A stretch of 51,253 bases of DNA, from the NCBI GenBank assembly GCA_017398805.1, contig JAFQEZ010000083.1:1-51253 (forward strand), in the 5' to 3' direction. This DNA is from Bacteroidaceae bacterium (GTDB taxonomy: Bacteria; Bacteroidota; Bacteroidia; Bacteroidales; Bacteroidaceae). This document shows, in pieces, positions 1 through 51,253 of this stretch (positions are counted from its first letter, which is position 1; every line of letters begins with the position of its first letter). The notes below the pieces were generated by a model. That model was given only the letters and a program-made list of their open reading frames with translations. It was not told the DNA's origin and did not search any database. The translations under genes were made by a program, and so were the position numbers.

Positions 1-8
1 AATTAAAG

Positions 9-16
9 CAAAGATA
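9..16 (-). promoter_or_regulatory. Possible -7 box of a leftward promoter at the window edge
   Basis: On the minus strand this reads TATCTTTG, the Bacteroidetes -7 consensus, and would serve a gene lying left of the window. No convincing TTTG is seen at the expected distance. The surrounding bases 1-190 hold no gene; an imperfect inverted repeat of GAGAG/CTCTC type lies at about 33-77. Confidence 0.35.
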
Positions 17-192
17 GCAAACTTTATCCATTCAGAGTGAGAGAAAGGGGGACATTGTCTCTCTTTCCTCTCTGAAAAATAAATGTTTTTATTGCTTATT
101 ATCCGCACCCAAAAAGTTGCATTTATAAGTTGAACTCAAGCTGAATAAGAGTTTGTATCGGAGAAGGATATTTAATATTGAAATTATGCAAA

Positions 193-230
193 TAGTAAGC
201 GAGATTGCCGTCAGGCAATCTCGCTTACTA
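193..230 (-). terminator. 17-bp perfect hairpin at the end of the HIT gene
   Basis: Arms 193-209 and 214-230 are perfectly complementary with a 4-base loop. On the minus strand the 5' arm is the last codons of the HIT gene and its TGA stop lies in the loop. What follows is AT-rich (CTATTTGCAT) rather than a clean T-run, so termination is likely but not certain. Confidence 0.6.
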
Positions 231-606
231 TTTTCTCGGCAACCTCGGCGAACTCCTCGGGGGTGAGTTTCAGCTTTGGATTGGTGAAGAGCATGTCTCT
301 TTCGCTCTGCATCGGTACCAAGTGGATATGCGCGTGGGGAACCTCCAGCCCCAGCACTGCTTGACCCACTTTTATGCATGGGAAAGCACGTTTGATGCCC
401 TCGGCTACTTTCTTTGCGAACACCTGCATCGCGGCAATCTCCTCATCGGTGAGGTCAAAGAAGTAGTCCACCTCGCGCTTGGGTATTACAAGGGTGTGTC
501 CCTTGGCAAGGGGGTTGATATCGAGAAAAGCGTAGAACTGATCGTTCTCTGCAACCTTGTAGCTTGGGATCTCGCCTGCTACTATCTTGCTGAATATTGT
601 TGCCAT
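211..606 (-). CDS. HIT family (HinT-like) nucleotide-binding hydrolase
   Basis: 131 residues, the usual size of HinT-type proteins. The histidine triad is complete: H91-A-H93-I-H95-L-V near the C-terminus, preceded by the family's GHTLVIPKR block at about 36-44. Family members hydrolyse purine nucleoside phosphoramidates and acyl-adenylates in the cytoplasm; the physiological substrate cannot be told from sequence. The ATG lies 12 nt after the greA stop, so the two genes are probably co-transcribed from the greA promoter. The stop codon sits in the loop of a 17-bp hairpin. Confidence 0.92.
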   Translation of the reverse strand: MATIFSKIVAGEIPSYKVAENDQFYAFLDINPLAKGHTLVIPKREVDYFFDLTDEEIAAMQVFAKKVAEGIKRAFPCIKVGQAVLGLEVPHAHIHLVPMQSERDMLFTNPKLKLTPEEFAEVAEKIVSEIA

Positions 607-618
607 GGATATTTTCTT

Positions 619-1080
619 TTAGAATGAAATGCTTGTAATTTCAAGATAGAGCTTGCCCTGTGGTACGGTAATCTCGGCAACATCGCCTACTTTTTTGCCA
701 AGGAGTCCCTTTGCGATAGGTGTGTTGATTGAGATCTTTGCCTCGCGCAGGTTCGCTTCACTCTCAGGTACAATTGAGTACTGCATTGTGGCTCCGGTCT
801 TTGTGTTCTTGAGACCAACCTTTGTGAGTACCTGTACTGTATCGGTGTTAAGCTTTGAGGTGTCGATAATCTTAGCATCTGCAATGACCATCTTGAGTTC
901 GCTTATTCTCATCTCGAGCAAACCCTGTGCCTCCTTTGCTGCATCGTATTCCGCATTCTCCGACAAGTCACCTTTGTCGCGCGCCTCGGCAATCTGGCGT
1001 ACAATTTCGGGGCGTTTAGCCTCCAGTTCCTTCAAATCGGCCAACAGTTTCTTGTAGCCGTCTTCTGACATATAACTCAT
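619..1080 (-). CDS. greA: Transcription elongation factor GreA
   Basis: 153 residues, about the standard GreA length. The N-terminal coiled coil (about 1-75) carries the acidic tip D38-L-S-E41-N-A-E44-Y, which enters the RNA polymerase secondary channel and stimulates cleavage of backtracked transcripts. The C-terminal half is the FKBP-like domain, with GLLGKKVGD near 125-133. Transcribed leftwards from a good Bacteroidetes promoter at 1160-1191 and followed at 12 nt by the HIT gene. The start is ATG at 1080; a second ATG three codons in is a possible alternative. Confidence 0.97.
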   Translation of the reverse strand: MSYMSEDGYKKLLADLKELEAKRPEIVRQIAEARDKGDLSENAEYDAAKEAQGLLEMRISELKMVIADAKIIDTSKLNTDTVQVLTKVGLKNTKTGATMQYSIVPESEANLREAKISINTPIAKGLLGKKVGDVAEITVPQGKLYLEITSISF

Positions 1081-1159
1081 TATCGTGTAATTTTAAAAAA
1101 CAGTAAAACAAAGGATTCCAACACGAGTGCTGGAACCCAATTTCCCTCTTTATGTGTTG

Positions 1160-1191
1160 CAAAGGTAGGCCCTTTAATTTTAAAAAACAAA
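1160..1191 (-). promoter_or_regulatory. greA promoter (TTTG-N20-TACCTTTG)
   Basis: Minus strand: -33 TTTG at 1188-1191, 20-bp spacer, -7 TACCTTTG at 1160-1167. This fits the Bacteroidetes primary sigma consensus and leaves a leader of about 80 nt before greA. An imperfect hairpin (TTCCA...TGGAA, about 1115-1134) lies in the leader. Confidence 0.75.
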
Positions 1192-1277
1192 TTAAAAGGG
1201 TGAAAAATTGTCAAATTCGCGGTTTGTTACCGGTTGCTGTGACAGAGTGCCTTTGCATTCTTGCAGTGTAGCCTTTG

Positions 1278-2456
1278 TTATTCTGCAAATAACTTTTCAA
1301 TTTCCTTCTCCAAGTCTTCAATCTGTGTGTCACGCAATACAACCTCGTTCTCTTTGTTTATAAGGAAGTAGGTTGGTATTGTGGTTATGTTGTAGGTCTT
1401 GAGATATTGCGACATTTCGCCTTTGTTGTCGTGAACGCATATCCAAGGATAATCGTTGGCTTTTGTTTTCCAGAAGTGTGGTTGTTTGTCATATGATATC
1501 TGGTATATCTCGAATCCTTTGTCGTGGTATTTCATATGCAGGTCATCGAGTTGCGAGTTGCGTCGTATCATCATTTCGTCGCCGAAGAATGTGAAGTCGA
1601 GCAGTACGACCTTGTCCTTGAGCGATGAGAGTTCCTTTGTCTTGCCGGTGTGGTCGGGGAGTGCGATGTTGAAGTGTCCAGTGGTCTTGAGGTCGGTGGT
1701 AAGCTCCGCAAGTTCCTCCTCGCTTATCTCTCGTGTAGCAATCATGCCTCTTTTGGCGATGTCGCATATCTCTTTTGTGCGTGGTGAATTTGGCATGTTC
1801 TTCTGCATGCTTGTCGCTACGGTTGCATAGCATTTGCTGTCGTAGCGATAGATGTTGGGGCGGAACAAAGGCTCTCCTCCAACTATCAGATGCAGTGCAT
1901 AGTATGCGCTCGATTTTTCGGGTGCCTTGGTTATATATCTGTCGGCGATTTTCACTTTGAATTCCTGTATTAGCGAATCGATGCGGTTTTTTGTGAACTC
2001 TGTTTCGGGTGGCGAGTTCTTTATCATTTCCAGTATTTGTCGGTCTGTCTCTTTAACCATCCTGTTCATCTCCTTTATATGGTTGCTATCTTCGCTGCCG
2101 TCGACCGTGTAGCTGCCTTGAAGGTCATTGGCATCGGCGTTTACGGTAATCTCGTCAGTGCCGTTGACAACGAGTGTGATATGTCCCTTCTTGGTCAAGG
2201 ATAATGTGTAGAACTCATAGTTCTTGAGTGCCGGCCTGCTGAATTCGAAATCGCCGTCCTCGTCAAGCTTGACAGAGTCGATAAGCGCGATCCTGCCGGT
2301 ATTCACCTTTGAAAGATAAAGGATTTTTCCTTCGGCATTCTTTATTGTGCCGCTTATCTTGAATTGCGGTTCGTCCGGTCCGCATGATGTTGCTGTAACT
2401 GATACTATTATTGCTGCAAGTGAAAAGAAAAGCAGTTTTATGTTCTTATGTTTCAT
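1278..2456 (-). CDS. DUF4369 / thioredoxin-fold lipoprotein lacking the CXXC motif
   Basis: 392 residues. A signal peptide ends in TATSC (Cys25), a plausible lipobox, so the protein is probably a periplasmic or outer-membrane lipoprotein. Residues about 33-130 match DUF4369 (IKNAEGKILYLSKV, DEDGDFEF). The C-terminal third is an AhpC/TlpA-like thioredoxin fold: VVLLDFTFFGDEMM strand-helix, then the cis-proline loop TTIPTYFLI. In redox-active relatives the first segment carries WCxxC; here it reads FFGDEMMIRR with no Cys, so disulfide exchange is unlikely. Single gene with a -7-like box at 2527-2534. Confidence 0.85.
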   Translation of the reverse strand: MKHKNIKLLFFSLAAIIVSVTATSCGPDEPQFKISGTIKNAEGKILYLSKVNTGRIALIDSVKLDEDGDFEFSRPALKNYEFYTLSLTKKGHITLVVNGTDEITVNADANDLQGSYTVDGSEDSNHIKEMNRMVKETDRQILEMIKNSPPETEFTKNRIDSLIQEFKVKIADRYITKAPEKSSAYYALHLIVGGEPLFRPNIYRYDSKCYATVATSMQKNMPNSPRTKEICDIAKRGMIATREISEEELAELTTDLKTTGHFNIALPDHTGKTKELSSLKDKVVLLDFTFFGDEMMIRRNSQLDDLHMKYHDKGFEIYQISYDKQPHFWKTKANDYPWICVHDNKGEMSQYLKTYNITTIPTYFLINKENEVVLRDTQIEDLEKEIEKLFAE

Positions 2457-2526
2457 GTAGTATGTTGTTTGAATTTCTAAAATATAGTTTCTTGTTAGAG
2501 ACTGTCATTTCACGATATAAGTGGCG

Positions 2527-2534
2527 CAAAGATA
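2527..2534 (-). promoter_or_regulatory. -7 box for the DUF4369 lipoprotein
   Basis: Minus strand TATCTTTG about 70 nt upstream of the ATG at 2456. No clear TTTG at the expected distance. Confidence 0.5.
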
Positions 2535-2639
2535 GTGTAAACATGCCGAATATTGATGCTATTTTCAGGTTTTCGGGCAAGGATGAACTGTTTTTGTGTT
2601 TTTTTTCAATGCAAAATGGTTAGAATGTGGAAATTTGTG

Positions 2640-2647
2640 TATCTTTG
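2640..2647 (+). promoter_or_regulatory. -7 box of pnp
   Basis: TATCTTTG, the exact Bacteroidetes -7 consensus, 37 nt before the pnp ATG. The -33 region is not clear. Confidence 0.6.
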
Positions 2648-2684
2648 CGAGAATTAGATAAATATTTTTTAAAGATAGATAAAG

Positions 2685-4868
2685 ATGAATGTTGTTACAA
2701 AAAATGTGGCACTGCCCGATGGACGCGTAATCACCATTGAGACAGGTAAGTTGGCAAAGCAGGCCGACGGTTCTGTTATGTTGCGTCTGGGCAATACGAT
2801 GTTGCTTGCCACAGTCTGCGCAGCGAAGGATGCTGTGCCAGGCACCGATTTTATGCCTTTACAGGTAGAGTACAAAGAGAAGTATGCGTCATTCGGACGT
2901 TTCCCCGGCGGTTTCACAAAGCGTGAGGGTAAGGCTTCGGATTATGAGATTCTGACATGCCGTCTGGTTGACCGCGCTCTGCGTCCTCTCTTCCCGGATA
3001 ACTATCATGCTGAGGTTTATGTAAACATCGTGCTCTTCTCGGCCGACGGTGTTGACATGCCTGATGCACTTGCGGGTCTTGCCGCTTCTGCAGCACTTGC
3101 TGTTTCTGATATCCCATTCGGTGGTCCTATCTCCGAGGTACGTGTTGCACGTATCGGAGGCGAGTTTGTGGTTAACCCCACATTCGCTCAGCTCGAGGAG
3201 GCTGATATGGACATCATGGTTGCCGCTACATACGACAACATCATGATGGTCGAGGGCGAGATGAAAGAGGTTTCAGAGAACGACTTGCTTGAGGCAATGA
3301 AGGTTGCTCACGAGGCAATAAAGGTTCATTGCAAGGCTCAGATGGAACTTATGGAAGAGGTTGGCTCTACCGTCAAGCGTGAATATTGCCACGAGGTTAA
3401 CGATGAAGAACTCCGCGCTCAGGTTCATGAGGCATGCTATGCAAAGGCATACGCAGTTGCTGCAAGCGGAAACAACGACAAGCATGGTCGTGGTGCTGCT
3501 TTCGAGGCTATCAAAGAGGAGTTCAAGGCACAGTTCACCGAGGAGGAACTCGAGGAGAAAGGTGCTCTCATCGACCGTTACTACCACGATGTAGAGAAAG
3601 AGGCTATGCGTCGCTGCATTCTCGACGAGGGCAAGCGTCTCGATGGCCGCAAGACTACAGAGATACGTCCTATCTGGTGCGAGGCAGGTTATCTTCCCGG
3701 CCCTCACGGTTCTGCAGTCTTCACACGTGGCGAGACACAGTCTTTGACAACCGTTACACTCGGTACAAAGCGTGACGAGAAGATTATCGACGATGTCATG
3801 AACCAGGGTACAGAGCGTTTCTTGCTTCACTACAACTTCCCTCCATTCTCAACAGGTGAGGCACGTGCACAGCGTGGTGTAGGCCGTCGTGAGATAGGTC
3901 ACGGTAACCTTGCTTGCCGTGCACTCAAGAACATGATTCCTGCCGATTATCCTTACTGCGTACGCGTGGTTTCCGATATCCTTGAGTCTAACGGTTCTTC
4001 TTCAATGGCTACAGTATGTGCAGGTACACTTGCACTCATGGATGCCGGTGTAAAGATAAAGAAGCCTGTATCAGGTATCGCAATGGGTCTTATCAAGAAC
4101 GCAGGCGAAGAGAAATATGCTGTCCTCAGCGATATCCTTGGCGATGAGGACCACTTGGGCGACATGGACTTCAAGGTAACAGGTACTGTTGACGGTATCA
4201 CTGCTACACAGATGGATATCAAGGTCGACGGTCTTTCATACGAGATCCTTGAGAAGGCTCTCAACCAGGCACGCGAAGGTCGTATGCACATCCTCGGCAA
4301 GATTACCGAGTGCATTGCAGAGCCACGTGCAGAACTCAAACCGCATGCTCCACGCATCGAGACAATGCGTATTCCTAAGGAGTTCATCGGTGCTGTCATC
4401 GGCCCGGGCGGAAAGATTATCCAGGGTATGCAGGAGGAGACCGGTGCTACAATCTCTATCGAGGAGGTTGACGGTGAAGGTATCATCGAGATTGCAGCAA
4501 ACAACGGCAATGCAATCAACGAGGCTATTGCCAAGATTCGCGCTATCGTTGCTATCCCCGAGGCAGGCGAGGTTTACGAAGGTACAGTACGCAGCGTGAT
4601 GCCTTATGGTGCTTTTGTTGAGTTCATGCCTGGCAAGGATGGTCTGTTGCACATTTCAGAGATTGACTGGAAGCGTTTCGAGACAATGGAGGAGACCGGC
4701 ATCAACGAGGGTGACAAGCTTCAGGTTAAGCTTGTTGAGATTGACCCTAAGACAGGTAAGTTCAAACTCTCTCGCAAGGTTCTTCTTGATAAGCCCGAGG
4801 GCTATGAGGAGCGCGAGCGCCGTCCACGTCGCGAGCGTGAGCCACGCCGTCCACGTGGAAACGAGTAA
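2685..4868 (+). CDS. pnp: Polyribonucleotide nucleotidyltransferase (PNPase)
   Basis: 727 residues, full length. Order: first RNase PH domain (about 10-145), alpha-helical linker, second RNase PH domain (about 330-545) with catalytic aspartates in [16 protein letters not shown] near residue 485, KH domain with the GPGGK loop near 573, and S1 domain (about 625-695; [20 protein letters not shown]). It degrades RNA 3' to 5' phosphorolytically in the cytoplasm. The C-terminal tail after the S1 domain is short and very Arg-rich (RRPRRERE type), a probable extra RNA contact. Followed by a strong terminator at 4881-4910. Confidence 0.98.
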
Positions 4869-4880
4869 ATCATGATATTG

Positions 4881-4910
4881 AGGAGCCGCATGCTTGCGGC
4901 TCCTTTTTTA
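4881..4910 (+). terminator. Intrinsic terminator after pnp
   Basis: Perfect 10-bp GC-rich stem (4881-4890 with 4895-4904), 4-base loop TGCT, followed directly by a T-run. Confidence 0.92.
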
Positions 4911-4969
4911 TTTATTTTATTTAACCAAAAAACAGTTCTATTGTAGCAACAGGAAAATACAATTTTATA

Positions 4970-4977
4970 TATCTTCG
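4970..4977 (+). promoter_or_regulatory. -7 box of ddh
   Basis: TATCTTCG, a common variant of the Bacteroidetes -7 box, 22 nt before the ddh ATG and downstream of the pnp terminator. A -33 element at the right spacing is not clear. Confidence 0.55.
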
Positions 4978-4999
4978 CACTGTCTAAAAATATAATAAT

Positions 5000-5899
5000 A
5001 TGAAAAAGATCAGAGCAGCCATAGTAGGTTATGGCAATATCGGAAAATACACATTGCAGGCATTGAATGCTGCGCCGGACTTTGAGGTTGCGGGCATTGT
5101 ACGCCGTTCAGGATCAGAAAACCTTCCTGCCGAACTCGCAGGCTACAAGGTGGTGAAGGATATACGTGAACTTGGAGAGGTTGATGTGGCAATTCTTTCT
5201 ACCCCGACACGCAGTGTCGAGGCATATGCAAAGGATATCCTTGCAATGGGAATCAATACCGTCGACAGTTTCGACATCCACTCCAAAATTCTCGACCTCC
5301 GCCGTTCGCTCAGCGAGAGTGCACTGGCCGGCAATGCCGTTTCAATAATCTCGGCAGGTTGGGATCCTGGAAGCGACTCTGTTGTACGCACACTGCTTGA
5401 GGCGATAGCCCCCAAGGGTATTACGTATACCAATTTCGGTCCCGGTATGAGCATGGGGCACACTGTTGCGGTAAAGGCTGTCGAAGGTGTCAAGGCTGCC
5501 CTTTCAATGACAATTCCTGTAGGTACGGGCATACACCGCCGTATGGTGTATGTTGAACTTGAGGAAGGTTATGAATTTGAAAAGGTGGCGGCTGCAATCA
5601 AGGCCGACCCATATTTTGTCAATGACGAGACTCATGTTACGCTTGTACCATGTGTCGACAATCTTCTTGACATGGGTCATGGTGTAAACCTTACACGCAA
5701 GGGCGTATCGGGCGTTACACAGAACCAGTTGTTCGAGTTCAACATGAGAATAAACAATCCTGCGCTTACTGCCCAGGTGCTCGTTTGCTGTGCTCGTGCA
5801 ACAATGCGCCAGCGTCCGGGCTGTTATACAATGATTGAGATTCCGATTATCGACCTTCTCTACGGCGACAGGGAACAGCATATTGCACACCTTGTATAA
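5000..5899 (+). CDS. ddh: meso-diaminopimelate D-dehydrogenase
   Basis: 299 residues. An N-terminal Rossmann motif (IVGYGNIG, G10/G12/G15) binds NADP. The central blocks [10 protein letters not shown] and [16 protein letters not shown] are family signatures of Ddh (EC 1.4.1.16), which makes meso-DAP in one step from tetrahydrodipicolinate and so feeds lysine and peptidoglycan synthesis. Monocistronic: its own -7 box upstream and a terminator hairpin at 5937-5981 downstream. Confidence 0.95.
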
Positions 5900-5936
5900 T
5901 ACTCGCGCGCGCATATTGCTGATCGGATAGTTAAAA

Positions 5937-5981
5937 AGCAGAAATGAATGGCAAACCAGCCATTCGTTTCTGCTTTTTTTT
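5937..5981 (+). terminator. Intrinsic terminator after ddh
   Basis: 16-bp stem (5937-5952 with 5959-5974, one G-T pair), 6-base loop, then an 8-T run. The -7 box of the next gene begins immediately after the T-run. Confidence 0.9.
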
Positions 5982-5982
5982 G

Positions 5983-5990
5983 TATCTTCG
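5983..5990 (+). promoter_or_regulatory. -7 box of the NSS transporter gene
   Basis: TATCTTCG, 15 nt before the ATG at 6005. It directly abuts the tail of the ddh terminator, so the -33 region would lie inside the terminator stem. Confidence 0.5.
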
Positions 5991-6004
5991 CACTCTGTTT
6001 ATAA

Positions 6005-7321
6005 ATGACTATGAGTGAACAACCGAGAGCCTCTTTCGGAGGCAAGTTAAGTGCCATACTGGTGGCTGCCGGCAGTGCGATAGGTCTTGGAGCATTGTGG
6101 CGCTTCCCTTATATTGCGGGCAAGCACGGTGGAGCGGCTTTCCTGCTTGTTTTTCTATTGAGCATCCTTGTCGTGGGAATCCCTGCGATGCTTGCCGAGT
6201 TTGCAGTGGGACGTACAACCCGCAAGAATGCGGTGGGTGCATTCCGCTCCCTCTCAAAACGTTGGAGCTGGTTGGGCTACAGCGGAATCCTCGGTGCGTT
6301 ACTCATCTCGGGCTACTATTATCTGATTGCCGGCTGGTCGCTTGAGTATTTCGTCAACTCCATGAGTGGTGCGCTCTACAGTTCGTCGGCATCGTTCAAG
6401 GATCAGTTCGATACCTTCCAAGGATCGTGGCGGCCGCTCGTCTATGGAGTGGTGTTCATACTAATGACCCATTTCATTGTGTCGCGAGGAGTGGAGAAAG
6501 GTATTGAGAAGGCATCCAAGATAATGATGCCCATGCTCTTTGTGATACTTATAGTTATGGCCGTGCGCGTAGCTTTCATGCCCGGCGCGGCCGAAGGTTA
6601 CCGTTTCTTCCTCTCATGTGATTTTGCCGAGGCCTTCAAGGCCGAGACTATAATGGTGGCTATAGGTCAGGCCTTCTTCTCTCTTTCGGTGGGAATGGGC
6701 TGCATGGTTACGTATGCATCATATTTCAAGGATGACAACAATCTGATGACAACCTCGATGAATGTATCGCTGTTGACGCTTCTTGTTTCAGTGTTGGCAG
6801 GTCTTGTGATATTTCCTGCTGTATTCAGCGCCGGTCTTGAACCGACCGAAGGTCCGTCGCTTGTCTTCGTGACACTGCCCGAAATATTCAACGGCATGCC
6901 GTTTGCTTCATTATGGTCATTGATATTCTTCCTGCTTGTGATACTTGCATCGCTCACTTCGACAATCTCATTCCATGAGGTGCTGACAGCATACTTTGCC
7001 GAGGAATTCAAAGTGACACGCAAGACCGGTGCCACTATTACAACCATAATTTCGATAGTGCTGAGCGCAATTACATTCGGTAAACTTTTCGGTGTCGATT
7101 ACTTCGGTATATTCGATTATGTCACGGCAAATGCCCTCATGCCTCTTGGTGCGATGTTTACATGTGTGATGGTAATGTGGTTCATGAAGAAGGATTTCAT
7201 GAAGAACGAGCTCACCAATTACGGAATGCTCAAGTCCCGTACAGCTACGTTCATAATGTTCATGCTTCGTTATATTACCCCGTTGCTGATATTCTATATC
7301 TTCCTGAAGAATTTCCTGTAG
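6005..7321 (+). CDS. Sodium-dependent transporter, NSS (SNF) family
   Basis: 438 residues with about eleven hydrophobic segments, as in LeuT/MhsT-type bacterial NSS proteins. TM1 carries the unwound signature SAIGLGALWRFPYIAGKHGGAAF, seen here in part as GLGALWRFPY, which shapes the Na+ and substrate sites. TM2 follows with GIPAMLAEFAVGR. Members import amino acids or related compounds with Na+ across the inner membrane; the substrate cannot be predicted. The start is ATG 6005; ATG 6011 two codons on is equally possible. Confidence 0.93.
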   Translation: MTMSEQPRASFGGKLSAILVAAGSAIGLGALWRFPYIAGKHGGAAFLLVFLLSILVVGIPAMLAEFAVGRTTRKNAVGAFRSLSKRWSWLGYSGILGALLISGYYYLIAGWSLEYFVNSMSGALYSSSASFKDQFDTFQGSWRPLVYGVVFILMTHFIVSRGVEKGIEKASKIMMPMLFVILIVMAVRVAFMPGAAEGYRFFLSCDFAEAFKAETIMVAIGQAFFSLSVGMGCMVTYASYFKDDNNLMTTSMNVSLLTLLVSVLAGLVIFPAVFSAGLEPTEGPSLVFVTLPEIFNGMPFASLWSLIFFLLVILASLTSTISFHEVLTAYFAEEFKVTRKTGATITTIISIVLSAITFGKLFGVDYFGIFDYVTANALMPLGAMFTCVMVMWFMKKDFMKNELTNYGMLKSRTATFIMFMLRYITPLLIFYIFLKNFL

Positions 7322-7437
7322 GAGTGAAAATGAAACAATCTGTTGTGTTATAGGGGCCTGCAAACTGCAGTTTACCAAGCATTGTCATCCCGAATAAACA
7401 TGGGGGATCTCAAAAAAACGCGGAAAATGTCATGCTG
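7322..7437. other. Convergent intergenic gap with palindrome and repeat remnant
   Basis: No gene. It holds a perfect 12-bp palindrome (7362-7373) and, at 7383-7412, GTCATCCCGA...GGGATCTC, which resembles half of the GTCATTCTGA...GAATCTC palindromic repeats seen at 22-25 kb. No clear intrinsic terminator for either flanking gene. Confidence 0.4.
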
Positions 7438-9918
7438 TCAGTCGCTGTAATATACGCGTTTTATTCTGTTCGATACTGATGTGAGTATCTCGTACGGAAT
7501 TGTCTCCAACCATTCGGCAAGTTGTGTTGCAGGCAGGTTGGGCCCGAAGATTTCAACCGTATCGCCTTCGTTACATTCGATGCCGGTAACGTCAATCATA
7601 CAAACGTCCATGCAGATATTGCCTACATACGGTGCTTTCTTGCCGTTTACGATGCAGTATCCCGTGCCATTCCCTAATTTGCGGTTGAGCCCGTCGGCAT
7701 AGCCTATTGGCAGTGCGGCGATACGTGAATCGCGTTTGAGCGTGCCGCGTCGGCTGTAGCCCACAGTCTCATCGGCAGGCACGTCATGTATCTGCAGTAT
7801 TATGGTCTTCAATGTTGAGATAGGGTGGAGCGTTGCATCCTCCTTTATCGGGGAGATTCCGTAGAGTCCTATTCCTAAACGTACCATATCATATTGTACA
7901 TCGGTAAACCTTTCTGCGCCGGCACTGTTGCATATGTGGCGCAGAATCTTGTGGCTGAATGCGCTTTGCAACATCTCTGCAGCCTGGTCGAAACGTTCTA
8001 TCTGTGTTTTCGAGAATGCGTCGAACAGCGTGGAGTCGCTACCTACAAAATGCGAGAACACCGATCTCGGCATTATGGCGCACTGGTTTTTCAGTATTTC
8101 GATTACTGCAGGAATCTCCTTGGGCAGGAAACCGAGACGGTGCATGCCTGTATCAATCTTTATATGTACCGGATAGTCGGTGATACCTTCATTGCATGCT
8201 GCCTTTATTAGCGCATTCAACATGGTGAAACTGTACACCTCCGGTTCAAGTTTGTTGCTGAAGAGTGCCCTGAAAGAGTTCGGCTCGGGGTTCATGACGA
8301 TTATTCCGGTCGTTATGCCCTCCTTACGCAGTTCAACACCTTCGTCGGCTACTGCAACTGCAAGGTAGTCCGTTCCGCACTCCTGCAAGGTGCGCCCAAC
8401 CTCCAATGCTCCTGCACCATAGGCATCTGCTTTTACCATGCACACGCACTTGGTCTCGTTCTCAAGCCCATTGCGGTAGCGGTTCAAGTTCTCCTTGAGC
8501 GCGTTGAGGTTCACCTCAAGAATTGTCTGGTGAATCTTCTTTTCAAGTGCTTCGGAAATATCTTCAAAGTGAAATGAACGTGAACCCTTGAGCAGGATGC
8601 ACTCATTGTGCATCTCCTTTAACAGGTGCGATGCCATCAGTTCCTCAGTGCTGTTGAAGAAGTGGCACTCGATTTCGGAACTTATGAATGTTTCGGCCTG
8701 AGAGCATATGTCGCTGCCCACGCCAATGAACTTCTCGATGCTTCGCTCCTCGAGACGCTTGCGCACAGTGCGGTAGAGCGAGTGCGTGCTCTCACCTGTC
8801 TGCCTTATGTCGGCAAGTATCAGTGTCTTTTTCAGTCCCGGCATGGTGACGCTGCGTCGTTCCATGAAGTCGAGTGCAATGCCAAGTGACGAACTGTCCG
8901 AATTGTAACTGTCATTGATTATCATGCAGCCGTTCTTTCCCTCCTTCACCTCAAGGCGCATCGCTACGGGTTCAAGCATTGCCATACGCTCTGCTATTGT
9001 CTCGGCAGGAATCATAAGGTAGAGTGCCACGGCAAGACAGCTTATCGAATCCTCAATAGAAGCATCGTCAAGGAACGGGATGCGATAGCTGTGTTCGATG
9101 CTGAGGTACTGGTAACGTACTGTTGTGCCGCTCTCGTCCTTCTTCACCGATTTTATATACAGTGTGCTGTCGGGGTCCTTACGCGACCATGCAATCTCGT
9201 GCGACGGGAGCAGGTGGTTTATTATAGTGCCGGCAATGAGCGGGTCATCGGCATTGTATATGATGGTGTCGCAGTTGGCGAAAAGCTGCATCTTCTCGTT
9301 GCACTTCTCCTGCATTGTGCTGAAGTTCTCCTGGTGCGCACTGCTTATGTTTGTTATGACACCTATGTTAGGCTTGATGATATGCTGCAGGTTCTCCATC
9401 TCGTTTGTACATGAGATCCCTGCCTCGAATATTCCCAGGTTGCTATCCTCCTTGAGCAGCCACACCGACAAAGGCACGCCTATCTGTGAGTTGTAGCTTC
9501 GTGGCGAACGTGTCACATTGAAACTGCCTGCTGTAAGTTGGTAGAGCCACTCCTTCACAATGGTCTTGCCGTCGCTGCCGGTTATTCCAATCACCGGTAT
9601 GTCGAACAGCGACCGATGATGTGCTGCAAGTTTCTGCAGAGCCTTTACAGTGTTCTTCACAATAATGAAGTTTGCCTCCTCGAGATGTCTGAAGCTCTCC
9701 ATGTCTGTTACGGCAAAGTTTCTCACACCACGTGAGTAGAGTTCCTCTACATATTTGTGTCCGTCGCCATGCCTTGTCTTTATCGCGAAAAACAGGGTCT
9801 CTTCGGGGAAGTAGAGCGATCGGCTGTCGGTGAGCAGGCGCGTTATCTTCTCTCCCGGTGACGCCAATCTCCCTTCGGCATTGACTATTCCGGCAATCTG
9901 TTCAATAGTGTATTGCAT
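7438..9918 (-). CDS. Bifunctional MurF-like ligase / alanine racemase fusion
   Basis: 826 residues. The N-terminal half (about 1-450) is a Mur-ligase: ATP-binding GITGSDGKT near 110-120, MurF-type central and C-terminal domains (ILADIRQTGE, LLKGSR). The C-terminal half (about 455-826) is a fold-III PLP alanine racemase: PLP lysine in MVKADAYGAG near 495, HIKIDTGMHRLGF, and the catalytic-Tyr region TVGYSRRGT near 720. This fusion is typical of Bacteroidetes. It would join D-Ala-D-Ala to UDP-MurNAc-tripeptide and make D-alanine in the cytoplasm; whether the ligase half is the cell's main MurF is not decided here. The ATG overlaps the end of the upstream GSCFA gene by 34 nt. Confidence 0.93.
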   Translation of the reverse strand: MQYTIEQIAGIVNAEGRLASPGEKITRLLTDSRSLYFPEETLFFAIKTRHGDGHKYVEELYSRGVRNFAVTDMESFRHLEEANFIIVKNTVKALQKLAAHHRSLFDIPVIGITGSDGKTIVKEWLYQLTAGSFNVTRSPRSYNSQIGVPLSVWLLKEDSNLGIFEAGISCTNEMENLQHIIKPNIGVITNISSAHQENFSTMQEKCNEKMQLFANCDTIIYNADDPLIAGTIINHLLPSHEIAWSRKDPDSTLYIKSVKKDESGTTVRYQYLSIEHSYRIPFLDDASIEDSISCLAVALYLMIPAETIAERMAMLEPVAMRLEVKEGKNGCMIINDSYNSDSSSLGIALDFMERRSVTMPGLKKTLILADIRQTGESTHSLYRTVRKRLEERSIEKFIGVGSDICSQAETFISSEIECHFFNSTEELMASHLLKEMHNECILLKGSRSFHFEDISEALEKKIHQTILEVNLNALKENLNRYRNGLENETKCVCMVKADAYGAGALEVGRTLQECGTDYLAVAVADEGVELRKEGITTGIIVMNPEPNSFRALFSNKLEPEVYSFTMLNALIKAACNEGITDYPVHIKIDTGMHRLGFLPKEIPAVIEILKNQCAIMPRSVFSHFVGSDSTLFDAFSKTQIERFDQAAEMLQSAFSHKILRHICNSAGAERFTDVQYDMVRLGIGLYGISPIKEDATLHPISTLKTIILQIHDVPADETVGYSRRGTLKRDSRIAALPIGYADGLNRKLGNGTGYCIVNGKKAPYVGNICMDVCMIDVTGIECNEGDTVEIFGPNLPATQLAEWLETIPYEILTSVSNRIKRVYYSD

Positions 9919-10889
9919 AGCATTATCTCTTTTTCAAAGTCAAGATAGTCGTGCTTCGAGGCAATCTCCTCTATCTTGGCAGTAATGTTTCCAATAAATT
10001 GTCTGTAGCCCTCCGATCTGTTGTCGAAAGGCCTGTGTGCAAGCCCTCTGTTTATATCCTCTATTTTCCCGTTGATCATGCATGTCTCTTTGCCGAAATA
10101 ACATTTGGCAAAGCACTCCCAGATATATTTTACGGCAGTGTCTGACGGGTGAAGCATATCCTCGGCATAGAAACGGTAGTCGCGTAGTTCGTCGATCATT
10201 ATCTCATATGCAGGGAAGTAGCTGCAACATTCGGGGTGGCGATCCATGATGCCGTCTATCGCCAGCAACAGCGTTGCCTTGCTCTTCTGGTTGTCATGTG
10301 CTCCGTCGCGCAGATGACGTATCGGGCTTACCGTGAAGATGAACCTTATATCCGGGTTCTTTTCGCGGTATATGCTTATTGTCCTTTCAAAATCTTCGAT
10401 TATCTCATCTACTGTCAGCAACCTGCGATTGAACTCCTTTGCCGGCAGTTTGTGGCAATTGCCGGCAACGGTGTTGTCGCATTTGCGTATGTAGGCATAT
10501 GCAGTTCCCAGCGTGATGAAAACAACGCTGCACTCATCGGCGATTGTGTGGGCATGCAATAGCCTGCTGTTTATACACTCAAGCAGTTCCTCCCTGCTGT
10601 CGCGCGAAAAGTCGCTGTGGTGCATTATGCTGTGCCACTTCCCGTTGTGCCCGAAAAGTTCTGCAGATTCTTTGTTGAAAGCGTTTCCTTTGGCAACACG
10701 CCTCAGCACGCTGTTTATCGACAATGGATTGTATTGTGTCCCGAAAGGGTTTATATCGATGCGGAATTTCCTCTCCTGCAGCATCCTGCCGATATTCGTG
10801 GCAAAACATGAACCTACAAGCATTATCCTGTCCTTGTGGGTAATGCTGTTTTCGCCTTGCGGCAAATCTACTGGAGTGGTGAACTGCAT
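9885..10889 (-). CDS. GSCFA domain protein (SGNH-hydrolase-like)
   Basis: 334 residues. The family name motif is present as LVGSCFATNIG at about 24-34. A second block near 238-250 (AEDMLHPSDTAVKYIWE) resembles the Asp-x-x-His block V of SGNH/GDSL esterases, with the Ser of GSCFA as possible nucleophile. No signal peptide, so cytoplasmic. The substrate is unknown. Its 3' end overlaps the murF-alr fusion by 34 nt, so the two are translationally coupled and a cell-wall-precursor role is a fair inference. TATATTTG at 10926-10933 (minus) may be its -7 box. Confidence 0.88.
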   Translation of the reverse strand: MQFTTPVDLPQGENSITHKDRIMLVGSCFATNIGRMLQERKFRIDINPFGTQYNPLSINSVLRRVAKGNAFNKESAELFGHNGKWHSIMHHSDFSRDSREELLECINSRLLHAHTIADECSVVFITLGTAYAYIRKCDNTVAGNCHKLPAKEFNRRLLTVDEIIEDFERTISIYREKNPDIRFIFTVSPIRHLRDGAHDNQKSKATLLLAIDGIMDRHPECCSYFPAYEIMIDELRDYRFYAEDMLHPSDTAVKYIWECFAKCYFGKETCMINGKIEDINRGLAHRPFDNRSEGYRQFIGNITAKIEEIASKHDYLDFEKEIMLCNTLLNRLPE

Positions 10890-10925
10890 ATATCTCTGTG
10901 TGTATTACTTCAATACTCTATCCTG

Positions 10926-10933
10926 CAAATATA
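10926..10933 (-). promoter_or_regulatory. Possible -7 box for GSCFA/murF-alr
   Basis: Minus strand TATATTTG, 37 nt before the GSCFA ATG. No matching -33 element was seen. Confidence 0.4.
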
Positions 10934-11025
10934 TAACAAGTTCGTCAAGAACCTTCCTGTCAGTTCTGAAAAAAACATAAATTATAATATCCACTTTTGG
11001 TTTCAGCAGTTTTTCCATATTTATT

Positions 11026-11056
11026 TTTCTGTTTTAACAAAAAAGCGCTAATTTCG
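11026..11056 (+). promoter_or_regulatory. Likely dxs-trkA-trkH promoter
   Basis: TTTC at 11026-11029, 19-bp spacer, TAATTTCG at 11049-11056. It lies inside the longest open frame of dxs, which argues that translation begins downstream, at 11108 or 11120. Confidence 0.5.
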
Positions 11057-11119
11057 CATGATAATGGCAGAGTGTGCAGTTTCGGATTGTACAGAAATCC
11101 CTGCCTCATGTTAAAAACG

Positions 11120-13021
11120 ATGATAGATAAAACAAAATATCCCCTTTTGGGAACCATTGATTCACCGGCCGACCTGAGGGCATTGCCCGAGAAGCAGCTG
11201 CCTCAGGTCTGCGAAGAGTTGCGCGGTTTCATCATCGACTCGCTTGCAAATAACCCCGGTCATTTCGCATCGAGCCTTGGTGCTGTGGAACTCTCCGTGG
11301 CACTGCACTATGTGTTTGCCACTCCCGAGGACAAGATTGTCTGGGATGTGGGTCATCAGGCCTATGGCCACAAGATACTTACAGGCCGTCGCGACCGTTT
11401 CGACACAAACCGTAAATTGGGTGGTCTCAAGCCTTTTCCTTCGCCCGACGAGAGCGAGTATGACTCTTTTGTGGCAGGACATGCATCCAACTCCATTTCG
11501 GCAGCGCTCGGCCTTGCCGCAGCAGCCAAGATGAAGGGCAGTAACGAACATGTGGTTGCCGTCATCGGTGACGGATCCATGAGCGGCGGTCTTGCATATG
11601 AGGGACTGAACAACCTCGCAAACACCCCAAACAACCTGCTTGTCATTCTCAATGACAACAATATGTCCATAAGCAACAGTGTAGGTGGCATGAGCAAGTT
11701 GCTTGTTTCCATGCACTCCTCAAAAATATACAACAAGATGAGGTACGGCATCGCCAAGGGACTGCGCAAGATGCATATACTGAACGAGCACCGCGCCAAC
11801 AGCCTCATACGTTTCAATAACGGCCTCAAGTCGCTCATCTTCCGTCAGCAGAATTTCTTCGAGGGGATGCGTGCGCGATATTTCGGTCCTGTGAACGGCA
11901 ACGATGTCCTTGAGCTTGTGCGCATGCTCCGTAGTATAAAGGATATGAGCGGCCCTCACATGTTGCATATACACACCAAAAAAGGTAAAGGATGGGAGCC
12001 TGCCGAGAAGGATGCGACAGCATGGCATCAGCCGGGCCTGTTCGACATCGAGTCGGGCGAGCGTCTTGTGAAGCCTAATTCAACTCCACGTTTCCAGGAT
12101 GTATTCGGTGAGACACTCGTGGAGATGGCAAAGGAGAACGAGAGGATTGTGGGTATAACGCCTGCTATGCCCACCGGATGTTCAATGCATAAACTTGGAG
12201 ATCTTTTCCCCGACCGTTTCTTCGATGTTGGAATAGCCGAGGGGCATGCAGTGACATTCTCTGCCGGACTTGCAAAGGGCGGGATGCTTCCGTTCTGCAA
12301 CATATACTCTTCGTTCATGCAGCGCGGATACGACAACCTTATACACGATGCGGCACTGCAGGAACTCGACATGGTTCTCTGTCTTGACAGGGCAGGTCTT
12401 GTGGGCGAGGACGGACCTACACACCATGGTGCATTCGACCTCGCATACCTGCGCCCGATACCGAACCTCACGATAGCCTCCCCCTATGACGAGTGCGAAC
12501 TCCGTCGCCTCATGTTCACTGCGGCGCAACCGGGCAATGGCGTGTTCGTCATACGCTATCCGCGCGGTCAAGGCTCGCTGCGTGACTGGCGTTGTCCGCT
12601 GGAGTGTGTCGAGGTGGGCAAAGGACGCCTCATGCACGAGGGTAATGATGTCGCACTGTTGACAATAGGACCGATCGGCAAGGTTATGGAGATCGTTGTC
12701 GAGGAGGCCGGTCGCCGGGGTGTCAGTGTGGCACACTACGACATGCGTTTCCTGAAGCCTGTCGATGAGGATATCCTCTCCGAGGTAGGGCGTAAGTTCA
12801 AATATATTGTCACTCTTGAGGACGGAGTAGTTAAAGGTGGCCTTGGCGGTGCAGTAGCCGAGTATATGGCAACCAATGGCTTTGCCCCCAAAATAGTTTC
12901 GTTGGGAATACCCGATAACTTCGTGGAGCATGGCGCCCCCGAGGAACTTTACCGTATATGTGGAATGGACAAGGAGTCGCTCCTTGACGCAATACTTGAT
13001 TTTAAAGGTAACAAGCAATGA
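11120..13021 (+). CDS. dxs: 1-deoxy-D-xylulose-5-phosphate synthase
   Basis: 633 residues from ATG 11120 (ATG 11108 adds four). The open frame extends to 10997, but the extra part has no family similarity and contains the promoter. Visible motifs: [15 protein letters not shown], the TPP/Mg site [16 protein letters not shown], the catalytic-Glu region [15 protein letters not shown], and [16 protein letters not shown] of the pyrimidine domain. The enzyme condenses pyruvate with glyceraldehyde-3-phosphate (EC 2.2.1.7), the first step of the MEP isoprenoid pathway. The stop overlaps the trkA start (ATGA), so dxs, trkA and trkH form one operon. Confidence 0.97.
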
Positions 13022-14355
13022 GAATAGTCATAGTAGGTGCCGGTGCGGTTGGAACCCACCTGGCAAAGATGCTTTCGTCGGAGAACGAGAATGTGGTACT
13101 GCTCGACGAGAGTGAGGAGAAACTCGGTAACTTGGAGTCGCTTTTCGATTTGCAGACCATTGTCGGTGACCCTACAAAGATTTCTGCACTCAAGAGCGCA
13201 GGAGCCGATGATGCCGACCTCTTCGTGGCTGTTACGCCCGATGAGAGCCGCAATATAACAGCCTGCATCCTTGCGCATTATCTTGGCGCGAAGAAGACTG
13301 TGGCGCGAATCGACAACTATGAGTATCTGTTGCCTAAGCATAAGGAGTATTTTGTCTCTTTGGGCGTAAACTCTCTCATCTATCCCGAACAGCTTGCAGC
13401 CGAGGAGATTGCAACGAACATAAAGTTCTGTTGGATGCGTCAGATGCTTGAGTTCGGTAACGGGGCACTCGTGATGGTCGGTGTCAAGGTCAGGGACAAT
13501 GCCACTATCCTGAATATACCGTTCAAGGACCTCGCACGTGATAATCCATACCACATTGTAGCCATCCAGCGTGGCGATGAGACAATAATCCCACGTGGTA
13601 ACGATGTAATAATGGTTGATGACCTGGTCTGCTTCATGACGACATATGAGCAGATACCGTATATACGCAAGATTACAGGCAAAGAGGATTTCAGCGAGGT
13701 AAACAGCATCATCATCATGGGCGGAAGCCGCATTGCGGTACGTACGACAAAACTCATCCCCGATAACATAAAGGTCAAGATTATCGAGAGCGACCTGAAA
13801 CGTTGTCACAAACTTCTGGAGCTTGTCGACGACCGTGTGATGATAATCAACGGCGATGCACGTGACCCGGAACTGTTGCGCAGCGAAGGAATAGAGCACA
13901 CCGATGTGTTCATCGCACTAAGCGACAACTCCGAGACCAATATCCTTGCATGTCTTGCAGCCAAGAGAGCCGGCGTTTCACGTTCTGTTTCCGAAATCGA
14001 GAATATCGACTATATATCCATGGCCGAGAGTCTTGACATAGGATCAGTCATCAACAAGAAGAAGCTTGCGGCGAGCACAATCTTCCAGATGATGCTCAAT
14101 ACCGATGTCTCAAGTGTAAAGTGCCTCACCTTCATCGAGGCTGTAGTTGTAGAGTTTCCGGTAAACGGTGAATGCCTGATAACACGCAAGGCAGTGAAGG
14201 ACCTCGGTCTTCCCGAGGGAGCGAATATCGGTGGTATCATAAGGAACGGTGTCGGTATGAATGCGACCGGTAACACCATGATACATCCCGGCGACCATGT
14301 GATATTCTTCTGCCTTGAGCATGTGTTGAAGAAACTCGAAAAATATTTCAGATAA
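13018..14355 (+). CDS. trkA: Trk system K+ transport regulatory protein TrkA
   Basis: 445 residues in a duplicated RCK arrangement. Each half has a nucleotide-binding Rossmann domain followed by a TrkA-C domain. The first half begins [15 protein letters not shown] (about 4-18); the second begins near 229 with [15 protein letters not shown], a less canonical glycine loop. Aspartate/Glu ends of beta-2 (LLDES, IIESD) fit NAD(H) binding. TrkA gates the TrkH channel from the cytoplasmic side. Starts on the ATGA overlap with dxs; trkH follows 12 nt after its stop. Confidence 0.95.
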
Positions 14356-14367
14356 AATACCACAGCA

Positions 14368-15819
14368 ATGTTCCACCCGAAAGTCATATTCAGGATAGTA
14401 GGAGTCTTGCTTTTTTTCGAAGCGATGTTCCTTTTGTGCAGCGTTCCGGTTGCCATGTACTACAGCGAGCCTGTAGAAGCAATCTTGTGGTCGGTCGCAA
14501 CAATGGTGGGAATAGGAACTATCCTCACTTATATCTGCCGTTCGGCAGGGCGCGATGTGTCTCGTAAAGACGGATATATTATCGTGACGCTCATATGGAT
14601 AATATTCTCCCTGTTCGGCACATTACCCTACATGCTAAGCGGATGCATAACGAACTTTACCGATGCATTCTTTGAGACAATGTCCGGTTTTACAACCACC
14701 GGAGCATCAATTCTTTTTGATATTGAATCCCTCCCCAAATCGTTGCTTTTCTGGCGTTCAATGACGCACTGGATAGGAGGTTTGGGAATTGTCTTCTTCA
14801 TGGTTGCCGTATTTCCGATATTCGGCTTTGGCGATATGCACCTTTTTGCAGCAGAATCAGTCGGTCCCATGAAGACAAAGTTACACCCACGAATTTCGGT
14901 TACGGCACGTTGGATTCTTACAGTATATATAGGTCTCACCGTTATGGCTACTGTTGCATATTTTATATGCGGCATGGGTTGGTTCGATGCGATATGTCAT
15001 TCAATGTCAACGGTGTCTACCGGAGGATTCTCTACCAAGCAGGACAGCATTCTGGCCTTCAACTCCCCGTTGATAGAGTACGTAGTAACACTATTCATGT
15101 TTTTGGGAGGAGTGAGTCTTTCGTTGCAGTATCTTCTTCTCTTCAAGGGACGTCTGCATGAACTTTTTCGTGATACGGAGTTCCGTACCTACTTAGGTAT
15201 TGTGCTTGGATTCACGGCGATGATTACGGTAGGGCTTCTGTTGACATCAGATACGGGCTTTGAAGAGTCATTCAGGGCCTCTATTTTCCAGGTTGTTTCA
15301 TTACAGACGACTACCGGATTCGTAACGGCAAATTATGTCATGTGGATGCCGTTGCTCTGGCTGTTGCTGTGCGCACTCATGTTCTTCGGTGCATGCTCAG
15401 GCTCGACATCGGGTGCCATGAAGTGCGTACGCGTGGCGACGCTGTTCAAGGTCATGTGGAACGAATTCAAACGCATAGTGCATCCCAATGCGGTCATTCC
15501 CGTGCGCATGGCAGGGAAGATAGTCCCCACAGGCGTACAGTCGGCAATCCTTGCCTATACCGTAATATACATTTTTGTGCTTATTGTGGGACTGTTCGTC
15601 AACATGGGCTTCGGACTTGACTTTCTCGACGCTTTCGGCCTCTCGGTAACTTCTGTGGGTAACGTCGGTCCCGGATTGGGGCATTATGGCCCTATGGATT
15701 CATTCGCATCACTTCCTTCACCTCTCAAATGGTTCTCGGCATTCCAGATGCTCGTCGGCCGTCTTGAATTCTTTGCGGTGCTCCTGCTCTTTACCCCTAT
15801 TTTCTGGAAGAGAAGATGA
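14368..15819 (+). CDS. trkH: K+ uptake channel TrkH
   Basis: 483 residues, polytopic inner membrane protein. Four pore-loop repeats, each contributing to the K+ filter, can be seen in order: SGFTTTGAS, VSTGGFST, LQTTTGFVT and SVGNVGPGLG. The spacing matches SKT-type TrkH/KtrB proteins. It forms the K+ pathway regulated by TrkA, encoded 12 nt upstream. No clear terminator follows. Confidence 0.95.
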   Translation: MFHPKVIFRIVGVLLFFEAMFLLCSVPVAMYYSEPVEAILWSVATMVGIGTILTYICRSAGRDVSRKDGYIIVTLIWIIFSLFGTLPYMLSGCITNFTDAFFETMSGFTTTGASILFDIESLPKSLLFWRSMTHWIGGLGIVFFMVAVFPIFGFGDMHLFAAESVGPMKTKLHPRISVTARWILTVYIGLTVMATVAYFICGMGWFDAICHSMSTVSTGGFSTKQDSILAFNSPLIEYVVTLFMFLGGVSLSLQYLLLFKGRLHELFRDTEFRTYLGIVLGFTAMITVGLLLTSDTGFEESFRASIFQVVSLQTTTGFVTANYVMWMPLLWLLLCALMFFGACSGSTSGAMKCVRVATLFKVMWNEFKRIVHPNAVIPVRMAGKIVPTGVQSAILAYTVIYIFVLIVGLFVNMGFGLDFLDAFGLSVTSVGNVGPGLGHYGPMDSFASLPSPLKWFSAFQMLVGRLEFFAVLLLFTPIFWKRR

Positions 15820-15845
15820 GGCAGGGAGTATGTGAGTGAACGGAA

Positions 15846-15930
15846 AGTTGCAAGCTTGTGCGGCGAGTGGGAACCAAGTCTACTTGAGTTCATACAACGA
15901 GTGCTGCACACTTTAACCCCACTGCGTGGG
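15846..15930. repeat. Interspersed repeat copy (CGAGTG...CAAGT-ACTTG...CGAGTG type)
   Basis: Between trkH and the SUMF lipoprotein. The stretch from about 15859 has CGAG, a small inverted repeat CAAGTCTACTTG, then CGAGTG. The same plan is found inside the first kinase gene (22637-22700, minus strand, with CAAATTCATTTG) and in weaker form at 45187-45240. A small hairpin CCCAC-TGC-GTGGG follows at 15918-15930. Rest of the gap: nothing recognised. Confidence 0.45.
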
Positions 15931-16001
15931 CTTGAACCTTTGGTGTAGTCAAATGGGAAAACGGAAAACTGAGACAGCTTCTAAACATTAACTTTTAACT
16001 T

Positions 16002-16895
16002 ATGAAAAAAAATACTTTACTAACTGCATCTTTGTTTATTGCAATCGGTGCATGGCTCCTGTCCGCTTGCACAGGAAACGGTGAAACTCCAAAGAGAGAT
16101 ACAAAGGACACACTTGTAAAAAAGCCGGTATCGGCCGAAGACGCGGAACTTGAAGAAACACCGAAACCGGCAGTACCGGACAACTCTTTCAAGACCCGTG
16201 AATTCACCGTCAACGGTGTCAGCTTCAAAATGGTAGCCGTTGCCGGCGGCGAATTCAGAATGGGCTCAGATGATGGAGAAGGTGATGAAATACCCGTACA
16301 TGATGTAACCCTTAGCGACTACTACATAGGCGAGACAGAGGTAACCCAAGCCCTCTGGGAAGCTGTAATGGGCAGCAACCCCTCATATTTTAAAGGCAGC
16401 GACAACCCCGTTGAGTGTGTAAGCTACGATGAGTGCATAACATTTGTAAAGAAACTGAACGATAAATTGAAGGCCGCTGGTCAATTGCCTGCCGGTCGTG
16501 AGTTCCGTCTCCCCACCGAAGCCGAGTGGGAGTATGCCGCCCGTGGCGGCAACCGCTCGCAAGGCTACCGGTACAGCGGCAGCAATACCCGCAGCAGTGT
16601 TGCGTGGTATTATGGTAACAGTAAATATAGAACACATCCTGTAAAAAAGAAGCAAGCCAACGAACTCGGCCTTTACGATATGAGCGGCAATGTGTGGGAG
16701 TGGTGCTATGACTGGTATAGCAATGGTTACTCCTCATCGTCGCAGACCAACCCCAAAGGACCCTCAACGAGCTATAGCCGCGTGCTCCGCGGGGGTGACT
16801 GGAACTACGATGCGCAGGGCTGCCGCGTCGCTGACCGTGGCAGCCTCCCTCCCGACCGCCGTGACATCTGCATCGGCCTGCGCCTCGCCCTCTAA
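16002..16895 (+). CDS. FGE/SUMF-fold lipoprotein
   Basis: 297 residues. Signal peptide with lipobox LLSAC, then a low-complexity charged linker (about 30-65), then a formylglycine-generating-enzyme/sulfatase-modifying-factor domain (about 70-297): MVAVAGGEFRMGS, ETEVTQALWEAVMG, LPTEAEWEYAARGG, YDMSGNVWEWCYDW and RVLRGGDWN. True FGEs end in a catalytic Cys pair and GFR; here the end reads CRVADRG...ICIGLRLAL without that arrangement, so a binding or structural role is more likely than formylglycine synthesis. Stand-alone gene; no sulfatase gene nearby. Confidence 0.88.
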   Translation: MKKNTLLTASLFIAIGAWLLSACTGNGETPKRDTKDTLVKKPVSAEDAELEETPKPAVPDNSFKTREFTVNGVSFKMVAVAGGEFRMGSDDGEGDEIPVHDVTLSDYYIGETEVTQALWEAVMGSNPSYFKGSDNPVECVSYDECITFVKKLNDKLKAAGQLPAGREFRLPTEAEWEYAARGGNRSQGYRYSGSNTRSSVAWYYGNSKYRTHPVKKKQANELGLYDMSGNVWEWCYDWYSNGYSSSSQTNPKGPSTSYSRVLRGGDWNYDAQGCRVADRGSLPPDRRDICIGLRLAL

Positions 16896-16977
16896 GTTTA
16901 CCCGGTCCTAAAATCTGTAAGCAAAACTGTTTTCTTCGTAACGTGGTGCGCGAAAGGCTTGGCTGTGTTTGTGAACT

Positions 16978-17157
16978 GTAGGGGCAGGTCTTGTGCCTGC
17001 CCTTTGCTCGCAGTTGCTTTGTGCGGTTTAAAAAGGGGGTTAAGGGCTACTAAGGACGCCACAGGCGGAGGGGTGCTCTTTGCTCTTTTGGGCGGACACA
17101 CCGGTACCGCCCCTACGGCGTTGTTCTCTTTTGGGCACCCACAAGGGATGCCCCTAC
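16978..17157. repeat. Cluster of three GTAG-hairpin (REP-like) repeats
   Basis: Copy 1 on plus, 16978-17002: GTAG then GGGCAGG...CCTGCCC. Copies 2 and 3 on minus, 17090-17116 and 17133-17157, each ending CCCCTAC on plus, i.e. starting GTAGGGGC on minus, with GGGCGG/CCGCCC and GGGCA/TGCCC stems. A GTAG foot followed by an imperfect palindrome is the plan of REP elements mobilised by RAYT transposases. No RAYT gene is in the window. Confidence 0.6.
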
Positions 17158-17170
17158 GGCTCACAGTTTT

Positions 17171-17243
17171 CCACTTTCATCTTTCCACTTTCATCTTTCA
17201 TCTTTCATCTTTCATCTTTCCACTTTGATCTTTCATCTTTACT
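17171..17243. repeat. Heptanucleotide tandem repeat (CTTTCAT)
   Basis: About ten degenerate copies of a 7-mer, CTTTCAT / CTTTCCA on plus (purine-rich on minus), between the SUMF lipoprotein and the convergent lysozyme-like gene. It has no spacers, so it is not a CRISPR array. Confidence 0.7.
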
Positions 17244-17254
17244 CTTTGTTTCTC

Positions 17255-17920
17255 TTATTCCTTCATTTCATTATACAGTTCCAACGCTACAGCCGAATAG
17301 TTGAACTCGCGTGTTCCTCGAGGGAACTGCTTTACCTTCTGACGGTACTTTATCCTGACCTCGCTCAAATAGAAACCAGAATTATATAATGTTGCCCAAC
17401 AACGTAGTCTCTCCGCATCGCCCTTTATGCTCCAATTTGCGGTGCGCTGTCTGGCAACCTCGACAAAAACCGCAAGATACTTTATCTGCCACTCGACCGA
17501 CGAAAGCCTTTCGACACGTTCACTGCGTTTGTCAGCAGCACTCTTGGCCTTGTAAGAAAACATCTTGCCATACTTGCCCCGGAGAGTTTCACTCTTGGCA
17601 ATCTCACTCTCAAGACTCTCGGCAAAACTCGGTTTCATCTGAAAACAGCCTACGCTGTAATCACAACTTCTATCCTTGACATATTTCACCTGCAGCGCCT
17701 TGACCTCGAAAAAATCCCGGAACACATTGTATTGGCTCACCTCGGGAGCAACAATAGAGTATATAAGCAGGCGTTCCTCCTCAACGGCATCAGGGAAATA
17801 TTTCACGAACAGCCCACGATGATCCTCGTAGAAATCAGCCGCAGTTACCGCCTCGGCACCATAAGCCGAAACATAGCCATCGGGCACAAGCATCATCAAT
17901 GGAAGGAGATATGTTATCAT
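17255..17920 (-). CDS. Secreted lysozyme-like (SLT-type) protein
   Basis: 221 residues from ATG 17920. A TTG six codons further upstream would overlap the preceding gene; the ATG gives a better signal peptide (MITYLLPLMMLVP...SAYGA). The core resembles a lytic transglycosylase: a Glu in IVAPE near residue 60 as possible catalytic acid, DYSVGCFQMKP in place of the S-x-x-G-x-x-Q-M-x-P block, and ATLYNSGF in place of AAYNAG. Probably a periplasmic peptidoglycan-binding or -cleaving protein. It is the last gene of a tight operon with RluA and the GH110-like gene (7-nt gap). Divergent enough that activity is uncertain. Confidence 0.6.
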   Translation of the reverse strand: MITYLLPLMMLVPDGYVSAYGAEAVTAADFYEDHRGLFVKYFPDAVEEERLLIYSIVAPEVSQYNVFRDFFEVKALQVKYVKDRSCDYSVGCFQMKPSFAESLESEIAKSETLRGKYGKMFSYKAKSAADKRSERVERLSSVEWQIKYLAVFVEVARQRTANWSIKGDAERLRCWATLYNSGFYLSEVRIKYRQKVKQFPRGTREFNYSAVALELYNEMKE

Positions 17921-17927
17921 GGTATCA

Positions 17928-19559
17928 TCAATTGCCAAAAGGTGTTTTACTTACAATCTCAACAACCTCGCCACTGACAGGATGCTGGAATTTCAGTTCC
18001 GAAGCATGCAGCATCAGCCTTTCGCCCACAGTTCCGTAGAGTGCATCCCCTATTATGGGAGCATCGAGGCCACAAGGATGAGCCGCATGTACACGCAGCT
18101 GATGAGTGCGCCCGGTCAACGGTTCGAACTGAACAAGAGCAGTCCGTTTCCCTTCGTAATCAAGGATATCGATAATCTTGTAACGGGTAACAGCCTCTTT
18201 CCCTGTCTCATAATCGACACGCTGCAGCGGCCGGTTTTCATAGTCGGAAGAGAGCGGCAATTCCACCACTCCGCTGTTGCATGCAGGAACACCATCGAGC
18301 AATGCCATATACCGTTTGCCCACCTGACGCGATGCGAATTGCTGCTGCATAGCCTTATACACCTCAATGGATTTTGCCGCCACAAGGATTCCCGAAGTAG
18401 CCATATCAAGACGGTGAACCACAAAGAGTTCATTGGTTCCAAGATATTTCTCGCGCAGCCATTGCTGCACCGACATTCCGCCAACAATCCCGGGGACAGA
18501 GAGTACACCCGAGGGTTTGTCCACCACAACAAGATACTCATCTTCAAAAAGAACCGATAACGAAGTGATGTTGCCACCCTTTTCAAGCGTATTCTCCTCG
18601 ACATCGAGTCCTTGGAGCATATATGACAATATCGGTTCGCACTTGCTCTTGCATGAACCATAGAAACATCCGTTGCGGCGTATCTCATGCACAGGTGTCT
18701 CGCCCACCCAGAACTCTGCCATGGAAAGCGGTTTATAGCCTTGGAGATATGCATACTGCAACAACTTGGGTGCCGCACACTCGCCTGCACCTGCAGGCGG
18801 CAATGTTCCGCGTGACGAAGAGAATATATCAAGAAGAGTGCGTTCCTCGCCAATGGCATTCTTCATCCTGAACTGCATGAAAAGCCACTCCTGCAGGGCC
18901 GCCGAACGCTGCTTGCGTTCCTCTTTCAGGTTCTTCAGTTCCTCTTCGAGTGGAGCCTGTTCCTTAGCACTATCGGCTATACGCATTTTCCACGAAGCCG
19001 TCAGCCTTTTGAGTTCAGCCTTCTGGAACTGGCTTTCGCGGATAAGCGCTGCCTCTTCATCTGCTGTGAGGTTGCCTGCGGCACGGAGTGCATCACGTCT
19101 TTGCTTGCTTTTGCGCATGCTTTCACGCATGGCAGAAAGTTCCTGTTCCATAGCAATCTTCAACGCATCTGTTGAAGAACTATTGCAAACAGTTTCAAGT
19201 TCCCTAATTTTTGTATTAAGAGAGGAGATCTCACTCTCCTCACGTTTGAAATAGCCGTCAGGGGAAAGGAAATTGAACACAGGAGGCACAAAACCGTCTA
19301 TCATATTACGCCCGGCAAGAAGCCCCGAAAAAGCTGCAAGGAAACCGATTCCACCTTTTGCATCCTCGACAACGAGCACACCGAACATCTTGCCATTTGC
19401 GGCATCGGCTGCAGCAGCCTCATCGGCAAGCAGAAAGGCACGTAACTCATCGGCTGCAATAACGCATAACCGATGAGGTAAATAGTAGAATGGATTATTG
19501 AACCTCAACGGCGGTTCAATACCAGTGATATCTTGGCGGAATCTATGCAGTAATTGCAT
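17928..19559 (-). CDS. RluA-family RNA pseudouridine synthase with long N-terminal extension
   Basis: 543 residues from ATG 19559, which shares one base with the stop of the upstream gene (TGATG). The C-terminal third is the RluA catalytic domain: VVDKPSGVLSVPG, the catalytic Asp in VHRLDMATSGIL near residue 386, and GRTHQLRVHAAHP. The first 300 residues are extra: a domain of about 100 residues, a charged coiled coil (about 105-215), then a CxxxC-containing segment (GCFYGSCKSKC). Such long RluA proteins occur in Bacteroidetes; the RNA target is unknown. It isomerises uridine in rRNA or tRNA in the cytoplasm, an odd partner for the exported proteins in its operon. Confidence 0.9.
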   Translation of the reverse strand: MQLLHRFRQDITGIEPPLRFNNPFYYLPHRLCVIAADELRAFLLADEAAAADAANGKMFGVLVVEDAKGGIGFLAAFSGLLAGRNMIDGFVPPVFNFLSPDGYFKREESEISSLNTKIRELETVCNSSSTDALKIAMEQELSAMRESMRKSKQRRDALRAAGNLTADEEAALIRESQFQKAELKRLTASWKMRIADSAKEQAPLEEELKNLKEERKQRSAALQEWLFMQFRMKNAIGEERTLLDIFSSSRGTLPPAGAGECAAPKLLQYAYLQGYKPLSMAEFWVGETPVHEIRRNGCFYGSCKSKCEPILSYMLQGLDVEENTLEKGGNITSLSVLFEDEYLVVVDKPSGVLSVPGIVGGMSVQQWLREKYLGTNELFVVHRLDMATSGILVAAKSIEVYKAMQQQFASRQVGKRYMALLDGVPACNSGVVELPLSSDYENRPLQRVDYETGKEAVTRYKIIDILDYEGKRTALVQFEPLTGRTHQLRVHAAHPCGLDAPIIGDALYGTVGERLMLHASELKFQHPVSGEVVEIVSKTPFGN

Positions 19560-21430
19560 CAATGATTGTATTTGACATCATTCTCCGGGTCAAAGCCACC
19601 CTCGAAGTCATTATCCTTGATTTCCGCATTCTTCACGCGCTCGAACAGGAAGCGGTGCTTATTCCAGTGGAAAGGCTTATAGTCGTTGTTCTGAATCACC
19701 TTGTTTCCTTTGAACACCAGGCCATCGAGTGATTTTGCATATACGATTGGGGCATCGAATGTCTCGAATATGTTGCCTTCTATCACCACACCTTTACCTT
19801 TGCCGCCATGGAAATACTTCTGTTGCGATGCAAGGTCGGGAATCTCGGGATAGATAGATATGATTGCATTTGTAAACTGGAACATATTGGTAAGCGAGTT
19901 CACGAACCGGTTACCACGGATTACGACATTGCGGCACGCACCGGTCTCGTACCATCCGTTGCAGTCGCCACAGAGCAGGATTGCAGTACCCGATGTGTGG
20001 TCGAACAGGTTCCCCTCGACAACCACCTTCTGCGGAGTGCTGAAAAGTGCACCGCGTGCACGGTTGTTGCGCACAATATTACCCTTGAACGTTACGCCGG
20101 GAGTCCACTCAAGGTTCTCCACGCCATAGTTGCCGTTGGCGATATCGGATGGAACAGGTTTCTTGAAACGGATTATAAATTCCTTTGTTCCGTCGAGTCT
20201 GAAATTCCAGACAACTCTGTCACTCGACAGACAACCATCAACGACTTCTTTATTGTATGGCTTAATCTCTTCAATGACATTCTCGCCTGCAAGTTCCATA
20301 GTCGATGACTTCACGAACTGCACCTTGTCGTCATCATCACCCCAATAGAAACCGTATGACTGTCCGTGCATATAACGGCCAACGACAGTATAATCATCAA
20401 TACGCTCTACTATGCGCAGATATGTACCGTGAACATTGATGGCATCGTCCATCATGCCCTCGTAAAGGCCGCCTGTAGAGACAATCTTTCCCTTGCAGCC
20501 CGAGAAGTGAGTTGCATCGGCCTGTGTGGTGAAATAGCGTCCGCTACCTTCGCGGATTGCCACATTGAAGCCGCGGAGAGTGATATCCTCGCAAACCTGG
20601 GCAAGGAGTCCCATACCCTCGGCATAATGAACCGTTATATTTTCGAGCAAAGTATTTTCATTGCCATAGAGGAATATACCGGGAGTGGGACGCTGATATG
20701 AGCGCATTGCAATGACAGTACCGGGAAGCAAACGTGCATCCTTCCATGGAGCCTTTATCACGCGTGGAGAGAGTTCCTGTACATTGCTTGTGCCAAGACC
20801 AATGTCGCTTGTATTATAGACAACATGTTTGGTATCACCCTCGAAGGCGATGCCCCATGAAGGATGTATTTCCCAGTTCTCACCGTAAGCCACGAATTTA
20901 CCGTTTTTAATCCTGTAATTCACGTAAGGAGCAACCTCATACACAATCGTGCCATTCTCTGTATCATTTTCAAGCACCTTTACCTGAGTAATCTGCGGAA
21001 CACGGGTATCGATATTGAGGTTCTTTATTGCACAATCCTCGCAATCGATCATCACCACAGGCAACATGCGGCCATTCATATTGAACGTGGAGCCACCGCC
21101 GTCGAGAACAAAGTTTTCCATATCCTCAATGACAACAGCAACACTCTTGGGATTATCCTGGTCATGGTTGCTTATATACAGCTCACGTTGATGCCCGTTA
21201 TTATAGAAGAAATCATACTCACCCTTCTTGAAACGGAGTACGGCAGCCTTGCCGTCACGCTCTTGCTTTATTATCTGAATGGCTCTGGCAACAGCCTTTG
21301 TAACATCCTTGCCCGTGTTCGGAAGAATACCGAAATCAGCTGCACGGTACACCTTTCCGGCTGTTCCACACGATACCAGACCAAGCAGAAGCAATTGCAT
21401 CAATGCAAGTATAAAAAAACGATTTTTCAT
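19559..21430 (-). CDS. GH110-like alpha-1,3-galactosidase, beta-helix lipoprotein
   Basis: 623 residues from ATG 21430. The open frame runs 32 codons further up, but the signal peptide begins here and a promoter-like element (21453-21484) lies inside the extension. Lipobox LLGLVSC, then a right-handed parallel beta-helix with many G-N-x-F/V turns. YRAADFGILPNTGKDVTKAV and the DD motif GMMDDAINVHG (D328-D329) fit GH110 enzymes of Bacteroides, which remove alpha-1,3-galactose from blood group B or linear glycans by inversion. Substrate range is an inference. First gene of the operon with rluA and the lysozyme-like gene. Confidence 0.78.
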   Translation of the reverse strand: MKNRFFILALMQLLLLGLVSCGTAGKVYRAADFGILPNTGKDVTKAVARAIQIIKQERDGKAAVLRFKKGEYDFFYNNGHQRELYISNHDQDNPKSVAVVIEDMENFVLDGGGSTFNMNGRMLPVVMIDCEDCAIKNLNIDTRVPQITQVKVLENDTENGTIVYEVAPYVNYRIKNGKFVAYGENWEIHPSWGIAFEGDTKHVVYNTSDIGLGTSNVQELSPRVIKAPWKDARLLPGTVIAMRSYQRPTPGIFLYGNENTLLENITVHYAEGMGLLAQVCEDITLRGFNVAIREGSGRYFTTQADATHFSGCKGKIVSTGGLYEGMMDDAINVHGTYLRIVERIDDYTVVGRYMHGQSYGFYWGDDDDKVQFVKSSTMELAGENVIEEIKPYNKEVVDGCLSSDRVVWNFRLDGTKEFIIRFKKPVPSDIANGNYGVENLEWTPGVTFKGNIVRNNRARGALFSTPQKVVVEGNLFDHTSGTAILLCGDCNGWYETGACRNVVIRGNRFVNSLTNMFQFTNAIISIYPEIPDLASQQKYFHGGKGKGVVIEGNIFETFDAPIVYAKSLDGLVFKGNKVIQNNDYKPFHWNKHRFLFERVKNAEIKDNDFEGGFDPENDVKYNH

Positions 21431-21452
21431 AATTGTGTTCCAATTTATTTTA

Positions 21453-21484
21453 CGAAAATAATATCTTTCATTCAATTCAACAAG
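21453..21484 (-). promoter_or_regulatory. Likely promoter of the GH110-rluA-lysozyme operon
   Basis: Minus strand: CTTG at 21481-21484, 20-bp spacer, TATTTTCG at 21453-21460, 22 nt before ATG 21430. Near-consensus Bacteroidetes promoter. Confidence 0.5.
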
Positions 21485-21599
21485 GCGACACACCAGAGCT
21501 CTTTGCAAAAATCCAAATGCCTCCACCGCAAGCGATTATGAGGAGTAGAACAGATGGAGAAAGTAGCTCTCGCTTACTAGTAGTTTTCAGTTTTCGCCG

Positions 21600-23579
21600 T
21601 TATTCTGAGACAGGGCGGACGAAGTGCGTGCCGTTACGACTTTGCCGGTTCATACCACGATTACAACTTTGAAAATGCCCCTCATTGAAGTAAAAATAAT
21701 ATGCCATGTCGCTATGATTGTCGTCAGTCGTAGCACTCCATAAGCCGTCATGAGTAATTTCGCCATAAAATATTCTACCTGGAGCAGGAATAAAGATACT
21801 TTCGCCGTTTTTCTTGCTTATCACTTTGCAACCGTTTACTTCGTTTCTGGTTGTCCATTCCCATTCACAGTTATCTATGAGTTCCTCGAAGTCGGCCTTA
21901 GTTGGCATGCGCCAAGTGCCTCCCCACTTTACATGGGCAACATCATATTTTGTACCACTTATATTTATACCAATATCGATAATTTTTGATTCTTTTTTCG
22001 CCTCGGTCTCACCCCAAGCATAGTAATCGCCATAATCCTCGGGGGCGCTTGCGCCAACATTGCAGCTGGCCCATTTCAAGCCACTTGGCAAACCAAGATC
22101 AACCCATTCATGACTGTTTATTGTGCCGTGGGCTGGCATCTCTGCCGGAGGATGGGCAAGTAGAACTTCGGGGTCTTCTTCAATAGCTCTAACAGTGTCT
22201 TTAACATCTGTAAATTCTCTCTTTGAGGCACTACCGCTGCTGTTCATGGCAAACCATGTGCATGCTCCTGCAACAAGAAACAGAAGGAGTATTATCCATG
22301 GCATCCTGTTGCTTTTGTTACCACCCGCATTGTCATTGCCTTTAGCCCCTGTGGGCTGCGAACTTTGTTTCTGACGAGCGCTCACGGAATTGTCATTCTG
22401 ACGACCAGAGGGAGGAAGAATCTCTTTATTCGCGCGTTGAGGAGATTTCTCACGTTCGCTCGAAATGACAGTGTCGGCAACAAAAGTTTCTGCGGAGTCT
22501 TCAACTGAACTCCCTCCCCCTGCGGGTACTCCCTCTATGAACAGAGGGAGAGTTTCGGCACCTATATTTTCATTTTTTCCTTTGCCCTTGATGTTTTCAA
22601 CAGGACAACCTCCACTTTTCTCATTTGACTTCGTCGAACCTGCTTCCGCTCGCTGCAAAAACTCAAATGAATTTGATTTTTGCTCGATTACTCGCAGCTT
22701 TCTCATTTCTCCTTTCTCATTTTTGCTGTCAAACAGCAAAAGGAACTCTTCAATACTCTGCGGACGCATGCGTACTGCGGGCTGCATGGCAGACTCCACT
22801 GCTGCACGCACAGCAGGGGATACTCCCTCGGGCAGAGCCGGAAGGCCGTAGTTCATTACCTCGCTCGCCTTGGGAGGACGGGCACCGGCGAGCAGGCAAA
22901 AGAGTGTGGCACCAAGAGCATAGATGTCGGTTGCCGGGGTAAACTCTTTCAGTGCTCCTGCTTCGTACTGCTCAAGCGGGGCGTAGCCTTCGCTTATGCC
23001 CACCGTAGCACTGCTGGTTTGAGAACCGCCTTCATCGTAGTGTTTGGAGATGCCGAAGTCTATGAGTACCGCCTGACCTTTCTTGCCGAGCATTATGTTG
23101 GCCGGCTTTATGTCGAGGTGAAGGAGTTTGTTGGCATGAACTTCGGCAAGGGCATCGGCTACTTGGCGGATGTAACTGACGGCAGTTGCTTCGGGCATTA
23201 CGCCTTGCTCTTTAACCACTGCTGCAAGGCTCTTCCCTTCGAGATACTCCATTACGTAGTAGGCTGTGCCATTCTCTTCAAAGACATCGTGGATGCGTAT
23301 TATGTGAGAATTATCAAACGAGGCTATCATACGTGCCTCCTTCAGGAATTTCTGTTTGAAGCGGTCAACAAGCTCCCTGCTGCCGACTGACGGCACAGAA
23401 ACGCGTGAGGTACCGGTATCGCGGTTGCAGTGCTCTTTCATAAAGAACTCTTTAACTGCCACCTTGCGCCCGAGAGCTGTCTGCTCGGCAAGATAAGTTA
23501 TGCCGAAGCCACCCTGACCGAGTATATCCAATATGCGGTATTTTCCGCCTTGTAAATCAGTACCTTGTGTAAGTTGCAT
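21600..23579 (-). CDS. Hanks-type Ser/Thr kinase with TM and FISUMP domain (kinase 1)
   Basis: 659 residues. Kinase domain about 13-275: Gly loop GQGGFG (21-26), Lys43, HLD (154-156) in place of HRD, Asn161, DFG (174-176), and APLE in place of APE. All ATP/Mg ligands are kept, so activity is likely. Residues about 276-420 form a low-complexity linker partly encoded by interspersed repeats. One TM at about 427-444 puts residues 490-659 in the periplasm; this part is a FISUMP (Fibrobacter succinogenes major paralogous) domain starting HEWVDLGLPSGLKWASCNVGA. Layout parallels PASTA kinases but with a different sensor. The paralogous kinase 2 lies upstream, separated by a 407-bp repeat-rich gap. 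Confidence 0.9.
   Translation of the reverse strand: MQLTQGTDLQGGKYRILDILGQGGFGITYLAEQTALGRKVAVKEFFMKEHCNRDTGTSRVSVPSVGSRELVDRFKQKFLKEARMIASFDNSHIIRIHDVFEENGTAYYVMEYLEGKSLAAVVKEQGVMPEATAVSYIRQVADALAEVHANKLLHLDIKPANIMLGKKGQAVLIDFGISKHYDEGGSQTSSATVGISEGYAPLEQYEAGALKEFTPATDIYALGATLFCLLAGARPPKASEVMNYGLPALPEGVSPAVRAAVESAMQPAVRMRPQSIEEFLLLFDSKNEKGEMRKLRVIEQKSNSFEFLQRAEAGSTKSNEKSGGCPVENIKGKGKNENIGAETLPLFIEGVPAGGGSSVEDSAETFVADTVISSEREKSPQRANKEILPPSGRQNDNSVSARQKQSSQPTGAKGNDNAGGNKSNRMPWIILLLFLVAGACTWFAMNSSGSASKREFTDVKDTVRAIEEDPEVLLAHPPAEMPAHGTINSHEWVDLGLPSGLKWASCNVGASAPEDYGDYYAWGETEAKKESKIIDIGINISGTKYDVAHVKWGGTWRMPTKADFEELIDNCEWEWTTRNEVNGCKVISKKNGESIFIPAPGRIFYGEITHDGLWSATTDDNHSDMAYYFYFNEGHFQSCNRGMNRQSRNGTHFVRPVSE
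22391..22470. repeat. Palindromic repeat inside kinase 1 (family A)
   Basis: TGTCATTCTGA...GAATCTC / GAGATTTCTC...GAAATGACA, imperfect arms of about 30 bp around a 14-bp loop. Read in frame it gives linker residues about 370-396 (TVISSEREKS...NKEILPPSGRQNDNS). Nearby in the same linker, 22513-22552 holds another repeat-like stem (CTCCCTCT...AGAGGGAG). Confidence 0.75.
22637..22700 (-). repeat. CGAGC...CAAAT-ATTTG...CGAGCG repeat inside kinase 1
   Basis: On the minus strand: CTGCGAGTAATCGAGC, then CAAATTCATTTG, then GCAGCGAGCG. It has the same plan as the intergenic copy at 15846-15905. It encodes part of the linker (LRVIEQKSNSFEFLQRAEAG). A shorter half-copy occurs in kinase 2 at 24856-24895. 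Confidence 0.5.
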
Positions 23580-23986
23580 CGTGTTTTGTCAATAATTGTT
23601 TACACATGTTCAGTTTCACAAATTTAACGTATTCCTCATAATTTTACAAGTTCAATACATTTTTTTACCGTTTTTTTCCTACATAACAGTTCTGTAGGCA
23701 CGATTCAGGCTCAAAGCAAACTCCTTTCCTGTCACAGAGGCCTGTCATTCTGACGACTGAAAGGAGGAAGAATCTCTGTTTACGCGGAGTGAGATTTCTC
23801 ACTACCGTTATTCGCGTAACTCATCGAAAACCTCTTTTGATTTTTTCATTAAGGTATGGTCGAAATGAGAGTATCCGCAGAGTGACACTCCCCTCCGTCA
23901 CTGCGCGACACCTCCCCTCCAAAAGTGGAGGAGTTTTCTAAAGCAATGATCGTTTCGCTTTCAATTTTCCGTTTTCAGTTTTCGGT
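23580..23986. repeat. Repeat-filled gap between the two kinase genes
   Basis: No gene. It contains a family-A palindromic repeat at 23743-23869 (TGTCATTCTGA...GAATCTC, GAGATTTCTC, an extra stretch of about 50 bp, then CGAAATGAGA) and, at 23888-23935, a CTCCCCTCC...GGAGGAG element like the one in kinase 1. The kinase 1 promoter is at its left end. Confidence 0.65.
23619..23650 (-). promoter_or_regulatory. Likely promoter of kinase 1
   Basis: Minus strand: CTTG at 23647-23650, 20-bp spacer, TAAATTTG at 23619-23626, 40 nt before the ATG. Kinase 1 can therefore be transcribed separately from kinase 2. Confidence 0.5.
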
Positions 23987-25795
23987 TCACTTACATACGG
24001 GGCGCACACTGAAACCAAGGCTGAGGCCGTCGCATTGCCAACCCGAGCTACGGCGATCCTCATCGAAGAGAAGGTAGTACACAGCATCGTTAGGACTCTC
24101 CTCGACAGGCGTAGCACTCCAGTAGTTACCGTTCACCCCTGGGTCGCCGAACGACGTACCGTCGCGGTAAGCGGCGGCAGGAAGAAAGATACTGTTGCCA
24201 TTCATCTTGCTAATTACCTTGTAGCCATTTATTCCATTTTCTGTAGTCCATTCCCATCTACAGTTATTCTCATCAAGCAGTTCGTCAAAATCCCGCTTTG
24301 TCGGCAAATGCCAACCGCATTCCCGGGCTTCATTACTATTCAAATAGTAGCCAATACCACTTGGAGTACTTGCACCGGCATTACAGGTAGCCCATTTAGT
24401 ACCACTTGGTAAGCCTAAATCAACGTATTCGTAACTTGCCGTATCATATTCGATTTTATCTTCCTTGTTTACTACACCGGATACAAACCACGCATACACT
24501 CCTAAAACAAGCAACAGCAAGAGTATTATCCATAGGAATTTCCCAGACTTCATTTTTTGAGATTTCTCACTGCCGTTCGAAATGACATTGCCGGCGGAGC
24601 GTTCTTTCTCATTTCTCCTTTCTACTTTTTCCTTTCCGTCTTTGTCATTATGACGACCATCCGCGGAATTGTCATTCTGAGCGGAGCGAAGAATCTCGTT
24701 ATTCGCTGGTTGAGATTCTTCGCTTACGCTCAGAATGACAGCATCGGCGGAATCAGGAACCTCTACTACATCAATGGAGTGAAATTCGTCGGCAACAAGT
24801 TTTCCGTTTTCACCTTTCACATTTCCGTTCAGCTCAGTTTCGCCGTCACTTCCATCTTTGACTTCGTCCAAACTGTTTTCGCTCGCTTTGTGCGTGAATA
24901 AATTCTCACCCTCTCGCTTACCCACAGTTTTCATCTCTCCACTTTCCACTAACCGAACAAACTCTCCAATGCTTTGGGGACGCTTGTTCTTGTTCATCTG
25001 CATCGACGCTTCAACTGCATGACGTACAGTGGCTGATATTGCCGCCGGCAGGGGTTCGAGTTCCTCGCCACTTGAGCGCAATGAGGCATCGACCGGTGTT
25101 ATGCCTGTCAACAGTTTATAAAGCGTAGCACCAAGAGCATAGATATCTGTAGCAGGAGTAAAGCGCCCGACACTGCGGCTCATCTGTTCGGGAGGAGCAT
25201 AACCGGGAGTGCTGCCCATGAGTGTAGAGGTGTTTTCATTGGCAACCTCGTCGTACTGTTTGGAGACACCGAAGTCAATGAGCACCACCTTGCCGCTGTT
25301 GTCTATCATTATATTGTGCGGCTTCACATCAAGGTGAAGGCGGTTAAGAGAGTGGACATACTCAAGGGCATCAGCCGTCTGGCGTATATACCAGACAGCC
25401 TCATCTTCGGGGAGTGGACCGCAATCGGCTATCAGGCCGGCAAGCGAATTGCCTTCGACATAATCCATAACATAGTATGCAGTGCCGTTCTCTTCGAACT
25501 TGTCGGTAACGCGTACTATATTCGGATGATTCATGCGGTAGAGCGCTTGCGCCTCTTCGACGAATTTACGACGAACACGACCAACAAGTTCCACTTTGCT
25601 TTGTGTTGCAACGGTAACATGACCGCTCACACTGTCACGGTTGCAGAAATCCTTCATATAAAACTCTTTGATCGCGACATTGCAATCCATTTCAACGTTC
25701 AGAGCCTCATATGTGCAGCCGAAGCCACCGCTGCTTATGTATCGGATTATCCTGTATTTACCCCTGTTCAGCAGAGTACCTATCTGTAGATGCAT
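23987..25795 (-). CDS. Hanks-type Ser/Thr kinase with TM and FISUMP domain (kinase 2)
   Basis: 602 residues, paralogous to kinase 1 throughout. Kinase domain about 13-275: Gly loop SSGGFG (first Gly replaced by Ser), Lys43, HLD-V-K in place of HRD, DFG, and APPE. Linker about 276-420 with translated repeats (ILSVSEES, EILRSAQNDNS). One TM at about 422-441, then a periplasmic FISUMP domain (about 456-602) beginning YEYVDLGLPSGTKWATCNAGA. It lacks the YAWGETE insertion found in kinase 1, so the two sensors may recognise different things. Own promoter at 25818-25849; no phosphatase gene is adjacent. Confidence 0.9.
   Translation of the reverse strand: MHLQIGTLLNRGKYRIIRYISSGGFGCTYEALNVEMDCNVAIKEFYMKDFCNRDSVSGHVTVATQSKVELVGRVRRKFVEEAQALYRMNHPNIVRVTDKFEENGTAYYVMDYVEGNSLAGLIADCGPLPEDEAVWYIRQTADALEYVHSLNRLHLDVKPHNIMIDNSGKVVLIDFGVSKQYDEVANENTSTLMGSTPGYAPPEQMSRSVGRFTPATDIYALGATLYKLLTGITPVDASLRSSGEELEPLPAAISATVRHAVEASMQMNKNKRPQSIGEFVRLVESGEMKTVGKREGENLFTHKASENSLDEVKDGSDGETELNGNVKGENGKLVADEFHSIDVVEVPDSADAVILSVSEESQPANNEILRSAQNDNSADGRHNDKDGKEKVERRNEKERSAGNVISNGSEKSQKMKSGKFLWIILLLLLVLGVYAWFVSGVVNKEDKIEYDTASYEYVDLGLPSGTKWATCNAGASTPSGIGYYLNSNEARECGWHLPTKRDFDELLDENNCRWEWTTENGINGYKVISKMNGNSIFLPAAAYRDGTSFGDPGVNGNYWSATPVEESPNDAVYYLLFDEDRRSSGWQCDGLSLGFSVRPVCK
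24559..24587. repeat. Half copy of repeat family A inside kinase 2
   Basis: GAGATTTCTCAC...TCGAAATGACA, one arm only, in frame, encoding residues about 403-412 (VISNGSEKSQ) just before the TM segment. Confidence 0.6.
24670..24740. repeat. Palindromic repeat inside kinase 2 (family A, best copy)
   Basis: Arms 24670-24697 and 24712-24740 are nearly perfect inverted repeats (TGTCATTCTGAGCG...GAATCTC), loop of 14 bp. In frame it encodes AVILSVSEES...NNEILRSAQNDN, residues about 352-375. Position, orientation, frame and flanks (CGGAATTGTCATTCTGA) match the copy in kinase 1. Confidence 0.8.
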
Positions 25796-25817
25796 ACAAT
25801 GTTATCATTTTATATTG

Positions 25818-25849
25818 CGAAGATAACTCATTTGTTAAAGACTTGCAAA
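25818..25849 (-). promoter_or_regulatory. Promoter of kinase 2 (TTTG-N20-TATCTTCG)
   Basis: Minus strand: TTTG at 25846-25849, 20-bp spacer, TATCTTCG at 25818-25825, 23 nt before the ATG. Confidence 0.75.
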
Positions 25850-26029
25850 TACAGTTCGGTATTTCAGCAATAACACACTTCCAATACATTATCCGCAGCC
25901 GTCATCTGCCAAAATGCCACGTTACAGTACAATTTGTCAGCCATGAAACATTGGCATGGATTTTGCGATTTTATGGTTACAAGGCAGACTTTTTCCTGTT
26001 ATTATATAAATAAATCGCTTTTTTATAAT

Positions 26030-26037
26030 TACCTTTG
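26030..26037 (+). promoter_or_regulatory. -7 box of secA
   Basis: TACCTTTG, 83 nt before ATG 26120. It lies within the longer open frame that starts at 25934, supporting the later start. The -33 element is unclear. Confidence 0.5.
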
Positions 26038-26119
26038 CATTTTGAAACCGCACGCACTACTAAAGCGTCGCAGTGTGGCAGCAAAAACAGACAAGGAAAA
26101 TAAAATAAAAATTACACAT

Positions 26120-29100
26120 ATGGGATTTAATTCATTCATCAGCAAGATTTTCGGCAACAAAGCATCACGTGACATGCGCGAGATACAGCCTTGGGTCGAG
26201 AAGATTAAAGCCGCTCATCCAAGAATCCAGGCAATGAGCAACGATGAGCTCCGTGCTGCATCGGAGGCACTCAAGCAGAAGATTCAGGGTTCAGTGGTAA
26301 ATGAGCGTGCGAAGATAGCAGAGCTCAAGGCAAGCATCGAGGATACGGAACTCGAGAAGAGAGAGGCTATATTCAACCAGATAGACAAACTGGAAAAAGA
26401 GGTTCTCGAAATAATTGACAAGGAACTTGACGCGGCACTGCCCGAGGCCTTTGCAATCGTAAAGGACACTGCGCGCCGTTTCACAGAGGACAAGGATGTT
26501 GAAGTAACGGCAAACGACTTCGACCGAATGCTGGCCGCAAAACATGACTTCGTGACAATAGATGGCGACAAGGCGATATACCACAACCGTTGGCAGGCCG
26601 GAGGCAATGAGACCGTATGGGATATGATACACTATGATGTACAGCTCTTCGGTGGTACAGTTCTCCACAAGGGAAAGATTGCCGAGATGGCTACCGGTGA
26701 GGGTAAGACACTTGTTGCGACACTGCCGGTGTTCCTCAACGCCCTTTCAGGCAACGGCGTACACGTAGTAACCGTGAACGACTACCTTGCAAAACGTGAC
26801 TCGGAGTGGATGGGACCGCTTTACATGTTCCACGGACTCAGCGTAGACTGTATTGACAAACACCGTCCCAACTCGGACGACCGTCGCCGTGCATATCTTG
26901 CCGACATTACTTTCGGTACAAACAACGAGTTCGGTTTCGACTACCTGCGCGACAACATGGCAATGCAGCCAAGCGACATGGTACAGCGCCAGCACAACTA
27001 TGCGATTGTCGATGAGGTCGACTCGGTACTCATTGACGATGCGCGTACACCGCTCATCATATCAGGTCCGGTGCCACGCAGTTCGGACCAGATGTTCGAG
27101 GAGTACCGTCCTTTGGTAGAGAGACTTGTCGATGCACAGAAGAAACTCGCGACACAGTTGCTCGCCGAAGCACGTACCAAGATATATTCAAGCGACAAGG
27201 AGGAGGTAAACGACGGATACCTTGCACTCTTCCGCAGCCACAAGGCACTCCCGAAGAACAAGCCGCTCATCAAGCTGCTCAGCGAGCAGGGTGTGAAGGC
27301 CGGTATGCTCAAGACCGAGGAGTTCTACATCGAGCAGAACAACAAGCGTATGCCAGAAGCCGTAGAACCACTCTACTTCGTCATTGACGAGAAGATGAAC
27401 AGTGTCGACCTTACAGACAAAGGTATCGAGCTTATCTCGGGCAGTACTGACGACCCGAACTTCTTTGTTCTCCCGGATATCACCACAGAACTCTCGATGC
27501 TGGAGAATGACAAAAACATCAGCGACCAGGAGAAGGCCGACAGAAAAGAGAAGATGCTCACAGAATATGCGGTCAAGTCGGAGCGTGTACACACAATAAA
27601 CCAGCTCCTCAAGGCATACACCATGTTCGACCGCGACGTAGAGTACGTGGTGACAGAAGAGGGAGAGGTAAAGATCGTCGACGAGCAGACAGGACGTATC
27701 ATGGAGGGCCGCCGTTACTCCGACGGTCTGCACCAGGCACTTGAAGCGAAAGAGCGCGTGAAGGTGGATTCCGCATCACAGACATTCGCGACAATCACAC
27801 TGCAGAACTATTTCCGTATGTATCACAAACTTGCCGGAATGACCGGTACAGCCGAAACCGAGGCTGGAGAGTTTTGGGATATCTACAAGCTGGATGTGGT
27901 AGTGATACCTACCAACCGTCCGATTGCCCGCATTGACATGAACGACCGTATCTACAAGACAAAGCGCGAGAAATACAATGCGGTTATAGAAGAGATTGAA
28001 AGATTGGTGAATGAGGGACGTCCTGTACTTGTAGGTACAACATCCGTGGAAATCTCGGAGTTGCTCAGCCGCTTGCTCAAGATACGCAAGATACCACACA
28101 ACGTACTCAACGCAAAACTGCACCAGAAGGAGGCAGACATCGTTGCAAAGGCCGGTCTTTCAGGCACAGTAACCATCGCTACCAACATGGCAGGACGTGG
28201 TACCGATATCAAGCTCAGCGATGAGGTACGTGAGGCCGGCGGTCTTGCAATCATAGGTACAGAGCGTCACGAGTCACGCCGTGTGGACCGCCAGTTGCGC
28301 GGACGTGCAGGACGTCAGGGAGACCCGGGTTCTTCAGTATTCTTCGTATCGCTTGAGGACAACCTTATGCGTCTATTCGGTTCGGACCGCATAGCAAAGA
28401 CACTTGACCGTTTAGGCTTCAAGGAGGGCGATGTTATCGAGCACTCAATGATTTCAAAGTCAATCGAACGCGCACAGAAGAAGGTCGAGGAGAACAACTT
28501 CGGCATACGTAAACGCCTGCTCGAATATGACGACGTGATGAACAAGCAGCGTACCGTAATCTACACCAAGCGTCGCCATGCACTCATGGGCGAACGCATC
28601 GGCATGGACATCGTGAACATGGTATGGGACCGTTGCTGCTACATCGCAGAGAACTACAGTTACGAGGATGCAAAACTCGAGAGCCTTCGCCTGCTCTCTA
28701 CCGAATTGCCGATAGCGACCGAGGTTGATTACGACAAGATGGATGACGAGCAGAGAGCTGATGCAATGTTCGAGGCAACAATGGCAAACTTCAAGAAGCG
28801 CACAGAACGACTTGCCGAACTTACCATGCCATTCATTGACTATGTATACAAAGAGCGTCCGGAGATGCATGACAGGAACATATTCGTTCCAATCACAGAC
28901 GGACGCCACATATACCAGATTCCTGTAAACGTAAAGCTTGCATACGAATCAAGAGGCAAGGAGGTAATAAAGAGTTTCGAGAAGGCAATCCTGCTCCACA
29001 GAATCGATGATGCATGGAAAGAGAACCTGCGTGACCTCGACGAGTTGAAGCACTCGGTACAGAACGCAAGTTACGAACAGAAAGATCCTCTGCTCATCTT

Positions 29101-29431
29101 CAAGCTCGAGTCCGTGACCATATTCGACAAGATGATAAGCAAAATCAACGACTCCACAGTATCTACACTCATGCGCGGACAGCTGCACATGCCTGAGCAG
29201 ACAAAGAGTGAGGTAAGGGAGGCACCGGATCCAAATGCAAACAAGCCAAAGCAGACATACAACGAGACCAAAGTCGACCTTAACGACCCGCATCAGCAGG
29301 CAGCAGCACAGCGCGACACACGCGAGAATGTAAAACGCGAGCCAATCAGGGTAGACAAGAGCGTGGGACGTAACGATCCTTGCCCATGCGGCAGCGGCAA
29401 GAAGTATAAGAATTGTTGCGGCAGAAACTAA
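26120..29431 (+). CDS. secA: Preprotein translocase ATPase SecA
   Basis: 1103 residues from ATG 26120, the size usual in Bacteroidetes; the 62 codons upstream show no SecA similarity. NBD1 has Walker A GEGKT near 193 and Walker [12 protein letters not shown] near 296; a long insertion in the preprotein crosslinking/NBD1 region (about 340-480) is typical of this phylum. NBD2 has [15 protein letters not shown] and the [12 protein letters not shown] motif. The C-terminus carries the zinc site [13 protein letters not shown] (about 1087-1099), which binds SecB or ribosomes. Drives Sec-dependent export at the inner membrane. Followed 42 nt on by a small gene. Confidence 0.98.
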
Positions 29432-29473
29432 GAAGCGATATAAACTTGAACTGTTTCCAATAAACATACAATT

Positions 29474-29908
29474 ATGTCACTCAGTAAAGAAACACAAGGC
29501 CTGCTGCAGGATAACATTGAAAAGATGACAAAAATGTTCATCACTGCAGAAGAGACAACTGTCACCGATTTCCATATCACGGTAAACGGCGATAACGGAG
29601 AACTCGACATCAAGGATGACGATGACCGCAACCTCGCGCGCGTACATATTAAAGAGTGGGAAGGCATCCATGACGAGAAGGTCTTCGAGAAGGAGTTGCG
29701 ATCGGTACTTGGAAAGGTGCACGAGAACGGTGTCTTTGACAACATGAACATTGCCAAGCCCTACTCTTTCGTATTGAATGATGATGAAGGACAGGATATT
29801 GTGGACCTGCTGATTGTGGACGATGACACAATCATGCTGAGCGAGGACCTGCTTGAGGGATTCGACGAGGAGATGAACGAGTTCCTGAGACAACTACTCG
29901 AAGAGTGA
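29474..29908 (+). CDS. Small acidic protein of unknown function
   Basis: 144 residues, not recognised. Strongly acidic (runs such as DIKDDDD, IVDDDTIML and a Glu-rich C-terminus), no signal peptide or TM, probably a compact alpha/beta cytoplasmic protein. It lies 42 nt after secA on the same strand and ends at the hairpin 29924-29965, so it is probably read through from secA. The context alone does not establish a role in secretion. Confidence 0.75.
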   Translation: MSLSKETQGLLQDNIEKMTKMFITAEETTVTDFHITVNGDNGELDIKDDDDRNLARVHIKEWEGIHDEKVFEKELRSVLGKVHENGVFDNMNIAKPYSFVLNDDEGQDIVDLLIVDDDTIMLSEDLLEGFDEEMNEFLRQLLEE

Positions 29909-29923
29909 CATACCCGATACATG

Positions 29924-29965
29924 ACAAGAGACGATACGCTGAGTGTTCTGTGTATCGTCTCTTGT
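29924..29965 (+). terminator. Hairpin after the secA operon
   Basis: Perfect 14-bp stem (29924-29937 with 29952-29965), 14-base loop; only a weak T-rich tail. Confidence 0.65.
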
Positions 29966-30086
29966 TATAGGTAGGCCTACATATCTTTTTCACGGCTAAA
30001 TATTCATATACCAAAGCTGCATTTCTTTCACAATATGCAAAAAATATTAATTGAGGAAAATTTTCCGCATTTATACTGAAAACTTT

Positions 30087-30117
30087 TTTGCCACAAAAAG
30101 TTTTCATACTATCTTTG
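30087..30117 (+). promoter_or_regulatory. Promoter of the tetR-RND efflux operon
   Basis: TTTG (30087-30090), 19-bp spacer, TATCTTTG (30110-30117): consensus Bacteroidetes promoter, 8 nt before ATG 30126. The spacer and flanks hold overlapping A/T inverted repeats (AACTTTTTTG..CAAAAAGTTTT, about 30081-30104), a plausible TetR operator. Confidence 0.8.
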
Positions 30118-30125
30118 CATCCGAA

Positions 30126-30782
30126 ATGGAAGATACAAGAACTAAAGAAGAACATACCAAGGAAGAGGTACACAACCTTATTACCCGCAAGGCTCTCGAT
30201 CTCTTTGCCCAGAAGGGCATAAAGGATGTGAAGATGGACGACATAGCCGCAGCACTATCGATATCCAAACGCACCATATACGAACAGTTCGCCGACAAGG
30301 AACAACTCCTGCTTGAAGCACTCAGGTTGCACAACAACATAATGCGCGACAAGGCAAAGGAAAAAATCCGCAAAGCAGAACATGTGTTGGACATTGTGTT
30401 GACACTCTACTCGCTCTATTTCCAAAGCCTTAAAGGTATAAACATCAAATTCTTCAAGGAACTGGAACGCTACCCCAATATTTGCAAGCGCAACAGAGAG
30501 AGAAACCACAAGAACGACAAGAGATTCATTGCATGGATGGAGATGGGACGCAAACAGGGCCTGTTCCGTGAAGATGCGAATTTCGATATACTGCTGTTCA
30601 TTCTGCGTCGAGACCTTGAGACTATCTTCATGGCAAACATGAAGGAGGAACAGAATGAACTCAGCAACTATACCCCCGACGAGTTGGGACGCACACTTAT
30701 CCTGTTCTATCTGAGAGGTATCTCAACCCCACGCGGACAGGAGATTATAGAGGATTACATGAACAATAATAAAATATCATAA
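30126..30782 (+). CDS. TetR/AcrR-family transcriptional regulator
   Basis: 218 residues from ATG 30126; the open frame extends 25 codons up through the promoter, so the longer start is rejected. The N-terminal HTH is typical: VKMDDIAAALSISKRTIYEQFADKEQLL (about 38-65, seen in part). The C-terminal ligand domain is not similar to any I can name. It lies 7 nt before the tolC-like gene, as first gene of the efflux operon, so it most likely represses the operon and itself until a ligand binds. Confidence 0.93.
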   Translation: MEDTRTKEEHTKEEVHNLITRKALDLFAQKGIKDVKMDDIAAALSISKRTIYEQFADKEQLLLEALRLHNNIMRDKAKEKIRKAEHVLDIVLTLYSLYFQSLKGINIKFFKELERYPNICKRNRERNHKNDKRFIAWMEMGRKQGLFREDANFDILLFILRRDLETIFMANMKEEQNELSNYTPDELGRTLILFYLRGISTPRGQEIIEDYMNNNKIS

Positions 30783-30789
30783 TACGACT

Positions 30790-32112
30790 ATGAAGATTTT
30801 AAGAATGAGATTGATGACAATGGCAGCATCGCTTATGCTACTTGCCCTCCCGGCCAACGCCCAGGAAGCAAAGCCTACGATGCACCTGACACTTGACAAG
30901 GCCATAGAACTGGCCCTGAGCGACAACCCTACAATGAAGGTTGCCGAGAAAGAGATTGAGCTCAAAGAGGTTTCAAAGAGCGAGGCTTGGCAGAATCTTT
31001 TGCCTACAGTATCTATCGACGGAACAATATCGTACAACATCAAGGTTGCAGAGATAAAGACCAGCATGGGTAGTTTCAAGATGGGTATGGATGACTCAAA
31101 CACATGGAATGCAGCGCTACAGGTTGCGATACCGCTTTACGCACCAGCAGTCTATGAGACCATGAAGCTGACAAAGAACGACCTTGAACTGGCTGTAGAG
31201 AAAAGCCGAGGTTCAAAGATAGACCTTGTCAACCAAGTAACAAAAGCATATTACCAGCTGATGCTTGCACAGGACTCATACAATGTACTCAACGAGAACT
31301 ACAAGCTTGCCGAGACAAACTTCAATATCGTGAATGCAATGTTCGAGCAGGGAAGAGTGAGCGAATATGACAAGATCAGCGCAGAGGTACAGAAGAACAG
31401 CGCATGGCCATCGGTTGTGAGCGGCAAGAACGCAGTTGAAATCGCAAAACTGCAGCTCAAGGTACTAATGGGCATTACAGCAGACATCGATTTGGTAATA
31501 GATGACAATCTAAAGAACCATGAGACCGAGATGGCGACCGTTGCCAAAGGCGAAATTGACCTTACCAACAACTCTACCCTTCGCCAGATTGACATGCAGG
31601 GAGAGTTGCTCGGCAAACAGCGCCGTCTGCTCAAGACATCGTACCTGCCGACATTGGCACTTGTAGGCAGTTACCAGTTCCAGTCTATGTCAAACACAAA
31701 CTGGGAGTTCTACAACTACAACTGGAGCAATGCATCTTCACTTACTCTCTCTTTGAGCATTCCCCTTTATAAGGCAAGTAACCAGACAAAGTTGAAGAGC
31801 AACAAGATACAGCAGTTCCAGCTTGCAGAGACAAGACTCAACACAGAGCGCATGCTCAACATGCAGGCACAGAGCTACATCGACAACATGGCAAAAAGCG
31901 CAGAGCAGCTCCAGAGCAGCAAAACCGCAGTGGAACTTGCAGAAAAGGGACTTGAGATAAGCCAGAAGCGCTATGATGTTGGTAAGGGAACAATCCTTGA
32001 GCTGACCAACTCTCAGGTATCGCTGACAAATGTGAAGCTCTCTTACAACAACACGATATACGATTATCTTGTAGCGAAATCGGAATTGAATACAGTATTG
32101 GGAAAAGAATAA
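30790..32112 (+). CDS. TolC-family outer membrane efflux protein
   Basis: 440 residues. Signal peptide ending ANAQ, then two outer-membrane-efflux repeats with long helices (LDKAIELALSDNPTMKVAEKE; VELAEKGLEISQKRYDVGKGTILELTNSQVSL, seen in part). Trimers form the outer membrane exit duct and periplasmic tunnel of tripartite pumps. Second gene in the tetR-tolC-MFP-RND operon; the adaptor gene follows after 16 nt. Confidence 0.94.
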   Translation: MKILRMRLMTMAASLMLLALPANAQEAKPTMHLTLDKAIELALSDNPTMKVAEKEIELKEVSKSEAWQNLLPTVSIDGTISYNIKVAEIKTSMGSFKMGMDDSNTWNAALQVAIPLYAPAVYETMKLTKNDLELAVEKSRGSKIDLVNQVTKAYYQLMLAQDSYNVLNENYKLAETNFNIVNAMFEQGRVSEYDKISAEVQKNSAWPSVVSGKNAVEIAKLQLKVLMGITADIDLVIDDNLKNHETEMATVAKGEIDLTNNSTLRQIDMQGELLGKQRRLLKTSYLPTLALVGSYQFQSMSNTNWEFYNYNWSNASSLTLSLSIPLYKASNQTKLKSNKIQQFQLAETRLNTERMLNMQAQSYIDNMAKSAEQLQSSKTAVELAEKGLEISQKRYDVGKGTILELTNSQVSLTNVKLSYNNTIYDYLVAKSELNTVLGKE

Positions 32113-32128
32113 TAAAAACTATATATCC

Positions 32129-33202
32129 ATGAAAAAGAATCTGACATTTATTGCTATGATCGCAACAGCACTCATCTGCTCTTGCGGAAGCGACGGAAGC
32201 AAAGAGACAGCCGAAGATGGCGAGAATGTTGCAGCCAAGGCCGAAAAGCCCAAGGTAAAGGTTGCGACAGTTGAAACCGAGGAGGTTGCACAGTATGAGT
32301 CATACTCTACAACAGTAGAGGCTATGGTAAAGAACAACATCAGCCCCAACGCACCGCTCCGCATCGATAAGATTCTCGTCGAAGTAGGCGATGAGGTAAA
32401 GAAGGGACAGAAGCTTGTACAGCTTGACGCAAGCAGCCTCGACCAGTTGAAACTGCAGATTGAGCAGCAGAAACTTCAGCTTGAGCAGCTCGAGACAGAG
32501 TTTAAGCGCGAAAAAGAACTCTACACTATCGGAGGTTCTTCAAAGACTGCATTCGAAAACATGAAGACACAGCTCGAGGTGAGCAAGAAGAGCCTCGAGG
32601 TGAGCAAAAAGAGCCTTGCAAACCGTTTGGAGAACACCGTACTTGTAAGCCCGGTAGACGGCGTTGTATCGGCGCGCAACTATGACAACGGTGACATGTC
32701 GGGCGGACAGCCTATCCTTGTCATCGAACAGGTTGCACCCGTGAAGATGAAAATAAACATCAGTGAGTCACGCTATGCACAGACTAACGAGAACCTTGAT
32801 GTTGTAATAAAGTTCAACACATACGGCGATGAGGAGTTCAAGGGTAATGTGAATCTCATCTACCCTACCATCGATTCAAAGACACATACATTCCCTGTAG
32901 AGATCGTACTTGAGAATACAGACGCACGTGTACGTCCGGGTATGTACGGAAAAGCAACAGTCAACTTCGGTACAAGATCACACGTTGTGGTACCCGACAA
33001 GGCTGTCATCAAACAACAAGGAAGCGGCAGCTATTTTGTATACACATATGCCGATGGCAAGGTAAAACGCAACAGCGTTGAAGTTGGCCAGCGTATCGGT
33101 GACCGTTATGAGTTGCTTGGCGGTATCGAAAACGGCAGTACCGTTGTCGTTTCAGGACACACAAACCTGGCAGACGGTGTAGAGGTAGAAGTCATTAAGT
33201 AA
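32129..33202 (+). CDS. RND efflux periplasmic adaptor (MFP) lipoprotein
   Basis: 357 residues. Lipobox ICSC (Cys19) anchors it to a membrane. Barrel-sandwich halves (IDKILVEVGDEVKKGQKLVQLD and VLVSPVDGVVSARNYDNGD, seen in part) flank a short coiled-coil hairpin (about 105-170), followed by beta-barrel and membrane-proximal domains (GTRSHVVVPDKAVI). It links the RND pump to the TolC-like duct. It lies between those two genes. Confidence 0.94.
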   Translation: MKKNLTFIAMIATALICSCGSDGSKETAEDGENVAAKAEKPKVKVATVETEEVAQYESYSTTVEAMVKNNISPNAPLRIDKILVEVGDEVKKGQKLVQLDASSLDQLKLQIEQQKLQLEQLETEFKREKELYTIGGSSKTAFENMKTQLEVSKKSLEVSKKSLANRLENTVLVSPVDGVVSARNYDNGDMSGGQPILVIEQVAPVKMKINISESRYAQTNENLDVVIKFNTYGDEEFKGNVNLIYPTIDSKTHTFPVEIVLENTDARVRPGMYGKATVNFGTRSHVVVPDKAVIKQQGSGSYFVYTYADGKVKRNSVEVGQRIGDRYELLGGIENGSTVVVSGHTNLADGVEVEVIK

Positions 33203-33225
33203 GAAACACACAAAGATTTGACAAA

Positions 33226-36200
33226 ATGAGTATATATGAAAGTGCTGTAAAGAAGCCGATCATGACATCGCTGTGCTTCATGGCGATTGCACTCTTCGGT
33301 ATCTTTTCATTCTCAAAGCTCCCCATCGACCTGATGCCGGACATTGAGACGAACACAATCATGGTGTTCACATATTACAACGGTGCGAGTGCCGAGGATA
33401 TCGAGAACAACGTCACACGCCCACTCGAGAACTCACTCAACTCGGTTGAGCACCTCAAGCACATATCTTCAGACTCACGTGAGAACGTTTCAGTAATCAC
33501 ACTTGAGTTCGAGTATGGATATGACATCGATGACCTCACCAACGATGTACGCGACAAACTTGATATGGTAGCATCATCACTTCCGGATGATGCCAACAAC
33601 CCTATCATCTTCAAGTTCTCTACCGACATGATTCCTATCATGATGCTCTCGGTGACTGCAGAATCCAAAGAGAGTCAGGAGGCGCTCTACAAGTTGCTTG
33701 ACGACAATGTAGTGAACCCGCTTGCACGTATCGACGGAGTAGGTACCGTATCTATCTCAGGTGCTCCGGAGCGTGAAATCAACGTCTACATGGACCCCGA
33801 GAAGATGGAGGCATACAACATCTCTGTAGAGGCTGTAAGTGCAGCTATCGGCGCTGAGAACCGCAATATTCCGGGTGGTACATTCGATATTGGTAACAAT
33901 ACCTATGCCCTACGTGTCGAGGGCGAGTTCGACGACCCAAGGGAGATGTACGACATTGTAGTAGGAAGCAACAACGGAGCAAACGTATACCTGAAGGACG
34001 TTGCTACAATACATGACGGTGTGCAAGAACGCGCGCAGGAGACCTACACCAACGGCAAGCAGGGTGCAATGATCATCGTACAGAAGCAGTCAGGAGGCAA
34101 CTCTGTAGCAATCTCCGAAGCTGTCCGCGAGGCTCTTCCCGACCTTCAGAAGCGATTACCTTCGGATGTGAAGCTCGACATCATCGTGGATACATCGGAG
34201 AACATTCTCCAGACTGTGGATACCCTTTCCGGTACAATCATGGATGCGCTCATATTCGTGGTGCTCGTGGTATTCATCTTCCTTGGACGTTGGAGAGCGA
34301 CAATCATCGTGGCCATCACCATTCCGTTCTCGCTCATCGCATCATTCATATACCTGTATGCGACAGGCGGTTCAATAAACATGATCTCACTTTCATGTCT
34401 CAGTATTGCTATCGGTTCTGTTGTGGATGACGCCATTGTGGTACTTGAGAATGTCACTACACATATCGAACGTGGTTCAAGCCCACAGAACGCGGCTATC
34501 CACGGTACGAACGAGGTGGGTGTATCGGTTATGGCATCAACACTTACGATGTTCGCCGTGTTCTTCCCGTTGACCATGGTTACAGGTATGGCCGGTGTAC
34601 TCTTCAAGCAGCTCGGTTGGATGATGTGTATCATCATGCTCATCTCACTCGTGGCATCACTGACACTGACACCTATGATGTGTGCCAAGATGCTCAAGCT
34701 GCAGAAGAAGCAGAGCAAGATATTCCTTTTGATATACAAACCTATCCAGAAATGCCTTGATGCGATTGACAACGGCTATGCCGCAATCATCAACTGGGCT
34801 GTACGTCACCGCTGGACAGTGCTCTTATGCTGTTTCGGTCTCTTTGCAATCAGTCTTCTCTGTGCCAAGGGTATCAAGAGCGAGTTCTTCCCATCTAATG
34901 ACAGTGCGCGCGCAAGTGCAACAATACAGTTGCCTGTAGGTACACGCATCGAGGAGGCGCGCGAACTTGCGCTTAACCTCACAAACACATGGAAAGAGCG
35001 CTATGGCGATGACCTTAAGGCTTGCAACTTCACAGTGGGACAGGCAGGTGAGAACAATACCTTTGCATCACTCAGCGACAACGGTACACACATCATCAGT
35101 TTCAACATGTCGTTTGTGCCTTCGGACCAGCGCGACTTGTCGATAAACGAGATTTGTGACCAGATGCGCGCCGATGTAAAGAACTACCCGGAGATTGCAA
35201 AATCCAACATTACATCGGGACAGGCAGGAATGGGTGGACAGAGCATGGCTTCATTCGAAATCTACGGATATGACATGGAGACTACCGACCGCCTTGCCAA
35301 GGAACTTGCAGATTCATTGCGCAAGAGCGATATCATCACCCAGGTCAACATCAGCCGTAGCGACTATCAGCCACAGTATCGCGTAGTATTCGACCGCGAG
35401 AAACTTGCAGAGCACGGACTTAACCTTAGTACAGCGGCAACTTACATCCGTAACCGCTACAATGGTGCTTTGGCAACATACTTCCGCGAGGATGGTGACG
35501 AGTACGACGTTAAGGTACGCTACGCTCCCGATGCACGCCAGAGTATCCAGGATATCGAGGACATCAAGCTCCAGGGTAAGAACGGTATCGTAAGCATCAA
35601 GGAACTTGGCGAGGTTGTCATGAACGAGATGCCTCCTACTATCGAGCGTAAGGACCGTGAACGTATCGTAACAGTAGATGCCGTTATGGCTGCAGGCGCA
35701 GCGCTCAGTGACGGTGTGGCATATGGCGAGAGAGTAATTGAGAATATGGATATCCCATCGGGAATCGCAATCGATGTAGCCGGTTCTTATGAGGACCAGC
35801 AGGAGTCTAACCGCGACCTTGGCCAGCTTGCCATCATCATCCTTGTACTTGTGTTCATTGTGATGGCATCACAGTTTGAATCACTGACATATCCGTTCAT
35901 CCTCATGTTCTCCGTGGTGTTCGCACTCAGCGGTGTATTGCTCGGCTTGTTCGTGACAGGTTCTAACCTGAACATCATGTCAATGCTCGGTGGTATCATG
36001 CTTATCGGTATGGTTGTGAAGAACGGTATCGTGCTCATCGACTACATCATGTTGCTCCGCGAGCGTGGATTCGGTATTATTGCAGCCTGCGTGGGTGCAG
36101 CCAAGAGCCGTCTCCGTCCGGTGCTCATGACAACATGTACCACAATCCTCGGTATGGTGCCTATGGCTGTGAGCCAGGGTGTAGGTGCTGAGATGTGGCG

Positions 36201-36396
36201 TCCGCTCGGTATTGCCGTTATCGGTGGTCTTACAATCTCTACAATCATGACCATGATATATGTACCTGCGATGTACAGTATCTTTGCGGCAAACGGTATC
36301 AAGCGCAAGCGCAAGAGTATCAAGAAACAGCGCGAGCTCAATGAATACTGGAAGGCCCACAAGGACGAAGAGCAGTTGAAACATAAAGATAAGTAA
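33226..36396 (+). CDS. RND-family efflux transporter (HAE1-type permease)
   Basis: 1056 residues, full-length RND protein with twelve TM segments and two large periplasmic loops. TM4 has the proton-relay pair D401-D402 (GSVVDDAIVVLENV), and TM10 has MVVKNGIVLIDY with the partner Lys. This fits drug/hydrophobe exporters (HAE1) rather than metal exporters, but the substrate is unknown. Inner membrane H+ antiporter of the tripartite pump. Ends 52 nt before the PII-like gene, with a hairpin between. Confidence 0.95.
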   Translation: MSIYESAVKKPIMTSLCFMAIALFGIFSFSKLPIDLMPDIETNTIMVFTYYNGASAEDIENNVTRPLENSLNSVEHLKHISSDSRENVSVITLEFEYGYDIDDLTNDVRDKLDMVASSLPDDANNPIIFKFSTDMIPIMMLSVTAESKESQEALYKLLDDNVVNPLARIDGVGTVSISGAPEREINVYMDPEKMEAYNISVEAVSAAIGAENRNIPGGTFDIGNNTYALRVEGEFDDPREMYDIVVGSNNGANVYLKDVATIHDGVQERAQETYTNGKQGAMIIVQKQSGGNSVAISEAVREALPDLQKRLPSDVKLDIIVDTSENILQTVDTLSGTIMDALIFVVLVVFIFLGRWRATIIVAITIPFSLIASFIYLYATGGSINMISLSCLSIAIGSVVDDAIVVLENVTTHIERGSSPQNAAIHGTNEVGVSVMASTLTMFAVFFPLTMVTGMAGVLFKQLGWMMCIIMLISLVASLTLTPMMCAKMLKLQKKQSKIFLLIYKPIQKCLDAIDNGYAAIINWAVRHRWTVLLCCFGLFAISLLCAKGIKSEFFPSNDSARASATIQLPVGTRIEEARELALNLTNTWKERYGDDLKACNFTVGQAGENNTFASLSDNGTHIISFNMSFVPSDQRDLSINEICDQMRADVKNYPEIAKSNITSGQAGMGGQSMASFEIYGYDMETTDRLAKELADSLRKSDIITQVNISRSDYQPQYRVVFDREKLAEHGLNLSTAATYIRNRYNGALATYFREDGDEYDVKVRYAPDARQSIQDIEDIKLQGKNGIVSIKELGEVVMNEMPPTIERKDRERIVTVDAVMAAGAALSDGVAYGERVIENMDIPSGIAIDVAGSYEDQQESNRDLGQLAIIILVLVFIVMASQFESLTYPFILMFSVVFALSGVLLGLFVTGSNLNIMSMLGGIMLIGMVVKNGIVLIDYIMLLRERGFGIIAACVGAAKSRLRPVLMTTCTTILGMVPMAVSQGVGAEMWRPLGIAVIGGLTISTIMTMIYVPAMYSIFAANGIKRKRKSIKKQRELNEYWKAHKDEEQLKHKDK

Positions 36397-36405
36397 CAGC
36401 AAACA

Positions 36406-36431
36406 GCCTGCCGCCTGAAAAGGTGGCAGGC
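36406..36431 (+). other. Intergenic hairpin between RND permease and PII-like gene
   Basis: 10-bp stem (36406-36415 with 36422-36431, one G-T pair), loop TGAAAA, no T-run after it. It may protect the upstream mRNA or set the ratio of the two genes rather than end transcription. Confidence 0.55.
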
Positions 36432-36448
36432 ATAAAACAGAAAAAACG

Positions 36449-36742
36449 ATGAAGAGCATATTCATAACATTTGACATATCCCACAAGGAAGCAATCATAG
36501 AAATGCTTACACACAACAACTGCCGCGGTTTCTCATTCTTTGACCAGATGCAGGGACGAGGCAGTGTAAGCGGCGAGCCCCACTACGGTTCACACGCTTG
36601 GCCTTCAACTTGTGGTGCGATAATCACAATTGTCGAGGATAAAGTTGTCGACAACATCATGAAAGATATAAAGGCTCTTGACGAAGATTCCCCACAGCTT
36701 GGCCTAAGGGCTTTCGTGTGGAACATCGAGAAGAGTTACTGA
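36449..36742 (+). CDS. Small PII-like protein
   Basis: 97 residues, cytoplasmic. Size and pattern (beta strand MKSIFITFD, helix EAIIEMLTHN, RGFSFFDQMQGRGSVSGEPHYGSHAWP loop, ITIVEDKVVDNIMKDI) fit a ferredoxin-like PII/CutA-type fold, conserved as a hypothetical protein in Bacteroidetes. PII-like proteins bind nucleotides or metals and regulate transporters; here it is the last gene of the RND operon. The fold is my inference, the function unknown. Confidence 0.65.
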   Translation: MKSIFITFDISHKEAIIEMLTHNNCRGFSFFDQMQGRGSVSGEPHYGSHAWPSTCGAIITIVEDKVVDNIMKDIKALDEDSPQLGLRAFVWNIEKSY

Positions 36743-36752
36743 CCACAATCTC

Positions 36753-36800
36753 TATAAAGAAAGAATCAGCGGCCGTGCAGCCGCTGATTCTTTCTTTATA
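36753..36800. terminator. Bidirectional terminator, 21-bp perfect stem
   Basis: Arms 36753-36773 and 36780-36800 pair perfectly around a 6-base loop, with A-rich and T-rich ends on both strands. It separates the efflux operon (plus) from the convergent phosphatase-like gene (minus). Confidence 0.9.
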
Positions 36801-36822
36801 GATTATAATTGCATCTGTTCTA

Positions 36823-38364
36823 TCAGAACACTCTCAAACTATTGTCATTTGGGCGACGTATATGAAGCATGCGTGCAACTTCTGCAGGAAGCACATTTGC
36901 AGGTGTCATCTTCTCCACCACCTCGGGTTTGGTAGCCGAGCCATATATTATCATCGGGAACATAACCGGCGTGCGATATGTCATACTCGACTCGGACAAC
37001 ACATCATTGACAACCTTCCAACCCGGCATAAGGCGTATCCACAGATCACCGGATGAACCCGGATAGAAACCATTCTTCACATATTGCATTTCAGGGCTGA
37101 GCATGCCTCCGAGACGGTATATCGTAAAGACATCCTCTACACCCTCCATTGATTTCAGGAACTCGATTGTATGGGAGACCACATCAAGTTTATCGGCACC
37201 AAGTCTTTCTATCAGCTTATTGTCGAGATATATTTGCGGTCCATAAACACCCTCAACATAATCCCCTTTTCCGAACTTGGCACCGAGAAAGACATTCAAC
37301 AGGCCCTGCACCCTATCCATATATATCTTTCCCGACGGCAGGCGGTATTTTGTACCATCCTCGCTGTTCTCTACCACGTAACCTGTAGAAGCAACGGTAA
37401 CCACGACATTCTCCATACCGATATGCTTGTCTACATAATCGAGAAGGGCTGCGATGTTCCTGTCGAGCCGCACATATATGTCCTGCACCTCCAACGGACG
37501 GTCCTCCATTGAGTTTCCGGCATAGTTTCCGGCATAATATGTCAGTGCAAGGCAATCGCTAATCTCATCCTTGCCGGCTTCGGTGGATTCAAGGAATGCG
37601 ATTGCCATCTCATTCACCTCTTCATTGATACAGGCGCTGGTCTTGTACCTGTCAATATTCTGTTTGCCGTTAAATGAATAACTGAATGGAAGAGGAATCT
37701 CGTCACCGAAGTTATTGTACTCGGACATCGGGAGAAGCGGTTCCCATTTGCTCGGACGGTTGTATATATCCTTGTTCTTTGCAGCTACCCAATCAGGGAA
37801 AAGACCATAATAACTCGAACTGCACCAATAGCCGGTTATATTGCTCTTCCACAATACAGCATCTGCCGCATGACCGCCTGACAGCACCGCTGCATCCTCC
37901 TCCGGGGCAATTGCACAAACGATGGCATTACCGCGTGTCGCACGCTTTATCTCGTCGGTCACCGTTATGGCCTTGAGTTTGGATGGAGACTTGGGATAGT
38001 TGGTGTACAATCCCTTGCATTTGTGATCCTCGACGCAGTTCACAATACGGAGAGACGTGCGGTCGAGCCAATTTTCACCCACTATGCCGTTCACATACGG
38101 AACTGTACCTGTAGAAAGGGTCGCCATTGCCGATGCACGGTCGATATTGTCAAATGAGTAATATGAGTTCGGATATACGCGTCCACCCGACAGCAGACGC
38201 TTGAAACCATCCTCTCCGTACATATTGCTGAATTCATAAAGAAAATCGGTTCTCAGCTGGTCGACCGTTATGTTGATATACAACTTGGGGGAAGATATGT
38301 TCTGTTGTGCACGTAGAGGCAACACTGCAAGGCAAAGCAGTATCAGACAATATTTAATTCGCAT
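36823..38364 (-). CDS. Alkaline phosphatase/PafA-like fold protein, apparently lacking metal ligands
   Basis: 513 residues with signal peptide (LAVLPLRAQ). It follows the PafA/type I phosphodiesterase layout: YINITVDQLRTDFL (first Asp kept), STGTVPYVNGIVGENWLD, AAVLSGGHAADAVLW, DIYVRLDRNIAALLDYVDKHIG. Compared with that family as I recall it, the nucleophile block TGPGHA reads RASAMA, the Asp/His block DYVGH reads NYAGN, the DH pair reads ST (VASTGYV), and the last His block is gone. Probably a catalytically dead, exported pseudophosphatase with a binding role. Its start overlaps the DUF4105 gene by 22 nt. Confidence 0.8.
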   Translation of the reverse strand: MRIKYCLILLCLAVLPLRAQQNISSPKLYINITVDQLRTDFLYEFSNMYGEDGFKRLLSGGRVYPNSYYSFDNIDRASAMATLSTGTVPYVNGIVGENWLDRTSLRIVNCVEDHKCKGLYTNYPKSPSKLKAITVTDEIKRATRGNAIVCAIAPEEDAAVLSGGHAADAVLWKSNITGYWCSSSYYGLFPDWVAAKNKDIYNRPSKWEPLLPMSEYNNFGDEIPLPFSYSFNGKQNIDRYKTSACINEEVNEMAIAFLESTEAGKDEISDCLALTYYAGNYAGNSMEDRPLEVQDIYVRLDRNIAALLDYVDKHIGMENVVVTVASTGYVVENSEDGTKYRLPSGKIYMDRVQGLLNVFLGAKFGKGDYVEGVYGPQIYLDNKLIERLGADKLDVVSHTIEFLKSMEGVEDVFTIYRLGGMLSPEMQYVKNGFYPGSSGDLWIRLMPGWKVVNDVLSESSMTYRTPVMFPMIIYGSATKPEVVEKMTPANVLPAEVARMLHIRRPNDNSLRVF

Positions 38365-39518
38365 ATTCTATCTTTATAAATGTGGAACAAAGAACGTACA
38401 AGAATAGTGACAGCACAGAAGTAGAGCGGCACGGGATATACCTGCAGGCCAAACAGTGCTGTAAGGAAAAAGAGAGATACAAAACCGACCTGTACCCAAG
38501 CCAACACCGGGGACTTGTGCTTTATTATGCGGTAGACCATCACAGGCATAACAATGAGTGCCAACGGATTGAGCAGTAGTATCGCATAGTTTGAACCGAC
38601 AGCAGGATGCTCAGAGAATATCCACATGAAAAGGATTCCCAAACCGGCCACACCTTGCATGAGCATAAGGATTATATCATAACCCCAAAAGGTCTTTTTG
38701 CGACGCAACTCACAAAGCATGACAATCATTGTAAGCAACAGAAGGAGAAGCGAAGCATAGAATGGAGTGAAATTTCCCTGCTCCACCTTCGGTTTGTTTT
38801 CATGTACTAAAACTCTTTTTTCCTTCACCAAAGGCCTGCGGTTGCCGTCGCTATCAACAATATACGCCTTGTCAAGGTCATTCATGAGATTTGAAGGGAC
38901 GAACTGCAACTCCTCTTTGGTGGCAGTTGCATCTACATCGGAGCCAAGAATCACGTTTATTCCGAATGCAAACCAAGGATGATCGGCAGTCATCCGGTTC
39001 AACTCGTCCCTGAAACTCTTGTCATCTCCAGATTCCTCGAACACCACCTTGCTGTCGCCGGAAACAATCTCCAGGAACTTATCCCGCGCCATTGTCGTAC
39101 AGTTTTTATAAAAGTAGTTATAGCGGAAAACGCGGTTCTCCGGCTTGTTGTTTTCAACAAGGGCATTCAAGAGACGCTCAACCTGTTCGGGAGTAAGGTC
39201 AAGAATCTGTTCCGTTATCGATGACCCCCTGTCAACATATTCCGGTATGAAGAACCTGAACGGGACTGCCCCCAAACGATAGTCGGTCTCACCAAGTGCA
39301 AAGCGCCACATGAAACCGGGAGAGTTGAAATCAAAATAACCGTAGTTGAATACAACGTCCACTTTCTTCTCCTCATTCACATAACGGAGAGCCGTATGAC
39401 CGAAAAGCGAATAGGCTTCATCACCCGGGGAACAGGTGAGTACACTGAAACGCTCAGTATCTGCCTTTGCACACAAAACCATATGCATGCAGAAAAACAA
39501 TAATAATATTCTTTTCAC
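38343..39518 (-). CDS. DUF4105 membrane protein
   Basis: 391 residues, GTG start at 39518 giving MKRILLLFF signal sequence. Periplasmic DUF4105 region about 20-190: CSPGDEAYSLFGHTALRY, FNYGYFDF, and a NCTTMARDKF block with a conserved Cys, features shared with permuted papain-like NlpC/P60-type hydrolases. The C-terminal 130 residues form four or five TM segments. Substrate unknown. It overlaps the downstream pseudophosphatase gene by 22 nt, so the two probably act together in the envelope. A -7 box TATCTTTG lies at 39537-39544 (minus). Confidence 0.85.
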   Translation of the reverse strand: MKRILLLFFCMHMVLCAKADTERFSVLTCSPGDEAYSLFGHTALRYVNEEKKVDVVFNYGYFDFNSPGFMWRFALGETDYRLGAVPFRFFIPEYVDRGSSITEQILDLTPEQVERLLNALVENNKPENRVFRYNYFYKNCTTMARDKFLEIVSGDSKVVFEESGDDKSFRDELNRMTADHPWFAFGINVILGSDVDATATKEELQFVPSNLMNDLDKAYIVDSDGNRRPLVKEKRVLVHENKPKVEQGNFTPFYASLLLLLLTMIVMLCELRRKKTFWGYDIILMLMQGVAGLGILFMWIFSEHPAVGSNYAILLLNPLALIVMPVMVYRIIKHKSPVLAWVQVGFVSLFFLTALFGLQVYPVPLYFCAVTILVRSLFHIYKDRICELNIV

Positions 39519-39536
39519 TTCTTTAATATTTTACGG

Positions 39537-39544
39537 CAAAGATA
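39537..39544 (-). promoter_or_regulatory. -7 box for the DUF4105/pseudophosphatase pair
   Basis: Minus strand TATCTTTG, 18 nt before the GTG start. Confidence 0.5.
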
Positions 39545-39760
39545 GTCACAAACGAGCGAGAAACATCAAGCTTGCTTGAATATTTTTACAATGGCAACGT
39601 ATGTTTTCCTAAATCCTTAACCCCAAAAGGAATCTCCCTTTAAAATGCACGAATGCAATCAATTTGTAACACACAAAAGGGATATTCATTGCACAAATAT
39701 ATCATTTCACGGGATTTGCTTACATTTTTGACAATAGGGAACAATAAATCAACAGGAATC

Positions 39761-39792
39761 TTTGGCAGGAAACTTAATTTACAGTATCTTTG
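39761..39792 (+). promoter_or_regulatory. Promoter of the coaX operon (TTTG-N20-TATCTTTG)
   Basis: TTTG 39761-39764, 20-bp spacer, TATCTTTG 39785-39792. It lies inside the longest coaX open frame and so decides the start in favour of TTG 39818. Nothing else is recognised in 39545-39760. Confidence 0.8.
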
Positions 39793-39817
39793 CAGGAAGA
39801 ACACAAATAGACAGACC

Positions 39818-40546
39818 TTGAATCTTATTATAGACATCGGGAACAACAGTGCCAAATTTTTCCTCTTCAACGGTAACCAGATAGTGTTGCACACAAGGAG
39901 AGCGAACGATTCGTACGACATCCTTGATGAGTGGAGTCTAGAATATGGCATAAGGCAAGCCATTGTTTCGTCGGTCATTGACATCACATCCGAATTAGCA
40001 GACAAGCTCATGTCATTACCATTTCCGGTCATCATCTTCGGACACGGAACAAAGATTCCGCTTAAAATAGGATACCGCACACCGGATACGCTCGGGACAG
40101 ACAGAATCGCTGCTGCTGTTGGAGCATGGGAAGCAGCACCTGGCAAACATCTGCTTGTCATTGATTCAGGAACCGCAATGACCGTAGACTTCATAGATCG
40201 GGACGGCACATTCCGTGGCGGGAATATAGCCCCGGGAGTCAAGATGAGATTGAAGGCATTGCATGAATACACAGGACGTTTGCCGTTGGTGAGCAAGGAA
40301 GGCGAACTGACACATTTGGGACATGATACCGAGACCGCAATCCGCAACGGGGTCATCAAGGGCATCTGCCACGAAATTGATGGATATATTGAGGATTTCA
40401 ACAGAAAATATGGTGAAGTTTTGGTTTTTTTAACGGGCGGAGATGAAAAAACGTTGAAAAATCACATAAAAAGCCGCATCTTTGCAGACAGATACCTTGT
40501 AGCTAAAGGACTCAACAGAATTTTGCTTGAAAATTACAATGAATAA
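39818..40546 (+). CDS. coaX: Type III pantothenate kinase
   Basis: 242 residues from TTG 39818. The open frame begins at 39653, but a consensus promoter lies within that extension and CoaX proteins begin right at the phosphate-binding LIIDIGNNSAK. Other motifs: TLGTDRIAAAVGAW, VIDSGTAMTVDFID and GGNIAPGVKMRLKAL. It phosphorylates pantothenate, the first step of CoA synthesis (EC 2.7.1.33). First gene of the run coaX - OMP - TPR - lptC; overlaps the next ATG by 8 nt. Confidence 0.95.
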   Translation: MNLIIDIGNNSAKFFLFNGNQIVLHTRRANDSYDILDEWSLEYGIRQAIVSSVIDITSELADKLMSLPFPVIIFGHGTKIPLKIGYRTPDTLGTDRIAAAVGAWEAAPGKHLLVIDSGTAMTVDFIDRDGTFRGGNIAPGVKMRLKALHEYTGRLPLVSKEGELTHLGHDTETAIRNGVIKGICHEIDGYIEDFNRKYGEVLVFLTGGDEKTLKNHIKSRIFADRYLVAKGLNRILLENYNE

Positions 40547-41777
40547 GAAACTATACATACTGATGACCGCACTGCTCGTTTGCATCGGTGCAAACGCCGA
40601 CAACGGCAGCAACTCTCCATACACACGCTACGGAGTAGGAATGTTGTCATCACAAGGCATGGGCATAAACCGTCAGATGGGAGGTCTCGGATATGGTTTG
40701 AGAAGCCACAAGTACATAAACCCGCTCAACCCGGCATCATTTGCCGAGGCTGACACCCTCACCATGCTGTTCGACGCAGGTTTCTCTCTCCAGAACGTAA
40801 ATTTCAAGGAGGGAGGCACACGCATAAATGCACAGAATGCCAGCTTCGATTATGTTGCGGTACAGTTCAGATTGTGCAAGAACCTTGGCATGTCGGCCGG
40901 ATTCATGCCCTACTCTTCCGTAGGATACTCATTCAGTACAGAATCGGCTCCAGGTACTAATCAAGCAAGTGTCAACAGCTACAGCGGTACGGGCGGTCTT
41001 TATCAGCCATACATTGGCCTCGGTTGGAAACCGTTCAAATGGCTTTCGGTTGGATTCACCGGCTCATACCTCTACGGCGACATAACACATGAAGTAGGAA
41101 TCAACTTTACCAACAGTACAGACAGGTCACGAAGATACAATGCTTCCATAAAGAGCTACAAACTCGATTGGGGTATGCAGTTCGCCAAGACGTTTGCAAA
41201 CAAGCACGACCTTGTTATTGGAGCGACATACTCACTCGGACACGACCTGAATGCAAAGGCGACAATAACAGACATAACATCGTCTTCGACTGTAACCGAC
41301 AAGATTGACGAGGGATTCAAGTTGCCGCACACTATAGGCGCAGGATTCACATACACCTACAACAAGAAATGGCTGTTCGGTGCCGACTACACCTACGAAC
41401 AATGGAGCGGTTCTACTTTCTTCGGCAATGACAAAGGCGTTGACAGAAGCAGGATATCAATAGGAGCGGAATATACTCCGGAAACCGTATCGAAGAATCC
41501 GTTCAAGATGATGAGTTGCCGAGCCGGAGCATATTATGCACAACCATACACAGAGATAAAAGGAATGAAGGCTTGTGAGGAGTACGGAGTAAGCGCCGGT
41601 ATATCATTGCCCTTCTTCAACAACAACAACAGGAACAGCCACGCGACACTGCACATCTCGGGACAATACATCCACATGGAACCGAAATCTGCCGGAATGA
41701 TTGCAGAGAACTATCTGAGAATCAACATTGGAATCACATTCAACGAAAGTTGGTTCATGAAGCTTAAAGTAAGATAA
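40539..41777 (+). CDS. FadL/OmpP1-like outer membrane beta-barrel protein
   Basis: 412 residues from ATG 40539 (a TTG four codons earlier is weaker). Signal peptide MNKKLYILMTALLVCIGANA, then SPYTRYGVGML and NPLNPASFAEADTLTMLFDAG, as in Bacteroidetes outer-membrane transport-like proteins, and many alternating beta strands, ending in the aromatic-rich ESWFMKLKVR. Likely an outer membrane channel or assembly-related barrel; substrate unknown. Translationally coupled to coaX. Confidence 0.8.
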   Translation: MNKKLYILMTALLVCIGANADNGSNSPYTRYGVGMLSSQGMGINRQMGGLGYGLRSHKYINPLNPASFAEADTLTMLFDAGFSLQNVNFKEGGTRINAQNASFDYVAVQFRLCKNLGMSAGFMPYSSVGYSFSTESAPGTNQASVNSYSGTGGLYQPYIGLGWKPFKWLSVGFTGSYLYGDITHEVGINFTNSTDRSRRYNASIKSYKLDWGMQFAKTFANKHDLVIGATYSLGHDLNAKATITDITSSSTVTDKIDEGFKLPHTIGAGFTYTYNKKWLFGADYTYEQWSGSTFFGNDKGVDRSRISIGAEYTPETVSKNPFKMMSCRAGAYYAQPYTEIKGMKACEEYGVSAGISLPFFNNNNRNSHATLHISGQYIHMEPKSAGMIAENYLRINIGITFNESWFMKLKVR

Positions 41778-41810
41778 ATGAAATAAATCAAGTAATAAGG
41801 AATATTAAAG

Positions 41811-43238
41811 ATGAAAAAGTTATTTTTAGCACTTCTTGTACTTGTAGCAACAGGTGCAAGCGCACAGAACGGAGTTACAAACGAATTCCGTTTCGGACAA
41901 GGGGAGGATAGCATCAGATGTATGAAAAACATTTCCATCGTCAACAACAACATCAAGGATCCGAGTGTCTATGACGAGGTTGTATATCCACGCTGGAAGG
42001 AACTCTTCAACGAGTTCCCCGTTGCACGTGTAGACACATACACCAACGGTATCACCATTCTGAACACATACATAAAGAAAGAGAGCGACCCTGCAAAGAA
42101 AGCAGACTACATCAAGGAACTTATGGCTATCTATGACCAGCAGGCAAAGTATGTAGACCAACTACAGGAGGTTACGAAATCAAAGTTATCAGCCGGCAAC
42201 ATCATGGGAAAAAAGGCAATGGAATACCTGAAACTCGTTCCTGGTGCTCCGGTTGACACATTGTATTCATTGTTTGCCCATGCAGTCAACCTTGAGAAGG
42301 GTGAATCGGAATATCTTGTGACACAGAACTTCATGAAATATTCTGCACTCAAGTACAAGCAGGACAAGAGCCATGGCGACCAGATTATCGAGGACTATGT
42401 AAATGCTTCGCAATACATTGTTGACGTACTCGACAAGTACAATGAAAGAATCGAGCACTACAACAACAAGTACAAGGAGAGCGGTGAAGAGAAGGATAGC
42501 ATAAATGCATACAAATATGGCAAAATGATTGACGCATCACGTATCGCAAAGAGCAATATCGATGCATTCTTCATCAATAGTGGTGCTGCATCTTGCGAGG
42601 ACTTGAGCAAGATCTACACACCACAGCTTGAGGCAAACAAGGACAACATAGAATTCTTGAACAAGCTCATCAATATCATGAGTATGCTGAAGTGTACAAA
42701 ACAGGAGATTTACCTCACAGCTTCGGAATATGCTCTTGCTATTGAGCCGAATGCCAAGGCTGCCATGGGTTGCGGTTACCGTTACTACAAGAAAGGCGAC
42801 CTCAACAAGGCTATCGAATATTTTGACATGGCTATCGAATATGAGACCAGTGCCACAAACAAGGCAGAGCTCTGCTACAGCGTAGCATCAATCCACCTTA
42901 ACCGCGGCAACTACTCAAAAGCACGCCAGTATGCAAACAAGGCAATATCGCACAACTCAAAGTATGGCGACCCACACATCCTCATTGCACAGTGCTATGC
43001 AAACGGCCCTAAATGGAGCAACGACTCATTCGAGAATGCATGTGTATACTACCTCTGCCTTGACCGCCTGGATCATGCAAAAGCAGTTGACCCATCATGC
43101 AAAAGAGAGGCTGACAGATTTGCCAAAGCTTACGAAAACCAGGTTCCAAGCGGCAACGAAATCTTCATGAGAGGATACAACAAAGGTAAAGTCATTAACA
43201 TAGGTGGCTGGATAAATGAGACCACAAGGGTTCGTTAA
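41811..43238 (+). CDS. Secreted tetratricopeptide-repeat protein
   Basis: 475 residues. Signal peptide MKKLFLALLVLVATGASAQ. Helical throughout; clear TPR units in the C-terminal half (about 310-420: NAKAAMGCGYRYYKKGDLNKAIEYFDMAIEYE, seen in part; ASIHLNRGNYSKARQYANKAI). Periplasmic scaffold, conserved between the OMP and lptC genes in Bacteroidetes, so an outer-membrane biogenesis role is inferred. Its 3' end overlaps lptC by 23 nt. Confidence 0.85.
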   Translation: MKKLFLALLVLVATGASAQNGVTNEFRFGQGEDSIRCMKNISIVNNNIKDPSVYDEVVYPRWKELFNEFPVARVDTYTNGITILNTYIKKESDPAKKADYIKELMAIYDQQAKYVDQLQEVTKSKLSAGNIMGKKAMEYLKLVPGAPVDTLYSLFAHAVNLEKGESEYLVTQNFMKYSALKYKQDKSHGDQIIEDYVNASQYIVDVLDKYNERIEHYNNKYKESGEEKDSINAYKYGKMIDASRIAKSNIDAFFINSGAASCEDLSKIYTPQLEANKDNIEFLNKLINIMSMLKCTKQEIYLTASEYALAIEPNAKAAMGCGYRYYKKGDLNKAIEYFDMAIEYETSATNKAELCYSVASIHLNRGNYSKARQYANKAISHNSKYGDPHILIAQCYANGPKWSNDSFENACVYYLCLDRLDHAKAVDPSCKREADRFAKAYENQVPSGNEIFMRGYNKGKVINIGGWINETTRVR

Positions 43239-43818
43239 TAGACTATGGACAATACGTTGTACAACAACCGCTATCATGGCAGTTGTTGTACAACTTTTTC
43301 TGCTTTCATGCCAGGAAGAGACCAGAAGAGGCTGTACCGATGAAGACCTGAAGTCCTTACCGGCCGACTCTTTGGCTGTCATGACAACATATGATGTGGT
43401 TACAGAGATAACTGATTCAGGACGACTTGCATACAGGGTGACAGCCGATGAGTGGCAGATATACGACAAGCGCAAGCCGCCCTACTGGGTTATGGAAAAA
43501 GGCGCTTTCGTAGAGAAGTTTGACCGCAACAAAAATGTTGAAGCCACAATAAAATGCGACACCGCATACTACTTCAGCGACATGAAGTTGTGGAAGTTAA
43601 TGGGAGATGTAGACATAAGAAATCCCAAGAACGAAAAGATTTTCACACAACTGCTATACTGGGACCAGAACAAGGAACTGATATACTCAGATGCGCATGT
43701 CAAGATAGAGCAAGAAGACCAGGTAACCGAGGGTACCGGCTTCTCGTCGAACCAGGACTTGACAGTCTGGGAGATAAAGGAAACCAAAGGAATTTACGCA
43801 ATAAAAGAAGAAGAGTAA
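43216..43818 (+). CDS. lptC: LptC-like LPS export lipoprotein
   Basis: 200 residues. N-terminal hydrophobic stretch ending in LLSC (Cys32), a lipobox. The rest is a beta-jellyroll of LptC/OstA type: LAYRVTADEWQIYDKRKPPYWVMEKGAFVEKFD, AYYFSDMKLWKLMGDVDIRN and TQLLYWDQNKELIYSDAHVKI (seen in part). LptC passes LPS from the LptB2FG transporter to LptA in the periplasm. ATG 43216 overlaps the TPR gene by 23 nt; ATG 43276 would leave too short a signal. A terminator-like hairpin lies within codons 14-27. Confidence 0.85.
   Translation: MRPQGFVNRLWTIRCTTTAIMAVVVQLFLLSCQEETRRGCTDEDLKSLPADSLAVMTTYDVVTEITDSGRLAYRVTADEWQIYDKRKPPYWVMEKGAFVEKFDRNKNVEATIKCDTAYYFSDMKLWKLMGDVDIRNPKNEKIFTQLLYWDQNKELIYSDAHVKIEQEDQVTEGTGFSSNQDLTVWEIKETKGIYAIKEEE
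43256..43299 (+). terminator. Hairpin plus T-run inside the start of lptC (possible attenuator)
   Basis: Perfect 13-bp inverted repeat (43256-43268 with 43282-43294), 13-base loop, followed directly by TTTTT (43295-43299). It comes 18 nt after the TPR stop, so it could end part of the upstream transcripts; ATG 43276 sits in the loop. Confidence 0.55.
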
Positions 43819-43824
43819 GAAAAT

Positions 43825-45096
43825 ATGTTAACGACAGTACTTCTGCTGATAGTTGTCATACTGTTCTCCGCCCTATTTTCGGGAATGGAGATAGCATTCG
43901 TGTCGTCGAACAAATTATTGTTCGGCATTGACCGATCGCTTACATCCAGAATCATCAACAAATTCTATGACAACAGCAACAACTTCATATCGAGCATACT
44001 TGTCGGCAACAACATTGTCCTTGTCATATACGGTATACTGATGGCAAAGCTGCTAAATGCAACAATCTTGAGCGGCTTGACAGACAATGAATTCCTGAGA
44101 CTCCTGCTGGAAACAATAATTTCAACTATCGTTATAATCTTTACCGGAGAATTCGTGCCCAAGGCACTTTTCAGGATTAACCCCAACAACTCGTTGAAAA
44201 CTTTCGCACTGTTGATGTATCCGATATACATCGTACTCTACCCATTTTCAAGATTCACGACATTCTGTTCTTGCATTATATTGAGAATTTTCAACATCAA
44301 GATAAAGGATGAGGCACGCAATAGCACTTTCACGAAAAGCGAACTCAATAATTTGATACAGGCATCTTTAGAGAATGCCGATGAAACCCAGGAGATTGAC
44401 AATGATGTACGCATATTCCAGAACGCTCTTGACTTCTCGAGCATCAAGGTCAGGGATTGTTACATTCCGCGTACCGAAATCGAGGCCGTAGAAGTCAACA
44501 CGTCTCTCGAAGAACTCAAATCCACATTCATTGAATCGGGGCACTCCAAGATTGTCGTTTTCAAAGACAACATAGACAACATCATCGGCTACATCCACTC
44601 GTCAGAGCTGTTCCGTCTTGGAAGCCGCTGGCAGCAAAAGATATGCAAGATGCCATACGTTCCCGAGACCCTTCCTGCACAGAAGCTCATGCGCACGCTG
44701 ATGCAGCAGAAGAAGTCGCTGGCTGTTGTTGTCGATGAGTTCGGCGGAACATCTGGTATCATTTCACTGGAAGACCTTCTTGAGGAGATAATCGGTGAAA
44801 TTGAGGATGAGCATGACAACCAGAACCTGGTTGCCAAAAAAAGCGGTGACAATGAATATATTCTTTCGGGACGTCTTGAAATAGAGCGCATAAACGAAAT
44901 GTTTGAGATTGAAATACCGGAATCGGACGAATACCAGACACTCGGAGGCTTCATACTTGCGCACCACCAACGTTTCCCCCAGCTGAACGAGAATATCAGC
45001 ATCGGGAAATTCCATTTCAGAATAGTAAAACAGCGGAGCAACAAGATTGAACTTGTGAAACTTACAATCAAAAGCCACACACCGGAAAAGAGATAA
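43825..45096 (+). CDS. DUF21/CNNM - CBS - CorC_HlyC membrane protein (GldE-like)
   Basis: 423 residues. DUF21 transmembrane domain (about 1-175; GMEIAFVSSNKLLF), a CBS pair (about 195-325; VRDCYIPRTEIEAV, LAVVVDEFGGTSGIISLEDLLEEIIGEI, seen in part), and a C-terminal CorC_HlyC domain (about 335-420; ILSGRLEIERINEMF). Members are linked to Mg2+/Co2+ transport; the Bacteroidetes relative GldE is named for gliding, which is not implied here. Starts 6 nt after lptC and ends at the terminator 45111-45154. Confidence 0.92.
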   Translation: MLTTVLLLIVVILFSALFSGMEIAFVSSNKLLFGIDRSLTSRIINKFYDNSNNFISSILVGNNIVLVIYGILMAKLLNATILSGLTDNEFLRLLLETIISTIVIIFTGEFVPKALFRINPNNSLKTFALLMYPIYIVLYPFSRFTTFCSCIILRIFNIKIKDEARNSTFTKSELNNLIQASLENADETQEIDNDVRIFQNALDFSSIKVRDCYIPRTEIEAVEVNTSLEELKSTFIESGHSKIVVFKDNIDNIIGYIHSSELFRLGSRWQQKICKMPYVPETLPAQKLMRTLMQQKKSLAVVVDEFGGTSGIISLEDLLEEIIGEIEDEHDNQNLVAKKSGDNEYILSGRLEIERINEMFEIEIPESDEYQTLGGFILAHHQRFPQLNENISIGKFHFRIVKQRSNKIELVKLTIKSHTPEKR

Positions 45097-45110
45097 AATG
45101 CTTCTCATTG

Positions 45111-45154
45111 AAGAGGGTGACCCAAAAAGTAAAAGGGGACACCCTCTTTCTTTT
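45111..45154 (+). terminator. Intrinsic terminator after the coaX-lptC-GldE run
   Basis: AAGAGGGTG (45111-45119) pairs with CACCCTCTT (45140-45148), with CCC/GGG extending it inward; T-rich tail TTTCTTTT. Confidence 0.75.
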
Positions 45155-45577
45155 AGGAGATGAATAAAAGATGGAGTTCATGACTTGTGCAAACGAGCGG
45201 GTGGAAGCTTGCTTACACACAAAGCGAGTGCAGCCAAGGCAAGGCACTTTGTATCAAGGCCTTAAAAACCGCAACAGACGATGCTAACGAGAGCAAAAAG
45301 TGCTTGTATTCTTTGCCGGATAGCGAGAAGAAAAGGCCACAAGGGGTTAATTTACCAAGTGTAAATGAGGATTTTTAAGGCAACGTAACGCATAAATACG
45401 CTTTTTAGTCATCTTCTTTTATAACAACTTGACGAAATGAGCAATTATGCTATATAAACTGACAAAATCAAACAATTTTACAGCAAGTTTTTACCCATTT
45501 ATAACAATTAATCCAAAGCATTTTACTAACTTTGCGGAGTTTAATGCAAAAAATACAAAACAAAAAAATATTAGATT
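45155..45577. other. Intergenic region before ppiD
   Basis: No gene is supported; a 63-codon open frame at 45187-45378 looks random. About 45187-45240 (CAAACGAGCGGG...AAGCGAGTGCAGCC) resembles the repeat at 15846. The ppiD -7 box TAACTTTG is at 45527-45534; the 43 nt between it and the ATG are A-rich. Confidence 0.5.
45527..45534 (+). promoter_or_regulatory. -7 box of ppiD
   Basis: TAACTTTG, 43 nt before the ATG; the -33 element is not clear. Confidence 0.5.
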
Positions 45578-47977
45578 ATGGCTACACTACAAACACTGCG
45601 CAACAAAGGACCACTTTTGATTATCGTTGTGGGTATTGCGCTGCTTGCATTCATTGCAGGCGATGCCTTCAAACTGTTCGAGTCTAACTCATATGAGACA
45701 ACTGTAGGAACAGTTGGTGAAGAAGAGGTTTCTATCCAAGAGTTTGAGCAGTTCAGGAACGAGTATGGAGTATACAGCAATGTTCAAGACAAAATGACTC
45801 TCTCCCTCGGTTTCCCTGTTCAGGAAAAGAGCGGTGAAGAGATCAGAAACTTAGCATGGTCCATCATTACTTTGGAAAAAGCACTCAAAGAGTACCCTGA
45901 GGAGTTAGGTCTGCAGGTTACATCTGAGGAGGTAAACTACGTATTGGAAAATGTTCCGGAGCTCCACAGCAGCATTATTGAATACCCATGTCCATTCACA
46001 ACCAACCTGATGGGAGGTACATTTGATGTCAATAGGCTCGGAAGTTTCCTTGACCAATATGCACAGATGGAGAGTGAAGGAGAGATCACACCGGAATACA
46101 AAGAGATGCACACATATTGGAAGGTTCTTGAAAGAATCATCAAACTGAGACTTACAACATTAAAGATTGACAACGTTTACAGAGTCTCTACTATTGCAAA
46201 CAAGGCCGTAGCAGACAAGGAGATAAAGTTGGGCAATGACACCATCAATGCAGAAATAGCAAAATTCGCAATAAGCGATGTCATGGACTCGGTAAAAGTC
46301 AGCGACGAAGAGATTGCAGAATACTACAACAAGAATATCCGCTACAGAAAAGAGTGGCACAACTTGACTGATTCACGCGCTGTAAAATACGCATACATTA
46401 AAGTTTTACCTTCTGACGAAGACAGGGAGAACGCAAGAATTGCCATGCAGACATGCACTGATACTCTAAGAAATGGTTACAATAATAACAAAAGACTTAC
46501 TCGTATCACACAGTCCGAGGATATCAGCAACAACATGTTCAACGGCCTTTACTTGACATCAGGCGAATTGTACACAGATATCCGCACCGATTTCAACCCT
46601 CAGTTCGGCCCCATGGTTGCATCAACTCCATTAGATCCTTCATTGTCAAGCCGCATTGAAATGTCTACCATAAACGAAGTGTTTGATCCACAACTCGTTG
46701 GAAGCGACAGAGAAAACTCTTACTACTATGTAATAAAGAATAACTCAATGCTGTCACTTCCCAAGGATTTGACTTTGAGCTACGCAATCATCACACATAA
46801 CGACAAGAAGACACTTGATGCAAATGCAGCCTCACTTGTTGACTCACTCAACAAAGGCGGTGATTTCGCAAAACTCACAGAGGGTTATTCTATCAAATAT
46901 GACTCAGTCAAGTTCGAAACAGGCATGACCTTCCGCTATGTATTGGACGCTGCGAACCAGGAACAACTCAGCAGAAGCATGCAGAGAGAGATTCCTAAAG
47001 ATCTTTTGGCGACATCAACATTCTCACAGGCGATGGAGAACGATTCAATTCAGATTGACATTTACAACAGTAGCACAGAGAATTATCAGGCCAAGGATCT
47101 TCCCTCTGGCAAAAAAATCGTGTTCAAGATTCACGAGAAAAGCAGTGATAGCGTAAACGTATACAAACCGCTTATCATGCGCCGCAAAATTGTATACAGC
47201 GACAAGACTTACAAGAATGAACTCGATGCATTCAATAAGTTTGTTGCTGGATGCAAGAACATCTCAGAACTTGAGGCCAATGTTGAAAAGAGCAATAAAT
47301 ATACCATTACCGATGTACAGTTCATGGATGATTTGACATCAAGAATCTATTTGAACGAGATGAAATATGTCAATGGAATGCCACAGCGTGCATCTGTCAA
47401 TGCAAGTGGTGAAACAACCAAGATTATTCTTGATGAGAACATTGAAGTCGGTTCTCTTACTAACGTCATCAAGTGTGGCGAGAACAACAGCATCTTCATG
47501 GTTGCTGCAATCGAAGATGACTACAACAAGGGCTACATGTCACTTACACAGAATATGGGCAACGGTGCAACCCTTTACGACCTCATAAAAGCAGAGATCC
47601 AAAAGGAGAAGGCTACCGCAAAGCTGATTGGAGACGTAAAGAAGATGAGTGACAATGAAATGACATACACTCCTATATTTGGTATCGAATATGGCAATCC
47701 TGTCCAAGTAGCGCCAAACATCCAGGATTTGGTTGTAAGTGCAGTTGCTGCCAAACTTAATGTTGGCGAGAAGAGCGCGCCTTTCAGCGGTAAGAACATA
47801 ATGAGCGGTGAAGACTACGTATACGTAGTAAAAGTCACTGAGAAGATCGCCAAGAAAGATAACAAACTTGACACGAAGGGAGTACACGATAGAACAAGGG
47901 GACAAATTGACCCATATATTATATCAAAAGTACTTACAGAAAAGAGCCCTGCAGAAAGCAACTTCCGCAAGTTCTAA
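45578..47977 (+). CDS. PpiD/SurA-like periplasmic peptidyl-prolyl isomerase
   Basis: 799 residues. A single N-terminal TM (PLLIIVVGIALLAFIAGDAF, about 11-30) anchors a long periplasmic part, as in PpiD. A SurA_N-like chaperone domain follows (about 40-150; VNYVLENVPEL). Two parvulin-type regions are likely around 345-450 (SLPKDLTLSYAIITHNDKKTLDANAASLVDSLNKGGDFAKLTEGYS, seen in part) and 610-720. Larger than E. coli PpiD (about 620). It assists folding of exported proteins. Monocistronic, with a strong terminator behind. Confidence 0.85.
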   Translation: MATLQTLRNKGPLLIIVVGIALLAFIAGDAFKLFESNSYETTVGTVGEEEVSIQEFEQFRNEYGVYSNVQDKMTLSLGFPVQEKSGEEIRNLAWSIITLEKALKEYPEELGLQVTSEEVNYVLENVPELHSSIIEYPCPFTTNLMGGTFDVNRLGSFLDQYAQMESEGEITPEYKEMHTYWKVLERIIKLRLTTLKIDNVYRVSTIANKAVADKEIKLGNDTINAEIAKFAISDVMDSVKVSDEEIAEYYNKNIRYRKEWHNLTDSRAVKYAYIKVLPSDEDRENARIAMQTCTDTLRNGYNNNKRLTRITQSEDISNNMFNGLYLTSGELYTDIRTDFNPQFGPMVASTPLDPSLSSRIEMSTINEVFDPQLVGSDRENSYYYVIKNNSMLSLPKDLTLSYAIITHNDKKTLDANAASLVDSLNKGGDFAKLTEGYSIKYDSVKFETGMTFRYVLDAANQEQLSRSMQREIPKDLLATSTFSQAMENDSIQIDIYNSSTENYQAKDLPSGKKIVFKIHEKSSDSVNVYKPLIMRRKIVYSDKTYKNELDAFNKFVAGCKNISELEANVEKSNKYTITDVQFMDDLTSRIYLNEMKYVNGMPQRASVNASGETTKIILDENIEVGSLTNVIKCGENNSIFMVAAIEDDYNKGYMSLTQNMGNGATLYDLIKAEIQKEKATAKLIGDVKKMSDNEMTYTPIFGIEYGNPVQVAPNIQDLVVSAVAAKLNVGEKSAPFSGKNIMSGEDYVYVVKVTEKIAKKDNKLDTKGVHDRTRGQIDPYIISKVLTEKSPAESNFRKF

Positions 47978-47999
47978 GACAGTTGACTTGCATAACATA

Positions 48000-48042
48000 A
48001 AGCATGACATCCCTACCGATTGGTCGGGATGTCATGCTTTTT
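48000..48042 (+). terminator. Intrinsic terminator after ppiD
   Basis: 14-bp stem AAGCATGACATCCC with GGGATGTCATGCTT (48000-48013 / 48026-48039), extended inward by ACC/GGT, then a T-run. Confidence 0.9.
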
Positions 48043-48279
48043 ACATAATATATAAACGAAACCCGGTGCAAGATCTGCGTGTTGGAGTTTTTAAAGTTCA
48101 GTGCTTGATGTAAATTGTATAATGTATATATCTGGCCATCATAAAGGAAACTAAGGAACGCTAAAGAGAACTAAGGGAGGGCTGCAACATTAGTTACCCT
48201 TGATAGCTTTCCGTTTTCACTTTGAGGCTGCCATCAATAAATTCACAAATAGTAATACAAAAAAAACGTTATATAATGT

Positions 48280-48300
48280 TACATTTACGATACATTTACG
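48280..48300 (+). promoter_or_regulatory. Direct repeat TACATTTACG x2 upstream of the ECF operon
   Basis: Two exact copies of TACATTTACG, 11 bp apart (48280-48289 and 48291-48300), 40 nt before the sigma factor ATG: about one helical turn, so a tandem operator or an autoregulated ECF promoter is possible. No standard -7 box is seen here. Confidence 0.45.
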
Positions 48301-48339
48301 TTCTAATAATAGAAAGCAAGTGAAAATAGAACACAAACA

Positions 48340-48837
48340 ATGAGCGACAAGGCACTCATATCAACCTTCACCGCCATGCGCAAGAAATTCCTGCGCATAG
48401 CAATGCACATTCTCCCCAGCGAGGATGATGCCGCAGATGCCTTGCAAGATGCCTTCTGTCGATTGTGGCCGAGGCGGGACAGCATAGAAAGCGAAGCCGA
48501 GGCCGAAGCTTTGACAACAACCACCTTGAGGAACATATGTATCGACAAGACAAGGAAACGGAAAGTCAACACAATACCAATAGACGAAGAGCATGACAGA
48601 TGCGAAGAAGATGAGAACGAAGATATAGAAGAGAGATTCCAGGAAGTAAGGCATATTATAGAAAAAGAGCTTACAACGCAACAAAAGGAGATACTTGAAC
48701 TGAGAGATATTAAAGGATACAGTTTTGAAGAGATAGCCGAGAAGCTTTCTACCAGCGAAAACGCAATAAGGATGAATCTCTCAAGAGCAAGAAGGAAGAT
48801 AAGGGATTGTTACAGAAAGGAGGTCAGGGATGAATGA
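48340..48837 (+). CDS. ECF-type RNA polymerase sigma factor
   Basis: 165 residues. Region 2: LRIAMHILPSEDDAADALQDAFCRLWPRRD (about 11-45, seen in part). Region 4: QQKEILELRDIKGYSFEEIAEKLSTSENAIRMNLSRARRKI with HTH at about 128-148. The insertion between them is acidic (EDENEDIEERF). First gene of a four-gene operon; its end overlaps the next gene by 8 nt, the usual layout for sigma/anti-sigma pairs. Confidence 0.92.
   Translation: MSDKALISTFTAMRKKFLRIAMHILPSEDDAADALQDAFCRLWPRRDSIESEAEAEALTTTTLRNICIDKTRKRKVNTIPIDEEHDRCEEDENEDIEERFQEVRHIIEKELTTQQKEILELRDIKGYSFEEIAEKLSTSENAIRMNLSRARRKIRDCYRKEVRDE
48818..48823 (+). promoter_or_regulatory. Perfect Shine-Dalgarno site for the putative anti-sigma gene
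   Basis: AGGAGG (within AAGGAGGT, 48817-48824), 6 nt before ATG 48830, inside the sigma factor coding region. Such sites are rare in Bacteroidetes and no other start in this window has one as good. Confidence 0.7.
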
Positions 48838-49339
48838 GAATATAATAGAAAAAGAGAAGAAGAGCACAAGCTATTGGATTGGGCTTTCCGAAAAATATTT
48901 CGATGCCTTGACCACAGAGGACGAAGAGAAGGCTCTGGCCAGGTTCCTCACCACAAAAGAGAGTGAACGGCCGGAATTCAATGAGATAAAAGCTGTTATG
49001 GGCTACGTTTCCGTGGCACGTAAAAGAGATATAACCAAAACAAGGGGAAAGATTAAAAGGAACAGCATAAAATGGATATCTGCAGCTGCTGCAATAACGC
49101 TGATTGTCGGTATCGGGATTTCACTTAATGACAGGAATCAGCCTGTAGAGGTCACATCACCGCCGGTGGGTGAAAGTAAAGAGGTCTATCTTGCATATCT
49201 TGACGGAAAAGAATGTACTGACAAGGAAATCATCATAGAACATATGCACCAGACAATGGAAATGATGGGTAACACCACAAAAGGAAATGCAGTTGAAGAG
49301 CAGTTGGGCGCAATGTTCAGCATTGCTAACGATAAATAA
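48830..49339 (+). CDS. Putative anti-sigma factor, single-pass membrane protein
   Basis: 169 residues. A cytoplasmic N-terminal region of about 80 residues (LSEKYFDALTTEDEEKALARFL) is followed by one TM (WISAAAAITLIVGIGISL, about 83-100) and a short periplasmic tail. This topology, and the 8-nt overlap with the sigma gene, fit an anti-sigma factor; no zinc motif (HxxxCxxC) is present. Not recognised by family. Good Shine-Dalgarno site. Confidence 0.7.
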   Translation: MNENIIEKEKKSTSYWIGLSEKYFDALTTEDEEKALARFLTTKESERPEFNEIKAVMGYVSVARKRDITKTRGKIKRNSIKWISAAAAITLIVGIGISLNDRNQPVEVTSPPVGESKEVYLAYLDGKECTDKEIIIEHMHQTMEMMGNTTKGNAVEEQLGAMFSIANDK

Positions 49340-49350
49340 AAGGAAATAAT

Positions 49351-49785
49351 ATGAAACGACTTTTGATAACAGTTATAGTGTGTACTTTCACACTCGTTGC
49401 CACAGCGCAAAGAGTAGAAGCATCTCATATATTCAACGGTATAAACACCCATCACATGGAATCATCCTGCATTGAAGGGAGCAGCCTGAAACCATATAAA
49501 CTCACACTTTTCAGCACTGCCACCACCAGAGACCGCAGACTGTTCGACTATTTCGAAGAGAGTGTAGAGATGCACGAGGAAAAAGCGATAGACAAAGAGT
49601 GCGGTTACATAAACGGCAGGCTCTATTACGGTTTCTACCAGTTCAAGCCAAACAAAAAAGGAAAGTACCGCTATCTGTTCTACCGCAACAGTTCACTCAG
49701 AGAAGATGAGCCTTGCGAAATTACCATAGTCTACATGGAGGGATACCCCACCCTTACCGAACTTAAAAAGATTTTTCAGAAATGA
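49351..49785 (+). CDS. Small secreted protein of unknown function (DUF6108-like)
   Basis: 144 residues with a clear signal peptide (MKRLLITVIVCTFTLVATAQ). The mature part has TRDRRLFDYFEESVEMHEEKA and CGYINGRLYYGFYQFKPNKKGKYRYLFYRN (seen in part); it resembles Bacteroides DUF6108 proteins that follow ECF sigma genes. No catalytic motif. It overlaps the next open frame but lies 50 nt before its likely start. Confidence 0.75.
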   Translation: MKRLLITVIVCTFTLVATAQRVEASHIFNGINTHHMESSCIEGSSLKPYKLTLFSTATTRDRRLFDYFEESVEMHEEKAIDKECGYINGRLYYGFYQFKPNKKGKYRYLFYRNSSLREDEPCEITIVYMEGYPTLTELKKIFQK

Positions 49786-49835
49786 AAAGGAACAACTTCT
49801 TGCATACTCGAGTAACAAACAATAAAAAACAGACC

Positions 49836-50993
49836 ATGAAAAAAGTTTTACTGACTATCATTATGCTTGCCGGAATAATTTCAGCGCAGGCACAGACAGA
49901 GAAGAGCGACAGAAGAATCGACATAAACGCTCTTGCCAAACAATATGTAAAGAGCAATGAAGATGTTACACTCAAAATCCTTTCACCGGACAAGGTTCTG
50001 ATAACCGAATGCAAAGATGGTTACACAATAGAGGTAAAAGGCAAGGGAGAAGAACGTTGGAAGGATTATGACATAAAGATAACGCATATCATAAGCGGCA
50101 GTTCCGAGACGCACATGACAACAGCCGGAGGTAAAGAGTATGACCTTGAAAGAGGTGCACTGTTTTTGGACGCAGACAGAATTGTTTTGCGGAAAGCCCC
50201 ACAGCAGAACAGCATACTTGTCATCAAACAGGGAGATGACGGTTACCGTTTGAAAATAGAGCAAAAAAGCAGTTCCAAAGAGAGTAGGACCGCATACAGA
50301 GAAACCGACACCAGTTGGGATTTCAACATTCCCTTCAAGAACGTAGGGAAAGAGAAAACCTCGGTATACAGACCACAGTCTCGCTTTTCACTCAACATTC
50401 TCAGCGATCTTGAGTTCGGTATGGGACTTGTATCGGCACATTCCCAGGCAGACGGCATGGATGTAGGTTTCGACAATGCCGGTTGGGAATTCATTCTGAA
50501 TAACATAATCAACTGGGAATACAGACCATTCAAAAGGACATACCTTTCATTGGGATTCGGTGTCGACTGGCGTAACTACCGCATGAAAGGAGACAACAGA
50601 TTCCTCAAAGAAGACAACAAGCTGATTGTAGCGCCCTACCCCGATGGTGCTGATGTCAATTTTTCACGTGTGAAAGTATTCTCTATGACGCTTGAGCTGA
50701 TGCTCCGCCAAGGTTTCAACAAACATGTTGCAATAGAGGTTGGACCCGTAGTGAACTTCAACACGCATGCATCGATAAAGACCAGATATTCAACCGGTAA
50801 AGGCAAGGATAAAGAAAGATTCAAGGAGACAAGCAGCAACATACACCAGAAGCCCGTTACGGTAGATTTCAAGGCCGGACTAATCATTAACCCGATAGAG
50901 TTCTATTTCAAATACTCTCCTACAAACACTTTGGATACAGACTATGGTCCTGAGTTCAAATCAATGTCGGCCGGCATCATCATCGGCTTGTAG
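49836..50993 (+). CDS. Outer membrane beta-barrel protein of the ECF operon
   Basis: 385 residues from ATG 49836, which begins a signal peptide (MKKVLLTIIMLAGIISAQAQ); the frame is open 18 codons further but that part overlaps the previous gene. An N-terminal soluble half (about 25-170) has DUF4252-like or adhesin-like beta content, then a C-terminal barrel with alternating strands ending SAGIIIGL. Function unknown; probably the main output or sensor of the sigma system. The last gene before the terminator at 51028. Confidence 0.8.
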   Translation: MKKVLLTIIMLAGIISAQAQTEKSDRRIDINALAKQYVKSNEDVTLKILSPDKVLITECKDGYTIEVKGKGEERWKDYDIKITHIISGSSETHMTTAGGKEYDLERGALFLDADRIVLRKAPQQNSILVIKQGDDGYRLKIEQKSSSKESRTAYRETDTSWDFNIPFKNVGKEKTSVYRPQSRFSLNILSDLEFGMGLVSAHSQADGMDVGFDNAGWEFILNNIINWEYRPFKRTYLSLGFGVDWRNYRMKGDNRFLKEDNKLIVAPYPDGADVNFSRVKVFSMTLELMLRQGFNKHVAIEVGPVVNFNTHASIKTRYSTGKGKDKERFKETSSNIHQKPVTVDFKAGLIINPIEFYFKYSPTNTLDTDYGPEFKSMSAGIIIGL

Positions 50994-51027
50994 GAGATAA
51001 TTAAATAATAATTAAGTATTCAGGTGG

Positions 51028-51057
51028 TCGTGCAGCCTACGGGCTGCACGATTTTTT
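51028..51057 (+). terminator. Intrinsic terminator after the ECF operon
   Basis: 10-bp stem (51028-51037 with 51042-51051), loop TACG, T6 run. Confidence 0.92.
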
Positions 51058-51139
51058 CCTTTTCAGACTGGCAAAATTATACGCATGAAAATCAAATCCC
51101 TCAGAATTTTACGGGCTCACCTGCAAAGTCTGGGGGGGG

Positions 51140-51253
51140 CTATGCAAAAAGTTTAGTCAATCTATAAAAGAAGAACTTTAAGTCAGTAACACCTCTAAGC
51201 TGTGCTCTGAATGCTTTGATTTTAGCATTAAAACTTTCAGCAAAAGCATTTGT
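51140..51253 (-). CDS. IS transposase, C-terminal fragment cut by the window edge
   Basis: The last 37 codons of a minus-strand frame that runs off the window: NAFAESFNAKIKAFRAQLRG, then TDLKFFFYRLTKLFA and a TAG stop. The E-S-F-N-x-K-I-K block is the C-terminal end of the DDE domain of ISL3/ISAon1-like transposases common in Bacteroidales. An 8-G run (51132-51139) follows the stop. The IS end, not delimited here, must lie between about 51058 and 51139. No sign that the visible part is broken. Confidence 0.8.
   Translation of the reverse strand, partial: TNAFAESFNAKIKAFRAQLRGVTDLKFFFYRLTKLFA

Follow-up and report, generated by a model that had tools for sequence, protein, structure and literature searches.

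In PASTA-type Ser/Thr kinases (PknB, PrkC, Stk1), an N-terminal Hanks kinase is followed by a linker, one transmembrane (TM) helix and an outside sensor. Diversity-generating retroelements (DGRs) mutate the adenines of a template, mostly in AAY codons. The variation that they produce is described as hitting first and second codon positions (PMC10907252). Two elements of the proteins presented here are already known, each on its own, from the available parts of the respective papers: DGR-diversified kinases (PMC7517822) and the FISUMP domain as a DGR target (PMC4159848). The former are cyanobacterial Ser/Thr kinase-CLec proteins, dispersed paralogues with an N-terminal kinase and a C-terminal C-lectin-like domain, some of which are diversified (PMC7517822). 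The latter come from human gut metagenomes, where Fib_succ_major (FISUMP) and DUF1566 protein ends are diversified; in the available part of that work none is called a kinase, and the Fib_succ_major example is a lipoprotein (PMC4159848). DGR antigen-sensor conflict systems of multicellular bacteria join CLec or FGE sensors to signalling domains, Pkinase named among them, but mainly to STAND NTPases and MoxR, and the word 'bacteroid' is absent from the available text (PMC10907252). The main text of a DGR survey lacks the word 'kinase' (PMC8144416). No description of FISUMP kinases was found in the open-access literature, although they may be described elsewhere. Because FISUMP is a reported DGR target (PMC4159848), the meaning of a kinase-FISUMP architecture changes.

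The window, which is the whole stretch of 51,253 nucleotides analysed, comes from a gut-type bacterium and contains two such genes, here named K1 and K2. Their features are as follows.

21600..23579, minus strand: K1, Ser/Thr kinase - linker - TM - FISUMP, 659 aa (open reading frame and Pfam)
22725..23540, minus strand: K1 kinase domain (HLD; K43, E81, D156, N161, DFG, E203)
22305..22724, minus strand: K1 disordered linker, partly genome repeats (pLDDT about 30 and repeat matches)
22248..22304, minus strand: K1 TM helix, residues 426-444 (hydrophobicity and AlphaFold model)
21603..22115, minus strand: K1 FISUMP domain, residues 489-659, with no DGR footprint seen
23619..23649, minus strand: promoter-like site of K1 (TTG-N20-TAnnTTYG)
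23987..25795, minus strand: K2, Ser/Thr kinase - linker - TM - FISUMP, 602 aa (open reading frame and Pfam)
24947..25756, minus strand: K2 kinase domain (Pfam and paralogue alignment)
24539..24946, minus strand: K2 linker, with blocks 86-93% identical to the linkers of paralogues L005 and L010
24482..24538, minus strand: K2 TM helix, residues 420-438 (hydrophobicity)
23990..24436, minus strand: K2 FISUMP domain, 26-33 residues shorter than in relatives
23996..24190, minus strand: C-terminal part of the K2 FISUMP, which aligns with DGR variable regions of relatives; adenine bias weak
25818..25848, minus strand: promoter-like site of K2

It is quite probable, in our judgement, that K1 and K2 are inner-membrane receptor kinases in which a ligand would switch the kinase, and which belong to a family whose C-terminal modules are exchanged and whose FISUMP or FGE ends are hypermutated by DGRs in relatives.

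The first-pass annotation of the window had called K1 and K2 paralogous Hanks kinases, which the Pkinase matches (E = 6.6e-38 for K1 and 3.4e-42 for K2, Pfam scan) and the presence of the catalytic residues bear out. The ATP lysine K43, E81, D156, N161, D174-F-G, E203 and D218 are invariant in 14/14 paralogues from the same genome, and HLD replaces HRD in the catalytic loop of all 14, so that the retained Lys43 and DFG and the HLD reported at first for the two kinases extend to the whole set. Ser/Thr kinase activity is predicted from these residues alone. In the AlphaFold model of K1 the kinase is confident, the linker of ~140 residues has a pLDDT of ~30, a helix covers residues 426-446 and the C-terminal domain is partly modelled; K1 and K2 have one hydrophobic helix each by Kyte-Doolittle averages, which underlie the TM assignments throughout. 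The likeness to PASTA-kinase topology with another outside domain, proposed at the outset, holds in part: the Hanks domain and single TM helix are there, a Pfam scan (E<=1) found no PASTA repeats in K1 or K2, and NF033483 is the best NCBIfam match of K1 (7.2e-49), but with a score of 167 against a cut-off of 450 and over kinase and linker only. The HLD motif and the 14 paralogues with swapped ends also set the family apart from PASTA-type kinases. The closest solved kinase domain is that of PpkA (5hnv, 1.8e-31), from the threonine phosphorylation of the T6SS, and we know of no FISUMP domain in the PpkA pathway. PpkA is described as a membrane kinase activated from the periplasm, with an FHA target and an opposing phosphatase (PMC10482370).

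The C-terminal domains were compared with the FISUMP families PF09603 and TIGR02145 and with the related Lcl_C (PF07603). The kinase - linker - one TM - FISUMP layout given by the first reading was recovered, with C-termini that are FISUMP-like at scores under the curated cut-offs: Lcl_C for K1 (1.4e-6; 29.1 bits against 34.9) and Fib_succ_major for K2 (1.6e-3; 19.1 bits against 33.9) in Pfam, and TIGR02145 for both (K1 0.092, K2 2.1e-4; cut-off 41.65 bits). Likewise below the cut-offs are L015 (Lcl_C 1.6e-7), a stand-alone, lipoprotein-like exported protein of the same genome that is 60% identical to K1 residues 489-659, and the FISUMP DGR target of genome G019 described below. The FISUMP domains are strongly homologous to one another, both in the own-genome search and in an alignment of nine domains. 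In this alignment the YAWGETE block, regarded earlier as an insertion found only in kinase 1, is kept by eight of the nine domains and missing in K2, which is shorter there by 26 residues than K1 and by 33 than L035; the difference is thus a loss in K2. The MAG kinase L152 also lacks the block. An AlphaFold model of the FISUMP domain (pLDDT 67.9) had no Foldseek matches in the PDB at E<=0.001, a PDB profile search gave no credible match, and a relation to FGE was not supported by profile comparison (hhalign probability 10.8).

A cytoplasmic kinase and an outside FISUMP domain are supported for K1 and K2 by sequence features. The first-pass annotation had placed the domain in the periplasm, and a C-terminus predicted to be cytoplasmic would have spoken against it; the flanking-charge rule predicts the outside for both proteins, as part of a kinase-in/C-terminus-out result in 23/27 TM kinases, the exceptions being three ties (L010 among them) and one reversal. 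A signal-peptide-like start is present in 16/16 of the stand-alone FISUMP proteins whose 5' end is complete, judged by eye with a simple hydrophobicity rule and omitting 5 of 21 rows (three cut at the 5' end, one K2 fragment and one doubtful FISUMP). In the relative L039 a TonB_C domain (2e-19) follows the FISUMP behind the helix, which also favours the periplasmic placement; TonB_C (7.2e-20) follows the helix in L012, and FKBP (2.8e-27) does so in L094. The FISUMP domain is not always outside, since a helix is missing from four FISUMP kinases, namely L006 of the own genome and L149, L150 (the same as L040) and L162 of MAGs. A conserved cysteine pair was considered as an export marker and found in 35/40 FISUMP domains; it is uninformative on export because it is also present in 3/4 of the TM-less kinase copies.

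The neighbouring genes offer no functional link to K1 and K2 and carry promoter-like sites of their own. The promoter-like site occurs five times in the window against 1.04 expected, a number reached in 1/100 shuffles. Adjacent to K1 is a gene for a GLAA-B-type protein (19559-21526, Pfam), and an operon with glycan genes was not supported, because K1, K2 and the GLAA-B-type gene have a separate promoter-like site each. The secreted FGE lipoprotein said to adjoin the kinases does exist (16002-16895; FGE-sulfatase 3.9e-49, lipobox-like LLSAC), but at a distance of 4.7 kb from K1 and on the opposite strand.

Searching the own genome with K1 detected a subfamily of 14 kinases, and a Pkinase search found two more distant proteins. 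The C-termini of the 14 are FISUMP in four (one without a helix), WG repeats in four (one without a helix), a 2-TM type in two, and FGE (no helix), Sel1, TonB_C and a short unassigned end in one each; the WG, Sel1-TonB_C, MORN-like and 2-TM ends were named by eye, and TonB_C, Sel1, PEGA, FKBP, FGE and PP2C were confirmed by domain scan where scanned. The first-pass annotation mentioned neither this 14-member family nor the linker repeats or the link to DGRs.

Among 393 genomes sampled from the order, with at most 6 candidates scored per genome, 15 (own included) had a match at E<=1e-75, and some of the relatives' kinases end in PEGA-FGE, PEGA-FISUMP, Sel1-TonB_C, MORN-like or FKBP modules. A single-protein scan of named genomes gave nine loci. 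The five MAGs from which these loci come have 41 matches, some of which are fragments: 18 in RGIG6243, 12 in SIG154, five in Horse_feces102, four in a Prevotellaceae bin and two in RGIG6215. Thirty of the 41 were examined; 16 of these end in FISUMP, and 13 of the 16 also have a helix. The kinase-FISUMP architecture, for which a search of Bacteroidales had been proposed with the first reading, recurs in several MAGs and genera. No FISUMP kinase from other genomes of the window's genus was among the matches listed, and the four kinases read in one of these genomes (G005) all have other ends.

C-terminal types are scattered over the kinase tree, with 15 changes among 27 kinase domains against a shuffled-label mean of 14.7. 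K1, K2 and L006 fall in different lineages: K1 groups with two FISUMP kinases of RGIG6243, a WG kinase and an unassigned one, and K2 is in a separate clade (100/100) with L010 (FISUMP) and TonB_C, WG and 2-TM kinases. On the FISUMP tree K1, K2 and L006 come together with the own-genome lipoprotein L015 and with L049 of G004 (94/95), and the FISUMP of L010 is outside this group. Sequence comparison of individual genes shows exchange of C-terminal modules between kinases. L005 and L006 have 93.75% identity over nucleotides 196-947 and then continue into TM-WG and TM-less FISUMP ends, respectively, and the linkers of L005 and L010 share 96.6% identity over 206 nt across the 100/100 kinase split. 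Between K2 and L005 there are linker blocks of 87-93% identity. In six RGIG6243 pairs, picked because their FISUMPs match in DNA, FISUMP dS is 0.13-0.30 against a kinase dS of 0.97-1.78. The outside domain of one G005 kinase is shared, at 94% over 466 nt, with a PP2C phosphatase encoded three genes further on.

The linkers of K1 and K2 contain two kinds of repeats, one of which also has a copy between the two genes.

22392..22424, minus strand: palindromic repeat element, in frame within the K1 linker
24671..24739, minus strand: palindromic element, complete (two arms), in frame within the K2 linker
23744..23776, minus strand: palindromic element, further copy in the K2-K1 interval
22624..22654, minus strand: second linker repeat (AGCGAGCG...GACGAAGTCAAA) in K1
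24857..24887, minus strand: second linker repeat in K2

In the own genome the palindromic element occurs 34 times (reversed control, 0), and it is present in 19/41 genomes of the genus. Four copies sit in kinase linkers (K1, K2 and L010); of the remaining copies, judged from the flanks retrieved, none was within an open frame of at least 300 aa, and six were in putative open frames of 166-247 aa. The second repeat had five matches without mismatch, in the linkers of four kinases (K1, K2, L010 and L005) and at one junction of two enzyme genes, and three further matches with two mismatches. These linker repeats may supply homology for module exchange.

DGRs were found in relatives, where comparison of template and variable repeats (TR/VR) shows that they act on a receptor-kinase gene in RGIG6215, a FISUMP protein in G019 and a FISUMP-like protein in SIG154. 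RGIG6215 has a row of genes for a kinase-TM-FISUMP, a kinase-TM-FGE, an HRDC protein (2.3e-12) and a reverse transcriptase (RVT_1, 4e-16). Between its template (L187:3832-3959) and the kinase-TM-FGE gene end (L041:8114-8241) there are 16 differences in 128 bp, 15 of them at template adenines, as expected of a DGR variable protein. In G019, from the window's genus, contig C47 encodes a FISUMP protein that the start of the contig truncates, together with a bAvd-like protein (4e-7, under the cut-off) and a reverse transcriptase; all 24 differences between template and FISUMP target are at template adenines, and a second FISUMP protein (L047) differs at 28/60 adenines and 1/124 other sites. In SIG154, 24/25 differences are at template adenines, and the target, a DUF4988 protein, looks FISUMP-like at its end by eye and has no Pfam FISUMP match. 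Compared with the cyanobacterial kinase-CLec proteins as described in the available part of PMC7517822, the present kinases are from Bacteroidales, mostly have a membrane helix in front of FISUMP or FGE, exchange ends also with WG, Sel1 and TonB_C, and in RGIG6215 are linked to a DGR with an HRDC protein.

The FISUMP kinases of two MAGs carry DGR-type codon variation. In seven RGIG6243 kinases, pN is 0.232 and pS 0.093 in the part of the FISUMP after the FLPA motif, and pN is 0.148 and pS 0.361 before it; differences at the three codon positions of the C-terminal part number 328/313/112. With the most divergent of the seven, L147, omitted, the counts are 219/204/48 in the C-terminal part, 228/212/441 in the N-terminal part and 1135/838/2163 in the kinase. 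At the FISUMP end the third base is fixed in 29/38 variable codons. The pattern is also inverted in SIG154 (e.g. 15/18/5 vs 18/16/41), in four pairs among four of its FISUMP kinases. RGIG6243, which has the clearest codon signature, has a weak reverse transcriptase match (7.9e-4). The SIG154 template (C20) was not supported as the source of the kinase ends of SIG154: at non-A sites it mismatches the six FISUMP kinases examined by 31-41%.

The window's own kinases are linked to DGRs by family, and K2 weakly by a putative footprint that is absent in K1. Against the G019 template, K2 differs at 32/57 A sites and 34/122 others (p = 2.7e-4), and K1 at 20/51 and 38/94 (p = 0.62), i.e. without adenine bias; the same test gave p = 0.022 for L006, 2.7e-7 for L015 and 0.3 (no bias) for L010. 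As this template comes from another species, its adenines mark variable codons, and the test alone cannot separate DGR action from shared variable sites. The codon-position pattern of K2 is weak (17/18/14 against L015 and 22/25/24 against L049). A reverse transcriptase search of the own genome (2.7 Mb, 87% complete) found no FISUMP-type DGR, and no FISUMP-type template was found by sequence in 250 kb of the 2.7 Mb. The reverse transcriptases present are that of a phage-type DGR at C94, with a different target protein, and one at C92. The C94 DGR was discarded as a kinase diversifier, its template having only matches of 11-20 nt (E = 0.24-0.87) to the 14 kinase genes, and no near-identical repeat pair of TR/VR size was seen in 3.6 kb around the C92 gene. 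The K2 sensor may descend from a DGR-diversified one.

The lack of adenine bias in K1 and L010, the failure to find a FISUMP-type DGR in the incomplete own genome and the PASTA-like layout would all suit ordinary sensor kinases, with FISUMP as a stable wall or glycan binder, the usual divergence of paralogues and no role for hypermutation in the window's lineage. We regard this as unlikely, though a serious contender, in view of the inverted codon-position patterns at the FISUMP ends of kinases in two MAGs, the real TR/VR pair in the same genus and the bias of K2 and L015 against the G019 template. It is unlikely that the C-terminal domains are docking modules instead of sensors, bringing the kinase to substrates or partners inside or outside the cytoplasm. 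The TM-less versions with FISUMP, FGE and WG, and the WG, Sel1 and MORN-like repeats among the swapped modules, are consistent with docking, an alternative also raised for the cyanobacterial kinase-CLec proteins (PMC7517822); however, the TM versions put the domain across the membrane from the kinase, and the stand-alone FISUMPs look exported. That part of the mosaic pattern is an assembly artefact of draft MAGs with repeated sequences is very improbable, for although the detailed comparisons used draft genomes split into many contigs, where near-identical repeats such as those of the linkers can be misassembled, the architecture recurs across MAGs and genera, and misassembly would yield neither codon-position inversion nor TR/VR adenine bias.

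As receptor kinases, K1 and K2 would be inner-membrane members of a large paralogous family of Bacteroidales. The outside FISUMP would bind a ligand through its variable C-terminal face, and binding may act across the one helix and the disordered linker, through altered pairing or geometry, to switch the cytoplasmic kinase. PP2C phosphatases and FHA proteins would complete the pathway; the own genome has two matches to each, and at C60:12.9-17.5 kb a divergent kinase has one PP2C and one FHA match next to it. The family would evolve in two ways, by swapping of C-terminal modules between kinases with breakpoints in the repeat-rich linkers and, in relatives, by DGR hypermutation of FISUMP or FGE ends. 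Ligand binding, signal transmission and recombination through the linker repeats are inferred as mechanisms, and it is plausible that K1 and K2 sense separate signals. More tentatively, and with somewhat less than even confidence, we propose that at least 12 receptor kinases of gut Bacteroidales, K1 and K2 included, form a repertoire whose outside sensor ends are produced by DGR hypermutation in cis or trans and redistributed among kinase backbones by recombination in the repeat-built linkers; such sensing would be anticipatory in the manner of immune receptors.

A receptor kinase as DGR target would couple hypermutation to intracellular signalling, and therefore ligand selection and output may be testable in one protein. 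Natural pairs of near-identical kinases with different sensors, such as L005 and L006, could serve in tests of signal reading by bacterial Ser/Thr kinases, and the family displays domain exchange in progress, even between kinase and phosphatase. The hypermutation and swapping of this sensor type in close relatives suggest a shuffled repertoire of signal receptors.

The disordered linkers of three kinases, namely K1, K2 and L010 (a paralogous FISUMP kinase from the same genome), contain a palindromic genome repeat that is translated in frame. A total of 34 copies were found in the whole genome, and those other than the kinase-linker copies are mostly not within ORFs of at least 150 aa. The copies in and around the kinase genes are:

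window 22392-22424, minus strand, K1 linker
window 23744-23776, minus strand, between K2 and K1
window 24671-24739, minus strand, K2 linker
L010:1612-1644, L010 linker

Outside the kinases, an SDR-type dehydrogenase ORF also carries the second linker repeat at its end (L126:946-976), and the terminal residues of this ORF, FTHTASESSFDEVK, match the kinase linkers. Adjoining K1 is a gene for a GLAA-B-type beta-helix protein (window 19559-21526), which has its own promoter-like site (window 21453-21483).

Kinase genes are grouped with FHA and PP2C genes in two loci:

L136:2005-7833 (G005:C15, same genus), subfamily kinase, two FHA-like proteins and PP2C
L130:4448-9503 (G000:C60, own genome), PP2C, 328-aa protein, FHA protein and divergent kinase, consecutive

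In G005:C15 the kinase and the PP2C have a common outside domain, with 94% DNA identity, and two further kinases follow the group. Kinases of the family also occur in tandem in G401:C24 (L075, L089 and L094), with outside ends that are an FKBP isomerase, MORN-like and very short. A more distant kinase of the window's own genome (L022, G000:C105) has one TM and leucine-rich repeats that were judged by eye to be BspA-like.

A phage-type diversity-generating retroelement is present in the same genome:

L133:4349-4460 and 4665-4776 (G000:C94), phage-type DGR

All of its template/variable region differences are at template A (10/10). It was rejected as a diversifier of the kinases; its target is unrelated to them. 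In another genome, L190 (G377:C35) contains several FISUMP-like repeats and partial genes in a reverse transcriptase (RT) region, which looks like an array of copies of the variable region.
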